Notes under the pieces: model-generated | Told to the model about the DNA's origin: nothing | Databases searched by the model: none | The model's input: the letters and a program-made list of their open reading frames with translations, nothing else | Shown: piece by piece, positions 1 to 64,000 of the stretch | Layout: each line of letters begins with the position of its first letter | Position numbering within the stretch: the stretch's first letter is position 1 | Translations under genes and position numbers: made by a program | From: Tepidiphilus sp. J10 | Lineage (GTDB): Bacteria > Pseudomonadota > Gammaproteobacteria > Burkholderiales > Thiobacillaceae | DNA length: 64,000 bases | Reading direction: 5' to 3' | Assembly (NCBI GenBank): GCA_945897865.1 | Contig: CAMDHJ010000001.1 | Location: forward strand, 1 to 64,000

Positions 1-100
1 TGTTTTTTGTGTAACCCCGTTAAGGTTAATTTATATCTAGTTTGTTGTTTTGTATAGGTTTGTAGTGCTTGATGTGTCTTGGTTAAACGCACGGAGGTTA

Positions 101-147
101 GACTGTTAATCCGTGTGTCCCTGGTTCGAGTCCAGGTCGGGGAGCCA
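101..147 (+). tRNA. 3' fragment of tRNA-Asn (GTT); the 5' half is absent
   Basis: gactGTTaatccgt anticodon arm, T arm cctgg-ttcgagt-ccagg, 3' acceptor tcgggga plus g and CCA. The matching 5' acceptor TCCCCGA and the D arm are not found in the 100 bp upstream. Confidence 0.75.
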
Positions 148-158
148 GATACAGCAAG

Positions 159-184
159 GGCCCGCAGCGATGCGGGCCTTTTTG
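159..184 (+). terminator. Rho-independent terminator downstream of the tRNA fragment
   Basis: ggcccgc-agcgat-gcgggcc perfect 7 bp stem followed by a T-run. Confidence 0.75.
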
Positions 185-429
185 TTTTTTGGCTGGGGTT
201 ACGTCGGGGATTACGTTTCAAAGGGAAATTCCCAGCCATTCCTGAATGGGGATATGGGCCATTTTCGAGACGCCTGCAGCGATCCGAAGTTTGGTTGACT
301 GTGCCGTGAGACGTGATTCGACTTGAAGGACGGAAATCGCCATGATTTGCAGTCGAAGCGGTGGCGTGCGGTTCCGCGCGCGTCTGCCGGGCAGAGCGGA
401 TTCCGCCCGGCATTTGACCTCAGTCGAAC

Positions 430-1415
430 TTATGCCCGGTTTTTGCGGCGACGCGCCATGGCGCCGACCAGGCCGAGGCCGGCCAGCATCAGGGCGTAGG
501 TCTCGGGCTCGGGTACGGGAGCGGTAACGACGTTCAGGCGACCGAGGATGCCGTCGGCTTCCTCATTCGGCCCGGCGGTGAAGTACAGGCTGTCGGCATC
601 GCCGAGAGACCAGCCGTTGCCGAAGTTGGCCGCCAGCAGCGCGCCACCGAAAGCGCCCCAGTTATCCGGCGCGATGACCATGCCCCAGGGGTTGTTGAGG
701 AGGGCGTGGTCGCTGTAGTCCTGCAACATGTTGCCGTCACGGTCATAGGCGACGATGCGGCCAAGGCCGGTGCCGGGAACTTCCTCGGTCGGCTCGTCGA
801 TTTCCAGCGAGTTCTCGGTCCAGGCCACATAGACGCGGTTGTCGCCCAGTACCTGCACGTTGAAGGGCATCCACACCGCGGAGAGATCGGCGGGGCGCGC
901 GAAGGGCGTGCTGGCGCTGATGTCGTTCCACTGGTTGTCGAAGGTCATGATGTTGCCGTTGGCGAAGTCGGCGACGTACAGGCGGTTATCGGCGACCGAG
1001 TTGCCGTTGCCGTCGGTGGTCCAGTGATCCACGGTCAGGGCCACACCGTTGAAGCCGGGGCGGCGCTGTCCGGGGTTTGCGTTCCGGGCACGATGCTGCT
1101 GGCTTCGGAATAGTCTTTCACCACCACAGCTTCCACCATGCCGGGGTCGGTCTTGGTGCGCCAGGCGTTGATGGTGCCGTCCTGGGTCACGAAAATGAAC
1201 TTGGCGGCGCCGGCATCATTGCCGTAGGTGCTGCCGTTGGAGAAGTTGGTGGCCGGGCCTTGCACAAAGAATTCCTGCGGCTGGCCGGCGAAGTCGTTGG
1301 CGACGAGATTGGTTTGCACGTAGGCATTGGCGCCCGCGGAGAAGGCGTTCGCCGAAAAGGTGAGCGCCAGCGCGCTAGCAAGGGCGCTGCGCGGGAATGA
1401 TTTGAGATTGAACAT
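430..1415 (-). pseudogene. TIGR03118-like PEP-CTERM protein gene, frameshifted
   Basis: ORFs 1035..1415 (signal peptide, FIFVTQDGTINAW) and 430..1044 (RLYVADFANGNIMTFD ... VPEPETYALMLAGLGLVGAMARRRKNRA) join if one base is added near 1057-1061. Confidence 0.7.
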
Positions 1416-1570
1416 GGAATAGCTCCTCGGTAGCGGTGCGGCTGGCTGGCCGAGGTGGCTTGCTGCGCATCAATGAACTGGCCGCGAGCTGAGCTGGCGG
1501 CCAGTTGGTTCTTGCTGACCCCCGGCATGGACTCACGCCCATGGCCAGGGGGGGGCTGCTCAGCCGATCA

Positions 1571-2968
1571 TCAGGCCTTGCGACGACGGGCCATGAAGCC
1601 CACCAGGCCCAGACCGGCCAGCATCATGGCGTAGGTCTCAGGTTCGGGGACGGGGGTGATTTGCACCAGCACGTCATTGCCGCTCGCAGGATGCTGAACA
1701 TTGACGTAAATCTCGTCGCCCAGGAAATACATGCCGGTCGACTCGGCATCGTCGGTGCGCAGCGTTGCGATCACGCTCATGGATTCGGCAATGCCGTCCT
1801 TGTTTGCATCAACAGTGCTCCAGAGATTTTCAACACCGCCGGGCTGGTCTTCGATGATGTATATGGTGCCATCGGGACCGATCGCCAGGTTGTCGGGGCT
1901 GGTGAATACCGAACCAACAGCAACACCGGTCGCTGCGTCAATCGTGGCACGGCTGGCAAACAAATCGATTTCGCTGTTGGCCAGATCCAGGGCAAACACA
2001 TTGTTGTTTGTCGTGGTGGCGACATACAGGCGTTGATCGCCGTTGGCCAGATCCTGAATTTCCAGATCTTCCGGGCGATCGAAGTTGGTGCCCAGGAAAG
2101 CGGCTACATTCGGGGTGGCACGGCCATCAAGAATCGTCATGCCATTGCCATCGGTTCCGACAATGGTACCGGGCAATGCGTTGCCGGTTGCATCAGTCAG
2201 CGCAACCCAGGTGTAGGCACCGGTGGCTTCTTGCGTCGTGCCATCGCCTACGCGCAGCACGGAGGTCTGGCCAGCGCCAAAGAAATCAGCGCCGTTGTTG
2301 GCGTTGGGGTTGGACGAGGTGAACTTGAAAATGTGGCTGTCGTTGCGCTCGTCGATGAAGTAGAAATTGTTGTTCTTGTCGAACGCCAGGCCTTCGTGCG
2401 ACGCGCGGATGTCGGCCGGGCCGATCTTGCGGTGCACGAAGTCGCCGCCATTGGCCGCAGCCGTGGTCGGGTTGGTGACTTCGAACAGACGGCCATTAAT
2501 GCTGGTGCCGGCGGTGCCGCCAGTCGGAGTCGGATCGCTCCAGGATTCTTCGGCTGTCAGGTAGGTGCCCCACGGGGTCCAGCGCGAAGCGTCGCCAGAC
2601 TTGAAGCTCTGGGTGCCGGGGGCGACGATGGTGACAGTGCGCGTGTTGTAGTTGGCGTCCCACAGATCGACGCGCTGCACGCCGGCAGTGTCGGTTTCGA
2701 ACGGCATGAACAGGTAGCGGTTGGCATCAGCGCCGGTGCGGTTGGAATCGATCATGTCCCAGTCTCCTGAGTTGGAACCGGGAACCAGAGCATTTTGATT
2801 GGTACGGTTGGCGATGACTTTCTGGGTCCAGCCGTCTGCCAGGATATAGGGGGCGGTCATTTCCTGAGCGTCGCCAACAGGCAGAACAGGGGTGGTGTAG
2901 GGGACGGCGGCTTGGGCTTGGCTGGACAGGACCAGGGCGACGGCGAGAGTGAGTTTATTGAGCTGCAT
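1571..2968 (-). CDS. DUF839/PhoX-like PEP-CTERM sorting domain protein
   Basis: 465 aa, signal peptide, DUF839-like body (RLFEVTNP, HEGLAFDKNNNFYFIDE), C-terminal VPEPETYAMMLAGLGLVGFMARRRKA. Confidence 0.8.
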   Translation of the reverse strand: MQLNKLTLAVALVLSSQAQAAVPYTTPVLPVGDAQEMTAPYILADGWTQKVIANRTNQNALVPGSNSGDWDMIDSNRTGADANRYLFMPFETDTAGVQRVDLWDANYNTRTVTIVAPGTQSFKSGDASRWTPWGTYLTAEESWSDPTPTGGTAGTSINGRLFEVTNPTTAAANGGDFVHRKIGPADIRASHEGLAFDKNNNFYFIDERNDSHIFKFTSSNPNANNGADFFGAGQTSVLRVGDGTTQEATGAYTWVALTDATGNALPGTIVGTDGNGMTILDGRATPNVAAFLGTNFDRPEDLEIQDLANGDQRLYVATTTNNNVFALDLANSEIDLFASRATIDAATGVAVGSVFTSPDNLAIGPDGTIYIIEDQPGGVENLWSTVDANKDGIAESMSVIATLRTDDAESTGMYFLGDEIYVNVQHPASGNDVLVQITPVPEPETYAMMLAGLGLVGFMARRRKA

Positions 2969-3204
2969 GGGTATCTTCCTTTCAGGCTTTGGGCAAGCGC
3001 AAAACGCTTCCCTCTACTGATCTTGTTTGCAAATGGACTGGGCGAGGCCGACGAGATGCCGACACTGCACAATCTCGACGATGCGAGTTACATAGATATG
3101 TATTAAGTAATAGCCAAAGCTAGCCATTTCGGCTCATATGGCCTGGCAAACAGCCTGGGGGGCGTCAGCGATAGCGGCCACCGCCGATGGCCGGGAATTT
3201 GTGT

Positions 3205-5367
3205 TTAAGGTGAGCTGGCCGGTTGAGCAGGTAACCGATAATCATCGTTGACGTCGCCGAACTCTTGTAAACCATCGAAATCGCGCATATCCAGCTGCAA
3301 TGGCTTTTCCAGTAATTCGTAGATATCTCCCGGGGAAGCGACCATCTGGCCGACATCTCTGGTCCAGGGTGAAATTGCATAGTTCGCTACGCCCTGAGTG
3401 TCTCGCGGCAGTACAGAGCTCATCGGGATGGACAGGAACAAGCCCTTGTCGTTGTAGGGATCGCTTGGAGAGCCCGGGTTGGTAATGTCATTTCCATTGG
3501 TGATGGTGTACCAAGCGCCAAGTTCGATGCCGGAACGGAAACGGCGCTTCAGTTCCATGCGCAGGCCTTCGTCGCCAGCCAGAAAGCGACCCGCACGCAA
3601 TGTTGCCGTCAAACCGTATTGTGGAAATCGTTGGTGCAGGCTGGCGATGCCTGTGGTGGTTGAATAAGCGCGAAAACCGACACCTTTGTAATCACGCTGT
3701 TTGAGCCAATCCAAGCTGAAGTCGGCTGCCCAGTCGCCCTTTTTGGGTAGATAGAGCAGTTGCCCACCGAAGCCACCAAACATTTCTTCATAAAGTCCGG
3801 CGGAAGCCCGCGCATACATTTTGTGTCCTGGTTGCCAATAACGGCTCCAGATCAGATGGTCGAGTTTCAGGTCTGCGGCCCGTTTGTATTCCGCCACGTC
3901 GGAGCGGACGTGCGGCAGCAAGCTGTTGGAACGGGTGGTGATTTGGCTGATGTTTTCGGCCAAAGTGAGCCTTAATGCGCCATTCAGATATTGTCCCTTG
4001 GTGACTCTTTGGCGAAAGCTGGCGCTTGCATGCACGTCGTAGCGAAATGCGCCCGAGGGGTCATTCACGAATAGGGAGAGTTTGGGTGCGATGCGGAGTT
4101 GTCGGTAAAAACCATCGCCATAAGAAAACGCGACTACATCACCTGTGTCATCGTCAGCCAGTCGTAACGGTGTCTTTTGCTCATCCAGTCCATCGAGCAA
4201 GTCGTTTTCATCGCTGACCGTGGCGTTGCGCAACGGAGAGGCATGTTCGATAAGTACCGTTGCGGCCAATTGTCGCCGTGTGGTCAGGCCGGAAAAATAT
4301 GCATCCAGGCGCTTGAGGTCGACGAAGGTATAGATCGCAAGCGATTGATCCTGCTTGCTGTAGGTTATCGAGATTTCGCTTGTCTCGCGCGGGGCCAAGG
4401 CCAACACGATGCGCGCTGCACGTCCAATGGCCCGGCTCATATGAGAAATACGCGTGTTGGTGAGGTTGACGCTTAGATGTCGCTGTTTGTAGTGAATTTG
4501 AATATTGCGAAAATCCTGTTCGAGCAGAGATTTGACCATCCGACGCTGGAAAATCGGTTCCGCAAGCCATGCTGCTTCATTCGGGCGGGGTTCAATCCGT
4601 GAATAGGGTTCTGGTTCCGCTGTCTTGGGAACGAACTCCTTGTCGTCGAGCGGTATCCGGAAATGGGCATTGATGCCCCATTCGCCATGTGCACGCGAGA
4701 GTTGCGCAGCGTAGGGACCATGCTGATATTGCAGCGCCAGATTGATTCCCTTTTCGTGCACGGCCACCCCGCTTTGCGCAGCGCCATAATCACCCGAATA
4801 GTCGTTGGCGTCGTACTCCATGCTCAGGCCAACGGCAGGCAGCCAGGCTGGCATATAGCGCAGTCCGGCGAATGCTCCGTCTATCCGCCCATTGCCCATT
4901 CCGACGGTGAGATCAACCTCACCGAAACGCTTGCTGGCGGCAAGATAGTTCGCCCGAAAAATCCCTGTACCCAAGTAGTCTTGCAGGCCAAGACTGAGCG
5001 CGGGCGTGTATCGCTTTTCATCGATCAGCCGAATCTTCATGTCGAAGGTTTTATCTTTGTAGTCACCGTAGGTTTGCTCAAAACTTGTACCGGGAAAACC
5101 GGGTACTTCAGCAATTCGGGTCACTCGTCCGGATACCTCCAGCCAGGGCATTGCGGTGACCGAACTCCAAAACGTCGAGTACGGTGCGGCGTGGCTCAGG
5201 CCAAGACGCCAAGTCGAATCTGGATCGATGCGTGCGTCGGGCATTGCAATCAGCCCGGATTGGCCGATCAGACTTGGTTCTGAGTAGGTAAGGCTGGAGA
5301 AAAATGAAGCTGAAAAGGCAAGTAAACAGGTGAAGACGCGGTTATGCCTTGGCCGGAGATAGGGCAT
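3205..5367 (-). CDS. YjbH domain-containing exopolysaccharide protein
   Basis: 720 aa; N-terminal EPSLIGQSGLIAMPDARI typical of the YjbH/GfcD family. Confidence 0.8.
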   Translation of the reverse strand: MPYLRPRHNRVFTCLLAFSASFFSSLTYSEPSLIGQSGLIAMPDARIDPDSTWRLGLSHAAPYSTFWSSVTAMPWLEVSGRVTRIAEVPGFPGTSFEQTYGDYKDKTFDMKIRLIDEKRYTPALSLGLQDYLGTGIFRANYLAASKRFGEVDLTVGMGNGRIDGAFAGLRYMPAWLPAVGLSMEYDANDYSGDYGAAQSGVAVHEKGINLALQYQHGPYAAQLSRAHGEWGINAHFRIPLDDKEFVPKTAEPEPYSRIEPRPNEAAWLAEPIFQRRMVKSLLEQDFRNIQIHYKQRHLSVNLTNTRISHMSRAIGRAARIVLALAPRETSEISITYSKQDQSLAIYTFVDLKRLDAYFSGLTTRRQLAATVLIEHASPLRNATVSDENDLLDGLDEQKTPLRLADDDTGDVVAFSYGDGFYRQLRIAPKLSLFVNDPSGAFRYDVHASASFRQRVTKGQYLNGALRLTLAENISQITTRSNSLLPHVRSDVAEYKRAADLKLDHLIWSRYWQPGHKMYARASAGLYEEMFGGFGGQLLYLPKKGDWAADFSLDWLKQRDYKGVGFRAYSTTTGIASLHQRFPQYGLTATLRAGRFLAGDEGLRMELKRRFRSGIELGAWYTITNGNDITNPGSPSDPYNDKGLFLSIPMSSVLPRDTQGVANYAISPWTRDVGQMVASPGDIYELLEKPLQLDMRDFDGLQEFGDVNDDYRLPAQPASSP

Positions 5368-5505
5368 GAATAAATGTCGCCATATTGAAGCAAGGCTAAC
5401 TCAAAGGAAGGTCTCAATTGGGCAATTGCTTTATTAGGCAATTGCATTTGCTCAGAAGAGACAAGACCTGCCGAATGACCCAATCACAGGGGCATTGGCA
5501 GGCGA

Positions 5506-5913
5506 TCAATGGTGGGTAGCAGTGGCGTTGTGAGTGGTGGATGAACCGCTTTGCGAGGTCGCTGCCAAAGCTCCGGCGATTACCGTGGCTCCGGCTATCG
5601 TTGTACCAAGAGTCGTCATGCCGCCGACAAGTAACGCACCGGAGCCGACTGTCAGCGTGGTGACGCTGCCATTGACAGCTAATACCACTTTATCCGCGCT
5701 GACAAAGGCAACGGAAATGGTTTGATTCGCAGCCGAAGCGGTCTGCCCCGCCGAAATCGTAATGGTTTCAGTCAATTCGCCTGACTTGACAAGCAATGTG
5801 GCCGAATCCTTGGCTGTGGAAAGCACAGTCACAGAAGGTTCGGCAGCCTGTACCGGCACCGTCAGAAGGGAGAGCGCAAGCAATATGTAATTCTGTAACC
5901 GACCAAATCTCAT
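5506..5913 (-). CDS. Small exported protein, Thr/Ala/Gly-rich with hydrophobic C-terminal stretch
   Basis: Signal peptide MRFGRLQNYILLALSLLTVPVQA; C-terminal GALLVGGMTTLGTTIAGATVIAGALAA. Start chosen at MRFGRL (ORF extends to 5961). Confidence 0.6.
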   Translation of the reverse strand: MRFGRLQNYILLALSLLTVPVQAAEPSVTVLSTAKDSATLLVKSGELTETITISAGQTASAANQTISVAFVSADKVVLAVNGSVTTLTVGSGALLVGGMTTLGTTIAGATVIAGALAATSQSGSSTTHNATATHH

Positions 5914-6038
5914 AAGGTATCTTTCTTCAAGATGCATCCGTGCGAGAACATTTTTCGTCACTTATCCGACGTAAGGTAGCAAGCTGGTGTTGCATTTTGG
6001 TTGCCGCTCCCGCTGTGGGGAAAAATGTTGTTGGCGGG

Positions 6039-6746
6039 TCACAGACATGGCAACCATTCCATGATGCTTTCGTTGTCTATCATCTCTGGCAGTGCCAATT
6101 CTTGCCGGTGTGTTTGACTCAGCTTGATCTTAAGCAGGCCGCCTCGGCGGTCTTCGACTCTGCCCTGGACATGCAGTGTTCCGCCGATACCGAACGGATA
6201 GTCACGACAGACAACGCCACCCGGCTGGATCGCTTCGAATTGAGCTCGATAGCGTCGCTGAAACTGAATTTCAGTCGCGGTCTGACCAACCCGCGCATCA
6301 TCCTGCCAGCGTCCTTCGTATCGGTCCCCGTCTGCCGTCAATAGCACACCGTAGCCTTGCTTCTTTCCGAAACTGAACTCACCCAGGTAACGGTTGCCCC
6401 GCTGCAAAGAATCACTACGCCATTCGTAATAACCCTTGCCATGCGGCAAATCCAACTTGAATTCGCCTGTATATAAATCGCCATTGGGCAAAATCCAGCG
6501 TCCCGTCCCCTCTTTAAGGCCCGCTCGAAAATTGCCCTCGTAGAAGGCTTTTCCGGTTGCGCTGCCCTTGCCATGCGCCAATCCATTCCTGCACCCGCCA
6601 CGGTAGTCGTCTCGCAGTTGTTCATCGAACACTCGACAATGCCCAGGTGCCATGTCGGGTGCGGTAGATGCCACGCATGGCTGGGAAAAAAACAGCAGAC
6701 CGCAGACGAATAGCCCCGCAACCTGGGCGTGGACGAACTTGTTCAT
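6039..6746 (-). CDS. MORN repeat-containing protein
   Basis: Repeats such as YEGNFRAGLKEGTGRW, YTGEFKLDLPHGKGYYEW, YLGEFSFGKKQGYG, YEGRWQDD. Confidence 0.85.
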   Translation of the reverse strand: MNKFVHAQVAGLFVCGLLFFSQPCVASTAPDMAPGHCRVFDEQLRDDYRGGCRNGLAHGKGSATGKAFYEGNFRAGLKEGTGRWILPNGDLYTGEFKLDLPHGKGYYEWRSDSLQRGNRYLGEFSFGKKQGYGVLLTADGDRYEGRWQDDARVGQTATEIQFQRRYRAQFEAIQPGGVVCRDYPFGIGGTLHVQGRVEDRRGGLLKIKLSQTHRQELALPEMIDNESIMEWLPCL

Positions 6747-7819
6747 CGGCTTCTGCCGATAGCAGGGCCGCGTTCGCTATTGAACCAGGCGATCAATTTC
6801 CATCCATGCGGCAGTGCAGTGTGATAGGCCAGCAGCAAGGCCACAAAGGCACCGAACATCAGATGTTCTGCAACGCCGGCGCGCCAGCAAACGTAGCCGA
6901 TCCCGGCAAGCAATATCTGGATGAACAGCAGAACCCATACCGTTCCTGCATGACCGAGACCCGTGACCAAAAGTGCGTGGTGCAAATGGTCGCGACCCGC
7001 CTGAAAAGGGTGTCTTCCAGCCCATAAACGCCTGCCAATCAAACTCAACGTTTCAATCAGAGGCAACGACAGAATCCAGAGCGCAAAGATCGGCGGCAAA
7101 GCGGAATCATTTGATTGGGTCAGTTGAATGGAAAACCATGCCAGAGTGAAACCAAGCAACATGCTGCCTGCATTGCCCATAAAGACAAAGGCTTGATGAT
7201 TCGTATGAAACCGCATGTTGAATACCCAGAAACCTGCAACGGTAGCCAAGCAGGCGATCAACATGGGCAGGATTTGGATTTGATTGGTCAGCGTGGCAAC
7301 CAATGTCAGCACCATTAGCCCGATAAGCGCCATACCGGCAGCCAAGCCATCCAGACCATCGAAGAAGTTCACTGCATTCATCAGACCGACCACCACGAAC
7401 AAGGTGACGGGCAAGCTGATCACTCCCAGGCCGATTTGTCCCAAGCCGAGCAGATCGCCGAGAGTGTGAATCCCGACTCCGTCAAAACCGACCAGACACC
7501 ATGCAGCCACAATCTGGCCGAGAAGTTTGGCAGCGGGAGAAAGATCGAAACGATCATCCAGAAGGCCAAGCACCACCAAAAACAACGCACCCATGAGAAA
7601 ACCGTTGCTTTGGCCCGGCCACGTCAGCAAATCGGCAAGTGTTGCCAGCAGTATCGAAAGAAACATCGCTAAACCGCCGACCAAAGGAACATGCCCATCA
7701 TGTTGTTTGCGTCCGCCTGGAATATCGACCCATCCAACCCATGCGGCTGGTGTACGCAGCAGAAACACCAACATCGCGGTCATGCTGAAAACCAGGACTG
7801 AAATGCTGACCAGCTGCAT
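6743..7819 (-). CDS. Undecaprenyl-phosphate sugar-1-phosphate transferase (WecA/MraY-like)
   Basis: 358 aa polytopic; DIPGGRKQHDGHVPLVGGLAMF, NAVNFFDGLDGLAAG, GNAGSMLLGF motifs. Confidence 0.85.
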   Translation of the reverse strand: MQLVSISVLVFSMTAMLVFLLRTPAAWVGWVDIPGGRKQHDGHVPLVGGLAMFLSILLATLADLLTWPGQSNGFLMGALFLVVLGLLDDRFDLSPAAKLLGQIVAAWCLVGFDGVGIHTLGDLLGLGQIGLGVISLPVTLFVVVGLMNAVNFFDGLDGLAAGMALIGLMVLTLVATLTNQIQILPMLIACLATVAGFWVFNMRFHTNHQAFVFMGNAGSMLLGFTLAWFSIQLTQSNDSALPPIFALWILSLPLIETLSLIGRRLWAGRHPFQAGRDHLHHALLVTGLGHAGTVWVLLFIQILLAGIGYVCWRAGVAEHLMFGAFVALLLAYHTALPHGWKLIAWFNSERGPAIGRSR

Positions 7820-7972
7820 AAGGTAAGGGCTTCGAAGCCGAAACGTCGAAGTGCTGCGGTTGTCGATAGGCTCGCTATTTAATCGACGCTATATGACACC
7901 ACCTCGTCAGGAATCCTCCCAAAAATAGCCCGAACGGCTTATTGCCTGAATTGCGTTTGTCACAAACCGTGG

Positions 7973-10300
7973 TCAGCCACCGTTTGGGCTCAGCAAGATA
8001 TTCACTTCGCCCTGTTTGATTGAGTATTGCCGCTGCCCCAATGCTTCAACGACCGGTAGGGGCGCGGCGCAACCAATGCTGAGGACGGTAACGAAAGCCG
8101 CTTCGCGACTAGGTTCGATGCTGCTGAAGCGTCCATGCCATTGCTGCTGAGCGATTGTTTCGCCCGAAGTACGGAATTCTGGTGGCACGGAAAAGCCTTC
8201 GTTCTGGGAAAACGACAAAGGCGAAGTGGATTGCGCGTCAATGCACAATTTGACACCTCCAACTTCCAGGTTGATGCGACCTGAGGTGTCCTGCTTGAAA
8301 GGCGCCAGTGCATGCATGTTCCATTCCCAGCGTCGCGCGACCGGGGACGCCAAGGCATCGTAGACCAGCAATTGATTCGGACGCAGATAAACCAACGTCC
8401 GCTCCGCCTGGCTTAGCGCACCTTTGTAAGCGGGCGTACTGTCGCCGGTGACGCGGTCCTTGGCGGGGGTATGCAGAAAATGCAGGATTTTTCCTGCCGC
8501 TTCACGATCGCCCGCCACTTGTCCCTGCCCACCATCGAAAGTGATCGCATTGTGAGCCTGGGTTTGGCGATACCACTGCATACCGTGCGGCGAGCCATGG
8601 AAATCGTAAAACCCCGAATCAATTAACAAGGGGTGCCCCCGCGCATGCAGTACGAAACTGTTCTGGTCGGCATGGCTGTGATTGAACGAACCATAGGGGC
8701 TGGATTTGAAAAAGATGGATACCCGGTCGCGGGCCTGGAGATCGCTGTGCATAGCGGCCCAACCGATCGTCTTGAACAGCGTTGCATTCGGCAGCATGCT
8801 TCCAAGCTCGTCCACCGGCAAGGTCGTCGAAGGTAAAACCTGGAGGAAGTCGTTGGGCCGGCGCCCGGGAACCTGGCTTGCATACCAATTCAGCAAGGGA
8901 TCAGCCACCCGACCAGCATGCGCAGCGGCCAGATTGCCCGCGTCACCCTTCAAATACAGCTTTTCCGCCCCATCGCCGAATACCCCGGCGGGTGATCCTG
9001 GTGGCAGAAAATTAGCCAGGAAACGGCCCAGGTTGCGACTCCAACCCTTTTGGTACATATCCACGCCCACGCTCATCCGCAGGATATCGAGCGGCGCTGT
9101 CAGCGCCAAAGCATCCCAGATGCCATAGGCGGTACCGTTGCCAAGACCGCCGTCCATGCCGCCCCATGGTGAATATAGAAACAGGAACGGACGCACGGTC
9201 GCTTCAAACCAGGCATCGGCCTGCTCGTGCTCTCCCACCAGCAGGCTCGCCGCCGCCGCCAGTTCGCCGATCGCCACCCAGGCGTGGGAATTGAACGGCA
9301 TCTTGTCCAGCTTGCGGCGCGGAGAAATGCCGAACTCGCGGATCAAGGCGTCCATCCGCACCGCGAGCACATCGACAATCCGCTTGCGCTCCTCGGCGGA
9401 CAACTCGTCGTAGAGCCAATCCAGGCCCAAGGCCATGACCCAGACCAGCCGACCCGCCACCTGATGGTGGTTGACACCGGTGGCGCCAGACGGATCCCAT
9501 AGCGCCAACTGGAGCAGCGAATGCTTCGCATCGGCAAGATAGATGGGCTGCTGCGTCACTTTCCAAGCTAGTGCGGAATCCAGCATCCGATTAATTTCCT
9601 GGCCGGCCTGTTTCTTGTTGCCACCCAGTTGCTGGGAATAGGTTTTCCGGTTCGCCTCGGCATTGGCAAGCCTGTCCGGCGCAGCCACATGCGGTTGCCG
9701 CCATTGCTGGCGCGCATTGGCCAGAAATGCGTTCCATGACAATTGCCGCTGCGTTAGCAGATTCTGGATATAGCGCTCCCGGTCTTCGCCCACCGGAAAA
9801 GCGCGTGGCCTGGGCTTGCTCTTGGCGAATTTCAGCAGGGTTGCCGCATCCGCGACGGCAAACGGAACGGCATCCGCTGTGATATGAAATTGCCGCCATT
9901 CGCCGAAACCCTTGCCGTAACCCTTGCTGGGAATCGCCAGTGGCTTGACCCGCCAGAAATACTCACCTGCGGGCAAGGGCGTATCCAGCAACAGCCAGTT
10001 GCGGTCCGCTACATGATGTGTAATCCGCTTCCGCGCATCGCGCAATTCAAGCTGATAGCGTGTCTCGCCTTGATCCGGCCAGGCAAACTGCGGCGGCGTC
10101 TGATCCACCGTCTCGCAATGGGCGGGCATCACCGGCATGGCCAATGCGGGTGCAGCCGACATCCAATCCGCTTTCACAAGCGGCGGACAATCATCTGCCC
10201 AAGCCGCGCGCAAACCGAGCAAACTGATCGCCAGCATGACGATCAAGCCATACCGTGCTGCCGTTTCATGACGGCGTGTTTCAAACATCCGCATGCTCAC
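7973..10300 (-). CDS. Heparinase II/III family protein with N-terminal DUF4962-like domain
   Basis: 775 aa with signal peptide; FNHSHADQNSFVLHARGHPLLIDSGFY heparinase II/III motif. Confidence 0.8.
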   Translation of the reverse strand: MSMRMFETRRHETAARYGLIVMLAISLLGLRAAWADDCPPLVKADWMSAAPALAMPVMPAHCETVDQTPPQFAWPDQGETRYQLELRDARKRITHHVADRNWLLLDTPLPAGEYFWRVKPLAIPSKGYGKGFGEWRQFHITADAVPFAVADAATLLKFAKSKPRPRAFPVGEDRERYIQNLLTQRQLSWNAFLANARQQWRQPHVAAPDRLANAEANRKTYSQQLGGNKKQAGQEINRMLDSALAWKVTQQPIYLADAKHSLLQLALWDPSGATGVNHHQVAGRLVWVMALGLDWLYDELSAEERKRIVDVLAVRMDALIREFGISPRRKLDKMPFNSHAWVAIGELAAAASLLVGEHEQADAWFEATVRPFLFLYSPWGGMDGGLGNGTAYGIWDALALTAPLDILRMSVGVDMYQKGWSRNLGRFLANFLPPGSPAGVFGDGAEKLYLKGDAGNLAAAHAGRVADPLLNWYASQVPGRRPNDFLQVLPSTTLPVDELGSMLPNATLFKTIGWAAMHSDLQARDRVSIFFKSSPYGSFNHSHADQNSFVLHARGHPLLIDSGFYDFHGSPHGMQWYRQTQAHNAITFDGGQGQVAGDREAAGKILHFLHTPAKDRVTGDSTPAYKGALSQAERTLVYLRPNQLLVYDALASPVARRWEWNMHALAPFKQDTSGRINLEVGGVKLCIDAQSTSPLSFSQNEGFSVPPEFRTSGETIAQQQWHGRFSSIEPSREAAFVTVLSIGCAAPLPVVEALGQRQYSIKQGEVNILLSPNGG

Positions 10301-12278
10301 GAATCACCGCAATGCGCGTCAGCCAGGTCGTATCGCCCGAACTACGTGCCTGCCAAGTGACTGTGCTGGTCGGCGTTTTCTGTTGGAAGTGGCGCGAAAT
10401 CCAACCACCAATGGGTTTTTCCGAACCGTGCAGCAGCAGTGGTTGTTCGCAGGCATCCGGCGGAGTGAATTCGATCCGCCAGCCCGGTACGCGGGCAATC
10501 ACCCGATCTGGCGTCAAACTCACCAACACCGACTCGGCAAAGTGCCAGAACCAGGCAAGTTGATGCTCCCCGTGCGACGCCAAACGGTCGACCACGGTCA
10601 GCGTTCTGTCAGCCTGTTCAAACATCCATTCGCGCTGGTGACTGAGCGGATCAGCCAGACTTCGATAGCCGTTGTGTTCGGCCAGCAACACCTGCCGCTC
10701 AGCATTTTCGTCAAATCGGATACAGCTTGCGTTGCCATGGTTTAGCCACATGAACCGGCCGCCGCTTTGCGACTGGTTTTCGCCGTCCACAGTGACCGTG
10801 TTGTGCGCCGAGGTGCCGCGAAAATATTCGCGCCACTCGATTTCACCTTGATAGGTATAGGTTCCGGGGTCGATCAGCACTTCGTGACCGCCGACGCTCA
10901 AAGTCAAAGACAGGGCATCGGCATGACCATGCGCGGCAATCGACAGATAACCCAACGGCCCGGCATCCGCCAGGATGCGTATTTCGTTTTCAGTACCGAA
11001 ATCCGAACCCATCAGGAAATAACCCGACTCCGGGAAGACGCGTCGCGAAGGGCCAGCATGCCGCGCCAACGCCAGCTCGGCAAATTGCCGCGATACCGCA
11101 TCGCCAAGCAGCCATCGCGCCTTGTCATCCAGCCCCCCGGCCTTGGCGGCTAAGTCAGCCCGCCTGAACAATACCGCGCCGATGCCCAGCAGCGAACGAT
11201 ACGGATCGCCATGTTGCTCCGGTTCAAACTTCACGATATGGGCATCGTCGGCATCGCCCACCATCGGCACGTGGCCACCGGCGTCCATGACCGAGGCAAT
11301 AAAATCCAGCATGGCCTCCATGCGCGCCGGGTAAGCCGTGGAAAACGATTCACCATTCGCATTTCCCCATAGGTACGCCAGCAACATCCATTCCAGCGCC
11401 TCGTGGTGATAGTAGAAAGCCTGTTCGCGGTTGCCGCCGTCCGGCGCATTCTGTTTGAGCGCCTCAATCTCCAGTTCGCGACTCGCCTGGACTCGCCAAC
11501 CCGCGCTCGCCTTCCAGCAAGGCCAGGTAAGGCTGGCGATGTACAGCCCAGCCAGTTCTCCCAGCAGATGGTTGTTGGCGGAAGAGTGGCGCGACAGATA
11601 ACCGGCCACGAAATCGCAGTGCTGATAGACAGCGTCCAGCCATTGGCGGCGGAAAGCTATACCTGCTTCCGACGCAAACAGAGGGGCGTTTTCACCTCCC
11701 AACAGATGCCATGTAAACGCCCAGTTGTTAAGCCGGATCGCCAGCTCTAGTGAACTCACCCAATTGGCGCCCAGCGCATAGGGACATTGTTCGAACCAGG
11801 ATGTCAGCAAGGTACGGCACCCTTCGGCGTATTTCACGTCTCCGGTCATCGCATATGTTTGGGCAAGCAAGTTCAACTCTGCATGGCGGTTCAATTCCCA
11901 TACATGCCGAATATCGCCCACCCGAGCGATGTCGCGGTACTCAAGCCGTTTGCCGAATTGCAGCGGAATCCGTTTTCCGGTCAGCGGATCGCGGTTCCAG
12001 TCCGGCGGAAAGCCCAAGTCCTGATCAAGCAGCGAAAACACATCCCAGCGTCCAGCCATTACCCGGTCGGCCGCTTCTCGCCAGCTCGCCACGTCCAGAC
12101 CTTGCGGCCAGTTGGTAAGCCACGGTCGACCGAAATGCATGTCCGGCGCTGGCGGACGGACGCACAAACCCAAACCTGCTGATTGCCAACGCGCCTGTAA
12201 CGCACGCCCCGAGCGATGCCCGATTTCGGCGAGCCCCATGGTGCGCAGGCGGTTCAGTTTCCAAGCAAGGGTTGCCAT
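10281..12278 (-). CDS. Heparinase II/III family protein
   Basis: 665 aa; ANNHLLGELAGLY, AAHGHADALSLTLSVGGHEVLIDPGTYTYQG, TSAHNTVTVDGENQS. Confidence 0.85.
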   Translation of the reverse strand: MATLAWKLNRLRTMGLAEIGHRSGRALQARWQSAGLGLCVRPPAPDMHFGRPWLTNWPQGLDVASWREAADRVMAGRWDVFSLLDQDLGFPPDWNRDPLTGKRIPLQFGKRLEYRDIARVGDIRHVWELNRHAELNLLAQTYAMTGDVKYAEGCRTLLTSWFEQCPYALGANWVSSLELAIRLNNWAFTWHLLGGENAPLFASEAGIAFRRQWLDAVYQHCDFVAGYLSRHSSANNHLLGELAGLYIASLTWPCWKASAGWRVQASRELEIEALKQNAPDGGNREQAFYYHHEALEWMLLAYLWGNANGESFSTAYPARMEAMLDFIASVMDAGGHVPMVGDADDAHIVKFEPEQHGDPYRSLLGIGAVLFRRADLAAKAGGLDDKARWLLGDAVSRQFAELALARHAGPSRRVFPESGYFLMGSDFGTENEIRILADAGPLGYLSIAAHGHADALSLTLSVGGHEVLIDPGTYTYQGEIEWREYFRGTSAHNTVTVDGENQSQSGGRFMWLNHGNASCIRFDENAERQVLLAEHNGYRSLADPLSHQREWMFEQADRTLTVVDRLASHGEHQLAWFWHFAESVLVSLTPDRVIARVPGWRIEFTPPDACEQPLLLHGSEKPIGGWISRHFQQKTPTSTVTWQARSSGDTTWLTRIAVIREHADV

Positions 12279-12283
12279 GTCTC

Positions 12284-13384
12284 TCAGCCCCGTCCTTTTT
12301 CCGCCAGCGCTGCATATACCGCTGCAACCTCCGCCGACACCTGCCCAGCTTCAAAGCGCTTGCCCGCCACCTCGCGGTTATGCGCCCCTATGGCGCGGCA
12401 GCGTTCCGCGTCCGACAGCAGCTCGCGTAGCGCCGCAGCCACCTTGTCGCCTGTCGGCCGGCACAACATCACCCCATTTAAACCGTCTTCGAAAATATCC
12501 GGAATCCCGCCGGCATCACCGGTAATCACCGCGCATCCAGCGGCCATCGCCTCCAGCAGAGACACCGGGCAGCCCTCACCGTAATAGGTCGGGAAGGCGA
12601 AGATATCCGCATTCGCCAGCAATTGCGCCTTCTCCCGGCCACGCACGAACCCTGGAAACTGCACCCGCCCGTTCAGGCCATGTTGTTCCACCCAGGCGCG
12701 CATGCCCGCCGCCTCCGGCCCGTCGCCAGCGCAAATCAGCCGCGTGTCGGGATAGGCCGGCGCCACATGAGCAAAGCCCTCAAGCAGTTCATAGCCGCCC
12801 TTATCCCGCACGAAGCGCGACAGAAACAGCAACTGTGTGGCCTGCTTGCCGCGCAAGGATTCCACTCCCGCAAACTGGCCGGCATCGAACATGGTACTGA
12901 CCACCTCAATCCGCCCAGCATCCAGCCCAGCATCCACCAGCGCCTGTTTGAAGCGGCTCGCCAGCAACAGGATCCGCCCCGCCCCGCCCCAGACCCAGCG
13001 GAACAGCACACGGGATACACGCCCGGTCAATACCCGTGCTGCCCAGGCGTCATTCCAGCCATGCATGAAAACCATGACACGGGACATGCCGAACACCCGC
13101 AATATCAGCATGAACAGGCTATCGCGCAGCAGTGCCTTGTTGAACGAGGGATTGAGATGCACCACGTCGTAGCGTTGTGTCAGCAGACGTAGCAACAGCC
13201 GCAGGGCGTCGTACAAGGGAATCAGCGGGGAAAGCAGGCGCCAAAACAGAGACTGACCGCGCCGCCCGATGAAGAAGCTGTCAATCCGGACTTCGGGAGG
13301 GATGTTTTCCTTCAGCATCTCCACATAATCGGCCACTCCGCCGGGTTGATAGGGATGCGGCGAAAGCATTAAGACTTTGAACAT
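12284..13384 (-). CDS. Glycosyltransferase family 4 protein
   Basis: 366 aa; GVADYVEMLKENIP and FAFPTYYGEGCPVSLLEAMAAGCAVITGDAGGIPD. Confidence 0.85.
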   Translation of the reverse strand: MFKVLMLSPHPYQPGGVADYVEMLKENIPPEVRIDSFFIGRRGQSLFWRLLSPLIPLYDALRLLLRLLTQRYDVVHLNPSFNKALLRDSLFMLILRVFGMSRVMVFMHGWNDAWAARVLTGRVSRVLFRWVWGGAGRILLLASRFKQALVDAGLDAGRIEVVSTMFDAGQFAGVESLRGKQATQLLFLSRFVRDKGGYELLEGFAHVAPAYPDTRLICAGDGPEAAGMRAWVEQHGLNGRVQFPGFVRGREKAQLLANADIFAFPTYYGEGCPVSLLEAMAAGCAVITGDAGGIPDIFEDGLNGVMLCRPTGDKVAAALRELLSDAERCRAIGAHNREVAGKRFEAGQVSAEVAAVYAALAEKGRG

Positions 13385-13597
13385 TCTGAGCCCTTAACAA
13401 TTCGCAAAAGAGCGGAATAGTGATTCATACGCCCGACTGAGCGAAACATTCCTTTGCAGATAAAGGTGCAGCGAGCAAGCGCGATCATTTATGGAATATC
13501 CAGGCTAGTTGTTCTGGTTAATTTTATTCAGTCCCTTATTGGACTTGGTTTGTTAATATTCCGTGATCATTAGAATTTGGTGATTGAAATGGATTTA

Positions 13598-14581
13598 TTA
13601 ATGGTCAGCGCGTACAAAGTACAGAAAAGTACTCTTTGGATAAACATGGCGATAAAGTGGGCGTATAAGAAGGTTTAACGCTCTTTTCGGTTCAAGCCAA
13701 CCTAGTGAGCTGTTGTACAAACCGTATAGGCTAGGCCATAAGAGTCGAAGGCCAACTGAATTTGCCATGGTGACAAGTGTTGCGTGCTCAAAACAATTGA
13801 TGTGCTCTAAAGGAGCGATCGGCATAATCTCTTTGGCCGAAAGTGAGCCTAGGCTCTTTTGATGTTTGGCTTTGCGAATTGCTTTAGCCGCATTAGGAAC
13901 GCTAATTTTTATAATGCCATTATGTGCCAATGAATGTGATAAATGGAGTAATACTTCATATGGCTCTAACAGGTGTTCAAAAACCTGCTCCGTGTTGATG
14001 TAGTTAAACTTATGATTAACTAAGTCCGCATAATCAACAATCTCAATTCCTAATGAACGGGCATGTTCAATTCGTGCCGTTGATAACTCAGCACCATATA
14101 CCTGGCAACCAAATGCTTTGGCCATTGCAGCCCATTCGGCCCATCCCAAACCAAAATCCAGCACCTTAATGGCTGAGGGCTTCATGTTTAAACGCCAGAT
14201 CATAAATTGCACTTGTTCCGCCAAGTAACGATAGGTATTTAAGGTGTGGCTGTCGTACAGTCGGTCTCGCTCGCTGTTGGGAATCCATATGTCGTAAATT
14301 TCGGAGAGTAACTCGTGCTGCGGGACGAATCGTTGAAACACAAGGCCGCATTCTTTACATCGATCAAGTTGATATTTCTGTCCATATAGAAAATCCAACC
14401 GAGCACGCCCAGAATAGTGTTTGCTTAAATACTTGGCAATTCCAGGAGCATCATAGGGCTCGTCGACCAGAGTATTAAATAAAGTGCCCAAACAGCCCGG
14501 GCAACATACTCTTTTAAGCATGGCAAGTATATTCAGACGATCCATCGCTATACTCCTTAAATCATCTATCCACGTTACCAC
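13598..14581 (-). CDS. Class I SAM-dependent methyltransferase with N-terminal Cys-rich segment
   Basis: CPGC, CKECGLVFQ, KVLDFGLGWAEWAAMAKAFG, HLSHSLAHNGIIKISVPN. Lower GC than neighbours. Confidence 0.75.
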   Translation of the reverse strand: MVTWIDDLRSIAMDRLNILAMLKRVCCPGCLGTLFNTLVDEPYDAPGIAKYLSKHYSGRARLDFLYGQKYQLDRCKECGLVFQRFVPQHELLSEIYDIWIPNSERDRLYDSHTLNTYRYLAEQVQFMIWRLNMKPSAIKVLDFGLGWAEWAAMAKAFGCQVYGAELSTARIEHARSLGIEIVDYADLVNHKFNYINTEQVFEHLLEPYEVLLHLSHSLAHNGIIKISVPNAAKAIRKAKHQKSLGSLSAKEIMPIAPLEHINCFEHATLVTMANSVGLRLLWPSLYGLYNSSLGWLEPKRALNLLIRPLYRHVYPKSTFLYFVRADH

Positions 14582-14794
14582 CCCCAGCAGGGCATCAAAA
14601 AAATGGGCTCAACGGGGACAGCATTAAAAACCACACTAAAAATAATTATTTATTCGAAAACATGCCAGAAAGCAGCCAATTGCATAGCGAATTAATATTA
14701 TTGTAATTTAATATATTTCATGCGGGTTACATAATAATTTGATCTTGCCCATTCAGCACATACACAATCCACAAGCTGTACTGAATCACGGGGT

Positions 14795-16033
14795 TCATGT
14801 CGGCGCTCCCTTCGCATTTGAAGACAGGGCTGCCGGTCCGCCGCCCACCAGATCGCCAAGCCGCGCGGCCAAAGTCGTCGCGAGGCTGGCATAACTGCGC
14901 TGGACAACCACGAAGGCCTGACCTTGGCGGCCCATGTGGTGAAGTTTTTCCGGGTCGGCCAGCATGGTTAGAAGTGCATCTGCTAGCGCTTCCGCAGTGA
15001 AAGGCACGCTCACGCCGCCTGCGCTGTGTTTCAGCAGCCAGGCCTGATCCGGCAAATCATTGGCCAGCACCGGTACCCCAAGCGCCAAGTATTCCGCCAC
15101 TTTGGTGGGCGAGGCACAGTCGTAAAGCGGTCCGCGTGGAATCGCTGACATACCCACCTCCGCCGCTCGAACGTAGCGCCATGCTTCCTGAGTCGGTAGC
15201 CAGCCGGTCCAAAGAATCCGGTCGGCGACTTGCATCTGTACTGCCAAATCCTGGAGTCGTCGCCTCTCCATTGCCTCGACGGCGTCACCTACCAGCACCA
15301 GCAACAGATCGGGCTGCCGCCTGACCGCAAGCGCCAGCATTTCAATCAGCAGGTCGATCTGTCGCACCTTGTCCAGACTGCCCAGATACACCACGACACG
15401 CTGACCGGCCAAACGTGGATCGTCAGAGGGCGCGATGCACAAAGGATCTGCAGCCTCGATATCGACGCCCATGGGAACCGGCGTCATGGCTTGCGGGGGA
15501 ATCCCCTTTGCAACCATGTCACGCTTCATCTGTTCGCTCTGCACAAAGATATGGCCGGCATGGGGCGCCACCACACCATAGTAGATGAGGTGGCCCACGT
15601 GACCTTTCAGCAACGCGAACAGATAGCGCGCCCAGCCCAGTGTTCCCGGACCTTGTTTCGCCAGTTCGAGGAAACCTTCGACTATGGGAAATGACATCCA
15701 GTAAAAGAGGGGAACATTCCAGCGCCGTGCTACCAGCAAGCCGACCAGGGCGACCATGGGGTTGTCGCGGACCAAGATGGCGTCATAGCCCCCGCGTCCC
15801 CGTGCGAATACCCGTAATACATGGATAAACGCCGCCGTCACATTCAGTGCGCGCGACTGCCAGCGCCGGCCTGCCAGCGCCCGTCCACCACCCCAGACAG
15901 CTGTTTCCCCCGTCAGTTGCTGCGCCACCAGATCTGACGTCACGCCCAGGCGCGGCAGGTATTTTCCGAACAGAATCGTGATGTCGGGACGAAAGCTGGG
16001 ATGCGGTTCGCGCGTGATGAAGAGAAGATGCAT
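14795..16033 (-). CDS. Glycosyltransferase family 4 protein
   Basis: 412 aa; VVVYLGSLDKVRQIDLLIEML, CASPTKVAEYLALGVPVLAND. Confidence 0.8.
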   Translation of the reverse strand: MHLLFITREPHPSFRPDITILFGKYLPRLGVTSDLVAQQLTGETAVWGGGRALAGRRWQSRALNVTAAFIHVLRVFARGRGGYDAILVRDNPMVALVGLLVARRWNVPLFYWMSFPIVEGFLELAKQGPGTLGWARYLFALLKGHVGHLIYYGVVAPHAGHIFVQSEQMKRDMVAKGIPPQAMTPVPMGVDIEAADPLCIAPSDDPRLAGQRVVVYLGSLDKVRQIDLLIEMLALAVRRQPDLLLVLVGDAVEAMERRRLQDLAVQMQVADRILWTGWLPTQEAWRYVRAAEVGMSAIPRGPLYDCASPTKVAEYLALGVPVLANDLPDQAWLLKHSAGGVSVPFTAEALADALLTMLADPEKLHHMGRQGQAFVVVQRSYASLATTLAARLGDLVGGGPAALSSNAKGAPT

Positions 16034-16050
16034 GGCGAACGTCCCCGGTG

Positions 16051-16698
16051 TCAGGTCGCGCAGCCGCTATCGGCCGGGATCAACACGGCATCGACGCCGT
16101 AGCAGGGAATCAGATAACAGAGGTTGGCTTCATATAGCTCCTGCATGCGCGGCGAACTGTTCACCAGTTTTTCCACCAAGCTCTTGAAGCGAATCCCCAA
16201 GCGACTGCGACCAGCGAAAGTCAGGCGCAGGGATTCCACCGTATATCGGGTGCTACCGTAAAACACTGGAACTTTCCGGCGCAATTGTTGAGCGGGTTCG
16301 ACGAAGTAATAGAAAGTGTAAAGGCCGAAGAACGTGCGATGTGTGTAGTCGGAATAGAAATAAGGATTGCTGAAATGGGGGACAAAAACCCGGAATTGCC
16401 CACCAGGCTTGAGAACACGATGGATCTCCGCCAACAAACCACCGACATTCAGAACATGTTCGAGCACGCTGCGAGCGTGGATGACGTCGGCGCAATGGCT
16501 GGGAAACGCGCCCAGTCCCTCTTCCAAATTGGCGATCACATCGACGCCAGGCAAGGCGAGATGATCGACGCCGATTCTGCCTGGAGCCTTTTTCGGACCG
16601 CAGCCGATCTCGATTTCAACCCGCCCCAACAGGGTGCGGGAGTGCTCCAGCAAATTCTCTATATCAGCGCTCATGACGTGATGTCTTTCCGATGGCAA
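16051..16698 (-). CDS. Class I SAM-dependent methyltransferase
   Basis: IEIGCGPKKAPGRIGVDHL, ADVIHARSVLEHV, EIHRVLKPGGQFRVFVPH. Confidence 0.8.
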   Translation of the reverse strand: MPSERHHVMSADIENLLEHSRTLLGRVEIEIGCGPKKAPGRIGVDHLALPGVDVIANLEEGLGAFPSHCADVIHARSVLEHVLNVGGLLAEIHRVLKPGGQFRVFVPHFSNPYFYSDYTHRTFFGLYTFYYFVEPAQQLRRKVPVFYGSTRYTVESLRLTFAGRSRLGIRFKSLVEKLVNSSPRMQELYEANLCYLIPCYGVDAVLIPADSGCAT

Positions 16699-16707
16699 GT
16701 GAGGATT

Positions 16708-18237
16708 TCATGACTTTGGCGGCGGCGCTTCTGCACGCGCATGGCTGTGTAGTTTTGCGACGACCAGGCGTAAGGACTCGTCGCCCGACAGATAGAGGAC
16801 ACTGAAATACAAGGTTGCGACGGCCGCGCCATCTAGGGCGAGTCCAGCGAATGCCGGCAACGCTGCAGCAGCGCTTACCTGGCTCATGCCCCAAGCAAAG
16901 GTAGCGGCCAGGAAACTGTGCCTGGCACCGGCGGACCAGAGCGAGGCCAGGCTGAAGCCCGGCAATAGACGCGAGAGGTGCCATGTCATCGACAAAAATG
17001 AAATGGCGAAAATCGAAAAAGTCGCCAGTGCAATACCGAATACGCCCAACGGCTCGTAATAAATCAGAATGAAAAAGAGATACGCCATCAGGGTGATGGG
17101 CGCGGCAATCACCACCACCTTGGGGCGGTTCAGGACGAAATAGAGATTGGACAGAATCGGGCCGACGGCCATGAGCGGGGCAGCAATCAGGAAGCCACGC
17201 GTCGCGTCGACCAGCATGTTCATCTCCGTAACGCTCAGATGCCGCGCCGTGAAGAGGAGGGGGATCAGTAAATCCGCATCCGCCGCCAGCCAGAAGGCGA
17301 CCGGGGATAAGGTCATGATGACAATGGCCACGACCTGGCGCGACTGCCAGCCGGCCTCCTCGAAACGGCCGACGGCGACCAGCGCACTGGCGTTGCGGAA
17401 GGCAACCAGCTTCATACCTAGCGCAGCGGCTTGTTGCAGCGGGCTGCTGATACGGGTCGCCAACGCCAGGGCAGACACCGCGCCGGGACCGAGTTGGGAA
17501 GCCAGATAGCGTTCGACGAATGCACGCATTCGACTGAGCGTGCCGGACAGAAGCAGCCATCCTGATGACACCAGCGCACTGCGCACTTCCGTGTCGCGCA
17601 GGGTCCAAACGGGTCGATAGCGATATTTCAGCCCATGCAGCAGCAAAACAAAGATCAAACCGTATGCGCATAGAAAGGACCAAGCCAGAACCATTTCGCC
17701 CTGAGATTTGCCAAATGCAGCGACACCGGCAAGGGTGGAAACGGGAAGCGCCAGTTTGAATAATTGCGGCTTGAAATATGAACGATCCGATTGATGCAGG
17801 TATTCGTGAAGGGTGTTAACCGAAAAGAACACGATGGCGAGCGACATGATTTGCGCCATGGCGATGGCCAGTTCCGCGCTCTTTTCATTGAGCCCGGGGG
17901 CGGAGAGCCGGATCAGTGGCGCCATGCCAAGCCATAAAGCCACCATGCCGACCAGAGAGGCCAGCGTTGCATAGTTGATTACGGTGGAAATGAACGCATC
18001 CATTTCTTCCTTGTTGCGTTCATTTTTCAGGCGATCCAGCGTCGGAATAAAGTTGCGGCCGAGAAAATCCGCGATGAGTCCGCCGATCAGTGTGGGAAAC
18101 AGATAGGCAACAAAATACGCATCCAAGGCGGAAGACAGACCGAACGTGAAGATAATCAGCCAGTTGCTCGCGAATCCAAGCACCATGCCGGCTGGCGCCA
18201 GCATGGAGATCCTTACGACACTGCGAGTGTTGCTCAT
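16708..18237 (-). CDS. MurJ/Wzx-type lipid-linked oligosaccharide flippase
   Basis: 509 aa polytopic; SSALDAYFVAYLFPTLIGGLIADFLGRNFIPTL. Confidence 0.75.
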   Translation of the reverse strand: MSNTRSVVRISMLAPAGMVLGFASNWLIIFTFGLSSALDAYFVAYLFPTLIGGLIADFLGRNFIPTLDRLKNERNKEEMDAFISTVINYATLASLVGMVALWLGMAPLIRLSAPGLNEKSAELAIAMAQIMSLAIVFFSVNTLHEYLHQSDRSYFKPQLFKLALPVSTLAGVAAFGKSQGEMVLAWSFLCAYGLIFVLLLHGLKYRYRPVWTLRDTEVRSALVSSGWLLLSGTLSRMRAFVERYLASQLGPGAVSALALATRISSPLQQAAALGMKLVAFRNASALVAVGRFEEAGWQSRQVVAIVIMTLSPVAFWLAADADLLIPLLFTARHLSVTEMNMLVDATRGFLIAAPLMAVGPILSNLYFVLNRPKVVVIAAPITLMAYLFFILIYYEPLGVFGIALATFSIFAISFLSMTWHLSRLLPGFSLASLWSAGARHSFLAATFAWGMSQVSAAAALPAFAGLALDGAAVATLYFSVLYLSGDESLRLVVAKLHSHARAEAPPPKS

Positions 18238-19325
18238 GATTGGGGCAGGGCCAGGTTGCGCATAAGTTCAATCCACGCCGATGCCACCGTCGCACTTGAA
18301 AAGTGCTCCATGAAATGCCGACGCGCCAGGCCCCCCATTTCTTTCCGCAGATATTCCGATTCAACCAGAGTACACAACGTACCCACCCACTCGTCGTGGC
18401 TGCGGACCAAGTATCCGGTTTTACCGTCTATTGTGACCTCGCAATTCATGCCGACTGGGGAAGCGACAGTGGGAATGCCGATCGCCATGTATTGAATGAT
18501 CTTGAACGCGCATTTGCCCTGCGTCCATGTATCGTCAGTCAGCGGCATGATGCCGATATCGATGCTTTGCAACTGGCTGATTTCATCTTCTTCGTTCCAT
18601 TTCACGAAACGAATACCGGGAATGTGGCTCAGCCAATCGACCCAGATCTGGTCGCTGATGACAACAAGCGAAGCCCCAGTTTTTTCGATAACGGCTTCCA
18701 GAGCAGGTAAAACCAGTCGAAGGTAGCGTAGTGTAGATGCGCTACCTGTCCAGCCGATGCAAGGCTTTGTCGATTTGGAACTCAGCGCCGGCAAGTAACG
18801 GCGCTCGTCCACTGTGGTTGGCAAAATCACGACTTTGCTTGGGGTGTGGGTGGCAGCATCGGCCAGATACTGATTGCAGACCACGACCTTAATAGCGAGC
18901 TCACTGACCCGTAAAAGGGCAGCCTGCGATTTGGCGCTATCGAGTGCAGCCGGATTGGTGAATTCCGCATCGTCCAGATCAAGCGCAATGTTCTTGTTGC
19001 GCCGGGTGATCATTTCTTCCAGATACGCGCCTGTTGGCCGGATGGATAACTGCTTTTGCAAAATGACCGCATCGTATTCGTGCAACCGGGCTTGTCTGAT
19101 CTGCCACCAGCGGTGCGGCAGGTAAAAAAACCATTGCGTGATGCTGCGAAACAATTGCCTCGGGCGTTTGCCGGGTAGAAATTGCGGAACAAATCCATAT
19201 TTCGGAATGATGGGATAGAAACAAGTGCATTCAATCCCAGCATCCGAGAACCGCTGCAAATACTGAAGAATTCGAAATCGTGTGGAAGGCGTCGATTTGC
19301 CTTGCAGGAACAGGGCGATCTTCAT
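18234..19325 (-). CDS. Glycosyltransferase
   Basis: MKIALFLQGKSTPSTRFRILQYLQRF start; PCIGWTGSASTLRYL; FKIIQYMAIGIPTVASPVG. Confidence 0.75.
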   Translation of the reverse strand: MKIALFLQGKSTPSTRFRILQYLQRFSDAGIECTCFYPIIPKYGFVPQFLPGKRPRQLFRSITQWFFYLPHRWWQIRQARLHEYDAVILQKQLSIRPTGAYLEEMITRRNKNIALDLDDAEFTNPAALDSAKSQAALLRVSELAIKVVVCNQYLADAATHTPSKVVILPTTVDERRYLPALSSKSTKPCIGWTGSASTLRYLRLVLPALEAVIEKTGASLVVISDQIWVDWLSHIPGIRFVKWNEEDEISQLQSIDIGIMPLTDDTWTQGKCAFKIIQYMAIGIPTVASPVGMNCEVTIDGKTGYLVRSHDEWVGTLCTLVESEYLRKEMGGLARRHFMEHFSSATVASAWIELMRNLALPQS

Positions 19326-20425
19326 TTCATTTCGATGAGGTCGATCAACGCCTGGATATTGCGTTCTGTATGGTGTTGTTCGGCATACGCTTGCGCCCGC
19401 TTGCCGCATTGTTCACGCAACAAGTCGTCGGTCAGCCAGGTGCGCACTGCATTCAGTAGATCAGGTTCGCTGCCACTGGCGCAAAAGCCCAGCCTTTCCT
19501 GTTCCAGCAATTTATCCGGATCGACCTGAAGGCTGAGCACGGGAACCTGACGAAGCCAGGCCTGGATAAAAGTGTTGGAGAAACCCTCCACGCGGCTGGT
19601 GTTCACAATCAGATGGCTACTGGCCAATAGTGCGTTGACTGCGTCAATAGAAAGCTTGCCTAGATAAGCCAGATTGGGAATTGCTTGGAGAGTGCTTTCG
19701 AAGGCACGCTGCTGATCTCCATCGTTTAGTGGTTCCCCCACCATGACGAAACGAACGCCGGTCAAATCCAGGCATGCACTTGCTAGACGGATGAACACAT
19801 CCGGTTGCTTCAGGGGTTTCAGATTAGCTATCCAGAGCACGGTCGGTGGCCCGCTCTTGTCGATGTTCTCCGTGGGAACTGGATGCGGATTACGGATCAG
19901 TGCGGTGGCCTGCCGGCCATAGTGATCGCCGAGCAAACGATCCTGGTCATGGGTTTGCACCACGATATCGCTGGCATGGCGCAGGCCATATTCCAGGTAG
20001 CGCTTATCGATGAATTTCAACAGGCTGGAGGGTCGCCAACTCTTTGTGCTGAATGGGGTGACATCCATCTCCGAGGCTACATGCCAGATCATCCGGCTGC
20101 CGTGGCGCCGCGCATGGCGAGCTGCGATACCGGTATAGGCACAGCCTACCCGCTGGTATATCACGTCAGGTTGCAATTTTTCCAACAAAAGCGACAGCAG
20201 TCGATGGTCGAAGAAGAAAGCCTTAGCGCGCAAGCCCTGATGCAACGCTATTTGATGCGTGGTATAGCCTTGCGCATCGTAATCAGGAGCGATACGGCGC
20301 GATAGCCAGTGCACATCAAAACGCTCGCTTGCCACCAGATGCTGACATATCAATCGGGCTTGATATTCAGCTCCGCCTTGAATGGCAGACCAGTGGAACG
20401 GCATCAGGATCACTATTTTTTTCAT
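19322..20425 (-). CDS. Glycosyltransferase family 4 protein
   Basis: 367 aa; LWIANLKPLKQPDVFIRLA, VNTSRVEGFSNTFIQAWLRQVPVLSL. Confidence 0.8.
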   Translation of the reverse strand: MKKIVILMPFHWSAIQGGAEYQARLICQHLVASERFDVHWLSRRIAPDYDAQGYTTHQIALHQGLRAKAFFFDHRLLSLLLEKLQPDVIYQRVGCAYTGIAARHARRHGSRMIWHVASEMDVTPFSTKSWRPSSLLKFIDKRYLEYGLRHASDIVVQTHDQDRLLGDHYGRQATALIRNPHPVPTENIDKSGPPTVLWIANLKPLKQPDVFIRLASACLDLTGVRFVMVGEPLNDGDQQRAFESTLQAIPNLAYLGKLSIDAVNALLASSHLIVNTSRVEGFSNTFIQAWLRQVPVLSLQVDPDKLLEQERLGFCASGSEPDLLNAVRTWLTDDLLREQCGKRAQAYAEQHHTERNIQALIDLIEMK

Positions 20426-20442
20426 CTTTGTAATTATTTATC

Positions 20443-21141
20443 TTATGGCCCAATATTGTGTTTCACAGTCATGATTGATTTAGTCAATCCAAAGAAATTC
20501 TCGTTAACGATTTTTGCGCCATAAAACAATTCCGTCATTTCTTTTATATTCAGAAGATGCCAATCAGGGTTTGTCTTTTTCACCCAAAAGCGGTTTGTGA
20601 ATTTTAAAACGGGGATCAACAGCCTTCTTGGCAACCATGCAAGGAAAGGTAGCCAACTGTGACTTTCAATAGGAAAATGTTTATTGGGCGTCTGCACAAA
20701 ATACTGCTTACCTAGCCGTTGAATTTCTTCCAAAAAATCTTTTTGACGAACCAAAGACTTGCTCTTGAATGAACTGCCACAATAGATAGACCAAACTTGT
20801 TCTTTTTTGACAGTTACATGCTCTATGACAGAAGAACAATAAAGAATATCAAAATATCCATCTGGATATGGGAGTCGACCGGATTCGCCAATCAAAACTG
20901 GTACATAACCGAACGCATCTCTACCTTTATCTATCAGTACTTTATCGATATCTGCAATGTATACGTTTTCAGGCTTAACTGGTGATCCTGTTAATACAGC
21001 ATTAATATTCGACCCGGTCTCGGAGCCTAAATCCAATATTCTGGTATTTTCATTAAGGGCAAATAACCCCTTGAACAAATTAGCCCGTTTTTCCCGTGCC
21101 CTATTTGAGAGTATTTTAATTATTTCTTTAATTTGACCCAC
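20443..21141 (-). CDS. Class I SAM-dependent methyltransferase
   Basis: RILDLGSETGSNINAVL, PYPDGYFDILYCSSVIEHV; AT-rich. Confidence 0.75.
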   Translation of the reverse strand: MGQIKEIIKILSNRAREKRANLFKGLFALNENTRILDLGSETGSNINAVLTGSPVKPENVYIADIDKVLIDKGRDAFGYVPVLIGESGRLPYPDGYFDILYCSSVIEHVTVKKEQVWSIYCGSSFKSKSLVRQKDFLEEIQRLGKQYFVQTPNKHFPIESHSWLPFLAWLPRRLLIPVLKFTNRFWVKKTNPDWHLLNIKEMTELFYGAKIVNENFFGLTKSIMTVKHNIGP

Positions 21142-21183
21142 AGCAAATCTCCAATAACATATTTTCTTGGGTGATTTTGTTCT

Positions 21184-21555
21184 TTATTGATACCCAAGAC
21201 TGCAATTTAGATCTCTGATATCGCATTTAAAATAATTCAGACCATCTGCGCTCGGTTTACGCATCCAGGCTTCATCCAGTTTGATATTCGTCAACCCACG
21301 CAAGTGGGTATCGTTGCCTTCAAGAACGTGCTCTTTGCGCGCAGCGGACTGGATTTCGCCATCTAGACTAAGTAAACCCAAGAATTCGAAAATGTTGGGC
21401 AAGTATGTGATTTCTCCCAGCGAGGCCACCAGTGGATGGGCACCGATCATCAGATCGAGCAAGGTGGAGTCTGAGCGGCCCGACGAGAATATGAGCAGGG
21501 TGTCGGCAACCATTACGAACGTGTCTGGCCAGGCGGACGCAACCGGTAAAACCAA
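21184..21555 (-). pseudogene. Sulfotransferase remnant (N-terminal P-loop and C-terminal tail retained, centre missing)
   Basis: LLIFSSGRSDSTLLDLMIGAHPLVASLGEITYLP joined to HVLEGNDTHLRGLTNIKLDEAWMRKPSADGLNYF..LNCSLGYQ, which resembles sulfotransferase C-termini; only 123 aa. Confidence 0.55.
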
Positions 21556-23021
21556 TACGCCGCCTGCCCCAGGCTTAGCATGACCAGCATGATCATCCCT
21601 GGGTGTTCGATCACGGAGCGGTTGTAGACCAGACTGGCCAAGGCGAGTATCAAGTAGATGCCGGATGTTTCGAGGTAGGCGCGATGCTGCGCTGGAATGT
21701 CAGATGAGGCGGACAAGCGCAACGAAAGGCGGCTACCGGCGACCAGCAGCAGGATATAGGCGCATGCTCCGGCCACTCCGATATCCCACAGCAGTACGGA
21801 CATGGCATTTCTGTCCAGACGTAGGCGAGGAAACCGTTTTTGTACTTCACCGACATAAAACGAACTGACTCGCGTCGAACCAAGGCCATGGCCGAATATC
21901 AACTTGTCCGGCTCATCCAGTCCATGTTGCCGCCACCACAACACCAACAGCGCGGTGCGTCCCATTTCACCGCTCAAAACATTCAGATAGTTTGGATCGG
22001 TTTCAAGCAACACCGCCTCATTAACACGCTCTAGCAAGGTGCGGTCAACCACACTGTTTGCCACCTGATAATGTAGTTTGTCGTAGGCGAACAATCCGCT
22101 CGCCATCACAGCAACAAACACCAGGGACCAGATGCCCGCCTGGAAAGGGTTACGCACAATCGCCGTTCTGAACAGCCAGAAAAAGGCGAGCGGTAGGAAG
22201 ATCAGGAACATGGCTTTGACTTCGGCCATAAACACCGGGGTGATACACACCACCGCGAATAACGTCGCCTTGCTGGCGTTGATTGCCTGGTTGCGGAGCA
22301 ACGAGATCAACAGCGCCAGTATGGTGACCAGATAGATGCCCATGAAACCGCTGGAGCCGCCGGACTCACTCCCGCCGAAGCTACCCGAGACCGCATCCCA
22401 GCCCTGACCTCCCGCATCTGCGATCTTGCCGCCGACCACGACATATTGGTAAATGACCACGGGCAATTGCAGCAAAGCCACCACGAGCAGGATTTTCCAG
22501 ATCACCTCGTAGGTTTCCGGTTTCTTGATCAGGACGAAACCCGCCAGGAAAACACTAAGCAGAAACAGGTAATTCTTGGCGGCGACGAGATAGATGCCAG
22601 GAGACTCTGGATTGATCAGGACATTGATGCCCAGCATCAGCAGATAGATAACGAAAGCCCACAGAACGAATGGCCAGGCGCCACGCTGAATGTTTCCCCT
22701 TAGCGTGACTTCCGCCAGGGTGATCAACCATATTGCCAAGCCAAGGATGTAGGGCACCCAGAAGACCTGGTTGATTTTCGCGAAATAGCCGACTATCCCG
22801 GAGATCAGGAATGCGAACGCGACCAGCGTGATCAGTATCCACTCGACTGGGAGTAGCAGCAGAAATAGGCCGACCACCAGGCCGAACACCGGCACGATCA
22901 GCATTTTGGCGCTGGTGGCGATGGCCATGCCGCCGACCACGCCCACCAAGAGAATGAAGAGGGCAACACCTAGATAGGTCGCCCACATGCTGCTCGGGCG
23001 ATTTTGCAGGAAAGCGGACAT
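21513..23021 (-). CDS. O-antigen ligase/polymerase-like integral membrane protein
   Basis: 502 aa with many predicted TM helices; location between epsI and sugar genes. Confidence 0.65.
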   Translation of the reverse strand: MSAFLQNRPSSMWATYLGVALFILLVGVVGGMAIATSAKMLIVPVFGLVVGLFLLLLPVEWILITLVAFAFLISGIVGYFAKINQVFWVPYILGLAIWLITLAEVTLRGNIQRGAWPFVLWAFVIYLLMLGINVLINPESPGIYLVAAKNYLFLLSVFLAGFVLIKKPETYEVIWKILLVVALLQLPVVIYQYVVVGGKIADAGGQGWDAVSGSFGGSESGGSSGFMGIYLVTILALLISLLRNQAINASKATLFAVVCITPVFMAEVKAMFLIFLPLAFFWLFRTAIVRNPFQAGIWSLVFVAVMASGLFAYDKLHYQVANSVVDRTLLERVNEAVLLETDPNYLNVLSGEMGRTALLVLWWRQHGLDEPDKLIFGHGLGSTRVSSFYVGEVQKRFPRLRLDRNAMSVLLWDIGVAGACAYILLLVAGSRLSLRLSASSDIPAQHRAYLETSGIYLILALASLVYNRSVIEHPGMIMLVMLSLGQAAYWFYRLRPPGQTRS

Positions 23022-23036
23022 GGGGCGGGGTCCGCT

Positions 23037-23723
23037 CTAGTGTGTAAGGTGGCCGATCAACTTCGGGCGCAGCGCGGGCGCCATGCTGGCAATCATCTGT
23101 TCGAGGAAGCGTTGTTGCGTCCGGTAGGCGTCCTCTGCGTTGGCATCAATGCTGGAAACCCGGACCAGAATGCCCTCCGGGATCTGCCCAGTCAGCGAAT
23201 AGCGCAGTTGGGCCAGTTTCCGATCAGTGCGGTTGTGGGCGAAGCTGTCGCCGATCAAGACCCAATAGGAGATGGGTTCAATCCGCGCGCCTTTTTCCGC
23301 CACCAGTCGCATCACCGGAATTTCGACATTGCCCACCTGCATGTTGACCGGCGTACTGTGTTTTACGTCAAAGCCCTGGCCACGGTAGCAGCCTTCCGGC
23401 AGGTGCACGGTCATGGAGTCACTCTGGTCTCCGCCATAGGCGATGGACAGCATCACTTGCTGCCCTTGACCATTGCTGTAGGTGCGGGTCAGTGTCTGGT
23501 TATAAATCTTGTCGATTTCTGCTTGCACGTCCGGGCTGATCTGGAGGTGGTCGAGTTTGGCTTGCATGTGCCAATCATTGAATGTTTTCGGGATCATGCT
23601 TTCCAGATCCAGTCTGGGGCTTTGGTCTGCAGCTTTGTGGCGCGGGACCATCGCCAAGGCCAAGCCGGCGGCGGCCAGCATGGCGAGACCGATCAGGAGA
23701 TGGCGAAGATTGAAGGCTTTCAT
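23037..23723 (-). CDS. epsI: Exosortase-associated protein EpsI (DUF3485)
   Basis: 228 aa; single N-terminal TM; VHLPEGCYRGQGFDV; directly adjacent to the exosortase gene. Confidence 0.8.
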   Translation of the reverse strand: MKAFNLRHLLIGLAMLAAAGLALAMVPRHKAADQSPRLDLESMIPKTFNDWHMQAKLDHLQISPDVQAEIDKIYNQTLTRTYSNGQGQQVMLSIAYGGDQSDSMTVHLPEGCYRGQGFDVKHSTPVNMQVGNVEIPVMRLVAEKGARIEPISYWVLIGDSFAHNRTDRKLAQLRYSLTGQIPEGILVRVSSIDANAEDAYRTQQRFLEQMIASMAPALRPKLIGHLTH

Positions 23724-24616
23724 TTGTTGTTTCCCATGGTGGACTTGAAGAACAGGCCAAGGAAGATGTCCAGGGCAAACAGGAATAACAGGGCAAATAC
23801 AAACAGCAATACGCCGGCAGAGTCGTGCAGAAAGCCTTGTCCTGCCGCATCGCCCAAGTAATACGTAACCAGAGCCAGCACCAACACGCGCCCGATGTTG
23901 GCGGCAAAAGCAATGGGCAGAATGCTGGCGATGAGGATGCCGTTGCGCAGCCAGCTTTTGTGCTCCATCAGATAGAGGTAGAGCGTGCCCATCGCCGCCA
24001 GGGTGAACATGGAATGCAGGCCGGAACAGGCGTCGGCGACCAGAAGCTGGTAAGGCCCGACAGTGAGTACAACGCCACTGCGGGCGACGGGATAGCCTAA
24101 GCCGTAAAGAACCGCTTCCGCAATTTCAGAAATATGTTGCTTCAAAGGCACCGTGGCCGCGTCGATCAGGAAGCCTGGCAACGGGATGATGAACAGGAGG
24201 AAGAAAAGGGCAAACCAGAGCGTGCGTACCGGGCGCATTCCCAATGTGATGAACAGGGTGCCGATCAATACGGGAATCTGGGAGCCGGATTCAAGCAGCA
24301 ATATGTCTTGCGAGCGACCCACTGCGTATAACAAAAGGCCGAACAGCAGCAGTGTCCAGCCTAGCAGCGGGCGAGAACGGTCGACGTCAAGCAGCGCGGC
24401 GCGTTTGCTCCAGATCAGATAGATCGACACGAACAGGACTATCGGTCCGTGCGCGTGTTCTTCCTGATTCCAGATGCCATTGGCCATATCCCAATAGCTG
24501 GGGAGGTAAAGTGCCAGCAGCCCGATCAGCACCGGCCACCAGGTCATCAGCGTGATGCCGGCAAGGGCGGGGGCTCCCGCGCTTGCAGCATGAGGTGAAG
24601 GAATCGCTTGCGGCAT
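23720..24616 (-). CDS. xrtB: Exosortase B
   Basis: Polytopic; ADACSGLHSMFTLAAMG (Cys), NIGRVLVLALVTYY (Arg), GFLHDSAGVLLF (His). Start estimated at MPQAIPS. Confidence 0.85.
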   Translation of the reverse strand: MPQAIPSPHAASAGAPALAGITLMTWWPVLIGLLALYLPSYWDMANGIWNQEEHAHGPIVLFVSIYLIWSKRAALLDVDRSRPLLGWTLLLFGLLLYAVGRSQDILLLESGSQIPVLIGTLFITLGMRPVRTLWFALFFLLFIIPLPGFLIDAATVPLKQHISEIAEAVLYGLGYPVARSGVVLTVGPYQLLVADACSGLHSMFTLAAMGTLYLYLMEHKSWLRNGILIASILPIAFAANIGRVLVLALVTYYLGDAAGQGFLHDSAGVLLFVFALLFLFALDIFLGLFFKSTMGNNK

Positions 24617-24682
24617 GGTGTCTGTCGCCTGTTTTCGTATGGACTGGTTGGTGTGATGGTGTGCTTGGAATTCCGGAAGCAC

Positions 24683-25549
24683 TCAGTAGTCGTTGACTAC
24701 GGCGCCGACCACGGCGGCACCGGTGGCCGTGACCATATTGCGCATGGCGGAAATGTCGTTCAGACGGCTGCGGTTTTTTCGCGCTGCGATGACCGCGCCG
24801 CGCGTGCGTGCGGCGGCGATCTGGAAATCCGAGGCAACGCTGGCGGCCGGGCTGTCGAGCAGGATGACGTCGTAAGTCGCTGCCAGCGTATCCAACAGTT
24901 CAGTGAGATTGCTGCGCGACAGCAGTTCAGCCGGATTGGGGGGCAACGTACCGGCTGGCAAGATGGAGAGACCGACAAAATCCGGGATGCGTACGACAAC
25001 GTCGAGTCCGACCCGATTCGCCAGCAGATCGGACAAACCCATGCCGGTGCCTAGTTTGAACAGCGGGCCGATGCTGGGAGCGCGCAGGTTGGCGTCGATC
25101 AACAAGGTGCGCTCGCCGAGTTGGGAAAACACCACCGCCAGATTGGCGGCCAGAAAGCTGGAGCCATCGCCAGGATTGACGCCAACCAGGGTCAGAGCTT
25201 TGTTGCCGAGGGCGAACCAGCGCAGCATGAGTTGGCTACGCAAACCGCGCAGACTTTCGACTTGCGGGCTGAAAGGGTTGTAAGCGGCAACCAGTTCCTG
25301 GCTGTAGCCGCCTTCACCGGCATTCAGATAGGGGTATTCGAATTGGCGAGCCAGAACCTGTTCGATATCGGTCCCGTTGATCAGCCCGAGCTGAAGCGCT
25401 GCGGCGCCAAACAGAAGGTTCTTTTCCTTTTGCAGGCGTAACACGCGCTCGGCATCCTGAGCACTGATCTTTCCCTGCTCAAGCAGGATGCGGCCGATGG
25501 TGAGTTCAGCGCGGCTGGCGGTATTCGTTACGGACATTGGGGCGTTCAT
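24683..25549 (-). CDS. epsG: Chain-length determinant tyrosine kinase EpsG
   Basis: 288 aa; N-terminal GspE-N-like segment; GVNPGDGSSFLAANLAVVFSQLGERTLLIDANLRAP. Confidence 0.85.
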   Translation of the reverse strand: MNAPMSVTNTASRAELTIGRILLEQGKISAQDAERVLRLQKEKNLLFGAAALQLGLINGTDIEQVLARQFEYPYLNAGEGGYSQELVAAYNPFSPQVESLRGLRSQLMLRWFALGNKALTLVGVNPGDGSSFLAANLAVVFSQLGERTLLIDANLRAPSIGPLFKLGTGMGLSDLLANRVGLDVVVRIPDFVGLSILPAGTLPPNPAELLSRSNLTELLDTLAATYDVILLDSPAASVASDFQIAAARTRGAVIAARKNRSRLNDISAMRNMVTATGAAVVGAVVNDY

Positions 25550-26952
25550 ACGGTTGACTCCAGAAAGCCGGTACGGACGATGGTGGATCGACGTCGAAAC
25601 CAGGTGCTTCGCTTGCGCTTGAGGTTGGCGATCTCGCCCAACACAGGCAGCTCAAGCGTGCCGGCAAGGTCATCGGATGAGCGCACGCGGCGGTCTATCA
25701 TTTCCATCAGGAATGCAATGCCGATACCCAGCAGGCTGCCGAGAAATACCGCAAGCAGCACGTTCAACATAACGTTCGGGCTGGAGGCCTTGGTCGGCGG
25801 TATTGCCGGGTTGAGGATGGTGACGTCGGTCTGATTGCTTTGCGATTCCAAAGCGGTTTGATTTTGCCGTTGCAGTGCAATGTCGTAGACACGCTGGGCG
25901 TTGGAGACGTCGAACATCAGCACGGAGAGTTCTTCGCGCTTCTCTTTTAGATCGAGTACACGGGCTTTCTGCGCGCTAAGTGATCCACGCAAATCGCCCT
26001 CGCGTTGCTTCGCAACTTGCACGGTGCTGGAAACTGATCGCGTCGCGGTGCGAAGCTCTTCCTCAAGCTTGGCGCGCAGACCTGTCAGTTCGGTTTCCGC
26101 GCGCTGGAACTGAGGGTGATTTTTCCCAACCTTCTCCGCCATTTCGGACAGTTTGATTTCGGCGCGAGCCAGTTCGGCGCGCAAACTCTGAACTACCGGG
26201 CTGTTCATGATTTCCGGCAGGGCATCACTGCTTTGCCTTTGGCGAGAGGTGGAATCGTAGGTTTGCGCTTGCGCCATGACCAGTTGGCTGGAAAGCTCCG
26301 ACAGGCGCGACGTTTCCACATCAAGCCGCTCGTCGTTGGCAAACAGGCCTTTTTCCCGTTGGTACGCGGTGAGCTTGGCTTGCGCTTGTTCCAGAGTGCT
26401 GCGCAGTGCCTTCAGCTTGTCGTCGTACCAGGCGCTGGTCTGGCGCGCAGGTTCGACCTTCATTTCCAGATTGGTGTCGATATAGGCTTGCGCGAAGGTG
26501 TTGGCGATCAAGGCAACGAAGCGGGGGTCGGCACCGGAAAATTCAAGTTCGATGATGCTGGATTCGCGCGACGGCTGGACTTCCACCTGCTTGAGCAACA
26601 AATCGGCCAACCAATGACGGATGTCGAGTTCACCCTCGCCTTTTGCCAGGAAGTCGGCCCTGACGCGTGGGTTGTCCTGCATCTTGAGGGCGTCAATCAC
26701 TTTCAGTGCGACCTTCCGGCTCTTGATGATGTCGGACTGGGTTGCCAGGTAGCCAGGAATCATCTGTGCTGAGAGCACCATGCCGGAAACCGGATCTTTA
26801 GCCTTGGCGTCAACGATCAACGCGGTGGTGGCCGTATAACTCTTGGGTAGCAGCAAGCTGACCACCAGGGTGGATGTCACGGTCACGATCAGCGCCGCGA
26901 TCACGAGCAGGCCGCGGGCTTTAAGAATGAGGAGAAATTGGTTGAAGTTCAT
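25546..26952 (-). CDS. epsF: Chain-length determinant protein EpsF (Wzz family)
   Basis: 468 aa; MNFNQFLLILKARGLLVIAALIVTVTSTLVVSLLLPKSYTATTALIVDAKAKDPV; coiled coil; C-terminal TM. Confidence 0.85.
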   Translation of the reverse strand: MNFNQFLLILKARGLLVIAALIVTVTSTLVVSLLLPKSYTATTALIVDAKAKDPVSGMVLSAQMIPGYLATQSDIIKSRKVALKVIDALKMQDNPRVRADFLAKGEGELDIRHWLADLLLKQVEVQPSRESSIIELEFSGADPRFVALIANTFAQAYIDTNLEMKVEPARQTSAWYDDKLKALRSTLEQAQAKLTAYQREKGLFANDERLDVETSRLSELSSQLVMAQAQTYDSTSRQRQSSDALPEIMNSPVVQSLRAELARAEIKLSEMAEKVGKNHPQFQRAETELTGLRAKLEEELRTATRSVSSTVQVAKQREGDLRGSLSAQKARVLDLKEKREELSVLMFDVSNAQRVYDIALQRQNQTALESQSNQTDVTILNPAIPPTKASSPNVMLNVLLAVFLGSLLGIGIAFLMEMIDRRVRSSDDLAGTLELPVLGEIANLKRKRSTWFRRRSTIVRTGFLESTV

Positions 26953-26965
26953 GGCGGCGACCGTC

Positions 26966-27784
26966 TCAGAACAGGCTTTCTTTTACGAAAATGACATCAT
27001 CGGATTGCATCGGGTCGGATAACTTGACATCCAGTTCAAGCAACTTGCCGTCAGCGCCGAGGCGCATCAGCTTGATGCCCTTCTGCGTGCCGCGTTGGGT
27101 CAGCCCACCACCGATTGCCAGTGCCTGCACGAGTGTCATTTTCTGTTCGAGGCGGAAGGAACCTGGACGTTGCACTTCGCCGTAGATATAGAAGCGTGGT
27201 TCGCGGGGGACGTACAAAATGTCATCGTTGAGGATATCGACATTGAGATCATTGGCACCATCACGCAGCAGGGCGACCAGATCGATTTCGCGGCGGCGGA
27301 CATCTTTTCCCCGGCCGGATGTCAGGATCAGGGTGTCGGCGCCATCTGCGGCGATGCCGCCGGCAAGTGCCAGGATGTCGCTCAGCCGACTGCTTTTTTG
27401 CAACGGAAATTTGCCAGGGCGATTGACCCGGCCCAACACTGAAACTTCCTGCCCTTTGAATTCAATCACGACCAGGTTGACCTGCGGGGCGCGGATGAAA
27501 CCCCCTGCATCCAATGCGGAGGCAATACGCTTGGAGGCTTCGCTGGCGGTCAGATTGGCCAACGACACTTCCCCCACCAACGGGAACAGGATGCCCCCCT
27601 GATCATTGACACGAGTCTCCATGCCCAGGTCAGGATGGTCATATACGGTGATGCGCACCAGGTCGCCGGTGGACAATCCATAGTCTCCGGCTGCTCGCAC
27701 CGTGGTTGAACCCAGCAGAGCAAACATCATCAGGGCACAGAGCAGAAGGGTTTGATTCAATTTCACGTTTGCATCCTCATGCAT
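26966..27784 (-). CDS. epsE: Polysaccharide export protein EpsE (Wza/SLBB)
   Basis: 272 aa; YGLSTGDLVRITVYDHPDLGMETRVNDQGGILFPLVGEV; RFYIYGEVQRPGSFRLEQKMTLVQALAIGGG. Confidence 0.85.
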   Translation of the reverse strand: MHEDANVKLNQTLLLCALMMFALLGSTTVRAAGDYGLSTGDLVRITVYDHPDLGMETRVNDQGGILFPLVGEVSLANLTASEASKRIASALDAGGFIRAPQVNLVVIEFKGQEVSVLGRVNRPGKFPLQKSSRLSDILALAGGIAADGADTLILTSGRGKDVRRREIDLVALLRDGANDLNVDILNDDILYVPREPRFYIYGEVQRPGSFRLEQKMTLVQALAIGGGLTQRGTQKGIKLMRLGADGKLLELDVKLSDPMQSDDVIFVKESLF

Positions 27785-27954
27785 GGAGTAATGGCAGATC
27801 TGGGAGATCAGAACTTCAGAGCGAGCAATTTGAGCATCGCTTTCTTACAACAATAATCACGTCCATTTTTTTCGAGCATTTACCCTGGGCTTTTTTCGAC
27901 CTGCAGCAATCACGCACTTGCCTTGATGCGCATCAGGTTTTCGACCATTCAAAA

Positions 27955-28140
27955 GGCTCAATTCTTGTTACGTAGGGATGACCAATGCCCAGCAGCCTCC
28001 GAGAGGACTTCCCCCTTTGTAAAGGGGGATTGAGGGGGATTTTGCCGGTGGTGCCTTACGCGGATGTCCCGTAAATCCCCCCTAACCCCCCTTTTTCAAA
28101 GGGGGGAACTCTCCCATCACTACTTAACGCGAACTGAGCC
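27955..28140. mobile_element. MITE-like element copy A (186 bp) flanked by 8 bp direct repeats ATTCAAAA
   Basis: Ends ggctcaattcttgtta... and ...taacgcgaactgagcc are imperfect inverted repeats; ATTCAAAA at 27947-27954 and 28141-28148. Confidence 0.85.
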
Positions 28141-28142
28141 AT

Positions 28143-29315
28143 TCAAAACAGCAGGTTGGTGGAAACAAACAACGTGTTGCTTGCATATTCCTGTGCGGCG
28201 TCGCTGGAGTTGCGTTGTGCGCGCTGCAAGTTGATGCTGATGTCGCCACCACGCCAGATTTCATAACTGGCCGACAGTCCAATGGTTTGCAGCCGATCCT
28301 TGCGTACATCCCCTTCGAAATCGATGTGTTCGCTACTGGCGCGTGCAGTCAGTCGTGTTTTCGGTTGAATTTGCCAGACTGCGGCCAGACTCAGGTTATC
28401 CCCGGTTTCATAGTTGGCGATCAAGGTGCCGGACTCGCGCAACTCATGTCTGTAGGAGACTTCCAGCAGGGACTTGCCGGTGAATAACCAGCGCCCGGAA
28501 AAGCGGCCTTCAAGGCCATTGAAATCGTGGTTGATCAGTGTGGGGTGAGTGCTGCGCGCATAGCCTATTGACCCGGCGAGCGTTGACTTGCCGCTGTACG
28601 CAAAATTGCCGGATACCCGCAGGGATTGTTTGTTGGAACGGTTGTCAAGCGATGTGTTCAGCGGCCGGTTGGGAAACTCGCTACGCGAATCGAACAAATC
28701 GATGCCGATGTTCTCCCAAGCGCCGCCCTGAAAGTAAACCCCAAATGAGGTGGAATCGCTTTGGTTGTCGCTGATCGATTGGTTGATCGTGGAATATTGC
28801 TGATCAATCTGGTCGAACCTGAGGCGCGCGCGCCAACTGGGATGCAGCCAGTATTCCGCCATGAACGCCTTCCTGCGGGTGTCAGAGACATTGCTTTCGG
28901 CAATTCCGCTGATGGTTGGCGTCGATTGTGATCGATTCAGCGAGCTGGAAATGAGGCCCGACCACCGGTTGCCAAGTTGCCATCTCCATTCGCCGCTGAG
29001 ATTCTTGCCGTCGTAATCAAGCCGGTCCTCATAGCGACTGAATGACGTCTTGTTCGCGCCCAGGCGGGCGGAGAGCTGTTGCCTGCCTGGCTTCCAGGCG
29101 AGATCGGCGCCAACGCCATAGCGTGAGTAGGTTACCGATCGAATCGGCTCACCCAATCCCAGCACTGCCTCGCTATCTCCGGCAAAGTGAAACAGATTGC
29201 TGTCGTAGCCCATGCCAAGTTCCAGGTAGGGGCGCACAGCATTGCCCTCGATTGCCCATGTCTGGCCTACAGACAACAAGCCGAATGCCACAAGAACCGA
29301 CAGATACTTGACCAT
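28143..29315 (-). CDS. epsL: XrtB/PEP-CTERM-associated outer membrane beta-barrel protein EpsL
   Basis: Signal peptide, RPYLELGMGYDSNLFHF, repeated amphipathic strands, terminal FVSTNLLF; adjacent to epsE. Start taken at MVKYLSV (ORF extends to 29426). Confidence 0.75.
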   Translation of the reverse strand: MVKYLSVLVAFGLLSVGQTWAIEGNAVRPYLELGMGYDSNLFHFAGDSEAVLGLGEPIRSVTYSRYGVGADLAWKPGRQQLSARLGANKTSFSRYEDRLDYDGKNLSGEWRWQLGNRWSGLISSSLNRSQSTPTISGIAESNVSDTRRKAFMAEYWLHPSWRARLRFDQIDQQYSTINQSISDNQSDSTSFGVYFQGGAWENIGIDLFDSRSEFPNRPLNTSLDNRSNKQSLRVSGNFAYSGKSTLAGSIGYARSTHPTLINHDFNGLEGRFSGRWLFTGKSLLEVSYRHELRESGTLIANYETGDNLSLAAVWQIQPKTRLTARASSEHIDFEGDVRKDRLQTIGLSASYEIWRGGDISINLQRAQRNSSDAAQEYASNTLFVSTNLLF

Positions 29316-29518
29316 TTGCTGATAGCGATTGCAATCGGTGATGGGTGCCAACCGGCCGGCACTCAAGGCTTGCATATTCCGTTTTCTCCAAGTTGAAGCA
29401 GAGGGGGGCACTTGCCACCCCAGCATCGGCTAAGCCGAAAGACTTGGAATTGTTGCCTCACTATGTGGCAAGCGTATTACCGGGGGAATCCGGGCGGTCA
29501 AACAAGGTGGTCAACCGA

Positions 29519-29926
29519 TCAGAGATCGGCATAGGGCGTTCCGTCCTGCGCGGCACCCTCCGCAGTGCTCTTCAGGTCGAAAACGCCGCCCTGGCCGGAT
29601 TCCAGATCGGGTGGCGGCAACAGGTTCCACGCGTCACTGCTGTCCAATACCGGATCGCGCGGGATCGCACGCAGATAGCCGGCTTCAACGAGTGCTTCTA
29701 GCGATTCCGGCCATTCGCCCCTGTCGGCATGGAATTGATCGATTGCCTGGCGCGTGGTGGACAGGTTTTCCCGCAGCACGGCCACCTTGGCCCGTTCCAG
29801 ATGCTGGAAATAGCGCGGTGTGGCGAGTGTCAGCAGGATGGCGACAATGGACAGCACCACGAGTAGTTCGATCAGCGTGAAGCCATACGACTTTGCCCAC
29901 GAGGGGGTTGTGCCACGCATTACCAC
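29519..29926 (-). CDS. Type II secretion/pilin-like pseudopilin
   Basis: YGFTLIELLVVLSIVAILLTLATPRYF prepilin cleavage and TM motif. Confidence 0.85.
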   Translation of the reverse strand: MVMRGTTPSWAKSYGFTLIELLVVLSIVAILLTLATPRYFQHLERAKVAVLRENLSTTRQAIDQFHADRGEWPESLEALVEAGYLRAIPRDPVLDSSDAWNLLPPPDLESGQGGVFDLKSTAEGAAQDGTPYADL

Positions 29927-30414
29927 TCCTTGTAAGCCACGCCGTTGAGACCGGATCGCTCGGACAGGGAATACACGTCGAACACGTCATCACCTGTTTG
30001 CGGTTCATCCGGCGGGCTGGCGTAGCTGCGTAAGCCCCAGGTCTCGGCCGCCGGGGTGGTTGGGTCCGGGAAAAATGGATCGCGCGGCAGACGACGTAAA
30101 AAATAGATCGGACGCGTATCCGGCTTCGTGATGTCCGCCACGCCAAGCACCAGCGCGTCGAGATCGGGCGGATAACCGCTGGCATCGGCGGCGACCCGGA
30201 TTTTCTTGTCTACCACCGCCTGTCGATAGGCATCAATGGCGCTGCGAATATCACGCAGCGCGGTACGCAGTTCGACTTCCTTCTGGCGCTGCGCGGTGAC
30301 CTGCAGCATCGGCACCGCCATCATCGCGAGGACGCCGAGAATGGCGACGCTGATGACCAGTTCGACCAGCGTGAAGCCGCGATTTTTTGAGGCCGAAGCA
30401 GAAATTGCATGCAT
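29920..30414 (-). CDS. Type II secretion/pilin-like pseudopilin
   Basis: RGFTLVELVISVAILGVLAMMAVPML prepilin motif. Confidence 0.85.
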   Translation of the reverse strand: MHAISASASKNRGFTLVELVISVAILGVLAMMAVPMLQVTAQRQKEVELRTALRDIRSAIDAYRQAVVDKKIRVAADASGYPPDLDALVLGVADITKPDTRPIYFLRRLPRDPFFPDPTTPAAETWGLRSYASPPDEPQTGDDVFDVYSLSERSGLNGVAYKEW

Positions 30415-30450
30415 GGCGTCTGGCTTTTCGGAGATGGCAATCTTGGGCGA

Positions 30451-32448
30451 TCAGGGCCTGGGCGGCGCGGCGGTCGGGTTATCGCCCGTTGTCGCTGCAT
30501 CCGAGGGTTCCGGCGCATCCAGGGCCTCAGGCTCATCTGGCGGACTTTCTTCCTGCCCCGGTTGCGGACTGTTTGTCCGCATGATGCTCAGCGTCGGGCG
30601 CAAGCGGAGCGGGCTGCTGGATGCCGACGCATCGGTGCCGGCGAAGAACTCGATATCCGCCAACTCCGGCCGCTCGATATTGCGCAGGATGCGCGGTGTG
30701 ATCAGCAGCACGATTTCCGATTTGCTGTTGTCATCGCGGTGGCTGGAGAACAGGCGGCCAAGCAGGGGAATATCGCCTAGACCCGGCACCTTGCTGGCAC
30801 TCGCCCGCTCCTCGTCGGAAATCAGGCCGGCCAGTACCTGCGTCTCGCCATCTTTCAGACGCAGCGTGGTGGTCGCATTGCGGCTGCCCAGTTGATAGGT
30901 CAACGTGCCTGTCGCGGTCTTGATCTGCTGCACGATGTTCGACACTTCCAGGCCGACCTTGATGCCGACCTCACCTTCCAGATACACCTGCGGTTCCACA
31001 TCGAGCTTGAGGCCGACGTCGAGGAAGCTGACCGACTCGGAAGTGACACCGGTAGAGGTGACGTTGGAGGTGATCACCGGCACCTTGTCGCCGACGTGAA
31101 CCTTGGCTTTTTCCTTGTTTTTCACGCGGATGCGGGGATTGGCGAGGATGGTGACGTCGCCATCGGTTTTGTTGATGTTCACGCCGGGCACGGTATTCAT
31201 CAAGATGTTGGCAGAACTAATGTTCTTGAGGCGATTCAGCGTGTTCGGCACATCCGTGTAAGTGGTCGTTTTTCCAACAAATACACCCTCGCTGTAGTTG
31301 AGTGTCTCGATGGGTTCCTTGCCCAACAAACTCAACGAAGTCGGCCACTGCACCCCCAACTCCGTCAGCTTGCTGCGCTTCACCTCCAGAATCTCGACTT
31401 CCAGCATCACCTCCGGCTCCGGCCGATCCGCCACCTTCACCAGTTTCTCCGCCAGCCGCACGGCTTCCGGGGTATCGCGCATCACCACCAGGTTGAGTTT
31501 TTCATCAACATGCACATCTTTGGTCTTGATCATCGTCTTGATCAACGCCATCACCTGCTTGGGGTCGGCATTGGCCAGGAAGAAGGCGCGCACCACCATG
31601 TCCTGATAGTCGCGCTGCTTCGCCGGCGTATTCGGGTACAGCAGCAGGGTGTTGGCGTTGAGCGTTTTCTTGCCCATTTGATTGGTCGCCAGCAACATGT
31701 CGATAGCATCGGAAAGCGTCGTATTGGGCGCAAACAAGGTGGTTTTCTGATCCAGCCGCACATCCTTGTCAAAGACGAACTTGATGCCTGATTGCTGCGA
31801 CAACGCATCGAAAACCTGCTTCAACGGAGAGTTGCGGAATTCCAGATTCACCGGTTTGCGATAGGCTTCAGCCAGCTTTGGCGATACGAGCGATTGGCCT
31901 TGCCCGGCCCTGGCCTCCACTTGGCTTAGCATCTCGCGCGCTTTCTTGTGCGTCGGTTCCTGCGCCAGCACCAGCCGCAGTTTGCCGCGCGCCACTTCCA
32001 GATCATTCCGATTGAAAGCGGCCTGGGCATCGCGCAGCACCTCGCGATTCCGCCGGCTGAGTTCGACGTTCACCAGGCCCTCGCTGGCGCGCGGGCTTTC
32101 CGGATGCAGGCCAAGCACTTCGCGGTACAGCGCCTGCGCCGCTTCCAGTTGGTCGGCCTGGAGCGCGGCTTCAGCCTGGGTGAGCAGTTGCCCGATACGA
32201 AGATCGCGCTGACGCAGGTAGGCGGCACGCAAATGCAGATCGCCGGGCTTTGCCTGCATGGCGTTTTGCAGGGCGGCAAGCCCTTCGCGCGGTTTGCCTT
32301 CAGCGATCGCCTTTTCGCTTTCCTGCAAGGCGTTATTGCTCGCGCAACCAGGTAAAACCGCCAATCCGGTCAGCAGGGCGAGGCAGAACGGAATCGAACG
32401 CTGCAACGGATGGGTTGCGGGCGAAAGACGCTGAATGGTCGCAATCAT
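30451..32448 (-). CDS. Secretin (GspD/MshL-like) lipoprotein with N-terminal TPR-like region
   Basis: Lipobox LTGLAVLPGC; VNLEFRNSPLKQVFDALSQQSGIKFVFD; VPGLGDIPLLGRLFSSHRDDNSKSEIVLLITPRI. Confidence 0.85.
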   Translation of the reverse strand: MIATIQRLSPATHPLQRSIPFCLALLTGLAVLPGCASNNALQESEKAIAEGKPREGLAALQNAMQAKPGDLHLRAAYLRQRDLRIGQLLTQAEAALQADQLEAAQALYREVLGLHPESPRASEGLVNVELSRRNREVLRDAQAAFNRNDLEVARGKLRLVLAQEPTHKKAREMLSQVEARAGQGQSLVSPKLAEAYRKPVNLEFRNSPLKQVFDALSQQSGIKFVFDKDVRLDQKTTLFAPNTTLSDAIDMLLATNQMGKKTLNANTLLLYPNTPAKQRDYQDMVVRAFFLANADPKQVMALIKTMIKTKDVHVDEKLNLVVMRDTPEAVRLAEKLVKVADRPEPEVMLEVEILEVKRSKLTELGVQWPTSLSLLGKEPIETLNYSEGVFVGKTTTYTDVPNTLNRLKNISSANILMNTVPGVNINKTDGDVTILANPRIRVKNKEKAKVHVGDKVPVITSNVTSTGVTSESVSFLDVGLKLDVEPQVYLEGEVGIKVGLEVSNIVQQIKTATGTLTYQLGSRNATTTLRLKDGETQVLAGLISDEERASASKVPGLGDIPLLGRLFSSHRDDNSKSEIVLLITPRILRNIERPELADIEFFAGTDASASSSPLRLRPTLSIMRTNSPQPGQEESPPDEPEALDAPEPSDAATTGDNPTAAPPRP

Positions 32449-33011
32449 GGGGCGAATCTCAGTTGGCGTTGTTGTTGCAAGGGCAGGTAGGTGAAACGCA
32501 GCCCCTGGGGGTTGATCGAATCCAGTCGCCATGACGCGCGCGTCTGGCCGACCTGCAGAATGACGACCTTTTCGCCCTGGGTCAGGAATACCGATTCAGC
32601 CGCGCTGTTACCTTCGTCTTTGTCCCCGGCAGCAGCCAAGCGACCGACGTACTTGAATGGCAATACAGGTGCTTGCGGCGGTGGCGGCGGCGGTGCTTCG
32701 ACTATCGGTGGCGGTGGTGGCGGCGGCGGCAACCAGGACTGGACAGGGAACAGATCATCCCCGCCTATCGGGAAACGCGGCGACGGCGAAGTTTCAGCGC
32801 TATCCCGCCTGGGCGGAGTCAGCTTGATTGCCAGGTCGGGTTCAGTCGACCGGGCGCCTGAAGCGGCTTCTTCGAGATTGCGGCGGGCAGTTCGTTGCAC
32901 CGGCTCAACAATATCGGCATCGGTCAGGTTGCTATCGCCCTGTTCACCAAGCCAGACGAGTGCCAGCGTGGCGATCAGTGCCAGACCCAGAATGCCGTGC
33001 CGCTGGTTCAT
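32445..33011 (-). CDS. Proline-rich PilP/GspC-like accessory protein of the secretion system
   Basis: N-terminal TM, long polyproline segment (PPPPPPPIVEAPPPPPP), short C-terminal beta domain; overlaps the secretin start. Confidence 0.6.
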   Translation of the reverse strand: MNQRHGILGLALIATLALVWLGEQGDSNLTDADIVEPVQRTARRNLEEAASGARSTEPDLAIKLTPPRRDSAETSPSPRFPIGGDDLFPVQSWLPPPPPPPPIVEAPPPPPPQAPVLPFKYVGRLAAAGDKDEGNSAAESVFLTQGEKVVILQVGQTRASWRLDSINPQGLRFTYLPLQQQRQLRFAP

Positions 33012-33658
33012 CGCAGCGCTCCCGCTGACGGCGCGCCAAGATACAAGGTGAAGCGAAGTTCAGCCTCGATCTGCGCGTTGCCGATCAGGTCGCGCTGCAA
33101 ACGCATTCCGTCCAACGCCAGGCTTGGCTGCTGCTCAAGCGCCTCGCTGACAAAACTGCGTATTGCCGGGTATTCACCCTGCACCGGCAAGCTGATCCGG
33201 TAGCGGAACAAGCTGCCGGGCGCTGCAATGGGGGAGGGGGGCGGCGTCAGGTTGGATTTCGGGTTTGAGGTGGGCCTCGGGCTTGAGGTGGATTTATCCA
33301 CCTCCGCCCGGTAGCTCCCCTGCTGCAAGCTCAAACCGGCGTGGCGTGCGGCATTGAACAGATCGGCGATGGCTTGCGGCATCTGTTCGGCAGTGGGCAG
33401 CGTTGCGCTCAGATTGACTACTTTCGGCGACACATCCAGCACCGGTGGCGGCCCTGTCCGGGCCAGGCGTTCGGCGCGTTGTTGCAGGTCGCGGCTGGCG
33501 TCGCGCAGCGGGGCGATATGCAATGTCTGCAGCAAACCCGCCGCGATCAGCAGAACCAGGCCGAGCGCGCCCGGCCAGCTCAGCCGGGCGAGGGCGTAAT
33601 GCAGCCAGTCCTGCCCGCGCAATCGATTCTGGGCAGCGGGGTTGATGACACTGTTCAT
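33008..33658 (-). CDS. PilO/GspM-like protein
   Basis: N-terminal TM followed by coiled coil, then ISLPVQGEYPAIRSFVSEALEQQPSLALDGMRLQR. Confidence 0.65.
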   Translation of the reverse strand: MNSVINPAAQNRLRGQDWLHYALARLSWPGALGLVLLIAAGLLQTLHIAPLRDASRDLQQRAERLARTGPPPVLDVSPKVVNLSATLPTAEQMPQAIADLFNAARHAGLSLQQGSYRAEVDKSTSSPRPTSNPKSNLTPPPSPIAAPGSLFRYRISLPVQGEYPAIRSFVSEALEQQPSLALDGMRLQRDLIGNAQIEAELRFTLYLGAPSAGALR

Positions 33659-34182
33659 GGCCGCGTCCAGTCACCGCGCAAGGTGAAATGCACCCGTTGC
33701 TCACCTTCCAGCTCGCGCAATTCATGCCGCGTCAGGCTGACCTGGGCGAAACCGGGCGCATGTTGCAGGCTATCGAAGAAATCGAGCATGGCGGCATGGT
33801 TCTTCGCCAGCGCGGCGAGCGTGAAATCGCCGCGTCGACCATCCGCTTCCAGACTCAGCAGCGCGATCTCAGGTGTTCGCGTGTCCTGCAAGGTTTCCAG
33901 CAAGCGCGCCCAGGGCAGTTGCAACTGGTCGCGCGCGGCGGCATCGGCACGTTGACGATTCAACCCGCTGGCGTCCTCACGTTTAGGCTGCCGCGCCGGT
34001 TTCACCGGGCGCGTTGAAGCTGGCCCTTGCAGGCTGGCGAGGCGGCTTTCGGCACGATGCTGTTCGGCGGTTGCTCCATTCCAGGATTGCAGCGTCCAAA
34101 ATGCCGCAGCCAAACCCAGCCCAAGCAACAGCCAGGCAAACCAGACGGGACGGGCGGCCGGCGCAAAAAAATCGAGTTTCAT
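33655..34182 (-). CDS. PilN/GspL C-terminal-like inner membrane protein
   Basis: N-terminal TM, gene order between PilM-like and PilO-like genes. Confidence 0.5.
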   Translation of the reverse strand: MKLDFFAPAARPVWFAWLLLGLGLAAAFWTLQSWNGATAEQHRAESRLASLQGPASTRPVKPARQPKREDASGLNRQRADAAARDQLQLPWARLLETLQDTRTPEIALLSLEADGRRGDFTLAALAKNHAAMLDFFDSLQHAPGFAQVSLTRHELRELEGEQRVHFTLRGDWTRP

Positions 34183-35003
34183 TGCAGCATTGCCTGCGCG
34201 TGATCCATCGGCCCGGCCAGCTCATGCAGGCTGAAGCGACCGCCGAGGCGGCTCCAGTCGGCCTGCATGCCGGGGTCGCTGACCGCGCCAGTCCGTTCCA
34301 GCCAGAGATCGCCACCGACCGGCAGATTGGCCAACAGGCATTCACGCGCCAGCAAGCGTTCCAACTCCGCCGCTGCATCGTTGCTGATCTGGCGTTGGCG
34401 CACGCCGACGATGCGGCCGTTGTGCAGCCGCAGCAGCACCTGCCGTTTCGGCTCCAGCAGCGCATACCAGCCGCTGGCGTGGCCGAGTTGGCGGCGGCGG
34501 CGCTGCCAGGCCGCATCCAGCCACGGCCGCGCGCTGACCAGCTTGATGCCGCGCGACTGGCACAGGTCAGACAGCCCCTGGCGCAACGCGTTTGCCATCG
34601 CCGCGACCACAATCGGTTGGCCGGGCGGAGTCAGATCCCAGGCCAACTGCCAGCCGCCACCTTTGCCGTCCTTGTTAGCCTTGTCTGACTTTTCGGCACC
34701 ATCGCCCAGGGCGGTGGTCAGCGCGGCGTCGAGCCAGACCCGCATTTCAGCCGGATTCAACCAAGCCGGTGGTGCCGGCGCCAGGAACAAGCGGACATGA
34801 TGATGCGACAGCGTGACGCGTAAGCGGCCGCTGACGCCTTGCTTTTCCAGCAAGTCAGCCAGACTGGTCAGCATGGCTGCGACGTCTGCACCGGCGGCAA
34901 AGTCGGCAGTGAACGTATTGGCTGCGCCGCCGCCGGCCGGCTGCAATACCCAGCGTGTCGGCAGCAAGGCCAGGTGATGCGTCGGCAGCAGGCGGGCAAA
35001 CAT
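34179..35003 (-). CDS. PilM/GspL-like cytoplasmic protein
   Basis: Position directly upstream of PilN/PilO-like genes; start at MFARLLPTHHLALLP. Confidence 0.5.
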   Translation of the reverse strand: MFARLLPTHHLALLPTRWVLQPAGGGAANTFTADFAAGADVAAMLTSLADLLEKQGVSGRLRVTLSHHHVRLFLAPAPPAWLNPAEMRVWLDAALTTALGDGAEKSDKANKDGKGGGWQLAWDLTPPGQPIVVAAMANALRQGLSDLCQSRGIKLVSARPWLDAAWQRRRRQLGHASGWYALLEPKRQVLLRLHNGRIVGVRQRQISNDAAAELERLLARECLLANLPVGGDLWLERTGAVSDPGMQADWSRLGGRFSLHELAGPMDHAQAMLQ

Positions 35004-35007
35004 CGGT

Positions 35008-36672
35008 TCAGACAAAAGTGACACGATTGATTTCTTCCAGCGTCGTCTCGCCACGCCGCACCATCTCCAGCGCGGCTTCGCGCAAGTTCTGCACGCCGGC
35101 GCGGACGGCCGCTTCCTTGACCTGGCGGATTGGCGCGCGGGTGACGATGAGTTCACGGATTTCATCGTTCAGCACCATCAATTCCGCGATCGCATGGCGG
35201 CCCTTGAAGCCGCTGCCACGGCACTGGCCGCAGCCCTTGCCGGCGCGGAAGGTGAATCCAGCAGCGTGTTCCGCGCTGAGGCCGGATTCCGCCAGCAATG
35301 TCGCGTCCGGCGTCACTGGTTGGGCACAGTGCGGGCAATTTACGCGCACCAGGCGCTGCGCCAGGATGCCGTTGAGCGCGGCGACGAAGCTGTACGGATC
35401 GACGCCCATATGCATGAAACGGCCAATGACATCGAACACGTTGTTGGCATGCACGGTGGTGAACACCAGGTGGCCGGTGAGCGCCGACTGCACTGCGATC
35501 TGCGCAGTTTCCGCATCGCGAATCTCGCCCACCATGATCTTGTCCGGGTCGTGGCGCAGGATCGAACGCAGGCCGCGAGCAAAGGTGAGGCCTTTCTTCT
35601 CGTTGACCGGAATCTGCAGAATGCCGGCCAACTGGTATTCCACCGGGTCTTCGATGGTGATGATCTTGTCGTGACCGGTATTGATTTCGGAAATCGCGGC
35701 ATACAGCGTCGTTGTCTTGCCGCTGCCGGTCGGTCCGGTGACCAGGAACATGCCGTAGGGCTCGCGCGCCAGGCGGCGGATGCCGGCCAGATTGTCGCCG
35801 TGATAGCCGAGGCGTTCGAGCGAAATGACCTTGAGTTCGTCGGCCAGCGACTGCCGGTCGAGGATGCGCAGCACCGCGTCTTCGCCGAATACGCCCGGCA
35901 TGATCGACACCCGCAGGTCAATTTCACGGCCGCGCATCTGCACCTTGAAGCGGCCGTCCTGCGGCACCCGGCGTTCAGCGATGTCGAGCTCGGCCATCAC
36001 CTTGACCCGCGAAATGACGTGTTCCGCCATCTCGCGGCCGGGGGCTTGCGCCACTGCATTCAGCACGCCATCAATGCGATATTTGATGACCAGCCCGGCG
36101 GCGTCGTTTTCCAGGTGGATATCGGAAGCGCCGCTGGCCACCGCGTCGTACAGCGTTGAATGCACCAGCTTGATCACCGGCGACGCATCGGCGCCGATGG
36201 CTTGCAGCGAAATTTCTTCCACTTTCTCGAAATCGCGGCCGCCCTCGCCATCTGACACGACGCCATCCATTGCCTTCAGGTTGACTTCCAGCCGATGCAG
36301 CCAGGCCAGCAGATCGTCACGCAATACCAGTACCGCATCGAAAGACGCTGGGATGCGACGTTCGGCCCAGTCGATCAGGGCCGGATTCAGCGGGTCGGTG
36401 AAGAGCAGCCAGAGTTTGCCGTCCGCATCGCGGCAAGCCGCGCATTCGCGATCCAGCGCCTGGTTGAATGGCAATAGTTCGAATGCCGGCGCCATTTCGC
36501 GCAGAGCGTTCATATCCAGTACCGGATAAGCGAAGGCCTGGCCCAGTTCGGCGAGAAACGCTTCCGGCGGCAAGCCGAGCATTTCCTGCAACGCCTGCAG
36601 CGCCTGTTTGGCTTCATGCTTGCGCATGGCTTCCGCCAACATGGCGGCGGTGATCAGCGACGGGCGGCTCAT
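35008..36672 (-). CDS. GspE/PilB-type secretion ATPase
   Basis: Walker A GPTGSGKTTTLYAAI, MVGEIRDAETAQIAVQSALTGHLVFTTVHAN, CPHC...GCGQC zinc motif. Confidence 0.92.
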   Translation of the reverse strand: MSRPSLITAAMLAEAMRKHEAKQALQALQEMLGLPPEAFLAELGQAFAYPVLDMNALREMAPAFELLPFNQALDRECAACRDADGKLWLLFTDPLNPALIDWAERRIPASFDAVLVLRDDLLAWLHRLEVNLKAMDGVVSDGEGGRDFEKVEEISLQAIGADASPVIKLVHSTLYDAVASGASDIHLENDAAGLVIKYRIDGVLNAVAQAPGREMAEHVISRVKVMAELDIAERRVPQDGRFKVQMRGREIDLRVSIMPGVFGEDAVLRILDRQSLADELKVISLERLGYHGDNLAGIRRLAREPYGMFLVTGPTGSGKTTTLYAAISEINTGHDKIITIEDPVEYQLAGILQIPVNEKKGLTFARGLRSILRHDPDKIMVGEIRDAETAQIAVQSALTGHLVFTTVHANNVFDVIGRFMHMGVDPYSFVAALNGILAQRLVRVNCPHCAQPVTPDATLLAESGLSAEHAAGFTFRAGKGCGQCRGSGFKGRHAIAELMVLNDEIRELIVTRAPIRQVKEAAVRAGVQNLREAALEMVRRGETTLEEINRVTFV

Positions 36673-37856
36673 TCCAGGCTACCGGCCAGTTCGAAGATCG
36701 GCATGTACAGCAACACCACGATGACGCCAATGGTGAGGCCGATGAAGACCATCAACAAAGGTTCGATCAGGCGAGTGAACCAATCGACCGAACGGGCCAG
36801 CTCCTCATCATGAAAGGCCGCAGCGGATTCCATCATCTCGCCCATGCGGCCGCTGCGTTCGCCCACCCGCAACATGCGCAACGCCACCGGGGTTGTCAGG
36901 CCGGCGCCTTCCATGGCCTGCGAGGTCGGTTTGCCTTCCCGGATTTCGCGCGCAGCAGCAGCCAGACGAACCCGCAGTTCCGGGTGCAACAGGCCTTCCG
37001 CCATGGTGAGCGCGCTGACCATCGGGATGCCGCCGGAAAGCAGCATGCCAACGGTGCGATAGAAACGGGTCAACTGAAATACCCGCAAATTTTCTCCGAT
37101 GCCCGGCAAACGCCAGATTCGACGGGAAATCGCCGCGCGAGTGCGCGGTTGTCGGAGACTTTGAACCAGGCCAAAAATGACCGCCAGCGCAAGCATGCCA
37201 ATCAGGCCGGCGTGTTGTTGAAACAACTCGCCCCACTCCATCAACAGGCGGGAGGCGAATGGCAGCCGCTCCAGATTGCCTTCGTAGATGGCCGCAAAAC
37301 GCGGTACCACCCAGCCCAGCAGGAACAGCGCGACCAAACCACCAATCAGTAAAAGCAGCACGGGGTAGATGGATGCCGCAACGATTTTCTTGCGAAGTAC
37401 TTCCAGTTGCTCTTGATAGGCTACAAAGCGAACCAGCGCTTCTGCCAGGTTGCTGGTTTTTTCCGACGCGCGAACCGAAGCGACGAACAGCGGCGGAAAG
37501 GAGGCGGGGTAACGCTCAATCGCGGCAGACAAGGATTCGCCTTCATAAATATGGCCCAGCACCAACTCCAGCAGCTTGCGCGTCTCGGCACGCGACTCCT
37601 TTTCTGCCAGGGTTTGCAATGCTTCCACCAGCGACAGGCCGCTACCCAGCAGCGCAAGCAACTCGCGCGCGAACAAGGTCAGTGGGAAGTGGTAGCGCTG
37701 GGTTGTCCTGCCTAGTTTCCAGCCTTTCGCAGGCGCTACAGATAGAACGGTATATCCCTGACGTCGCGCCTCATCGCCAGCGTTTTCGGCATGCGTTGCT
37801 TCCAGATTCAAACGGACCCGGCCGCTTGTGGACAAAGCAGTGACACGGAACAACAT
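36669..37856 (-). CDS. GspF/PilC-type inner membrane platform protein
   Basis: FARELLALLGSGLSLVEALQTL; FYRTVGMLLSGGIPMVSAL. Confidence 0.9.
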   Translation of the reverse strand: MLFRVTALSTSGRVRLNLEATHAENAGDEARRQGYTVLSVAPAKGWKLGRTTQRYHFPLTLFARELLALLGSGLSLVEALQTLAEKESRAETRKLLELVLGHIYEGESLSAAIERYPASFPPLFVASVRASEKTSNLAEALVRFVAYQEQLEVLRKKIVAASIYPVLLLLIGGLVALFLLGWVVPRFAAIYEGNLERLPFASRLLMEWGELFQQHAGLIGMLALAVIFGLVQSLRQPRTRAAISRRIWRLPGIGENLRVFQLTRFYRTVGMLLSGGIPMVSALTMAEGLLHPELRVRLAAAAREIREGKPTSQAMEGAGLTTPVALRMLRVGERSGRMGEMMESAAAFHDEELARSVDWFTRLIEPLLMVFIGLTIGVIVVLLYMPIFELAGSLE

Positions 37857-37861
37857 GCTGT

Positions 37862-38290
37862 TTACCAGTTGCCGATGTCGGCTGCGTCACCCGTTCCACC
37901 GGGTTGTCCATCCTTGCCGAAAGAGAAGAGATCAAATTCGGCATGCTCGCCAGGGTGCTTAAATTGATAGGCGTTACCCCACGGGTCATTCGGTACGCTC
38001 TTCTTCAGATAGGGCCCCTGCCAGCGCGCTTCTCCCGCTGGCTGCGAGAACAGGGATGCCAGCCCCTGCTCGGTGTCTGGGTAGCTTCCAACGTCAAGGC
38101 GATACTGGTCGAGCGCGTCTTCAAGTGATTTGATCTGGGCACGAGCCACCTTGACCTCGGATTTGCCCACCTGGGCGAAATAACGTGGAGCCACATAACC
38201 CACAAGGAGTCCAATGATGACAAGCACAACAAGGAGTTCGAGCAGCGTGAATCCAAAGGTGTGCCTGGGGCAGCGCAGGTGTGGCAACTT
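37862..38290 (-). CDS. gspG: Major pseudopilin GspG
   Basis: FGFTLLELLVVLVIIGLLVGYVAPRYF ... DLGSYPDTEQGLASLFSQP ... FSFGKDGQPGGTGDAADIGNW. Confidence 0.9.
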   Translation of the reverse strand, partial: KLPHLRCPRHTFGFTLLELLVVLVIIGLLVGYVAPRYFAQVGKSEVKVARAQIKSLEDALDQYRLDVGSYPDTEQGLASLFSQPAGEARWQGPYLKKSVPNDPWGNAYQFKHPGEHAEFDLFSFGKDGQPGGTGDAADIGNW

Positions 38291-38472
38291 CATGATCGGC
38301 GTCTTGATTCGAGGAATCTCGATTATGTTAATGGAATGTTTCAAATTGACGGAGATTACATTCAATCAGATCGACGCTTGAATCCCTGTCGATATTTCCC
38401 GTAATCGTCTGAAAATCGTCATCGTGCGACCAGTTTGCTGCCGGATTGCCTTGTCATCTTCCCGTCATCATC

Positions 38473-38552
38473 GCCCGAATACACTTCGGGCCATCCCTGA
38501 CCCGCTGCAAAAGCGGGTTTTCAACGGCGCCCAGATTGGGCGCCGCTTTTTT
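38473..38552 (+). ncRNA. Candidate structured leader or small RNA: three consecutive hairpins, the last a strong terminator
   Basis: GCCCGAA-TACAC-TTCGGGC, ACCCGCT-GCAAA-AGCGGGT, CGGCGCCCA-GAT-TGGGCGCCG then CTTTTTT. Confidence 0.5.
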
Positions 38553-38580
38553 CGTGGGCACCACCAATAACGAGGGGGCG

Positions 38581-39132
38581 ATGCAAAACACCAGCTACCA
38601 GGAGCTTTTGGAGGAAGAGGCGAGGGCGGAGGCCCGGCGCCGGCATCCCCTGCGCTTGCTGCTGATTTTCCTGACGGCCTTCTTCATCCTGCAATACGGC
38701 TGGGAGATGAGCCGGGGCAGCCTCATCGAGCGGGCGGTTATCGATCACGCTACCGTCGTCCCCGCCGCTTGGCTCATCGACAGCCTGTGGCCGGGGCAGG
38801 AAATCCACGCCGAGGGCCATCGCCTGGTCTCACCGCATGGCCGGCTCAACGTGCTTAACGGCTGCGAAGGCCTGGAGACGCTGTTCCTGCTGGTGGCTGC
38901 CGTGCTGGCCTATCCCTTTCCTTGGCGCGTCCGTGTCCTCGGCTTGGTCCTTGGCACACTGCTGGTGTATGGCCTGAATCAGACCCGGCTGGTGCTGCTG
39001 TGGCACGCATTCCTGCAGGACCGGGCCTTTTTCGGCCTGCTGCACGGCACGGTGCTGCCCTTGGCTATGGTGGCCCTGTGCCTGCTGGGTTTCCTCTGGT
39101 TCGTCGCCCGCCATGACGCCCGGCCGGCCTGA
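38581..39132 (+). CDS. Exosortase/archaeosortase family protein (small, XrtH/XrtM-like)
   Basis: Polytopic 183 aa; LNVLNGCEGLETLFLLVAAVLAYP (Cys), NQTRLVLLWHAF (Arg), FGLLHGTVLPL (His). Confidence 0.8.
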   Translation: MQNTSYQELLEEEARAEARRRHPLRLLLIFLTAFFILQYGWEMSRGSLIERAVIDHATVVPAAWLIDSLWPGQEIHAEGHRLVSPHGRLNVLNGCEGLETLFLLVAAVLAYPFPWRVRVLGLVLGTLLVYGLNQTRLVLLWHAFLQDRAFFGLLHGTVLPLAMVALCLLGFLWFVARHDARPA

Positions 39133-39748
39133 GTTGGATCGCCGTGCCCTGGCAGGCATCGCCCTGCGGCTGGCACTCGGGCTACCCCCGCTGATCTGGC
39201 TGGCCCATGCTTATGGCTGGTACTACGCTGACCTGTGGCTGCCTTGGTACCGGGAAGTTCTGGGACTGTTTCTGCAGGACTTCGCTGTGACCAGCCTGGG
39301 GCTGACCTGGCAGAAAGGGGAGTACCTCATTGCCGGCGAATTCATCACCGAGCAAATGACACTGGTACACGGCCAGTTGCTGCCTGCCGGCTTGGGTGTG
39401 AGCGCCTCCACCCTCATGGCGCACGCCCTCAAGCACCCCCTGATCCTGATTGCCGCCACGCTCGCCTGGCCCGGCCTTACCTGGCGCGGTCGAGGCCTGC
39501 GCCTGCTTCTTTCCTTACCCTTCCTGTTCCTGTTGGAAACCCTGGACGTGCCCTTGGTGCTGGCCAGTGCGGTGCACGACATGGTGTCCTGGATAGCCTC
39601 GCCACAGACGGATGCCGCCTCGAAACTGGCGGACTGGACCAGTGTGCTGGATGGGGGCGGGCGCATGGCCCTGGGAATCGCCGCCGCATTCGGTGCCGCA
39701 GAAATGCATAAATGGGTTGAGCGTTCGCGGAACAAAGCGGCAGCGTGA
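39113..39748 (+). CDS. Exosortase-associated integral membrane protein
   Basis: 211 aa polytopic; overlaps the exosortase gene by 20 bp; composition and arrangement resemble exosortase H-associated membrane proteins. Confidence 0.55.
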   Translation: MTPGRPELDRRALAGIALRLALGLPPLIWLAHAYGWYYADLWLPWYREVLGLFLQDFAVTSLGLTWQKGEYLIAGEFITEQMTLVHGQLLPAGLGVSASTLMAHALKHPLILIAATLAWPGLTWRGRGLRLLLSLPFLFLLETLDVPLVLASAVHDMVSWIASPQTDAASKLADWTSVLDGGGRMALGIAAAFGAAEMHKWVERSRNKAAA

Positions 39749-39782
39749 GAACCGGCGCAGATTTAAAGCTGATTGACACGCC

Positions 39783-39860
39783 ACGCTGGGCAGGATCGAC
39801 AAGCTACTGGTCGACGCCGGCGATTGCAGCGAGCGCAACATTTCAGCCTGCGAAGTTGCC
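39783..39860 (+). pseudogene. Possible transposase remnant (IS1182-like)
   Basis: In frame: GRIDKLLVDAGDCSERNISACEVADSKTR, reminiscent of the transposase motif 'L(L/V)ADAGYxSExNxxACE'. Confidence 0.3.
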
Positions 39861-39906
39861 GATAGCAAGACTCGACGCAACAGCATGGAAATGAGGGATC
39901 GCCGCA

Positions 39907-40614
39907 TTACCAGAATTGCCACTGCCCCGTATTCAACACCCACAAGCCAAGCACCAGATTGGTGACGGCGTGCGCGACGATGGGAACCCACAAGTTACCG
40001 GAAGCGCGGTAGAGCCAGGCGTAAGCCAAGCCGGCAACAATGCCGGCCAGCCACAAGCTGTGCTCAAGTCCGAATAGAACACTGCTGATCAAGATGGCGC
40101 GCAAACCGATTTGCGCCGCTTCCAAAGCGAGGAAGCGAACTTCCTGTATCCAGCGCAGCAGAAAAGAACGCCAGAACAGCTCTTCCATCAACGGCACTAC
40201 CAGTGCTGCGCCGGCAAGGCGAGTCAAAACCAAAGGCCAATCCAACGCGCCGATGTCATTACGTGGATCAAAGCCGGCACCGCCGCCTAAATTCATCCAA
40301 CCGTGGTCCATGTTGATCCACAACACGAAAACAATGACTCCCAGCAACGGCGCGGCGAAACCTGCCCAATACCGATTCGGCCTGATTGCCAACTCGGTAT
40401 AGACGGCGCGGTAGTACCAAAGAGCGCCTATCACGGCGACGATTTTGACTGGATACAACCAGCGCACATCAATACCGGGCACGCTGTCCGCCACCCAGCC
40501 CTCAATGGCAAGAAACACCATGTATAACGCGAACGGCAATACGCGCGCCCAGACCTGAACATCGATTTGCCAACCAAAAACTCGCACTTGTTGCCCTCTC
40601 AGATCTGCTTCCAC
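39907..40614 (-). CDS. CPBP/CAAX prenyl protease-related membrane protein (exosortase-associated type)
   Basis: VVPLMEELFWRSFLLRWI, SSVLFGLEHSLWLAGIVAGLAYAWLYRASGNLWVPIVAHAVTN. Confidence 0.85.
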   Translation of the reverse strand: MEADLRGQQVRVFGWQIDVQVWARVLPFALYMVFLAIEGWVADSVPGIDVRWLYPVKIVAVIGALWYYRAVYTELAIRPNRYWAGFAAPLLGVIVFVLWINMDHGWMNLGGGAGFDPRNDIGALDWPLVLTRLAGAALVVPLMEELFWRSFLLRWIQEVRFLALEAAQIGLRAILISSVLFGLEHSLWLAGIVAGLAYAWLYRASGNLWVPIVAHAVTNLVLGLWVLNTGQWQFW

Positions 40615-40902
40615 TTTGAGTTAATTGAGACCGCTGCTGCCTTTCTCCATCGCGTTGGCATCACGGGATAGTCGAATCGACCTGCGTCCCACAGGAACAA
40701 TCGACGCCGAGGGGCCGGAATCACGTTGTAAATTCGCGTTGAAAATTGGCGAACTGACCCGGTGGCGGCAGCAACGGGCCGCCGAGGCTGCATCTTAGTG
40801 GGGCTAGGTTTCCAACGCGTTAAACCTGGGGCAGGCCCGAATGGCACTTACTTAATCATTGCGATACCTGCTCCCCCTTTGAAAAGGCGGTCTGGGGCTG
40901 AT

Positions 40903-41063
40903 GGGAGAGTTCCCCCCTTTGGAAAAGGGGGGTTAGGGGGGATTTATGGGACATCCGCGTAAGGCACCGCCGTCAAAATCCCCCTCAATCCCCCTTTACA
41001 AAGGGGGAAGTCATCTCGGAGGCTACTGCGCATTGGTCATCCCTACTTAACAAGAATTGAGCC
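40903..41063. mobile_element. MITE-like element copy B, left end degenerate
   Basis: gatgggagagttccccccttt...catccctacttaacaagaattgagcc matches copies A and C; the left terminal inverted repeat is missing. Confidence 0.75.
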
Positions 41064-41105
41064 TTGTTAAATCCCCCTCGATCCCCCTTTACAAAGGGGG
41101 AAGCA
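41064..41105. repeat. Partial MITE internal segment abutting copy B
   Basis: aaatccccctcgatccccctttacaaagggggaag repeats 'aaatccccctcaatccccctttacaaagggggaag' of copy B. Confidence 0.7.
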
Positions 41106-41256
41106 AACCCGTCCAACAGCCTGTATGAGCGCGCTTAAGGCGGTCACCCTGGCCACTTACTTTGATCTGTAACAGCAAGACCATTTGTTTGTCACATCGC
41201 GACGATATAAAGGCGGCTTTATTGATTTGCGCACCGGCCCCGAGCGAATTGCAAGA

Positions 41257-42021
41257 ATGGAAAATGATGAAGATCGCGACCGGCTTATCGACGTACTGAA
41301 AAGTGCAACGAAAGTGATGAGTCCTAGCCAATTCTTTGCTTGGACCCAAGGTCCGTTGCAAGCATTGCTACCCCACGAAATCATCATTTGCGGAACTTCC
41401 GATGGCTCCGATCAGGATCTCCGCATGCGGTATTTTTCAGCAACGCGGTATTTCAAAGCGGAGCACTTCGAAGCCGCCTGTAATCGACAAACGGGCTTCA
41501 TCGCTCAAGTGGTGCGTCACTGGAAGTCAACTCGCCAACCTTGCCTGGTCCCGCCTGCGTTGGGGGTAACAACTTGCGACCCGGAATGGGAGGAACTATT
41601 GCACCGCCTGGAACTGCGCAATATGGCAGCGCATGGTCAACTTTCGTCGCAAGGAAATCTCCATGCATGGTTTGGATTTTTTCGCGTACGTGACTTGGAT
41701 CATCAAACTGGGCTGTTGCTCGAACTCATCATTCCCTGCGTTACCGCAACCTATGCCCGGATGTTGAGTTATGAATCGCTTGCGATCAACCAGTCAACCT
41801 CGATGGTTAGCGTTTTATCTCGGCGGGAAATACAGGTCATTGAATTGGTGCGTGATGGATGTTCAAACCAGGAAATCGCCGATCGGTTGGGAATCTCGGC
41901 AATGACCGCGAAAAATCATGTGCAGAACATTCGCGTAAAACTCAAGGTCAATACCCGCGGTCAGGCTGTAGTCGAATCCATCCATTTGGGGCTGATCCGC
42001 GCCACCCGGGATAAGCATTAA
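41257..42021 (+). CDS. epsA: EpsA-type LuxR-family transcriptional regulator
   Basis: C-terminal LuxR HTH: LSRREIQVIELVRDGCSNQEIADRLGISAMTAKNHVQNIRVKLKVNTRGQAV; location upstream of the EPS export genes. Confidence 0.8.
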   Translation: MENDEDRDRLIDVLKSATKVMSPSQFFAWTQGPLQALLPHEIIICGTSDGSDQDLRMRYFSATRYFKAEHFEAACNRQTGFIAQVVRHWKSTRQPCLVPPALGVTTCDPEWEELLHRLELRNMAAHGQLSSQGNLHAWFGFFRVRDLDHQTGLLLELIIPCVTATYARMLSYESLAINQSTSMVSVLSRREIQVIELVRDGCSNQEIADRLGISAMTAKNHVQNIRVKLKVNTRGQAVVESIHLGLIRATRDKH

Positions 42022-42144
42022 TGTGGCTTTCGCTCCGTCGGTGTCGAGTCTTCTCGGATAACAGCAGTGGTGTTTGTTTGGATCTGTAATAAGGCGCTCA
42101 CATTGTTCCGTAAGAATCCTGCAAACAATTGTTCATCAAAACCC

Positions 42145-44451
42145 ATGTCACCTTTCCGTCTGGCTCTTTTTCTGGCCGCCTTTCTTTTTTCTACCGTTTG
42201 TCCCGCCAATCCGAATGCCGCTCTGACACAGACGGTTCAAGACAGTATCAGCGTCAGCGGAGACGTGAATAACGACTCAGTTTCGACTGGTTTTCCTCAA
42301 ATCGGCACCCCTGCCAAAGGTCAAGTGTCTGAGGGAATCAAGGTGATCGAATCGACACCTAGGAGCGAAAATACAGGCACACAGCCTGTTCAGGATGTTC
42401 GTAGTCCCTGGAAGCCAGACCAGTTCCAAAGTTTCGTCGAGGCGGCTACCGGCAAGCGGCTTGAACATTATGGTCACGACCTGTTCAAGCAATCGACTTT
42501 GGCATTCCCGCCACTTCAGGACACGCCAGTGCCGTCTGATTATGTGATTGGCCCCGGCGATGAACTATTGGTGCGCTTGACCGGCACTGTTGAGCTGGAT
42601 GTCAGGGTGACTGCGGATCGCAATGGTTTGATCCATTTGTCTCGGATCGGGGCGATTTCCGTGGTGGGTGTCAGAGTGGCCGAGCTGGAAGGTTACCTGC
42701 GCAGCAAGATCGCCAAGCTGTACAAGAATTTCTCGATTAGCGCTTCACTTGGCCAGTTGCGGTCCATGCAAATCTACGTCATGGGGCAGGCGCGGAAGCC
42801 AGGTGCTTATGTCGTTTCAAGCCTCTCTACCCTGGTTTCGGCAATATTTGCTTCCGGTGGGCCGAGCGCCACCGGTTCGCTACGCCACATCAAACTCATA
42901 CGAAAAGATCAGCAACTTGCGGAAATCGATCTCTACGCCTTGCTTGGTCAAGGCATTAAAGCAAATGACACGCGCCTTCAGCCCGGTGACGTGATCGTCA
43001 TTCCGCCGGCAGGGCCTCGAGTTGCGCTACTTGGCGCTTACAACAATCCGGCGATCTATGAATTGCGTGGGGATGGCGAAACCATCGACCAAGTGATGGC
43101 CTATGGCGGGGGTATGTCGGTCACCACTTTGCCCCAATTGGCGATGTTGGAGCGGATTTCCGTTAATTCGGGCGGCAAACGTGCTGTTGAGCAAATCAAT
43201 CTGAGTCGTGACCGGGACCGCTTCTTGCTCATGAACGGAGATGTGCTGACCCTGATGCCGATCAGCATGCAGATCGGCAACGCCGTGACATTGCGCGGCC
43301 ATGTTGCTACGCCCTTCCGATATCCTCATTGGTCAAACATGCGGGTGCGCGATCTGTTTCCTGACTTGGCGGAGTTGCAGAACTCGGAGTATTTCAAGGC
43401 CAAGAACGATTTGATCAACTTCGAACAAGGGTATTTGCAGCCAGCGCCGACAGAAGGGGCCAGTGCGATGCCCAAACTCAAGCAATTGGTCGCCACCACA
43501 GTGAATTGGGATTACGCCACGATTGAACGGATCAACCAACAGACCTTGAGGCAGGAATTGATTCCTTTCAATTTGCGAGAGGCCATTTTCAAGGGTGATC
43601 CCGCACACAACCTGGTGCTCATGCCTGGCGATGTCGTTACCGTTTACTCCACTCAGGATGTGGGTGTGCCGGGCGCCAAGGAGACGCGCATGGTCAGGCT
43701 TGAGGGTGAAGTTGCGGTACCTGGCGTGTACCAGGTTGGTTACGGCGAAACCTTGCGTGAACTGGTCGTGCGGATCGGCGGGGTGACGCCGGATGCCTAT
43801 CTCTTCGGTTCCCAGTTCTTTCGGGAAAGCGTCAAACAGGAACAACAACGTCGCTGGGAAGAAAATCTGAATCAACTGGCTGCGAAAGTTGAGCTGACCG
43901 CTTCCAACAATGCACAGGATTCATTCGATACGGCAGATTTGGGCGCGACTTCGATCAGCCTGGATGGGCAGCGCAAGTTGGTGGAACGTCTCCGGAAAAT
44001 CAAGCCCGAAGGACGCATTGCATTGGAAATTCTGCCCGGTGACGGCAAGGTGGCTGATATACCGGCGGTCGTCCTGGAGAATGGCGATCATTTCATCGTG
44101 CCCAGGATGCCGCCTTACGTGACGGTTCTCGGCCAAGTCAACAATCCAGGTTCCTTCTTCTACCGCACTGACAAACAGGTTTCCGATTTTCTTGGGCTGG
44201 CGGGAGGCCCAACGAAAAATGCGTCAGTCAGTGATCTCTTTGTGGTGCATGCAAATGGTACGGTGAGCAATGCCAGTGGGGGTTCCTGGCTTGATTTCGG
44301 AATGTCCGCAGATGACGTGCAGCCAGGCGATACCGTCGTTGTTCCAGAGAAACTCGAACGATTTTCCTGGCGTAGAGAGCTCAAGGATTGGACTTCCATC
44401 CTGTACCAGTTTGGCCTTGGTGCGGCAGGGTTGAAGAGCCTTGGCTACTGA
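42145..44451 (+). CDS. Large polysaccharide export protein (Wza/SLBB repeats)
   Basis: DYVIGPGDELLVRLTGTVELDVRVTADRNGLIHLSRIGAISVVGV; multiple SLBB-like segments. Start at MSPFRLALFLAAFLFS. Confidence 0.85.
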   Translation: MSPFRLALFLAAFLFSTVCPANPNAALTQTVQDSISVSGDVNNDSVSTGFPQIGTPAKGQVSEGIKVIESTPRSENTGTQPVQDVRSPWKPDQFQSFVEAATGKRLEHYGHDLFKQSTLAFPPLQDTPVPSDYVIGPGDELLVRLTGTVELDVRVTADRNGLIHLSRIGAISVVGVRVAELEGYLRSKIAKLYKNFSISASLGQLRSMQIYVMGQARKPGAYVVSSLSTLVSAIFASGGPSATGSLRHIKLIRKDQQLAEIDLYALLGQGIKANDTRLQPGDVIVIPPAGPRVALLGAYNNPAIYELRGDGETIDQVMAYGGGMSVTTLPQLAMLERISVNSGGKRAVEQINLSRDRDRFLLMNGDVLTLMPISMQIGNAVTLRGHVATPFRYPHWSNMRVRDLFPDLAELQNSEYFKAKNDLINFEQGYLQPAPTEGASAMPKLKQLVATTVNWDYATIERINQQTLRQELIPFNLREAIFKGDPAHNLVLMPGDVVTVYSTQDVGVPGAKETRMVRLEGEVAVPGVYQVGYGETLRELVVRIGGVTPDAYLFGSQFFRESVKQEQQRRWEENLNQLAAKVELTASNNAQDSFDTADLGATSISLDGQRKLVERLRKIKPEGRIALEILPGDGKVADIPAVVLENGDHFIVPRMPPYVTVLGQVNNPGSFFYRTDKQVSDFLGLAGGPTKNASVSDLFVVHANGTVSNASGGSWLDFGMSADDVQPGDTVVVPEKLERFSWRRELKDWTSILYQFGLGAAGLKSLGY

Positions 44452-45727
44452 TCCCAGGCACGAAGGCTTGAAGAGCGACACCAACTTGACAACCCTAGAT
44501 AAGACTTCCTCCGCAGCTGAAGCCAGCCAGATCAACCCGTCTTTGGAACCTGTGGAAAGGATAGGTTTAATTGACTTGTTGTTGGTGCTGGCGCGGCGTC
44601 GATTCCTGGTGTTCGGCTTGCCGCTGCTGTTCGCGCTGACTGCGGTGGTTGCTGTCTTGAACATGCCGGATGTGTATAGCGCCAGCGCACAACTGGTGCC
44701 AGTCCAGGCAAACCAGTCCAATTCCGCAGCGGCGATTCTCGGCCAGCTCAACTTGGGCAACATGGGCAGCGCGCTCAACAACCGCAATGCGGAATTCTTT
44801 ACCCGCATCATGCAAAGCAGAAAAGTGGGTGAACGTGTCATCAAACAATTCGATCTGATCAAGCGCTATCAGGTGGAAAGCGTTAGCCAGGCGCTGGGCG
44901 TGCTGGCGGGCAAGCTCGAATTTCAGATCGACAACAAAAGTGGGGTTGTCACGGTCAGCGTCGATGATTGGCACCCGGCGACCAGCGCGGACATGGTCAA
45001 TTTCCTGGTCGATCAATTGATCGAAGTGACGCGCGAAATCACTGTTTCTGAAGCGACCCAGCGCCGCGTCTATTTCGAGAAGCAATTGGCCAGCGCCCAG
45101 CAGCGAACCCGGTCGGCGGAGGCGGAACTCAAAGCGTATCAAGCCAGAACTGGGGTCTACGGACTGGACCAGCAAGCTGGTAATACCTTGGGGATGATTT
45201 CCAAGCTGGAAGCCGAGATCGCCGCCAAAAATATCCAATTGCGCGTCTTGCGTACCACCATGACCGACAGCAATCCGCAATTGTTGGGTGTACTCGAAAC
45301 GATCAACGGTCTAAACGCCCAATTGGCACGCCTCAAGAGTGCGGATGGGGCAGTCGAGAACAGTCTCGGCAAGCTGTCGAATATTTCATCGGAGTACACC
45401 CGCTTATTTCGCGAGTTGAAATATCAGGAGTCGGTCAATGAAGTCCTCAACAAACAATTCGAGTTGGCCAAGCTGGATGAAGCGCGCGATGCGCCCTCGG
45501 TACAGATTCTCGACTATGCGGTGACGCCCGAACAGCATGTCAAGCCGAAGCGCAAACTGATCGTCATCGGGGCGATGTTTGCTGGCGGCCTGCTGGGCAT
45601 TTTGCTCGCCCTGATTGCGGAAGGATTCACCCAAGCTTTGCGCCAACCGGAATCCGCAAGAAAGCTCAGCCTGATCCGTAAGAACCTGTTCAGCCCGCGA
45701 TTGCGTGGTGCCGTCCGCGAAGAATGA
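44441..45727 (+). CDS. Chain-length determinant (Wzz) family protein
   Basis: IGLIDLLLVLARRRFLVFGLPLLFALTAVVAVLNMPDVYSASAQLVP; coiled coil; C-terminal TM. Confidence 0.85.
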   Translation: MATDPRHEGLKSDTNLTTLDKTSSAAEASQINPSLEPVERIGLIDLLLVLARRRFLVFGLPLLFALTAVVAVLNMPDVYSASAQLVPVQANQSNSAAAILGQLNLGNMGSALNNRNAEFFTRIMQSRKVGERVIKQFDLIKRYQVESVSQALGVLAGKLEFQIDNKSGVVTVSVDDWHPATSADMVNFLVDQLIEVTREITVSEATQRRVYFEKQLASAQQRTRSAEAELKAYQARTGVYGLDQQAGNTLGMISKLEAEIAAKNIQLRVLRTTMTDSNPQLLGVLETINGLNAQLARLKSADGAVENSLGKLSNISSEYTRLFRELKYQESVNEVLNKQFELAKLDEARDAPSVQILDYAVTPEQHVKPKRKLIVIGAMFAGGLLGILLALIAEGFTQALRQPESARKLSLIRKNLFSPRLRGAVREE

Positions 45728-47249
45728 GTGCCGCGAAGACAGGCAACGACATGAAACGGGAGTCCTTTCTCTATTCCCTCGGCGCTGCTGCGCTCTGGCG
45801 CGGGCTGGATCGCGTGGCGGGCCTCGCCAAGCATATCCTGATCGCAGCTGCCATCGGCTTGAGCGCCCAATTGGATGTGTTCTACATGGCGGTCGCCATC
45901 CTCGGTGTGTTGGTGTTCTCCTGGGCCCATTTGCTTGATGTGCTGGCTGTACCGCAACTGGTCAAAGCCCGACAGGAAGGAGATCAGGCGGGTTTCCAAT
46001 CCCTGGCTGGCGGCTTGTTTGTCTTTTGTCTGCTCGCCTCGCTGCTGATTTTTGCCCTGTTCTATGGCCTGCGGGAATGGATTGCGGCTCTGGCGCCCGG
46101 TTTCGATACGAAACGCAATGCCATGCTGGTCGATGCCCTTGCCTGGCTGGCCCCGGTGGCGCTGTTCTACATTCCGCTACGCATGTTGGGTTCCATCGCG
46201 CGGGCCGTGCGCCGTTTTACCTTGTTCTATCAAGCCGAATTTCTGATCTCGCTGGTGGTGCTGATCTGCGTCTTCGCCAGCCATGACGAGCATGTCCTGC
46301 TATGGGCATTCGGCCTCGGCGTGAGCGCCGCTTTTTTTTTCTTTTCGGGGCGCTACGCGGCTATTTCAAACCGTGGGGGCATCCGCTTAATCCGGCTGTT
46401 CTGGCCAGCCTGCAACTGGCCCCAGGCCTGCTGATCCTGCAGGCGACTCAGCATGTCAATGCCCTCACGGATCGCGTCTTCGTGTCTTACCTGCCCGAGG
46501 GTTCCATTGGCGCCCTGTCCTATGCCATGACCCTGGTGACCCTGGTTCCCGGCGTGCTCAGTATGGGCGGCTCATTCATCACCATCCTGGCCGAAACAGC
46601 CAACCGGGATGAACGCGGTCGACGTCTGAATCAGGCCATCTCCTTGGCGATTTTTCTGGCTGTCGGCAGCACGCTGTTCCTGTTCCTGTTCGGCACGGCC
46701 TTGATCCAGGTCTTGCTTGAACGCGGCATGTTCGGCAGTACCGATACCCAACTCGTCTACTCCGCGCTGGCTGCCGCGTCGTGCATGATTCTGCCGCTGT
46801 TTTTGATGCCCCCCATGGACCAGGTGTTCCAGGTGGAAGGGCGCGTTGGCATCCTGGTCCGGCGTGCGTTGTTGGGCGTCGTGGTCAATGTCCTGCTCAA
46901 CGCCTGGTTCCTGTTCGGCCTTGGCTGGGGGCTGCCCGGCATCGCCCTGGCTACTGCACTCAGCTACTGGGTACTTGTGTTGTTTGCAGGCCGGGCGATT
47001 TCGCGCATCGGGTTGACGCTTGACTGGCGGCGTCATCTTGTCTGGACAAGCTGGCTGTTCTTGTTCCTGTTGCCACTTTGGCCGCTCAAAGCCTTTGCGG
47101 CGCAAGCCGGCATCAATGCCTGGCTGCTGCTGGCGGTCAGTATGGCTGCCACGACGGTATTGCTGGTGCTCGCCGGATTGACCTTTCCCGGCGTAGAGCG
47201 CGCCTTGGTGCAACAGACCCTGCGGCGCATGTTGGGTGCGGCACGATGA
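45724..47249 (+). pseudogene. MurJ/Wzx-type flippase split by a frameshift at a T9 tract
   Basis: ORF 45724..46434 and ORF 46302..47249 form one flippase when joined across T9 (46332-46340). Confidence 0.8.
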
Positions 47250-48175
47250 ATCCGCCACGCGTCTCGGTGATCACCCCCACTTACAACCGCGCTCACCTGT
47301 TGCCGCGTGTCTGGGCCTCGCTGCAAAGGCAGACGCTGGCGGATTTTCAGTGGATCGTGGTTGATGACGGTTCCAGCGATGACACCCACGCGGTGGTTGC
47401 CGGCTTTGCCGACCCGCGTATTCGCTATGTCTATCAGGAAAACCAAGGCTGCAACATGGCCCGCAACCGAGGTGAACAGGAGGTCGAGGCCGATTACGTC
47501 GCCTTCCTCGACAGCGACGACGAACTCTACGCCGCCGATACCCTGGACATGATGCTGAGCACGTTGAGCACGGCGCGCCCGGAAATCGGTATGGCGTACT
47601 TCTCGGTTGTTGATGGAAAAAGTAAACAAGGACTCAATCAGATGGAGGGCGATTTACTGGAGATTGGTTATCAGGATCTCATTTGCCAAATAAAGATATC
47701 GGGCGAATTCATGCCGTTTTTTCGTCGCGAGGTACTTAAGCTTGCCTCCTGGCCGTCATACAACGGCATGGAGGGGTTGCGACACTGGCGGCTTATCCAG
47801 CATCGCAAAGCCATCGTGGTGCGCAAGCCCGCACGTATTTACCACCGATACGAGGGCGACAACCTGATAAGTGCCGCCAGTGCCGTCAAACGTGCACACG
47901 AAATGGCCCTAGCCAGCTTGGATCTGATCGCCGAGCACCGTGCTGCCTGGCTTAGCTATTGCCCTTGTCAACTGGGACGTTGGCTGTTCTATGCGTCGAT
48001 GTATATGGCCCTTGCCGGTCAGCCTGTTAACGCACTCAAAACCGCTCTATCCGCATTTCCAAGAGCGGACTGGTCGATCAGAAAGAAGGTACTGCTTCTA
48101 ATAACGGGTTTGTTAGTCCCCACCCGCATCCGCCATTACCTGTTTTTTCGACGTTCACAAAGAAATACTGATTAA
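47246..48175 (+). CDS. Glycosyltransferase family 2 protein
   Basis: PRVSVITPTYNRAHLLPRVWASLQRQTLADFQWIVVDDGSSDDT, FLDSDDELY. Start at 47246 (ORF extends upstream). Confidence 0.9.
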   Translation: MNPPRVSVITPTYNRAHLLPRVWASLQRQTLADFQWIVVDDGSSDDTHAVVAGFADPRIRYVYQENQGCNMARNRGEQEVEADYVAFLDSDDELYAADTLDMMLSTLSTARPEIGMAYFSVVDGKSKQGLNQMEGDLLEIGYQDLICQIKISGEFMPFFRREVLKLASWPSYNGMEGLRHWRLIQHRKAIVVRKPARIYHRYEGDNLISAASAVKRAHEMALASLDLIAEHRAAWLSYCPCQLGRWLFYASMYMALAGQPVNALKTALSAFPRADWSIRKKVLLLITGLLVPTRIRHYLFFRRSQRNTD

Positions 48176-48190
48176 TTCGCTACCTGACAA

Positions 48191-49030
48191 ATGACAACGC
48201 ACGCATCGGAAATAGCAACAGGCGCACGCTTCGAATTCGGCGCCAACTGGGCACAATTCTTGAAGTTGCTGAACAATGAACGCATCGCCCTTGCAGAACA
48301 ATCACTGCGCAATAAGCTGCATATGGAAGATTTGCAGGGGAAACGTTTTCTTGATATTGGCAGCGGCTCCGGGATATTCAGTCTGGCCGCGCGGAGAATG
48401 GGCGCCAATGTTCATTCATTCGATTTCGACCCACAGTCGGTTGCTTGCACGGCCGAGCTGAAACGTCGCTATTTCGGCGACGATCCCGGCTGGATTGTCG
48501 AGCAGGCTTCGGTGCTGGACAAAGACTATTTGAAATCACTGGGGCAATGGGATGTGGTCTATTCCTGGGGAGTCCTGCATCACACTGGTGAAATGTGGCA
48601 GGCGCTTGGGAATGTAGTTCCATTGGTGCGTCAAGGCGGTGCCATTTATCTTGCTATCTATAATCACCAGCAGGTCATGACCCCCATATGGACTTGGGTG
48701 AAGCGCTCTTATAACCGCCTGCCAGGCAGGCTGCGCTGGCTAATACTTGGACCTGCTCTGATTCGCTTGTGGGGGCCAAGAACAATATTTGATTTGCTGC
48801 GAGGACAGCCTTTCTATACTTGGCGGAATTACGCGAAACATGGCGTGCGAGGTATGTCAGCCTGGCATGACGTTATTGACTGGGTCGGTGGATATCCTTT
48901 TGAGGTAGCGAAACCAGAAGAGATATTTCGCTTTTACTCAAGACAAGGTTTTTTGCTAAAAGAATTGGTGACTTGTGGCGGCGGTTTGGGCTGCAATGAG
49001 TTTGTATTTGTTCATGCCGCCGTCGATTGA
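48191..49030 (+). CDS. Class I SAM-dependent methyltransferase
   Basis: GKRFLDIGSGSGIFSLAARRMGANVHSFDFDPQSV; WDVVYSWGVLHHTGEMWQAL. Confidence 0.85.
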   Translation: MTTHASEIATGARFEFGANWAQFLKLLNNERIALAEQSLRNKLHMEDLQGKRFLDIGSGSGIFSLAARRMGANVHSFDFDPQSVACTAELKRRYFGDDPGWIVEQASVLDKDYLKSLGQWDVVYSWGVLHHTGEMWQALGNVVPLVRQGGAIYLAIYNHQQVMTPIWTWVKRSYNRLPGRLRWLILGPALIRLWGPRTIFDLLRGQPFYTWRNYAKHGVRGMSAWHDVIDWVGGYPFEVAKPEEIFRFYSRQGFLLKELVTCGGGLGCNEFVFVHAAVD

Positions 49031-49084
49031 GTATGTGGGTTATTCATTGCGCCTACTTGATCTCAGTGGTGTAGAGCCCCTGAT

Positions 49085-50176
49085 ATGGCGTCTCCAATGA
49101 AACTGCTGGTCGTAATACCCAGCATGAAAAGCGGCGGCGCTGAGCGCGTGGTCTCGCTGCTGTGCCATGAATGGGCGCGCAATCATGAAGTAATTCTGGC
49201 GCTTTTCGATGCACGTGCCCCCGCGTATGAAATCAACGCAAGAGTCGTCGATCTGCGAGCAGCATCAACCTTGGGAATAATGCGCAAGCTGATCAATCCG
49301 ATTCTGCGCACCAAGCGGCTGGCACGGCTGATAAGCCGAGAACAACCCGACCGCATATTCAGCTTTATGGAAAGCGCGAACTTTCCCGCCGTGTTGGCCG
49401 CATTACTGTGCGGTTGTGAGCGGAACCTAATCGTGAGCGTGCGTAACGATCCGCGAGCGTTCCCCTGGTTTCATCGTTGGCTGATGCCATTCTTCTACCG
49501 CACTGCTCATAGAGTTGTAGCGGTGTCGCGGGGCGTTGCTGATCGCCTGCACTACATGGGCATAGCGCGTCGAAACTTGTCAGTCATTCAAAATCCAGTG
49601 GATCGGAATATGTTGCAACGCCGAGCGGTAGAGCCAATACCTGCGGGCGTTATTGGAAAACAAGAGTTTATTCTCGGTGTGGGACGGCTGGATCATCAGA
49701 AAGGTTTTGACAGACTGATCGAAGCGTTTGCCCAGCTGCATAGCTCCTCAAAACTCAAACTCGTTATTCTGGGCGAAGGGCCGGAACGCCCCAGCCTGGA
49801 GCGGCAAGTGTCAGCACTAGGGTTGGAATCTCACGTCTCGCTGCTGGGAGCGGTTGAAAACCCTTTCCAGTTTTATCGCCGGGCACATTGTTTTGTGCTG
49901 AGTTCGCGCTATGAAGGCTGCCCAAATGTGCTGCTGGAAGCCATGGCACTGGAGTGTCCAGTCATTGCCTTTAATTGCGACTATGGGCCGAGTGAAATCA
50001 TCATTGACGGTAGCAATGGCCTGCTGGTTGATGAGGGGGATGTCGCGGGACTTGCGTCGGCTATTTCACGTTTGAATGAAGATGTTTCTTTGAGAAACAG
50101 AATGTCCGCTTCTGGACTTATTACGATCAATACCTTGTTCGCAACCAAGGTTGCGAATTCTTGGCTGGATGTTTGA
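49085..50176 (+). CDS. Glycosyltransferase family 4 protein
   Basis: VVIPSMKSGGAERVVSLL; FILGVGRLDHQKGFDRLIEAFAQL; SSRYEGCPNVLLEAMALECPVIAF. Confidence 0.9.
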   Translation: MASPMKLLVVIPSMKSGGAERVVSLLCHEWARNHEVILALFDARAPAYEINARVVDLRAASTLGIMRKLINPILRTKRLARLISREQPDRIFSFMESANFPAVLAALLCGCERNLIVSVRNDPRAFPWFHRWLMPFFYRTAHRVVAVSRGVADRLHYMGIARRNLSVIQNPVDRNMLQRRAVEPIPAGVIGKQEFILGVGRLDHQKGFDRLIEAFAQLHSSSKLKLVILGEGPERPSLERQVSALGLESHVSLLGAVENPFQFYRRAHCFVLSSRYEGCPNVLLEAMALECPVIAFNCDYGPSEIIIDGSNGLLVDEGDVAGLASAISRLNEDVSLRNRMSASGLITINTLFATKVANSWLDV

Positions 50177-50434
50177 AATGAATAAGTCAACTAAGCTGAC
50201 GTTCTTGTTTATTTCCGGGAATCCTTGCGAATTTGTACATAGGGGTGGGGTGAGTGCTACGTGCGTAACAGGCTGGTTTTTGCGTAAACCTGATACAAGC
50301 TGCGCATGACCCGCTCAGGGTTGATTATGCCGAGAGCACTAAATCTATTCAATATATTTAATAGGTGGCTGTTTGGGGCGCAGGGTTGCTGCCATCTGGT
50401 CTCATGGTTTATTAAATAATATAATAACCTGACC

Positions 50435-51664
50435 ATGTTTATTTTTCGGCTTCGAGTCAATGAGCTCGGCTTTGTGGCCAGAATGTTCTTGCTGGCGCCT
50501 TATATATTCTTTGGGGTTGGCTTATCTCTTCTTTGGTTGTTTGATTGGGGTTTGGTCAACCCAGGCGAGTTGATGGTTATTTTATTGTTGCCTTTTATCT
50601 ATTGGATTGTTGGGTTTGCTCCTATTCGGGCTGCAATCAAGCAATTCAAAAGCTTGCTTATTATATTTGTTGTTTTGTCCATCATCGGATTGCTGGGCGC
50701 CTTTGTTGGTGCAATCTTTGTCAATACTGATCTGATGCTGGTCAATGTATTTGCAATCTTTCGTTTGTTATTTGACTGCTTGCTGATTTATTTAACTGTG
50801 GTGTTGGTTGGCTTTTATCGACTTGGTATTTATAGTGCTTTATCTCTTGGGTTGGTCATTTCTTGTTTACTCAATCTTGTGGATTGGATGGGGCGAGGAA
50901 TGGCTTATGAATCACTGGCAGGTCAGAATACCTTGGGGTTTGTGATTGCTCTGGGTTTTCCTTATATTTTGTTTCGGCTTTTATTTCGCTCCGTAAACAT
51001 ATACCGGCTGGTTATGAATTTGCTTGTCGTATTGATTGTTGTTGTTTCCGGTCTGTTGACCTGGTCCAAGGGGGCATGGATTGGTATGTTGATAACAACA
51101 ACCATACTTGTTATTTACTGGGGGGCAGCTTCCGTTAAAAAGTCCATCACTGCAATTGTGCTCGTGATGGCGGTCTCATTTATTGCAACCGAATTTTTTG
51201 GAAGTCAGTTGTATAAGTTGGTTGAAACAGAAATTACCGCAAGCGCAGGCAGCGCATCAAACGAGATGCGCGAGGTTCAAATCCTAAATGGCATCCTGAT
51301 TGGATTGGAATACCCATTTGGCGTTGGCAATAAAACCTACTATACAGCTGCTCGCAGTTTGGGCCTCGAATTTGTTTCCGGTGGTACTCCGCCCGATCCA
51401 CATAACAGCTATGTACATGTCATGTCCGGCTTTGGGCTGATTGGTTTAATACCCTACCTATTAATCATGTTTTATCCCATGTATATCCTTTTGCGAGTGA
51501 GGGCATTGATGCCGGCTAGGGATTTCGTTATGCAATGTGTAGTGCTCATATCAATTTATTTTCAGGGCATGGTTACAGGGGAGGTTTTCACTCAACCATT
51601 GGCTTGGGTATTGATGGGCTCTTGTCTTGGGGTGTCTTGGGCATATACCCAAAGAAAGTCGTGA
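50435..51664 (+). CDS. O-antigen ligase/polymerase family membrane protein
   Basis: 409 aa polytopic; LLTWSKGAWIGMLI and DPHNSYVHVMSGFGLIGLIPYLLI; AT-rich. Confidence 0.75.
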   Translation: MFIFRLRVNELGFVARMFLLAPYIFFGVGLSLLWLFDWGLVNPGELMVILLLPFIYWIVGFAPIRAAIKQFKSLLIIFVVLSIIGLLGAFVGAIFVNTDLMLVNVFAIFRLLFDCLLIYLTVVLVGFYRLGIYSALSLGLVISCLLNLVDWMGRGMAYESLAGQNTLGFVIALGFPYILFRLLFRSVNIYRLVMNLLVVLIVVVSGLLTWSKGAWIGMLITTTILVIYWGAASVKKSITAIVLVMAVSFIATEFFGSQLYKLVETEITASAGSASNEMREVQILNGILIGLEYPFGVGNKTYYTAARSLGLEFVSGGTPPDPHNSYVHVMSGFGLIGLIPYLLIMFYPMYILLRVRALMPARDFVMQCVVLISIYFQGMVTGEVFTQPLAWVLMGSCLGVSWAYTQRKS

Positions 51665-51691
51665 CGTCTGACCTGGCGCTCATGTGTATGC

Positions 51692-52495
51692 ATGTACTTA
51701 CTACTCTTTTGCGGTGATTATTATATGAATAATTATGAATATTGTGCTAATTGGGTTTTGGAACGGTCTCGTGGCAATGCCCATAGTGTCCGTGTGCTTG
51801 ACTATGGTTGTGGTTCCGGAGTTATTGTTGCTGATCTACGGAAACGTGGCATAGAAGCTTTTGGATGTGACGTGTTTTACGAGGGTGGTGACTCCTCGAA
51901 AGGTATTGATGCTTATCTGTTGGATGAGGGTGTCATTAGGAAAATGGAGCGTCATGTTGTTCCATTTGAGAGCAATTCCTTTGATTTTGTTGTAACCAAC
52001 CAAGTCATGGAGCATGTAGATAGCTTGGATCGCGTACTTGAAGAAATTCATCGTGTATTGAAGCCGGGCGGACTCGTGCTGAGTTTGTTTCCAGACAAGG
52101 GGGTTTGGCGTGAAGGGCATTGTGGGATAGCTTTTTTGCATTGGTTCCCGAAGAACAGTCATTTTAGAATTTACTATGCCACGGGACTACGAATGCTTGG
52201 ATTTGGATACCATAAGGGTAACAAATCGGCGCTTCACTGGAGCCGAGACTTCTGTGCCTGGCTTGATAAATGGACGCATTACAGGACGCGGCGAGAAGTT
52301 CGGGAGGCATACCATAAGCTTTTTGTTGAAGTCGTTCATGTTGAAGATAACTGGCTTCGATCAAGATTGAATGGTCGATTTGCATTGTTTCGTGTGCTGC
52401 CGGCGAAATTGATGCGATTTATTGTTTGGAAACTGGCTGGTATGGTTTTTGTTGTACGTAAGCCAGTTCAGTTAAATCAAGTGGTTGTGCAATGA
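51692..52495 (+). CDS. Class I SAM-dependent methyltransferase
   Basis: RVLDYGCGSGVIVADLRKRG; FDFVVTNQVMEHVDSLDRVLEEIHRVLKPGGLVLSLFP. Start may be further in (MNNYEYC). Confidence 0.8.
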   Translation: MYLLLFCGDYYMNNYEYCANWVLERSRGNAHSVRVLDYGCGSGVIVADLRKRGIEAFGCDVFYEGGDSSKGIDAYLLDEGVIRKMERHVVPFESNSFDFVVTNQVMEHVDSLDRVLEEIHRVLKPGGLVLSLFPDKGVWREGHCGIAFLHWFPKNSHFRIYYATGLRMLGFGYHKGNKSALHWSRDFCAWLDKWTHYRTRREVREAYHKLFVEVVHVEDNWLRSRLNGRFALFRVLPAKLMRFIVWKLAGMVFVVRKPVQLNQVVVQ

Positions 52496-52631
52496 TTAAT
52501 CCATGCTTCCTTTTTACATTCATTCTGACGCATTTTTTAAATATCTCATTGGAGTAATCGTGTCGAGAAGTTTTACTATCGAATTGGTGGCATGCCCTTG
52601 CTCGTTACTTTATATCCATTGATCGAAGACC

Positions 52632-53780
52632 ATGTGCTCCAGTCGTATTTGTCATGTCATTACTTCGTTATCGCAGGGCGGTACAGAGGAAATGTTGTTT
52701 CGTCTGTTATCCGCCAATGCACTTGCGCGTGAGGATGTGGTGCTGATCGTGCTGCGAAAACGTGGATACATGAGTGATCGTTTTGAAAACCTTGGATTTC
52801 CAGTTAGATACTTGGGTATGTCTCCCGGCGTGCCTGATCCGTTCGCATTTCGGCACCTGATTCAGTTGTTCCAGCAATATCGCCCCATGCTGGTGCAAAC
52901 TTGGCTCTATCACGCCGACTTGTTGGGTGGCTTGGCCGCGAAGATGGCTGGAGTGCCACAAGTGGTTTGGAACATCCGCCAGGGCAATCTGGACCGCGAC
53001 AAGAACAAGCGGCTCACGCGCTGGGTGGCGAAAGCGTGCGGCTTGCTGTCGACCCGCCTGCCGGATCGCATCGTCTGCAATTCCGAAAATGCGGCGGCCG
53101 CTCATCAGGCAGCCGGCTATGACGCAGGGCGATTCGTGCTCATTCCAAATGGTTTCGATCTGTCCTGCTACCAGCCCGACCCCGATGCGCGGCTGTCGGT
53201 GCTCGCCGAACTAGGATTGGATGCAACAGCCACGTTGGTCGGTTTGATCGCGCGGTTCGATGTGCAGAAAGACCATCACGGCTTTGTCCAGGCGGCCAAG
53301 GTCGTGGCGGCGGCGCGGCCGGAGGTGCGCTTTGTGTTGGCGGGGACGGCGGTGGATGGCGAAAACCCGGGCCTGTGCGGTTGGATACGCGAGGCGGGGC
53401 TGCAAGATCGCGTGCATCTGCTGGGTCCGCGTCAGGATATTGCGCGACTCATGCCGGCGTTGGATGTGCTGGTTTCCTCCTCAATCGGTGAGTCTTTTCC
53501 CAATGTACTGGGCGAGGCGATGGCGTGTGGCGTGCCGTGTGTGGCGACCGACGTCGGCGATTCGGCGCGGATCGTGGCCGACACCGGCATTGTGGTGGCT
53601 CCTGGCCGGCCCGATCTGCTGGCGCAGGGTATCCTGGAATTGCTTGATGCCGGGCCGGAGCGACGCGCGGCGTTGGGAGCGGCGGCGCGGGAACGGGTGC
53701 GGACGCACTACGCCATGGATGCCGTGGCGGAACGTTACCAGCAGCTCTACCGCGATTTGATCGAGCGGAAGGTGGCCTGA
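52632..53780 (+). CDS. Glycosyltransferase family 4 protein
   Basis: CHVITSLSQGGTEEMLFRLL; GLIARFDVQKDHHGFVQAAKVV; SSSIGESFPNVLGEAMACGVPCVATDVGD. Confidence 0.9.
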   Translation: MCSSRICHVITSLSQGGTEEMLFRLLSANALAREDVVLIVLRKRGYMSDRFENLGFPVRYLGMSPGVPDPFAFRHLIQLFQQYRPMLVQTWLYHADLLGGLAAKMAGVPQVVWNIRQGNLDRDKNKRLTRWVAKACGLLSTRLPDRIVCNSENAAAAHQAAGYDAGRFVLIPNGFDLSCYQPDPDARLSVLAELGLDATATLVGLIARFDVQKDHHGFVQAAKVVAAARPEVRFVLAGTAVDGENPGLCGWIREAGLQDRVHLLGPRQDIARLMPALDVLVSSSIGESFPNVLGEAMACGVPCVATDVGDSARIVADTGIVVAPGRPDLLAQGILELLDAGPERRAALGAAARERVRTHYAMDAVAERYQQLYRDLIERKVA

Positions 53781-53782
53781 GC

Positions 53783-55762
53783 ATGTGCGGTTTTGCCGGC
53801 TTTCTCTGGCCGCGCCATGACCTTGGTGCCGGCGGTTTGACGGATACGGTTGAACGCATGGCGGCGCAACTTTCGCATCGGGGACCGGACGACGCTGGGA
53901 GTTGGGTTGACGAACACCTCGGCCTGGCGCTGGGGCATCGTCGGCTGGCGATCCTGGAACTCTCGCCTGCCGGCCATCAGCCGATGGCTTCGGACTGTTC
54001 GCGTTTTGTGTTGGCTTACAACGGCGAAATCTACAACCACCTGGAAATGCGGGCGGAGCTTGCCGCTGCGGGGTTGGAGTCGACCTGGCGCGGCCATTCG
54101 GATACCGAAACACTGCTGGCGGCGATCAGCCATTGGGGGTTGCCAGGCGCCTTGGCGCGCGCGGTCGGGATGTTCGCCTTTGCCCTATGGGACCGCGAGC
54201 AGCGCTGCCTGCATCTGGTGCGTGACCGCTTTGGCGAGAAGCCGCTTTACTACGGTTGGCAGGGGAGAGCGTTCCTGTTCGGTTCCGAACTCAAGGCGCT
54301 GGTTGCCCACCCAGCCTGGCAGGGCAAGGTCGATCGCGAGGCTTTGTCGTTGCTTCTGCGCCATAACCAAGTGCCTGGACCCTTTTCCATTTACCAGGAC
54401 ATCGGCAAGTTGCCGCCTGGTTGCCTGGTGACCTTGGAATGGGGGGAAGCCGGTCCACCATCGGGGCAACTCCCTGTGCCCCAGGCGTACTGGTCAGCGG
54501 ATGCGGCGGCTGAGCTTGGGCATGCCCAGCCTTTTGGCGGTGACGAATCCGAGGCGGCGGATGAACTGGAGCGGTTGTTGCGTCGCTCGGTGCGCGGTCA
54601 GATGCTGGCGGATGTGCCGCTGGGTGCGTTTCTTTCCGGCGGCATCGATTCATCCACGATTGTGGCGTTGATGCAGGCGCAATCGGAACGCCCGGTGCGC
54701 ACTTACACCATCGGTTTTCATGAGCCGGGTTACGACGAAGCGGAGCATGCCCGTGTCGTGGCCAAACGGCTTGGAACTGAACATACCGAGTGGTACGTCA
54801 CTGCTCGCGAGGCGATGGCAGTGATCCCGGAGTTGCCAAGCATCTATGACGAACCTTTTGCCGATTCATCCCAGATACCTACTCTGATGATTTCGCGTCT
54901 AGCGCGCCAGCAGGTCACGGTGGCCTTGAGCGGGGATGGCGGCGACGAGTTGTTTGGCGGGTATGAGCGCTATTTCTGGGGTTTGCGCTTGTGGTCGCGC
55001 TGTGCGGCGATTCCCCGTTTCGCCCGCCAGGGGCTCAGCCGTTCAGCCAAGGCCATCCCGCAACAGACTTGGGACCGCGCTTATGCCCTGATGGAACCGC
55101 TGTTGCCCACGTCCAGGCGCTTCGCGCGGCCGGGTTACAAGATTCATCGCGCGGCGGATCTGGCGCTCGCCGCGTCTCCCGCCGAGTTGTACCGGGATTT
55201 GATTTCTCACTGGAAAGACCCGGCCAGTCTGGTCATCGGTGGCCGTGATCCAATAACGGAATGGGCGAAGCTGGACGCATCTGCCTGTCGCTGGGGCATG
55301 GCGGACATGATGATGTTGCAGGATACCCAGGGCTATTTGCCGGATGACATCCTGGTCAAGGTGGACCGTGCCGCCATGTCGGCCGGCCTGGAAACGCGCG
55401 CGCCATTTCTCGACCACCGCTTGATGGAGTTTGCCTGGCGTCTGCCGCTATCGATGAAGCTGGGCGGCGGCACTGGCAAGCGCATCCTGCGCCAGGTGCT
55501 GTATCGGCATTTGCCGCGTGAATTGATGGAGCGTCCCAAGATGGGGTTCGGCGTGCCTTTGGGGGCGTGGTTGCGGGGGCCATTGCGCGACTGGGCCGAA
55601 TATCTGCTTGATCCGGTGCGCATTGGGCAACAAGGCTACCTGCGTCCAGAGCCTATCCGTGCATTGTGGCAGGCGCATCTGAACGGGCAGACCGAGGCGC
55701 ATTACTACCTGTGGGATGTCCTGATGTTTCAGGCCTGGCTGGAGAGGCAGTATGCGAATTGA
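53783..55762 (+). CDS. asnB: Asparagine synthase (glutamine-hydrolysing)
   Basis: N-terminal MCGFAGF class II amidotransferase; LSHRGPDDAGSW; GAFLSGGIDSSTIVALM; VALSGDGGDELFGGYERY. Confidence 0.92.
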   Translation: MCGFAGFLWPRHDLGAGGLTDTVERMAAQLSHRGPDDAGSWVDEHLGLALGHRRLAILELSPAGHQPMASDCSRFVLAYNGEIYNHLEMRAELAAAGLESTWRGHSDTETLLAAISHWGLPGALARAVGMFAFALWDREQRCLHLVRDRFGEKPLYYGWQGRAFLFGSELKALVAHPAWQGKVDREALSLLLRHNQVPGPFSIYQDIGKLPPGCLVTLEWGEAGPPSGQLPVPQAYWSADAAAELGHAQPFGGDESEAADELERLLRRSVRGQMLADVPLGAFLSGGIDSSTIVALMQAQSERPVRTYTIGFHEPGYDEAEHARVVAKRLGTEHTEWYVTAREAMAVIPELPSIYDEPFADSSQIPTLMISRLARQQVTVALSGDGGDELFGGYERYFWGLRLWSRCAAIPRFARQGLSRSAKAIPQQTWDRAYALMEPLLPTSRRFARPGYKIHRAADLALAASPAELYRDLISHWKDPASLVIGGRDPITEWAKLDASACRWGMADMMMLQDTQGYLPDDILVKVDRAAMSAGLETRAPFLDHRLMEFAWRLPLSMKLGGGTGKRILRQVLYRHLPRELMERPKMGFGVPLGAWLRGPLRDWAEYLLDPVRIGQQGYLRPEPIRALWQAHLNGQTEAHYYLWDVLMFQAWLERQYAN

Positions 55763-57020
55763 CCCTGAAAACGGTGATTTGCAGGAATCGGCCGGAGGCG
55801 TTGCAGCCGGGGCGGTTCGAGTCGGCGTGCTGTCCAATACCACCTGGTATCTGTTCAATTTTCGTTTGAATCTGATGCGTGCTTTGCGAGACGCTGGCTA
55901 TCAGGTCATTGCCATTGGTCCCAGGGATGGTTACGAGTCCAGGATCGAAGCAGCCGGTTTCCGCCATGTGGACTGGTCGCTGGACAGGGCGGGCACGCAT
56001 CCGCTGAACGAACTGGGCTGCGTGCGTGATTTGCGGCGCAGTTTGAAAGTGGAAAAGCTGGATGTGCTGTTGAGCTATACGCCAAAGGGAAATATCTATG
56101 CCGCGCTGGCTAGCCAATACGACATTCCGGTTATCGCCAATGTATCCGGCCTCGGCCGGGCATTTATGAAAACCGGGCCGCTTAACTGGCTGGTGCAGGG
56201 CTTGTACTGGCTGACTTTCCGGCGTTTGGCCTGGGTGTTTTTTCAGAACCGGGATGACATGACCCTGTTCGTGCGGCGGCGTTTGGTCGGTGAATCCAAG
56301 ATCGAGTGCCTGCCCGGCTCCGGGGTGGATGTTCGGCGTTTCCGGCCTGCCTCTGATGCGGAGCCGGTGGTTGCTTCAGCCTTGCCGTTTGTCTTCTTGT
56401 TGGCCGCACGCCTGCTCTGGGACAAAGGCATCGGTGAATATGTCGAAGCGGCTCGACGGATCAAGCAAGCGCATCCCGCAACGCGCTTCCAGTTGCTTGG
56501 TTTTCTAGATGCTCGCCAACACGGTTCGGTGGCCAGAACGACAATTGAAGCCTGGACAGCGGAGGGATTGATCGAATACCTGGGGGCAACCGACGATGTG
56601 TTGCCGTTCCTGCAGGCCGCCGACTGCGTGGTTTTACCGTCCTACCGCGAGGGCATGCCGCGCATCCTGCTGGAAGCGGCCAGCGTGGCCAAGCCGGTGA
56701 TCGCGGCGGACAGCCCCGGTTGTCGCGATGCACTGGTGGATGGCGTGACGGGTTTGTTGTGTAAGCCGCGTGATTCCGGCGACCTGGCCACCAAAATGTT
56801 GAGCATGCTGCAGATGCCGCCGGAGAAACGACGGGAGATGGGACGTCAGGGCCGGCTGCGGATGCTGGAAAGTTTTGATGAGAACCGTGTGTTGACCCGT
56901 TATCTCGCGGTTCTGCAGCGGCTGACGACGCATTCCAACCTGGTCGGTGCCGGTATTTGTCGGAGCCGCTTGCAGAAACCAAACAATGGCCTTCCGCAAG
57001 GAGGCAACTACGAGTTATGA
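55752..57020 (+). CDS. Glycosyltransferase family 4 protein
   Basis: RVGVLSNTTWYLFNFRLNLMRALRDAGYQV; LPSYREGMPRILLEAASVAKPVIAADSPGCRD. Confidence 0.88.
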   Translation: MRIDPENGDLQESAGGVAAGAVRVGVLSNTTWYLFNFRLNLMRALRDAGYQVIAIGPRDGYESRIEAAGFRHVDWSLDRAGTHPLNELGCVRDLRRSLKVEKLDVLLSYTPKGNIYAALASQYDIPVIANVSGLGRAFMKTGPLNWLVQGLYWLTFRRLAWVFFQNRDDMTLFVRRRLVGESKIECLPGSGVDVRRFRPASDAEPVVASALPFVFLLAARLLWDKGIGEYVEAARRIKQAHPATRFQLLGFLDARQHGSVARTTIEAWTAEGLIEYLGATDDVLPFLQAADCVVLPSYREGMPRILLEAASVAKPVIAADSPGCRDALVDGVTGLLCKPRDSGDLATKMLSMLQMPPEKRREMGRQGRLRMLESFDENRVLTRYLAVLQRLTTHSNLVGAGICRSRLQKPNNGLPQGGNYEL

Positions 57021-57691
57021 AAACGACGGTCTGGCTATTTTTCATCATGATGGTTGCTGCGGCCGTCATGTCAGAACACTTGAAACCTGGAAGATTGGCG
57101 GTTCCTTTGAGCGAGGCGGAACTGGAGGCGCTGGTTCCGAGTGTGATCGAGGACTGGCGTAAGGTTGAAACGTTGCAAACCTTGATTCCCAATGTGGAAC
57201 TCAAGGCTCAAATCGATAATACCTACGACGCTGTCTTGCAACGAATGTATGCCCGTCCCGATGGAACGCGGATCTTGTTGCTTTTGGCGTACAACAGACA
57301 GCAGATGGGCTTATCCCGCGCGCATCGTCAGGAGCTTTGTTATCAATCCAGCGGTGCGGAAATTCTGGATCAGGAATACGTCCACCTTCAGACCCGCTGG
57401 AACACCCTTCCGGTCATGCGATTGCACACCATCAATGGCGAGCGGCAGGAGCCCTTGACTTACTGGTTCACAGTAGGCAATCGAGCCGCAGTCGCGCCGG
57501 GTGAATTGCTCATGGCGCAACTGTTGGCCGGCTTGTCGGGGCAGGCACCGGAAGGCTTCCTGGTGCGGGTTTCCATGTTGTCCACCGATTCTCGTGCGGC
57601 CTTTCCTATCCAGGCAGCGTTTATCAAAGCCATGCTGAACTCGATGCCACAGTCTGGGGCGCAACGTCTATCCGGCGAGGCCAAGATATGA
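57017..57691 (+). CDS. EpsI-family exosortase-associated protein (second copy)
   Basis: MKTTVWLFFIMMVAAAVMSEHLKP; VIEDWRKVE; RQELCYQSSGAEILDQ; LMAQLLAGLSGQAPEGFLVRVSMLS parallels the first EpsI. Confidence 0.75.
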   Translation: MKTTVWLFFIMMVAAAVMSEHLKPGRLAVPLSEAELEALVPSVIEDWRKVETLQTLIPNVELKAQIDNTYDAVLQRMYARPDGTRILLLLAYNRQQMGLSRAHRQELCYQSSGAEILDQEYVHLQTRWNTLPVMRLHTINGERQEPLTYWFTVGNRAAVAPGELLMAQLLAGLSGQAPEGFLVRVSMLSTDSRAAFPIQAAFIKAMLNSMPQSGAQRLSGEAKI

Positions 57692-57716
57692 ACCTGAATC
57701 CGGCAGTTGTCCGTGT

Positions 57717-57779
57717 TGTAGGAGCGTCCGCTTGCGGCGCGAGCGTTGAGAGATCGGCCCGCAAGCGGAGCCTCCTACA
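57717..57779. repeat. REP-like palindromic repeat (copy 1)
   Basis: tgtaggagcgtccgcttgcggcgcgagcg...cggcccgcaagcggagcctcctaca; imperfect inverted arms. Confidence 0.75.
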
Positions 57780-57881
57780 ATGTTTTCTACCTCACCCGAC
57801 AGGTGAATGTGGAAATCGGCCTCTCGCCAGTAGTCAGGCGGCTTCACGGAGAAGCATCCGTGCTCAACTGAGGTTTCCAGG

Positions 57882-58790
57882 ATGAACAAACCGGCAACCA
57901 ACCAGATAGAGACGTTGAGTCCGGAGGTCGAGCGGGAAGTCGCCGTGCCGCGCAAATGCCTGCGGCAGACATGGGGACTCTGGCTTGGCTTCGGAATCCT
58001 GCTCACGCTGCTGGTGCTCGATTTCCATACATTGCTGTGGATGCATGGTGAGAAGCTCGACAACGCCTTGATTTTGTTGATTGCACTTGGCCTGTTGTTC
58101 AAGAATCGGCGCGCAATCGGCTGTTTGGAGAGACCAACTCGACCTTGGCTATCCGGCACGGTGTTGTTGTTGGGTCTGTTGCTTTTCGTGCTTGGCCGGT
58201 CTCAGACCATTCTGTTTTTCGAGGCCTTTTCGCTCAGTCTGGTTCTGCTTTCCGTCGTGTATGTAACCGGGGGAATCGCTTCGTTGCGAGCGCTCTGGTT
58301 TCCAATCTTCCTGTTGGTGTTTGTTCCGCCGATGCCCGGCGTTTTCGTTGACGCATTCACCGGTGAATTGAAGCAACTCGTTTCACTCTGGGTGGAAAGC
58401 CTGCTTTACTTTGTTGGCTATCCGATTGCGCGCGATGGCGTCATGCTTTTGGTGGGACCGTATCAAATGATGGTGGCCGACGCGTGTTCGGGCATGAATT
58501 CGATTTTTTCTCTTACCGCGATCGGTCTGGTTTACCTGTATGTCACCCCGAAACCCGGCTTCGGTCGTAACGCGATCCTGCTTGCGAGCATCCTGCCGAT
58601 CGCCATCCTCGCAAATGTGCTGCGTGTTCTGTTGTTGGTGTTGATCACTTATCACTTCGGCTACGCAGCCGGGCAGGGCTTTGCGCATACTTTCGCCCAT
58701 ATCCTGCTGTTCCTGGCAGCCGTCGCGTTGTTGGTCGGAATCGATCGCGCGGTGGATCTCATGACGGGGTTACGCCGGGGACGCGAATAG
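57882..58790 (+). CDS. Exosortase (XrtB-like, third exosortase of the window)
   Basis: ADACSGMNSIFSLTAIG (Cys), NVLRVLLLVLITYHFG (Arg), GFAHTFAHILLF (His); polytopic 302 aa. Confidence 0.85.
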   Translation: MNKPATNQIETLSPEVEREVAVPRKCLRQTWGLWLGFGILLTLLVLDFHTLLWMHGEKLDNALILLIALGLLFKNRRAIGCLERPTRPWLSGTVLLLGLLLFVLGRSQTILFFEAFSLSLVLLSVVYVTGGIASLRALWFPIFLLVFVPPMPGVFVDAFTGELKQLVSLWVESLLYFVGYPIARDGVMLLVGPYQMMVADACSGMNSIFSLTAIGLVYLYVTPKPGFGRNAILLASILPIAILANVLRVLLLVLITYHFGYAAGQGFAHTFAHILLFLAAVALLVGIDRAVDLMTGLRRGRE

Positions 58791-58882
58791 GGGAAGGGAT
58801 TCCGGCGTGCTTCACGGAAACTTCACGTTAGCCGAATACCATCAACGCTTTGAATGAGCTTTAGAGTTGCCACTCTCAAACC

Positions 58883-59731
58883 ATGCGCAAATTCCCGCTT
58901 TTCCTCATTGTTCTGGTGATTTGCTCACAACCCGGTTTTGCTGCTGAACGCGATATTGTTGCCCGCATGGGTAGCTTGAGCCTGAGCGAAGCCGATATTC
59001 AAGGTATCGTCAACAGCATGCCGGCGGATGCGCGCGGTGCGCAGTCCCTGGAACAACGCATACGTACCGAAATGCTTCGGCGGAATCTGGCCGCCGAGGC
59101 GAGAAGTCAAGCTTTCGACAAGAAACCTGAAGTGGAAGCTCGCATGCGACAAGCTGCGGAGCAGGTGCTGGTCACCAGTTACATGAACAGCATCGCCCAA
59201 CCGCCAGCTGATTTCCCTTCGCCTGATCTGCTGAAACAAGCTTATGAAGCGAACAAGGACGCTCTGAAGACGCCAATGCAATATCGCGTGCGCCAGATTT
59301 ACATCGCCGGGAAGGACGACAAGTCGCGCAAACTGGCTGAGCAACTGGTGCTCGAAGCCAATCGCAAGGGCGCCAGTTTCGCCACCCTGGCACGCAAACA
59401 ATCGCAACATGCGCCCAGCGCCGGCAATGGCGGCGACTTGGGTTGGCTGAACGAAAAAGATCTCGCGCCGCCGTTTCGGGATGCCCTTTCCGGGCTGGCC
59501 GTCAACGGCATCAGTGCACCCGTGTCGGTCGCGGAAGGTTGGCACATCCTGAAACTTGAGGAGCGCAAAGAACCTGAACTGCAAAGCCTGGACAAGGTCC
59601 GCGATTTGCTGGTGCGCAATCTGCGCCTGCGCAAAGCAGCGCAGCTTGAACAAGCCTACCTGGAGGCCATGCTGCAACGCACGCCGATTTCACTCAACGG
59701 CATTGCGCTGGAAGAAATCATCAAGCGTTGA
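58883..59731 (+). CDS. EpsD-like parvulin-type peptidyl-prolyl cis-trans isomerase
   Basis: Signal peptide; YRVRQIYIAGKDDKSRKLAEQLVLEANRKGASFATLARKQSQHAPSAGNGGDLGWLNEKDLAPPFRDAL. Confidence 0.8.
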   Translation: MRKFPLFLIVLVICSQPGFAAERDIVARMGSLSLSEADIQGIVNSMPADARGAQSLEQRIRTEMLRRNLAAEARSQAFDKKPEVEARMRQAAEQVLVTSYMNSIAQPPADFPSPDLLKQAYEANKDALKTPMQYRVRQIYIAGKDDKSRKLAEQLVLEANRKGASFATLARKQSQHAPSAGNGGDLGWLNEKDLAPPFRDALSGLAVNGISAPVSVAEGWHILKLEERKEPELQSLDKVRDLLVRNLRLRKAAQLEQAYLEAMLQRTPISLNGIALEEIIKR

Positions 59732-59824
59732 TCTATCTGGACAGGCTCATAGGCCCCGTTGTAACAAACCTGGCATAGCTTGAGCGGTGTTCAAAACCAC
59801 AAACTGATTGGTACGGAGATTGCA

Positions 59825-60841
59825 ATGACTCACCTTCGCTCGCTGCAGAAACTCACCATGCTGGCATCCGCCATGCTCATCAGCATGTCACCTCTGGCCG
59901 CCGACATTACCGGCGCCGGCGCGACTTTCCCCTATGCGGTCTACACCAAATGGGCCGAAGCCTATAAAGCCGCCACCGGCAATCAGGTGAACTACCAGGG
60001 TATCGGCTCCTCCGGCGGCATCAAGCAGATCATGGCCAAGACCGTCGATTTTGGCGGCAGCGACGCCCCGCTGAAGGAAGCGCAACTCGACGCTGCCGGT
60101 CTGGTGCAAGTCCCGACCGTGATGGGCGGCATCACCATCGTCCACGGGGTTCCCGACATCGAAACCGGCAAGCTGCAACTGGATGGCGCCACTGCCGCCG
60201 ACATCTTCGGCGGCGTGATCAGGAAGTGGAACGATCCTGCGATTGCCAAGCTGAATCCTGACCTCAAGTTGCCCAATATGCCGATTGTCGTTGCGCATCG
60301 TTCCGACGGTTCCGGTACGACCTATGCGTTTACCAATTACTTGGCCAAACAATCTGCCGGCTTCCGACGCAAAGTCGGCACCGGCACCACGGTGAACTGG
60401 CCGACCAACGGAGTCGGTGGCAAAGGCAATCCTGGCGTCGCCTCCAATGTGCAAAAGATCAAGGGCACCATCGGCTATGTCGACATCGCCGACGCCATGA
60501 AGAACAAGATGACTTTCGTGGCGCTGAAGAACAAAGCCGGCAACTACATCGTCCCGAACCAGCAATCCATCGCGGATGCCGCTTTCGGTGTCAACTTCAG
60601 GATCAAGGGCATGGCCCCCGACCTGCTCGACCAAAGCCACCAGAACGCCTGACCAATCACCACCGCAACCTACGCCCTGGCGTATCAAAAGGGTTCGGAT
60701 GCAAGCCGGCAAAAGGGCGTGGTCGACTTCTTCACCTGGTCTTTGAACAACGGTCAGAAACTGGCGGAAGAAATTGGCTTCCTGGCGTTGCCGGACAACG
60801 TGGTGAAGATGGTCGAGAACGAGATGAAGCGGATCAATTAA
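59825..60841 (+). pseudogene. pstS: Phosphate ABC transporter substrate-binding protein PstS interrupted by an in-frame TGA
   Basis: DITGAGATFPYAVYTKWAEAYKAATGNQVNYQGIGSSGGIKQI; TGA at 60650-60652 where Trp is expected (QNA[*]PITTATYALAYQKG), same frame continues to TAA at 60839-60841. Confidence 0.85.
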
Positions 60842-60870
60842 CCTGGAAAACTCAGTTGAGCGCGGATATA

Positions 60871-60936
60871 TCTCCGCTTGCGGGCCCAGTACCACAACTC
60901 GCCTCAACGCTCGCGCCGCAAGCGGACGCTCCTACA
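60871..60936. repeat. REP-like palindromic repeat (copy 2, inverted relative to copy 1)
   Basis: Reverse complement of 57717-57779 arms: ...ctcaacgctcgcgccgcaagcggacgctcctaca; homology extends into cggacaactgccgaatcc. Confidence 0.75.
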
Positions 60937-60994
60937 ACGCGGACAACTGCCGAATCCAGGATTAAGCCCGACTTGGGAGCTTATTGATCCGGCA

Positions 60995-61247
60995 TGTAGG
61001 TGCGAATTTATTCGCACGCAAGCGGTTGATGATGCGAATAAATTGGCTCAGTTCGCGTTAAGTAGTGATGAGTGTTCCCCCCTTTGAAAAAGGGGGGTTA
61101 AGGGGGGATTTATGGGACATCCGCATAAGGCACCGCCGTCAAAATCCCCCTCAATCCCCCTTTACAAAGGGGGAAGTCCTCTCGGAGGCTGCTGCGCCTT
61201 GGTCATCCCTACTTACCAAGAATTGAGCCAATAAATTCGCACCTTCA
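60995..61247. repeat. Palindromic repeat R1 (tgtaggtgcgaatttattcgcac...gcgaataaattcgcacctTca), interrupted by MITE copy C
   Basis: 5' part 60995-61044 and 3' part 61230-61247 reconstitute a unit matching R2 at 61339-61397. Confidence 0.8.
61045..61229. mobile_element. MITE-like element copy C (185 bp) flanked by 8 bp direct repeats AATAAATT
   Basis: Ends ggctcagttcgcgttaagtagtgatg and catccctacttaccaagaattgagcc; AATAAATT at 61037-61044 and 61230-61237. Confidence 0.88.
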
Positions 61248-61338
61248 GTCCAGGCAACCGCGTTTTCAAGGATCAATAACCCTGGAATCCTCAGTTGGGA
61301 TTGAATATTGTGAAATTTCAAGCAGTTGCGTTACTGAT

Positions 61339-61397
61339 GTAGGTGCGAATTCATTCGCACACAAGCGGTTGATTTTGCGAATAAATTCGCACCTACA
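61339..61397. repeat. Palindromic repeat R2 (intact)
   Basis: tgtaggtgcgaattcattcgcacacaagcggttgattttgcgaataaattcgcacctaca; self-complementary arms. Confidence 0.8.
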
Positions 61398-61436
61398 GTC
61401 CGGTCAACTGCGTTTTTTAGGATAACCAATCGAAGC

Positions 61437-62111
61437 TCAGCCACCCGGCGGCTTGATCAGCTTTTGCTCATCCAGTTTGTCGCGGTATTCCTCCAGCAGG
61501 TTTTCAATCTCCACCCGCTTGAGGCCGAACAGGGGCTCTTTCTGAGCCAGGATTTCATTGCAGCTTTTTTGCTCGAAGCGGGTCATCAAATCGCGGCCGG
61601 TTTGATACAGCTTCAAATTATTTGATTCGCAAGACGCAATCTCACGTTCCTGGCGCGACTTGACGCCTTCGAGTTGGCGCTTGTCGGCTTCGGTTTGAGC
61701 CAGGGTCTGCCGGGTCTGCGCCAAGGTCTTCGCAGCTTCGGCCAACTTCGCCTCGGTATCGGCCAAACGGGTTTGCGTTGCCGCCAAATCCTGCTTGTGC
61801 GTTTCCAGATCTTTCAACCATTGCGCAGCCTGCTGCTTTTCTTCAGCCAGACTCAAGTTCAGTTTGCGTACTTTGGCTTGCGTCGCTTTCGACTCCTTCA
61901 GCGCCTGGTCGCGTTCACTGCCCAGCTTGGCTTTTTCAGCCTCAAGAGTGGCGAGTTGGCCCTGCGTTTGCTGCAATTGCATTTGCGCGCGACGCAATGC
62001 TTCACGCTCCCGACTCGCCTTCTTGTCCGGATTGGCCTGCACCGAGCCGACCGCTACAGAACACAGCAGCAACAGGGTGATCCATCGAATTCGTTCATGC
62101 ATCGTCTTTAC
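61437..62111 (-). CDS. Exported coiled-coil protein of unknown function
   Basis: Signal peptide then long heptad region (ALRRAQMQLQQTQGQLATLEAEKAKLGSERDQALKE...). Confidence 0.65.
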   Translation of the reverse strand, partial: VKTMHERIRWITLLLLCSVAVGSVQANPDKKASREREALRRAQMQLQQTQGQLATLEAEKAKLGSERDQALKESKATQAKVRKLNLSLAEEKQQAAQWLKDLETHKQDLAATQTRLADTEAKLAEAAKTLAQTRQTLAQTEADKRQLEGVKSRQEREIASCESNNLKLYQTGRDLMTRFEQKSCNEILAQKEPLFGLKRVEIENLLEEYRDKLDEQKLIKPPGG

Positions 62112-62152
62112 CATCCTTTTTCCTGTCGACTGTTCCTGTTGTGGCAACTGGC

Positions 62153-62965
62153 TTACAGGGTCTTGGCGCCAAAATCCACCAACAACTTCTGAATCCGCTT
62201 GTTGTCGCTTTCAGTGGTCGAATCCAGTGCGGTGCCCTTGTTTTTATCCTGCACATTGGCATCGACGCCCGCTTCCAACATGACACGCACCGCATCCTCA
62301 AAATTTTCAAACGCCGCCAGGCTCAACGCCGTGCGGCCTTCCGAATTGAACAGCGTGTAATCGGGACGGGCACGCATCAACACGCGAATCACCGCGACGC
62401 GGTTCATGCTCGCGGCAGCAATCAGCGGGGTATTGCCGTCATTGCTCTTGATATCCGGATTCGCCCCGGCTTTCAGCAACAGCTCGACAATCCGCGCATG
62501 GCCGCGCAATGCGGCTTGCCCGAGCGGTGTGAAGCCAGCCGACTTCAGGTCCGGGTCGGCGCCGGCATCCAGCAGCAGGCGCACCGACTCGACATCGCCG
62601 CGTATCACTGCATGCAACAGCGCGCTACGACCCCACAGATCGGGAACGCCGTTCGGATTGATGCCAACCCGCAGCAAGATATCCAACCGCGTCCTATCAC
62701 CTGCTGTTACCGCCTCGATCAGCGCGAGCTGCTCCGGCATCGCGTATTCAGGCTGTTGATCGTTGCCAGTTGCCCGGATGAGCGCGAATTCAAGTGGATC
62801 GTATTGGTGACGCGGCGCTTCCGTCACCGTTTCCGGCAACAGCCAGGTATCGCGCTCAGGGTCGAAGGCGTGCGCAGGGGAGGCCAACGCAAGCAATAGA
62901 ATGCAGCTCTGCAATCCGATGTGCCGAACGCTGCCAAGCGTTGAGCGATGCTTAGAACTTGGCAT
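62153..62965 (-). CDS. Ankyrin repeat protein, exported
   Basis: Signal peptide; repeats LIEAVTAGDRTRLDILLRVGINPN, LLHAVIRGDVESVRLLLDAGADPD, LGQAALRGHARIVELLLKAGANPD. Confidence 0.85.
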   Translation of the reverse strand: MPSSKHRSTLGSVRHIGLQSCILLLALASPAHAFDPERDTWLLPETVTEAPRHQYDPLEFALIRATGNDQQPEYAMPEQLALIEAVTAGDRTRLDILLRVGINPNGVPDLWGRSALLHAVIRGDVESVRLLLDAGADPDLKSAGFTPLGQAALRGHARIVELLLKAGANPDIKSNDGNTPLIAAASMNRVAVIRVLMRARPDYTLFNSEGRTALSLAAFENFEDAVRVMLEAGVDANVQDKNKGTALDSTTESDNKRIQKLLVDFGAKTL

Positions 62966-64000
62966 TCAGGTCAACCTGAAACAGATCAACCCCGAACGGC
63001 AAACCGTCGATTTCGTCGGCCGACATCCACTTGGCGGAGAGCCAGGTATTGCGGTCAAGGCCATAGCTGCCGCCCAGGTAGAACCCCTTGGCATCCGTGC
63101 CACCGAGGCGGAAATCGGAATCGGTGAAGGCATCCAGCGTCGCGTCACGCTCGATATGCTTGTAACCCAGGAAAACCTGCCAATCGCCGGGCAGGTTGAT
63201 CGCCGGATGGCCCACAGTGACCTTGGCATGCCAGGCCAGATTCTTCTCTTCATAACCCGCACCCATGCGACTCGAAACTTCCGCCAAGTCATAGCCTATG
63301 TTCTGAACCACATCGGCGCTCAAAATCACATGGATCGGATCGAAATACGTCAGGTCGGCCATGGCGGTCAAATTCAGCAACCGATAGTCGGAAGCCAGGC
63401 CCCAGACTGGATCATCCTGAGTGCCATTGTTGTTGGCATCGGTATCGATCACGTACAGCGAATTGCCTTTCTGGCGGAACTGCGGCGTGGTTCTGTCGTA
63501 AAAACCGTTCACGGTGGGGGTTGAATTACGTACACCGGTGATATTCCGGTAATCGTAATAACCCAAGCCGAAACGCCAGCGACTGAATGCGCCGGTACGC
63601 CAGTCCAGGCCCACCTGGGCGGCATAGAGCCATTTATCCTTGGCCAGATTGGTGGTGGAAGATTCCACTTCCTGCAATGGGAAAGCACCGACCGTGAAGA
63701 AAGGCTTGGCGGCCATGGTCTGATTTGGCCACGGCTTGAACGTGGCTGCCACACCCTCGAAATTGACATCGTCATCCCACACCAGGTCGGTGCTGAAGAA
63801 CGGATTCGGAATGCGGCCGCCGGACGCTTCCAGCCAGTCGATCGGCTTGACCTTCAGGAAAGCGCGATCAAGCACCAACGAATACTTGTTCGACGTGGTA
63901 CCCAAGGTCTGATTGGTGGAAACCGGATCCGAAGTATTGCCGGTCACCAGCCGGAAACCGGCCGACACGCTGTCCGAGACCTTTGCCTGCAGGCCGAGGC
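62952..64000 (-). CDS. Putative porin (beta-barrel), 5' end beyond the window
   Basis: VSAGFRLVTGNTSDPVSTNQTLGT, LDRAFLKVKPIDWLEASGGRIPNPFF, ends ...GVDLFQVDLNAKF; ORF open to the window edge. Confidence 0.75.
   Translation of the reverse strand, partial: LGLQAKVSDSVSAGFRLVTGNTSDPVSTNQTLGTTSNKYSLVLDRAFLKVKPIDWLEASGGRIPNPFFSTDLVWDDDVNFEGVAATFKPWPNQTMAAKPFFTVGAFPLQEVESSTTNLAKDKWLYAAQVGLDWRTGAFSRWRFGLGYYDYRNITGVRNSTPTVNGFYDRTTPQFRQKGNSLYVIDTDANNNGTQDDPVWGLASDYRLLNLTAMADLTYFDPIHVILSADVVQNIGYDLAEVSSRMGAGYEEKNLAWHAKVTVGHPAINLPGDWQVFLGYKHIERDATLDAFTDSDFRLGGTDAKGFYLGGSYGLDRNTWLSAKWMSADEIDGLPFGVDLFQVDLNAKF

Follow-up and report, generated by a model that had tools for sequence, protein, structure and literature searches.

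The window, a stretch of 64,000 nucleotides from Tepidiphilus sp. J10 (contig CAMDHJ010000001.1, positions 1 to 64,000), contains a pstS-like gene (59780-60841) followed by a convergent gene, and a short element without a transposase gene, designated here as a family-A MITE, is located between the 3' ends of these two genes. Between pstS and the convergent gene, three Y-type repeats are stacked, and the oldest-looking of them holds the IS1595-type MITE. At about position 60650 the pstS-like gene has an in-frame TGA where its counterpart in the closest relative (G018, pstS 89% identical) has TGG; possibly it is a pseudogene, or an assembly or strain variant. A second pstS-like copy, 74% identical at the DNA level, is found on contig C53. 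The features of the window are as follows.

27955-28140, minus strand: full-length family-A copy, 186 bp, with the duplication ATTCAAAA on both sides
40905-41063, plus strand: left-truncated family-A copy inside a family-B element
60842-60960, plus strand: another Y-type element, 119 bp long and different in its core, between 5-bp duplications ATTAA (60837-60841 and 60961-60965)
60995-61044: left part of palindrome R1, split by the MITE; 92% identical to R2
61037-61044: left copy of the target duplication AATAAATT, 8/8 match
61045-61229, plus strand: family-A MITE, 185 bp, without transposase gene
61045-61070, plus strand: left terminal repeat GGCTCAGTTCGCGTTAAGTAGTGATG, which agrees at 25/26 positions with the left end of a same-genus IS1595-family element
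61076-61176: core repeat within the MITE (element positions ~32-132), a double CCCCCTTT..AAAGGGGG palindrome, which family B also carries and which occurs widely in the genus
61204-61229, minus strand: right terminal repeat GGCTCAATTCTTGGTAAGTAGGGATG, as read on this strand
61230-61237: right copy of the target duplication AATAAATT, 8/8 match
61238-61271: right part of R1, running into a decayed Y-family right end (..GTTTTCAAGG)
61281-61421, plus strand: intact Y-family element, 141 bp, holding R2 (about 61338-61397); 5-bp duplication ATAAC at 61276-61280 and 61422-61426

The preliminary description had proposed a 185-bp element with imperfect inverted ends between perfect 8-bp duplications. 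Its coordinates proved exact, with AATAAATT on both sides and 21 of 26 positions matching between the two ends. The probability of an 8/8 match by chance is approximately 5e-5 for random 8-mers in this DNA and 5e-4 for A+T-rich 8-mers. The MITE folds into a single long imperfect hairpin (z = -5.6) and was inserted in the A+T-rich centre of GCG-AATAAATT-CGC. Joining its flanks with one AATAAATT restored a 60-nt palindrome which differs from R2 at 5 positions (~92% identity), with more differences in the approximately 26 nt beyond the palindrome; the reconstructed empty site is real, although its earlier characterisation as nearly identical to R2 was slightly too strong. As AATAAATT occurs only once in R2 (61380-61387), R2 represents a paralogous empty site. 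No match to the MITE was found in the plasmid collection, and an Rfam search with the palindrome revealed only microRNA-like or small-RNA chance matches, all under the gathering scores.

The genome of the window was searched as a fragmented assembly of 3.89 Mb in 247 contigs, 86% complete; judged by one protein, the betaproteobacterial MAG DeMMO4_3 is its nearest named relative. Five full-length family-A copies of near-constant length (179-186 bp) were identified. The expected 8-bp duplications were perfect in three of them (AATAAATT, ATTCAAAA and TATAAAAA) and matched at 7/8 positions in a fourth (TTTCCAAA/TTTTCAAA), but the fifth copy is decayed, with a 5/8 match and mutated terminal bases. 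A sixth copy (C24:15-388) is split by a Y-type repeat and shows a 6/8 duplication, which becomes 8/8 on the assumption that one terminal base is missing. The end pattern gave 19 matches in the genome as compared to 0 for a reversed control pattern. At one locus (L049, G000:C129:10408), a 46-bp remnant consists of both A ends back to back with the entire interior missing. The duplications at independent copies, together with the paralogous empty site R2, substantiate the earlier interpretation as a real transposition event.

A search for the ends in 199 genomes, namely the window's own and its relatives, found them in only 5, namely the window's own genome and four more, none of which lies outside its genus; a family-wide search of 117 genomes with a slightly different pattern added one weak same-genus match (G011). 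At locus L138 of genome G014, the end is followed directly downstream by an intact transposase of 317 amino acids matching NF033547 (transpos_IS1595, 164 bits) and PF12762 (32 bits), both above cut-off. The left ends of the MITE and of the same-genus IS agree at 25 of 26 positions, and the agreement of the right ends is weaker (20-21/26). The IS1595 family, guessed at beforehand, is hence well founded: in genomes of the same genus, the 26-bp end directly precedes an IS1595-family transposase, and the ends of the IS1595 element ISOar1 are closely similar. Two more short elements with the same ends carry perfect 8-bp duplications, TATCTTTA on both sides in G022 and AAAAAAAA on both sides in G017. 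Elsewhere, related ends and 8-bp duplications are found at IS1595-family elements including ISOar1 (TATATCTT), an Acidovorax element (CGATTCCA) and L129 in G022 (TAAATTAA), and 8-bp duplications are described for this family in the literature (PMC8101967).

The full-length transposon for which the preliminary description suggested a search was recovered in part. L138 joins the end to an intact transposase gene but is missing the right end, none of the elements found is a full-length, uninterrupted parent flanked by a duplication, and the window's own assembly has no intact one. Other contigs of G014 link the 3' end of the same transposase gene to GGCTCAGTTCGCGTTAAGTGAGGATG. Many contigs of G014 and G017 stop just inside the ends, a pattern typical of a multi-copy IS, and those carrying the right end overlap the 3' end of the transposase. 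The window's own assembly gave no match to PF12762 and no intact IS1595-family transposase; it holds one decayed transposase fragment of 61 residues (54% identity) with no matching ends nearby. Because of the fragmentation of this assembly, the missing resident transposase is weak evidence.

The interior of the MITE is a two-hairpin repeat which occurs in most genomes of the genus and, among the copies examined, mostly without A ends. Internal deletion of a parent IS is one of several proposed origins of MITEs. This origin (Type I) was ruled out here: except for a 9-bp chance match, the interior has no similarity to the L138 element, and as the core also occurs elsewhere without A ends, it does not stem from an internally deleted IS. 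What the A ends enclose is a palindromic core repeat. Of the core copies in the window's genome, five are bounded on both sides by A ends and five likewise by B ends; several others are A/B hybrids, and seven (some partial) have neither end within scan reach. Family B is characterised by CAATGGCAC ends and 11-bp duplications, three of them perfect; that its mover may be IS4-like is only a guess. At C1:40905 and on C116, a B element contains an A right end, an arrangement consistent with insertion of A in the A+T-rich part of a B core and subsequent core-core recombination. The hybrid copies suggest that cores act as recombination points. On contig C9 of G011, the core repeat occurs in a closely spaced series with copies approximately 110-135 bp apart.

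R1 and R2, described previously as palindromes, are indeed palindromic but not simple palindromes, as they form the core of the mobile repeat family Y. This family (L147-L166) comprises about 20 copies of 141 bp which are 97-100% identical, many of them near contig ends, and its 5-bp duplications are perfect in 14 of 21 cases. Y was recently amplified and is the youngest-looking mobile repeat here. R2 is the centre of a Y element; R1, which kept the Y core and right end and lacks the left arm, is a decayed Y relative. Mobility of R2 of the REP/RAYT type was considered and dropped, as the borders of the 141-bp Y copies are fixed and are accompanied by 5-bp duplications. Elements of the IS1380 family generate 4-5-bp duplications, and the Y family is possibly IS1380-driven: one contig of G017 has an end similar to Y (GAGGAATCCAGG), and no complete IS1380 element with Y-matching ends was found. 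At three of the exceptions to the perfect 5-bp duplication (L154, L157 and L159), TGTGCGCCGGTAAAGACCGGCAAGGAGTAGATGGTGAAAGTCC, which resembles the start of a group II intron, follows exactly after the Y end. At L158 and L163, Y is nested at the same TTCAA site within another Y-type repeat; either this site is a hot spot or the nested unit was moved or copied together. The comparison with related genomes covered the orthologous intergenic DNA of G018, a much shorter region from which the MITE, R1 and R2 are all missing.

In the genus, the 8-mers adjoining IS1595-type ends are 88% A+T, as judged from 43 distinct flanks. Of these 43 flanks, 7 border a G+C-rich hairpin placed where a terminator would be, as compared to 2% of A+T-rich control sites (binomial ~2e-5). 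In this statistic, flanks belonging to a single insertion depend on each other, and control sites could also lie outside intergenic DNA. Part of the excess may simply reflect insertion between genes. The ends at L109, L110, L112, L133, L142, L010 and L005 lie in a T-tract directly beside terminator-like hairpins.

The element is very probably a non-autonomous MITE that an IS1595-family transposase mobilised in trans. This enzyme would recognise GGCTCAGTTCGCGTTAAG-type ends and make cuts staggered by 8 bp in an A+T-rich target, and the duplication would arise upon repair. An L138-type transposase, or a copy that was lost or is unassembled, presumably did the moving. A Y-family repeat would have been there first and decayed to R1, before the MITE was inserted in the AATAAATT of R1. 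ISL3 ends often start with GGCTC, and neither this start nor 8-bp duplications are unique to IS1595; the MITE might therefore have been mobilised by another family with 8-bp duplications, ISL3 or IS66. This very improbable alternative is largely refuted by the left end, which is 25/26 identical over 26 bp to ends directly on a same-genus IS1595-family transposase, and by the named IS1595 element ISOar1, which carries the end motif.

The element is strongly palindromic and lies between convergent genes, and the hybrid copies suggest that core recombination occurs; hence one could think of a palindromic or terminator-like repeat spread by recombination without any transposition, with AATAAATT repeated by chance as the palindromes share it. 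However, perfect duplications stand at the unrelated sites ATTCAAAA and TATAAAAA, the outer boundaries are fixed, the same ends are found on a transposase gene, and a search of the MITE stretch for a terminator-like site found none. The independent duplications refute such a spread, which we regard as extremely improbable. The core, being far commoner across the genus than the A ends and often free of A or B ends, could itself be the mobile unit with incidental IS1595 ends, but the duplications lie exactly at the A ends and not at the borders of the core, which renders this exceedingly unlikely as well.

The locus is a clean case of repeats stacked on one another, for which both an empty site and the family of the transposase could be identified. 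It is conceivable, although we consider it rather unlikely, that cores are swappable and paired with ends from different transposases: a genus-wide core would have been acquired by no fewer than two unrelated end sets (A, IS1595-type with 8-bp duplications, and B with 11-bp duplications), and Y likewise shows different cores between similar ends. That two end systems share one core is relevant to the origin of bacterial MITEs.

Among known elements, L138 has a left end nearly identical to that of the MITE but encodes a transposase and has an unrelated interior. L129, with similar ends and the duplication TAAATTAA on both sides, also encodes a transposase. ISOar1 of Octadecabacter arcticus shares closely similar ends (GGCTCAATTCGCATTAGCTA) and an A+T-rich 8-bp duplication (TATATCTT on both sides), but is 1044 bp long with its own transposase. 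MITEAba12 of Acinetobacter is likewise a short bacterial MITE that inserts in A+T-rich targets and for which an IS parent acting in trans has been proposed; it differs in its parent ISAba12, its 9-bp duplications and its length of 113 bp (PMC6382973). By its description, an IS1595-family MITE of Haloquadratum walsbyi has almost the same architecture (165 bp long and present in 7 copies, with inverted repeats of 25 bp and direct repeats of 8 bp), although its host is archaeal and its putative parent, ISHwa6, is a different one (PMC3852290). With this precedent, an IS1595-type MITE is ordinary in kind, and one core common to two end systems is less ordinary.
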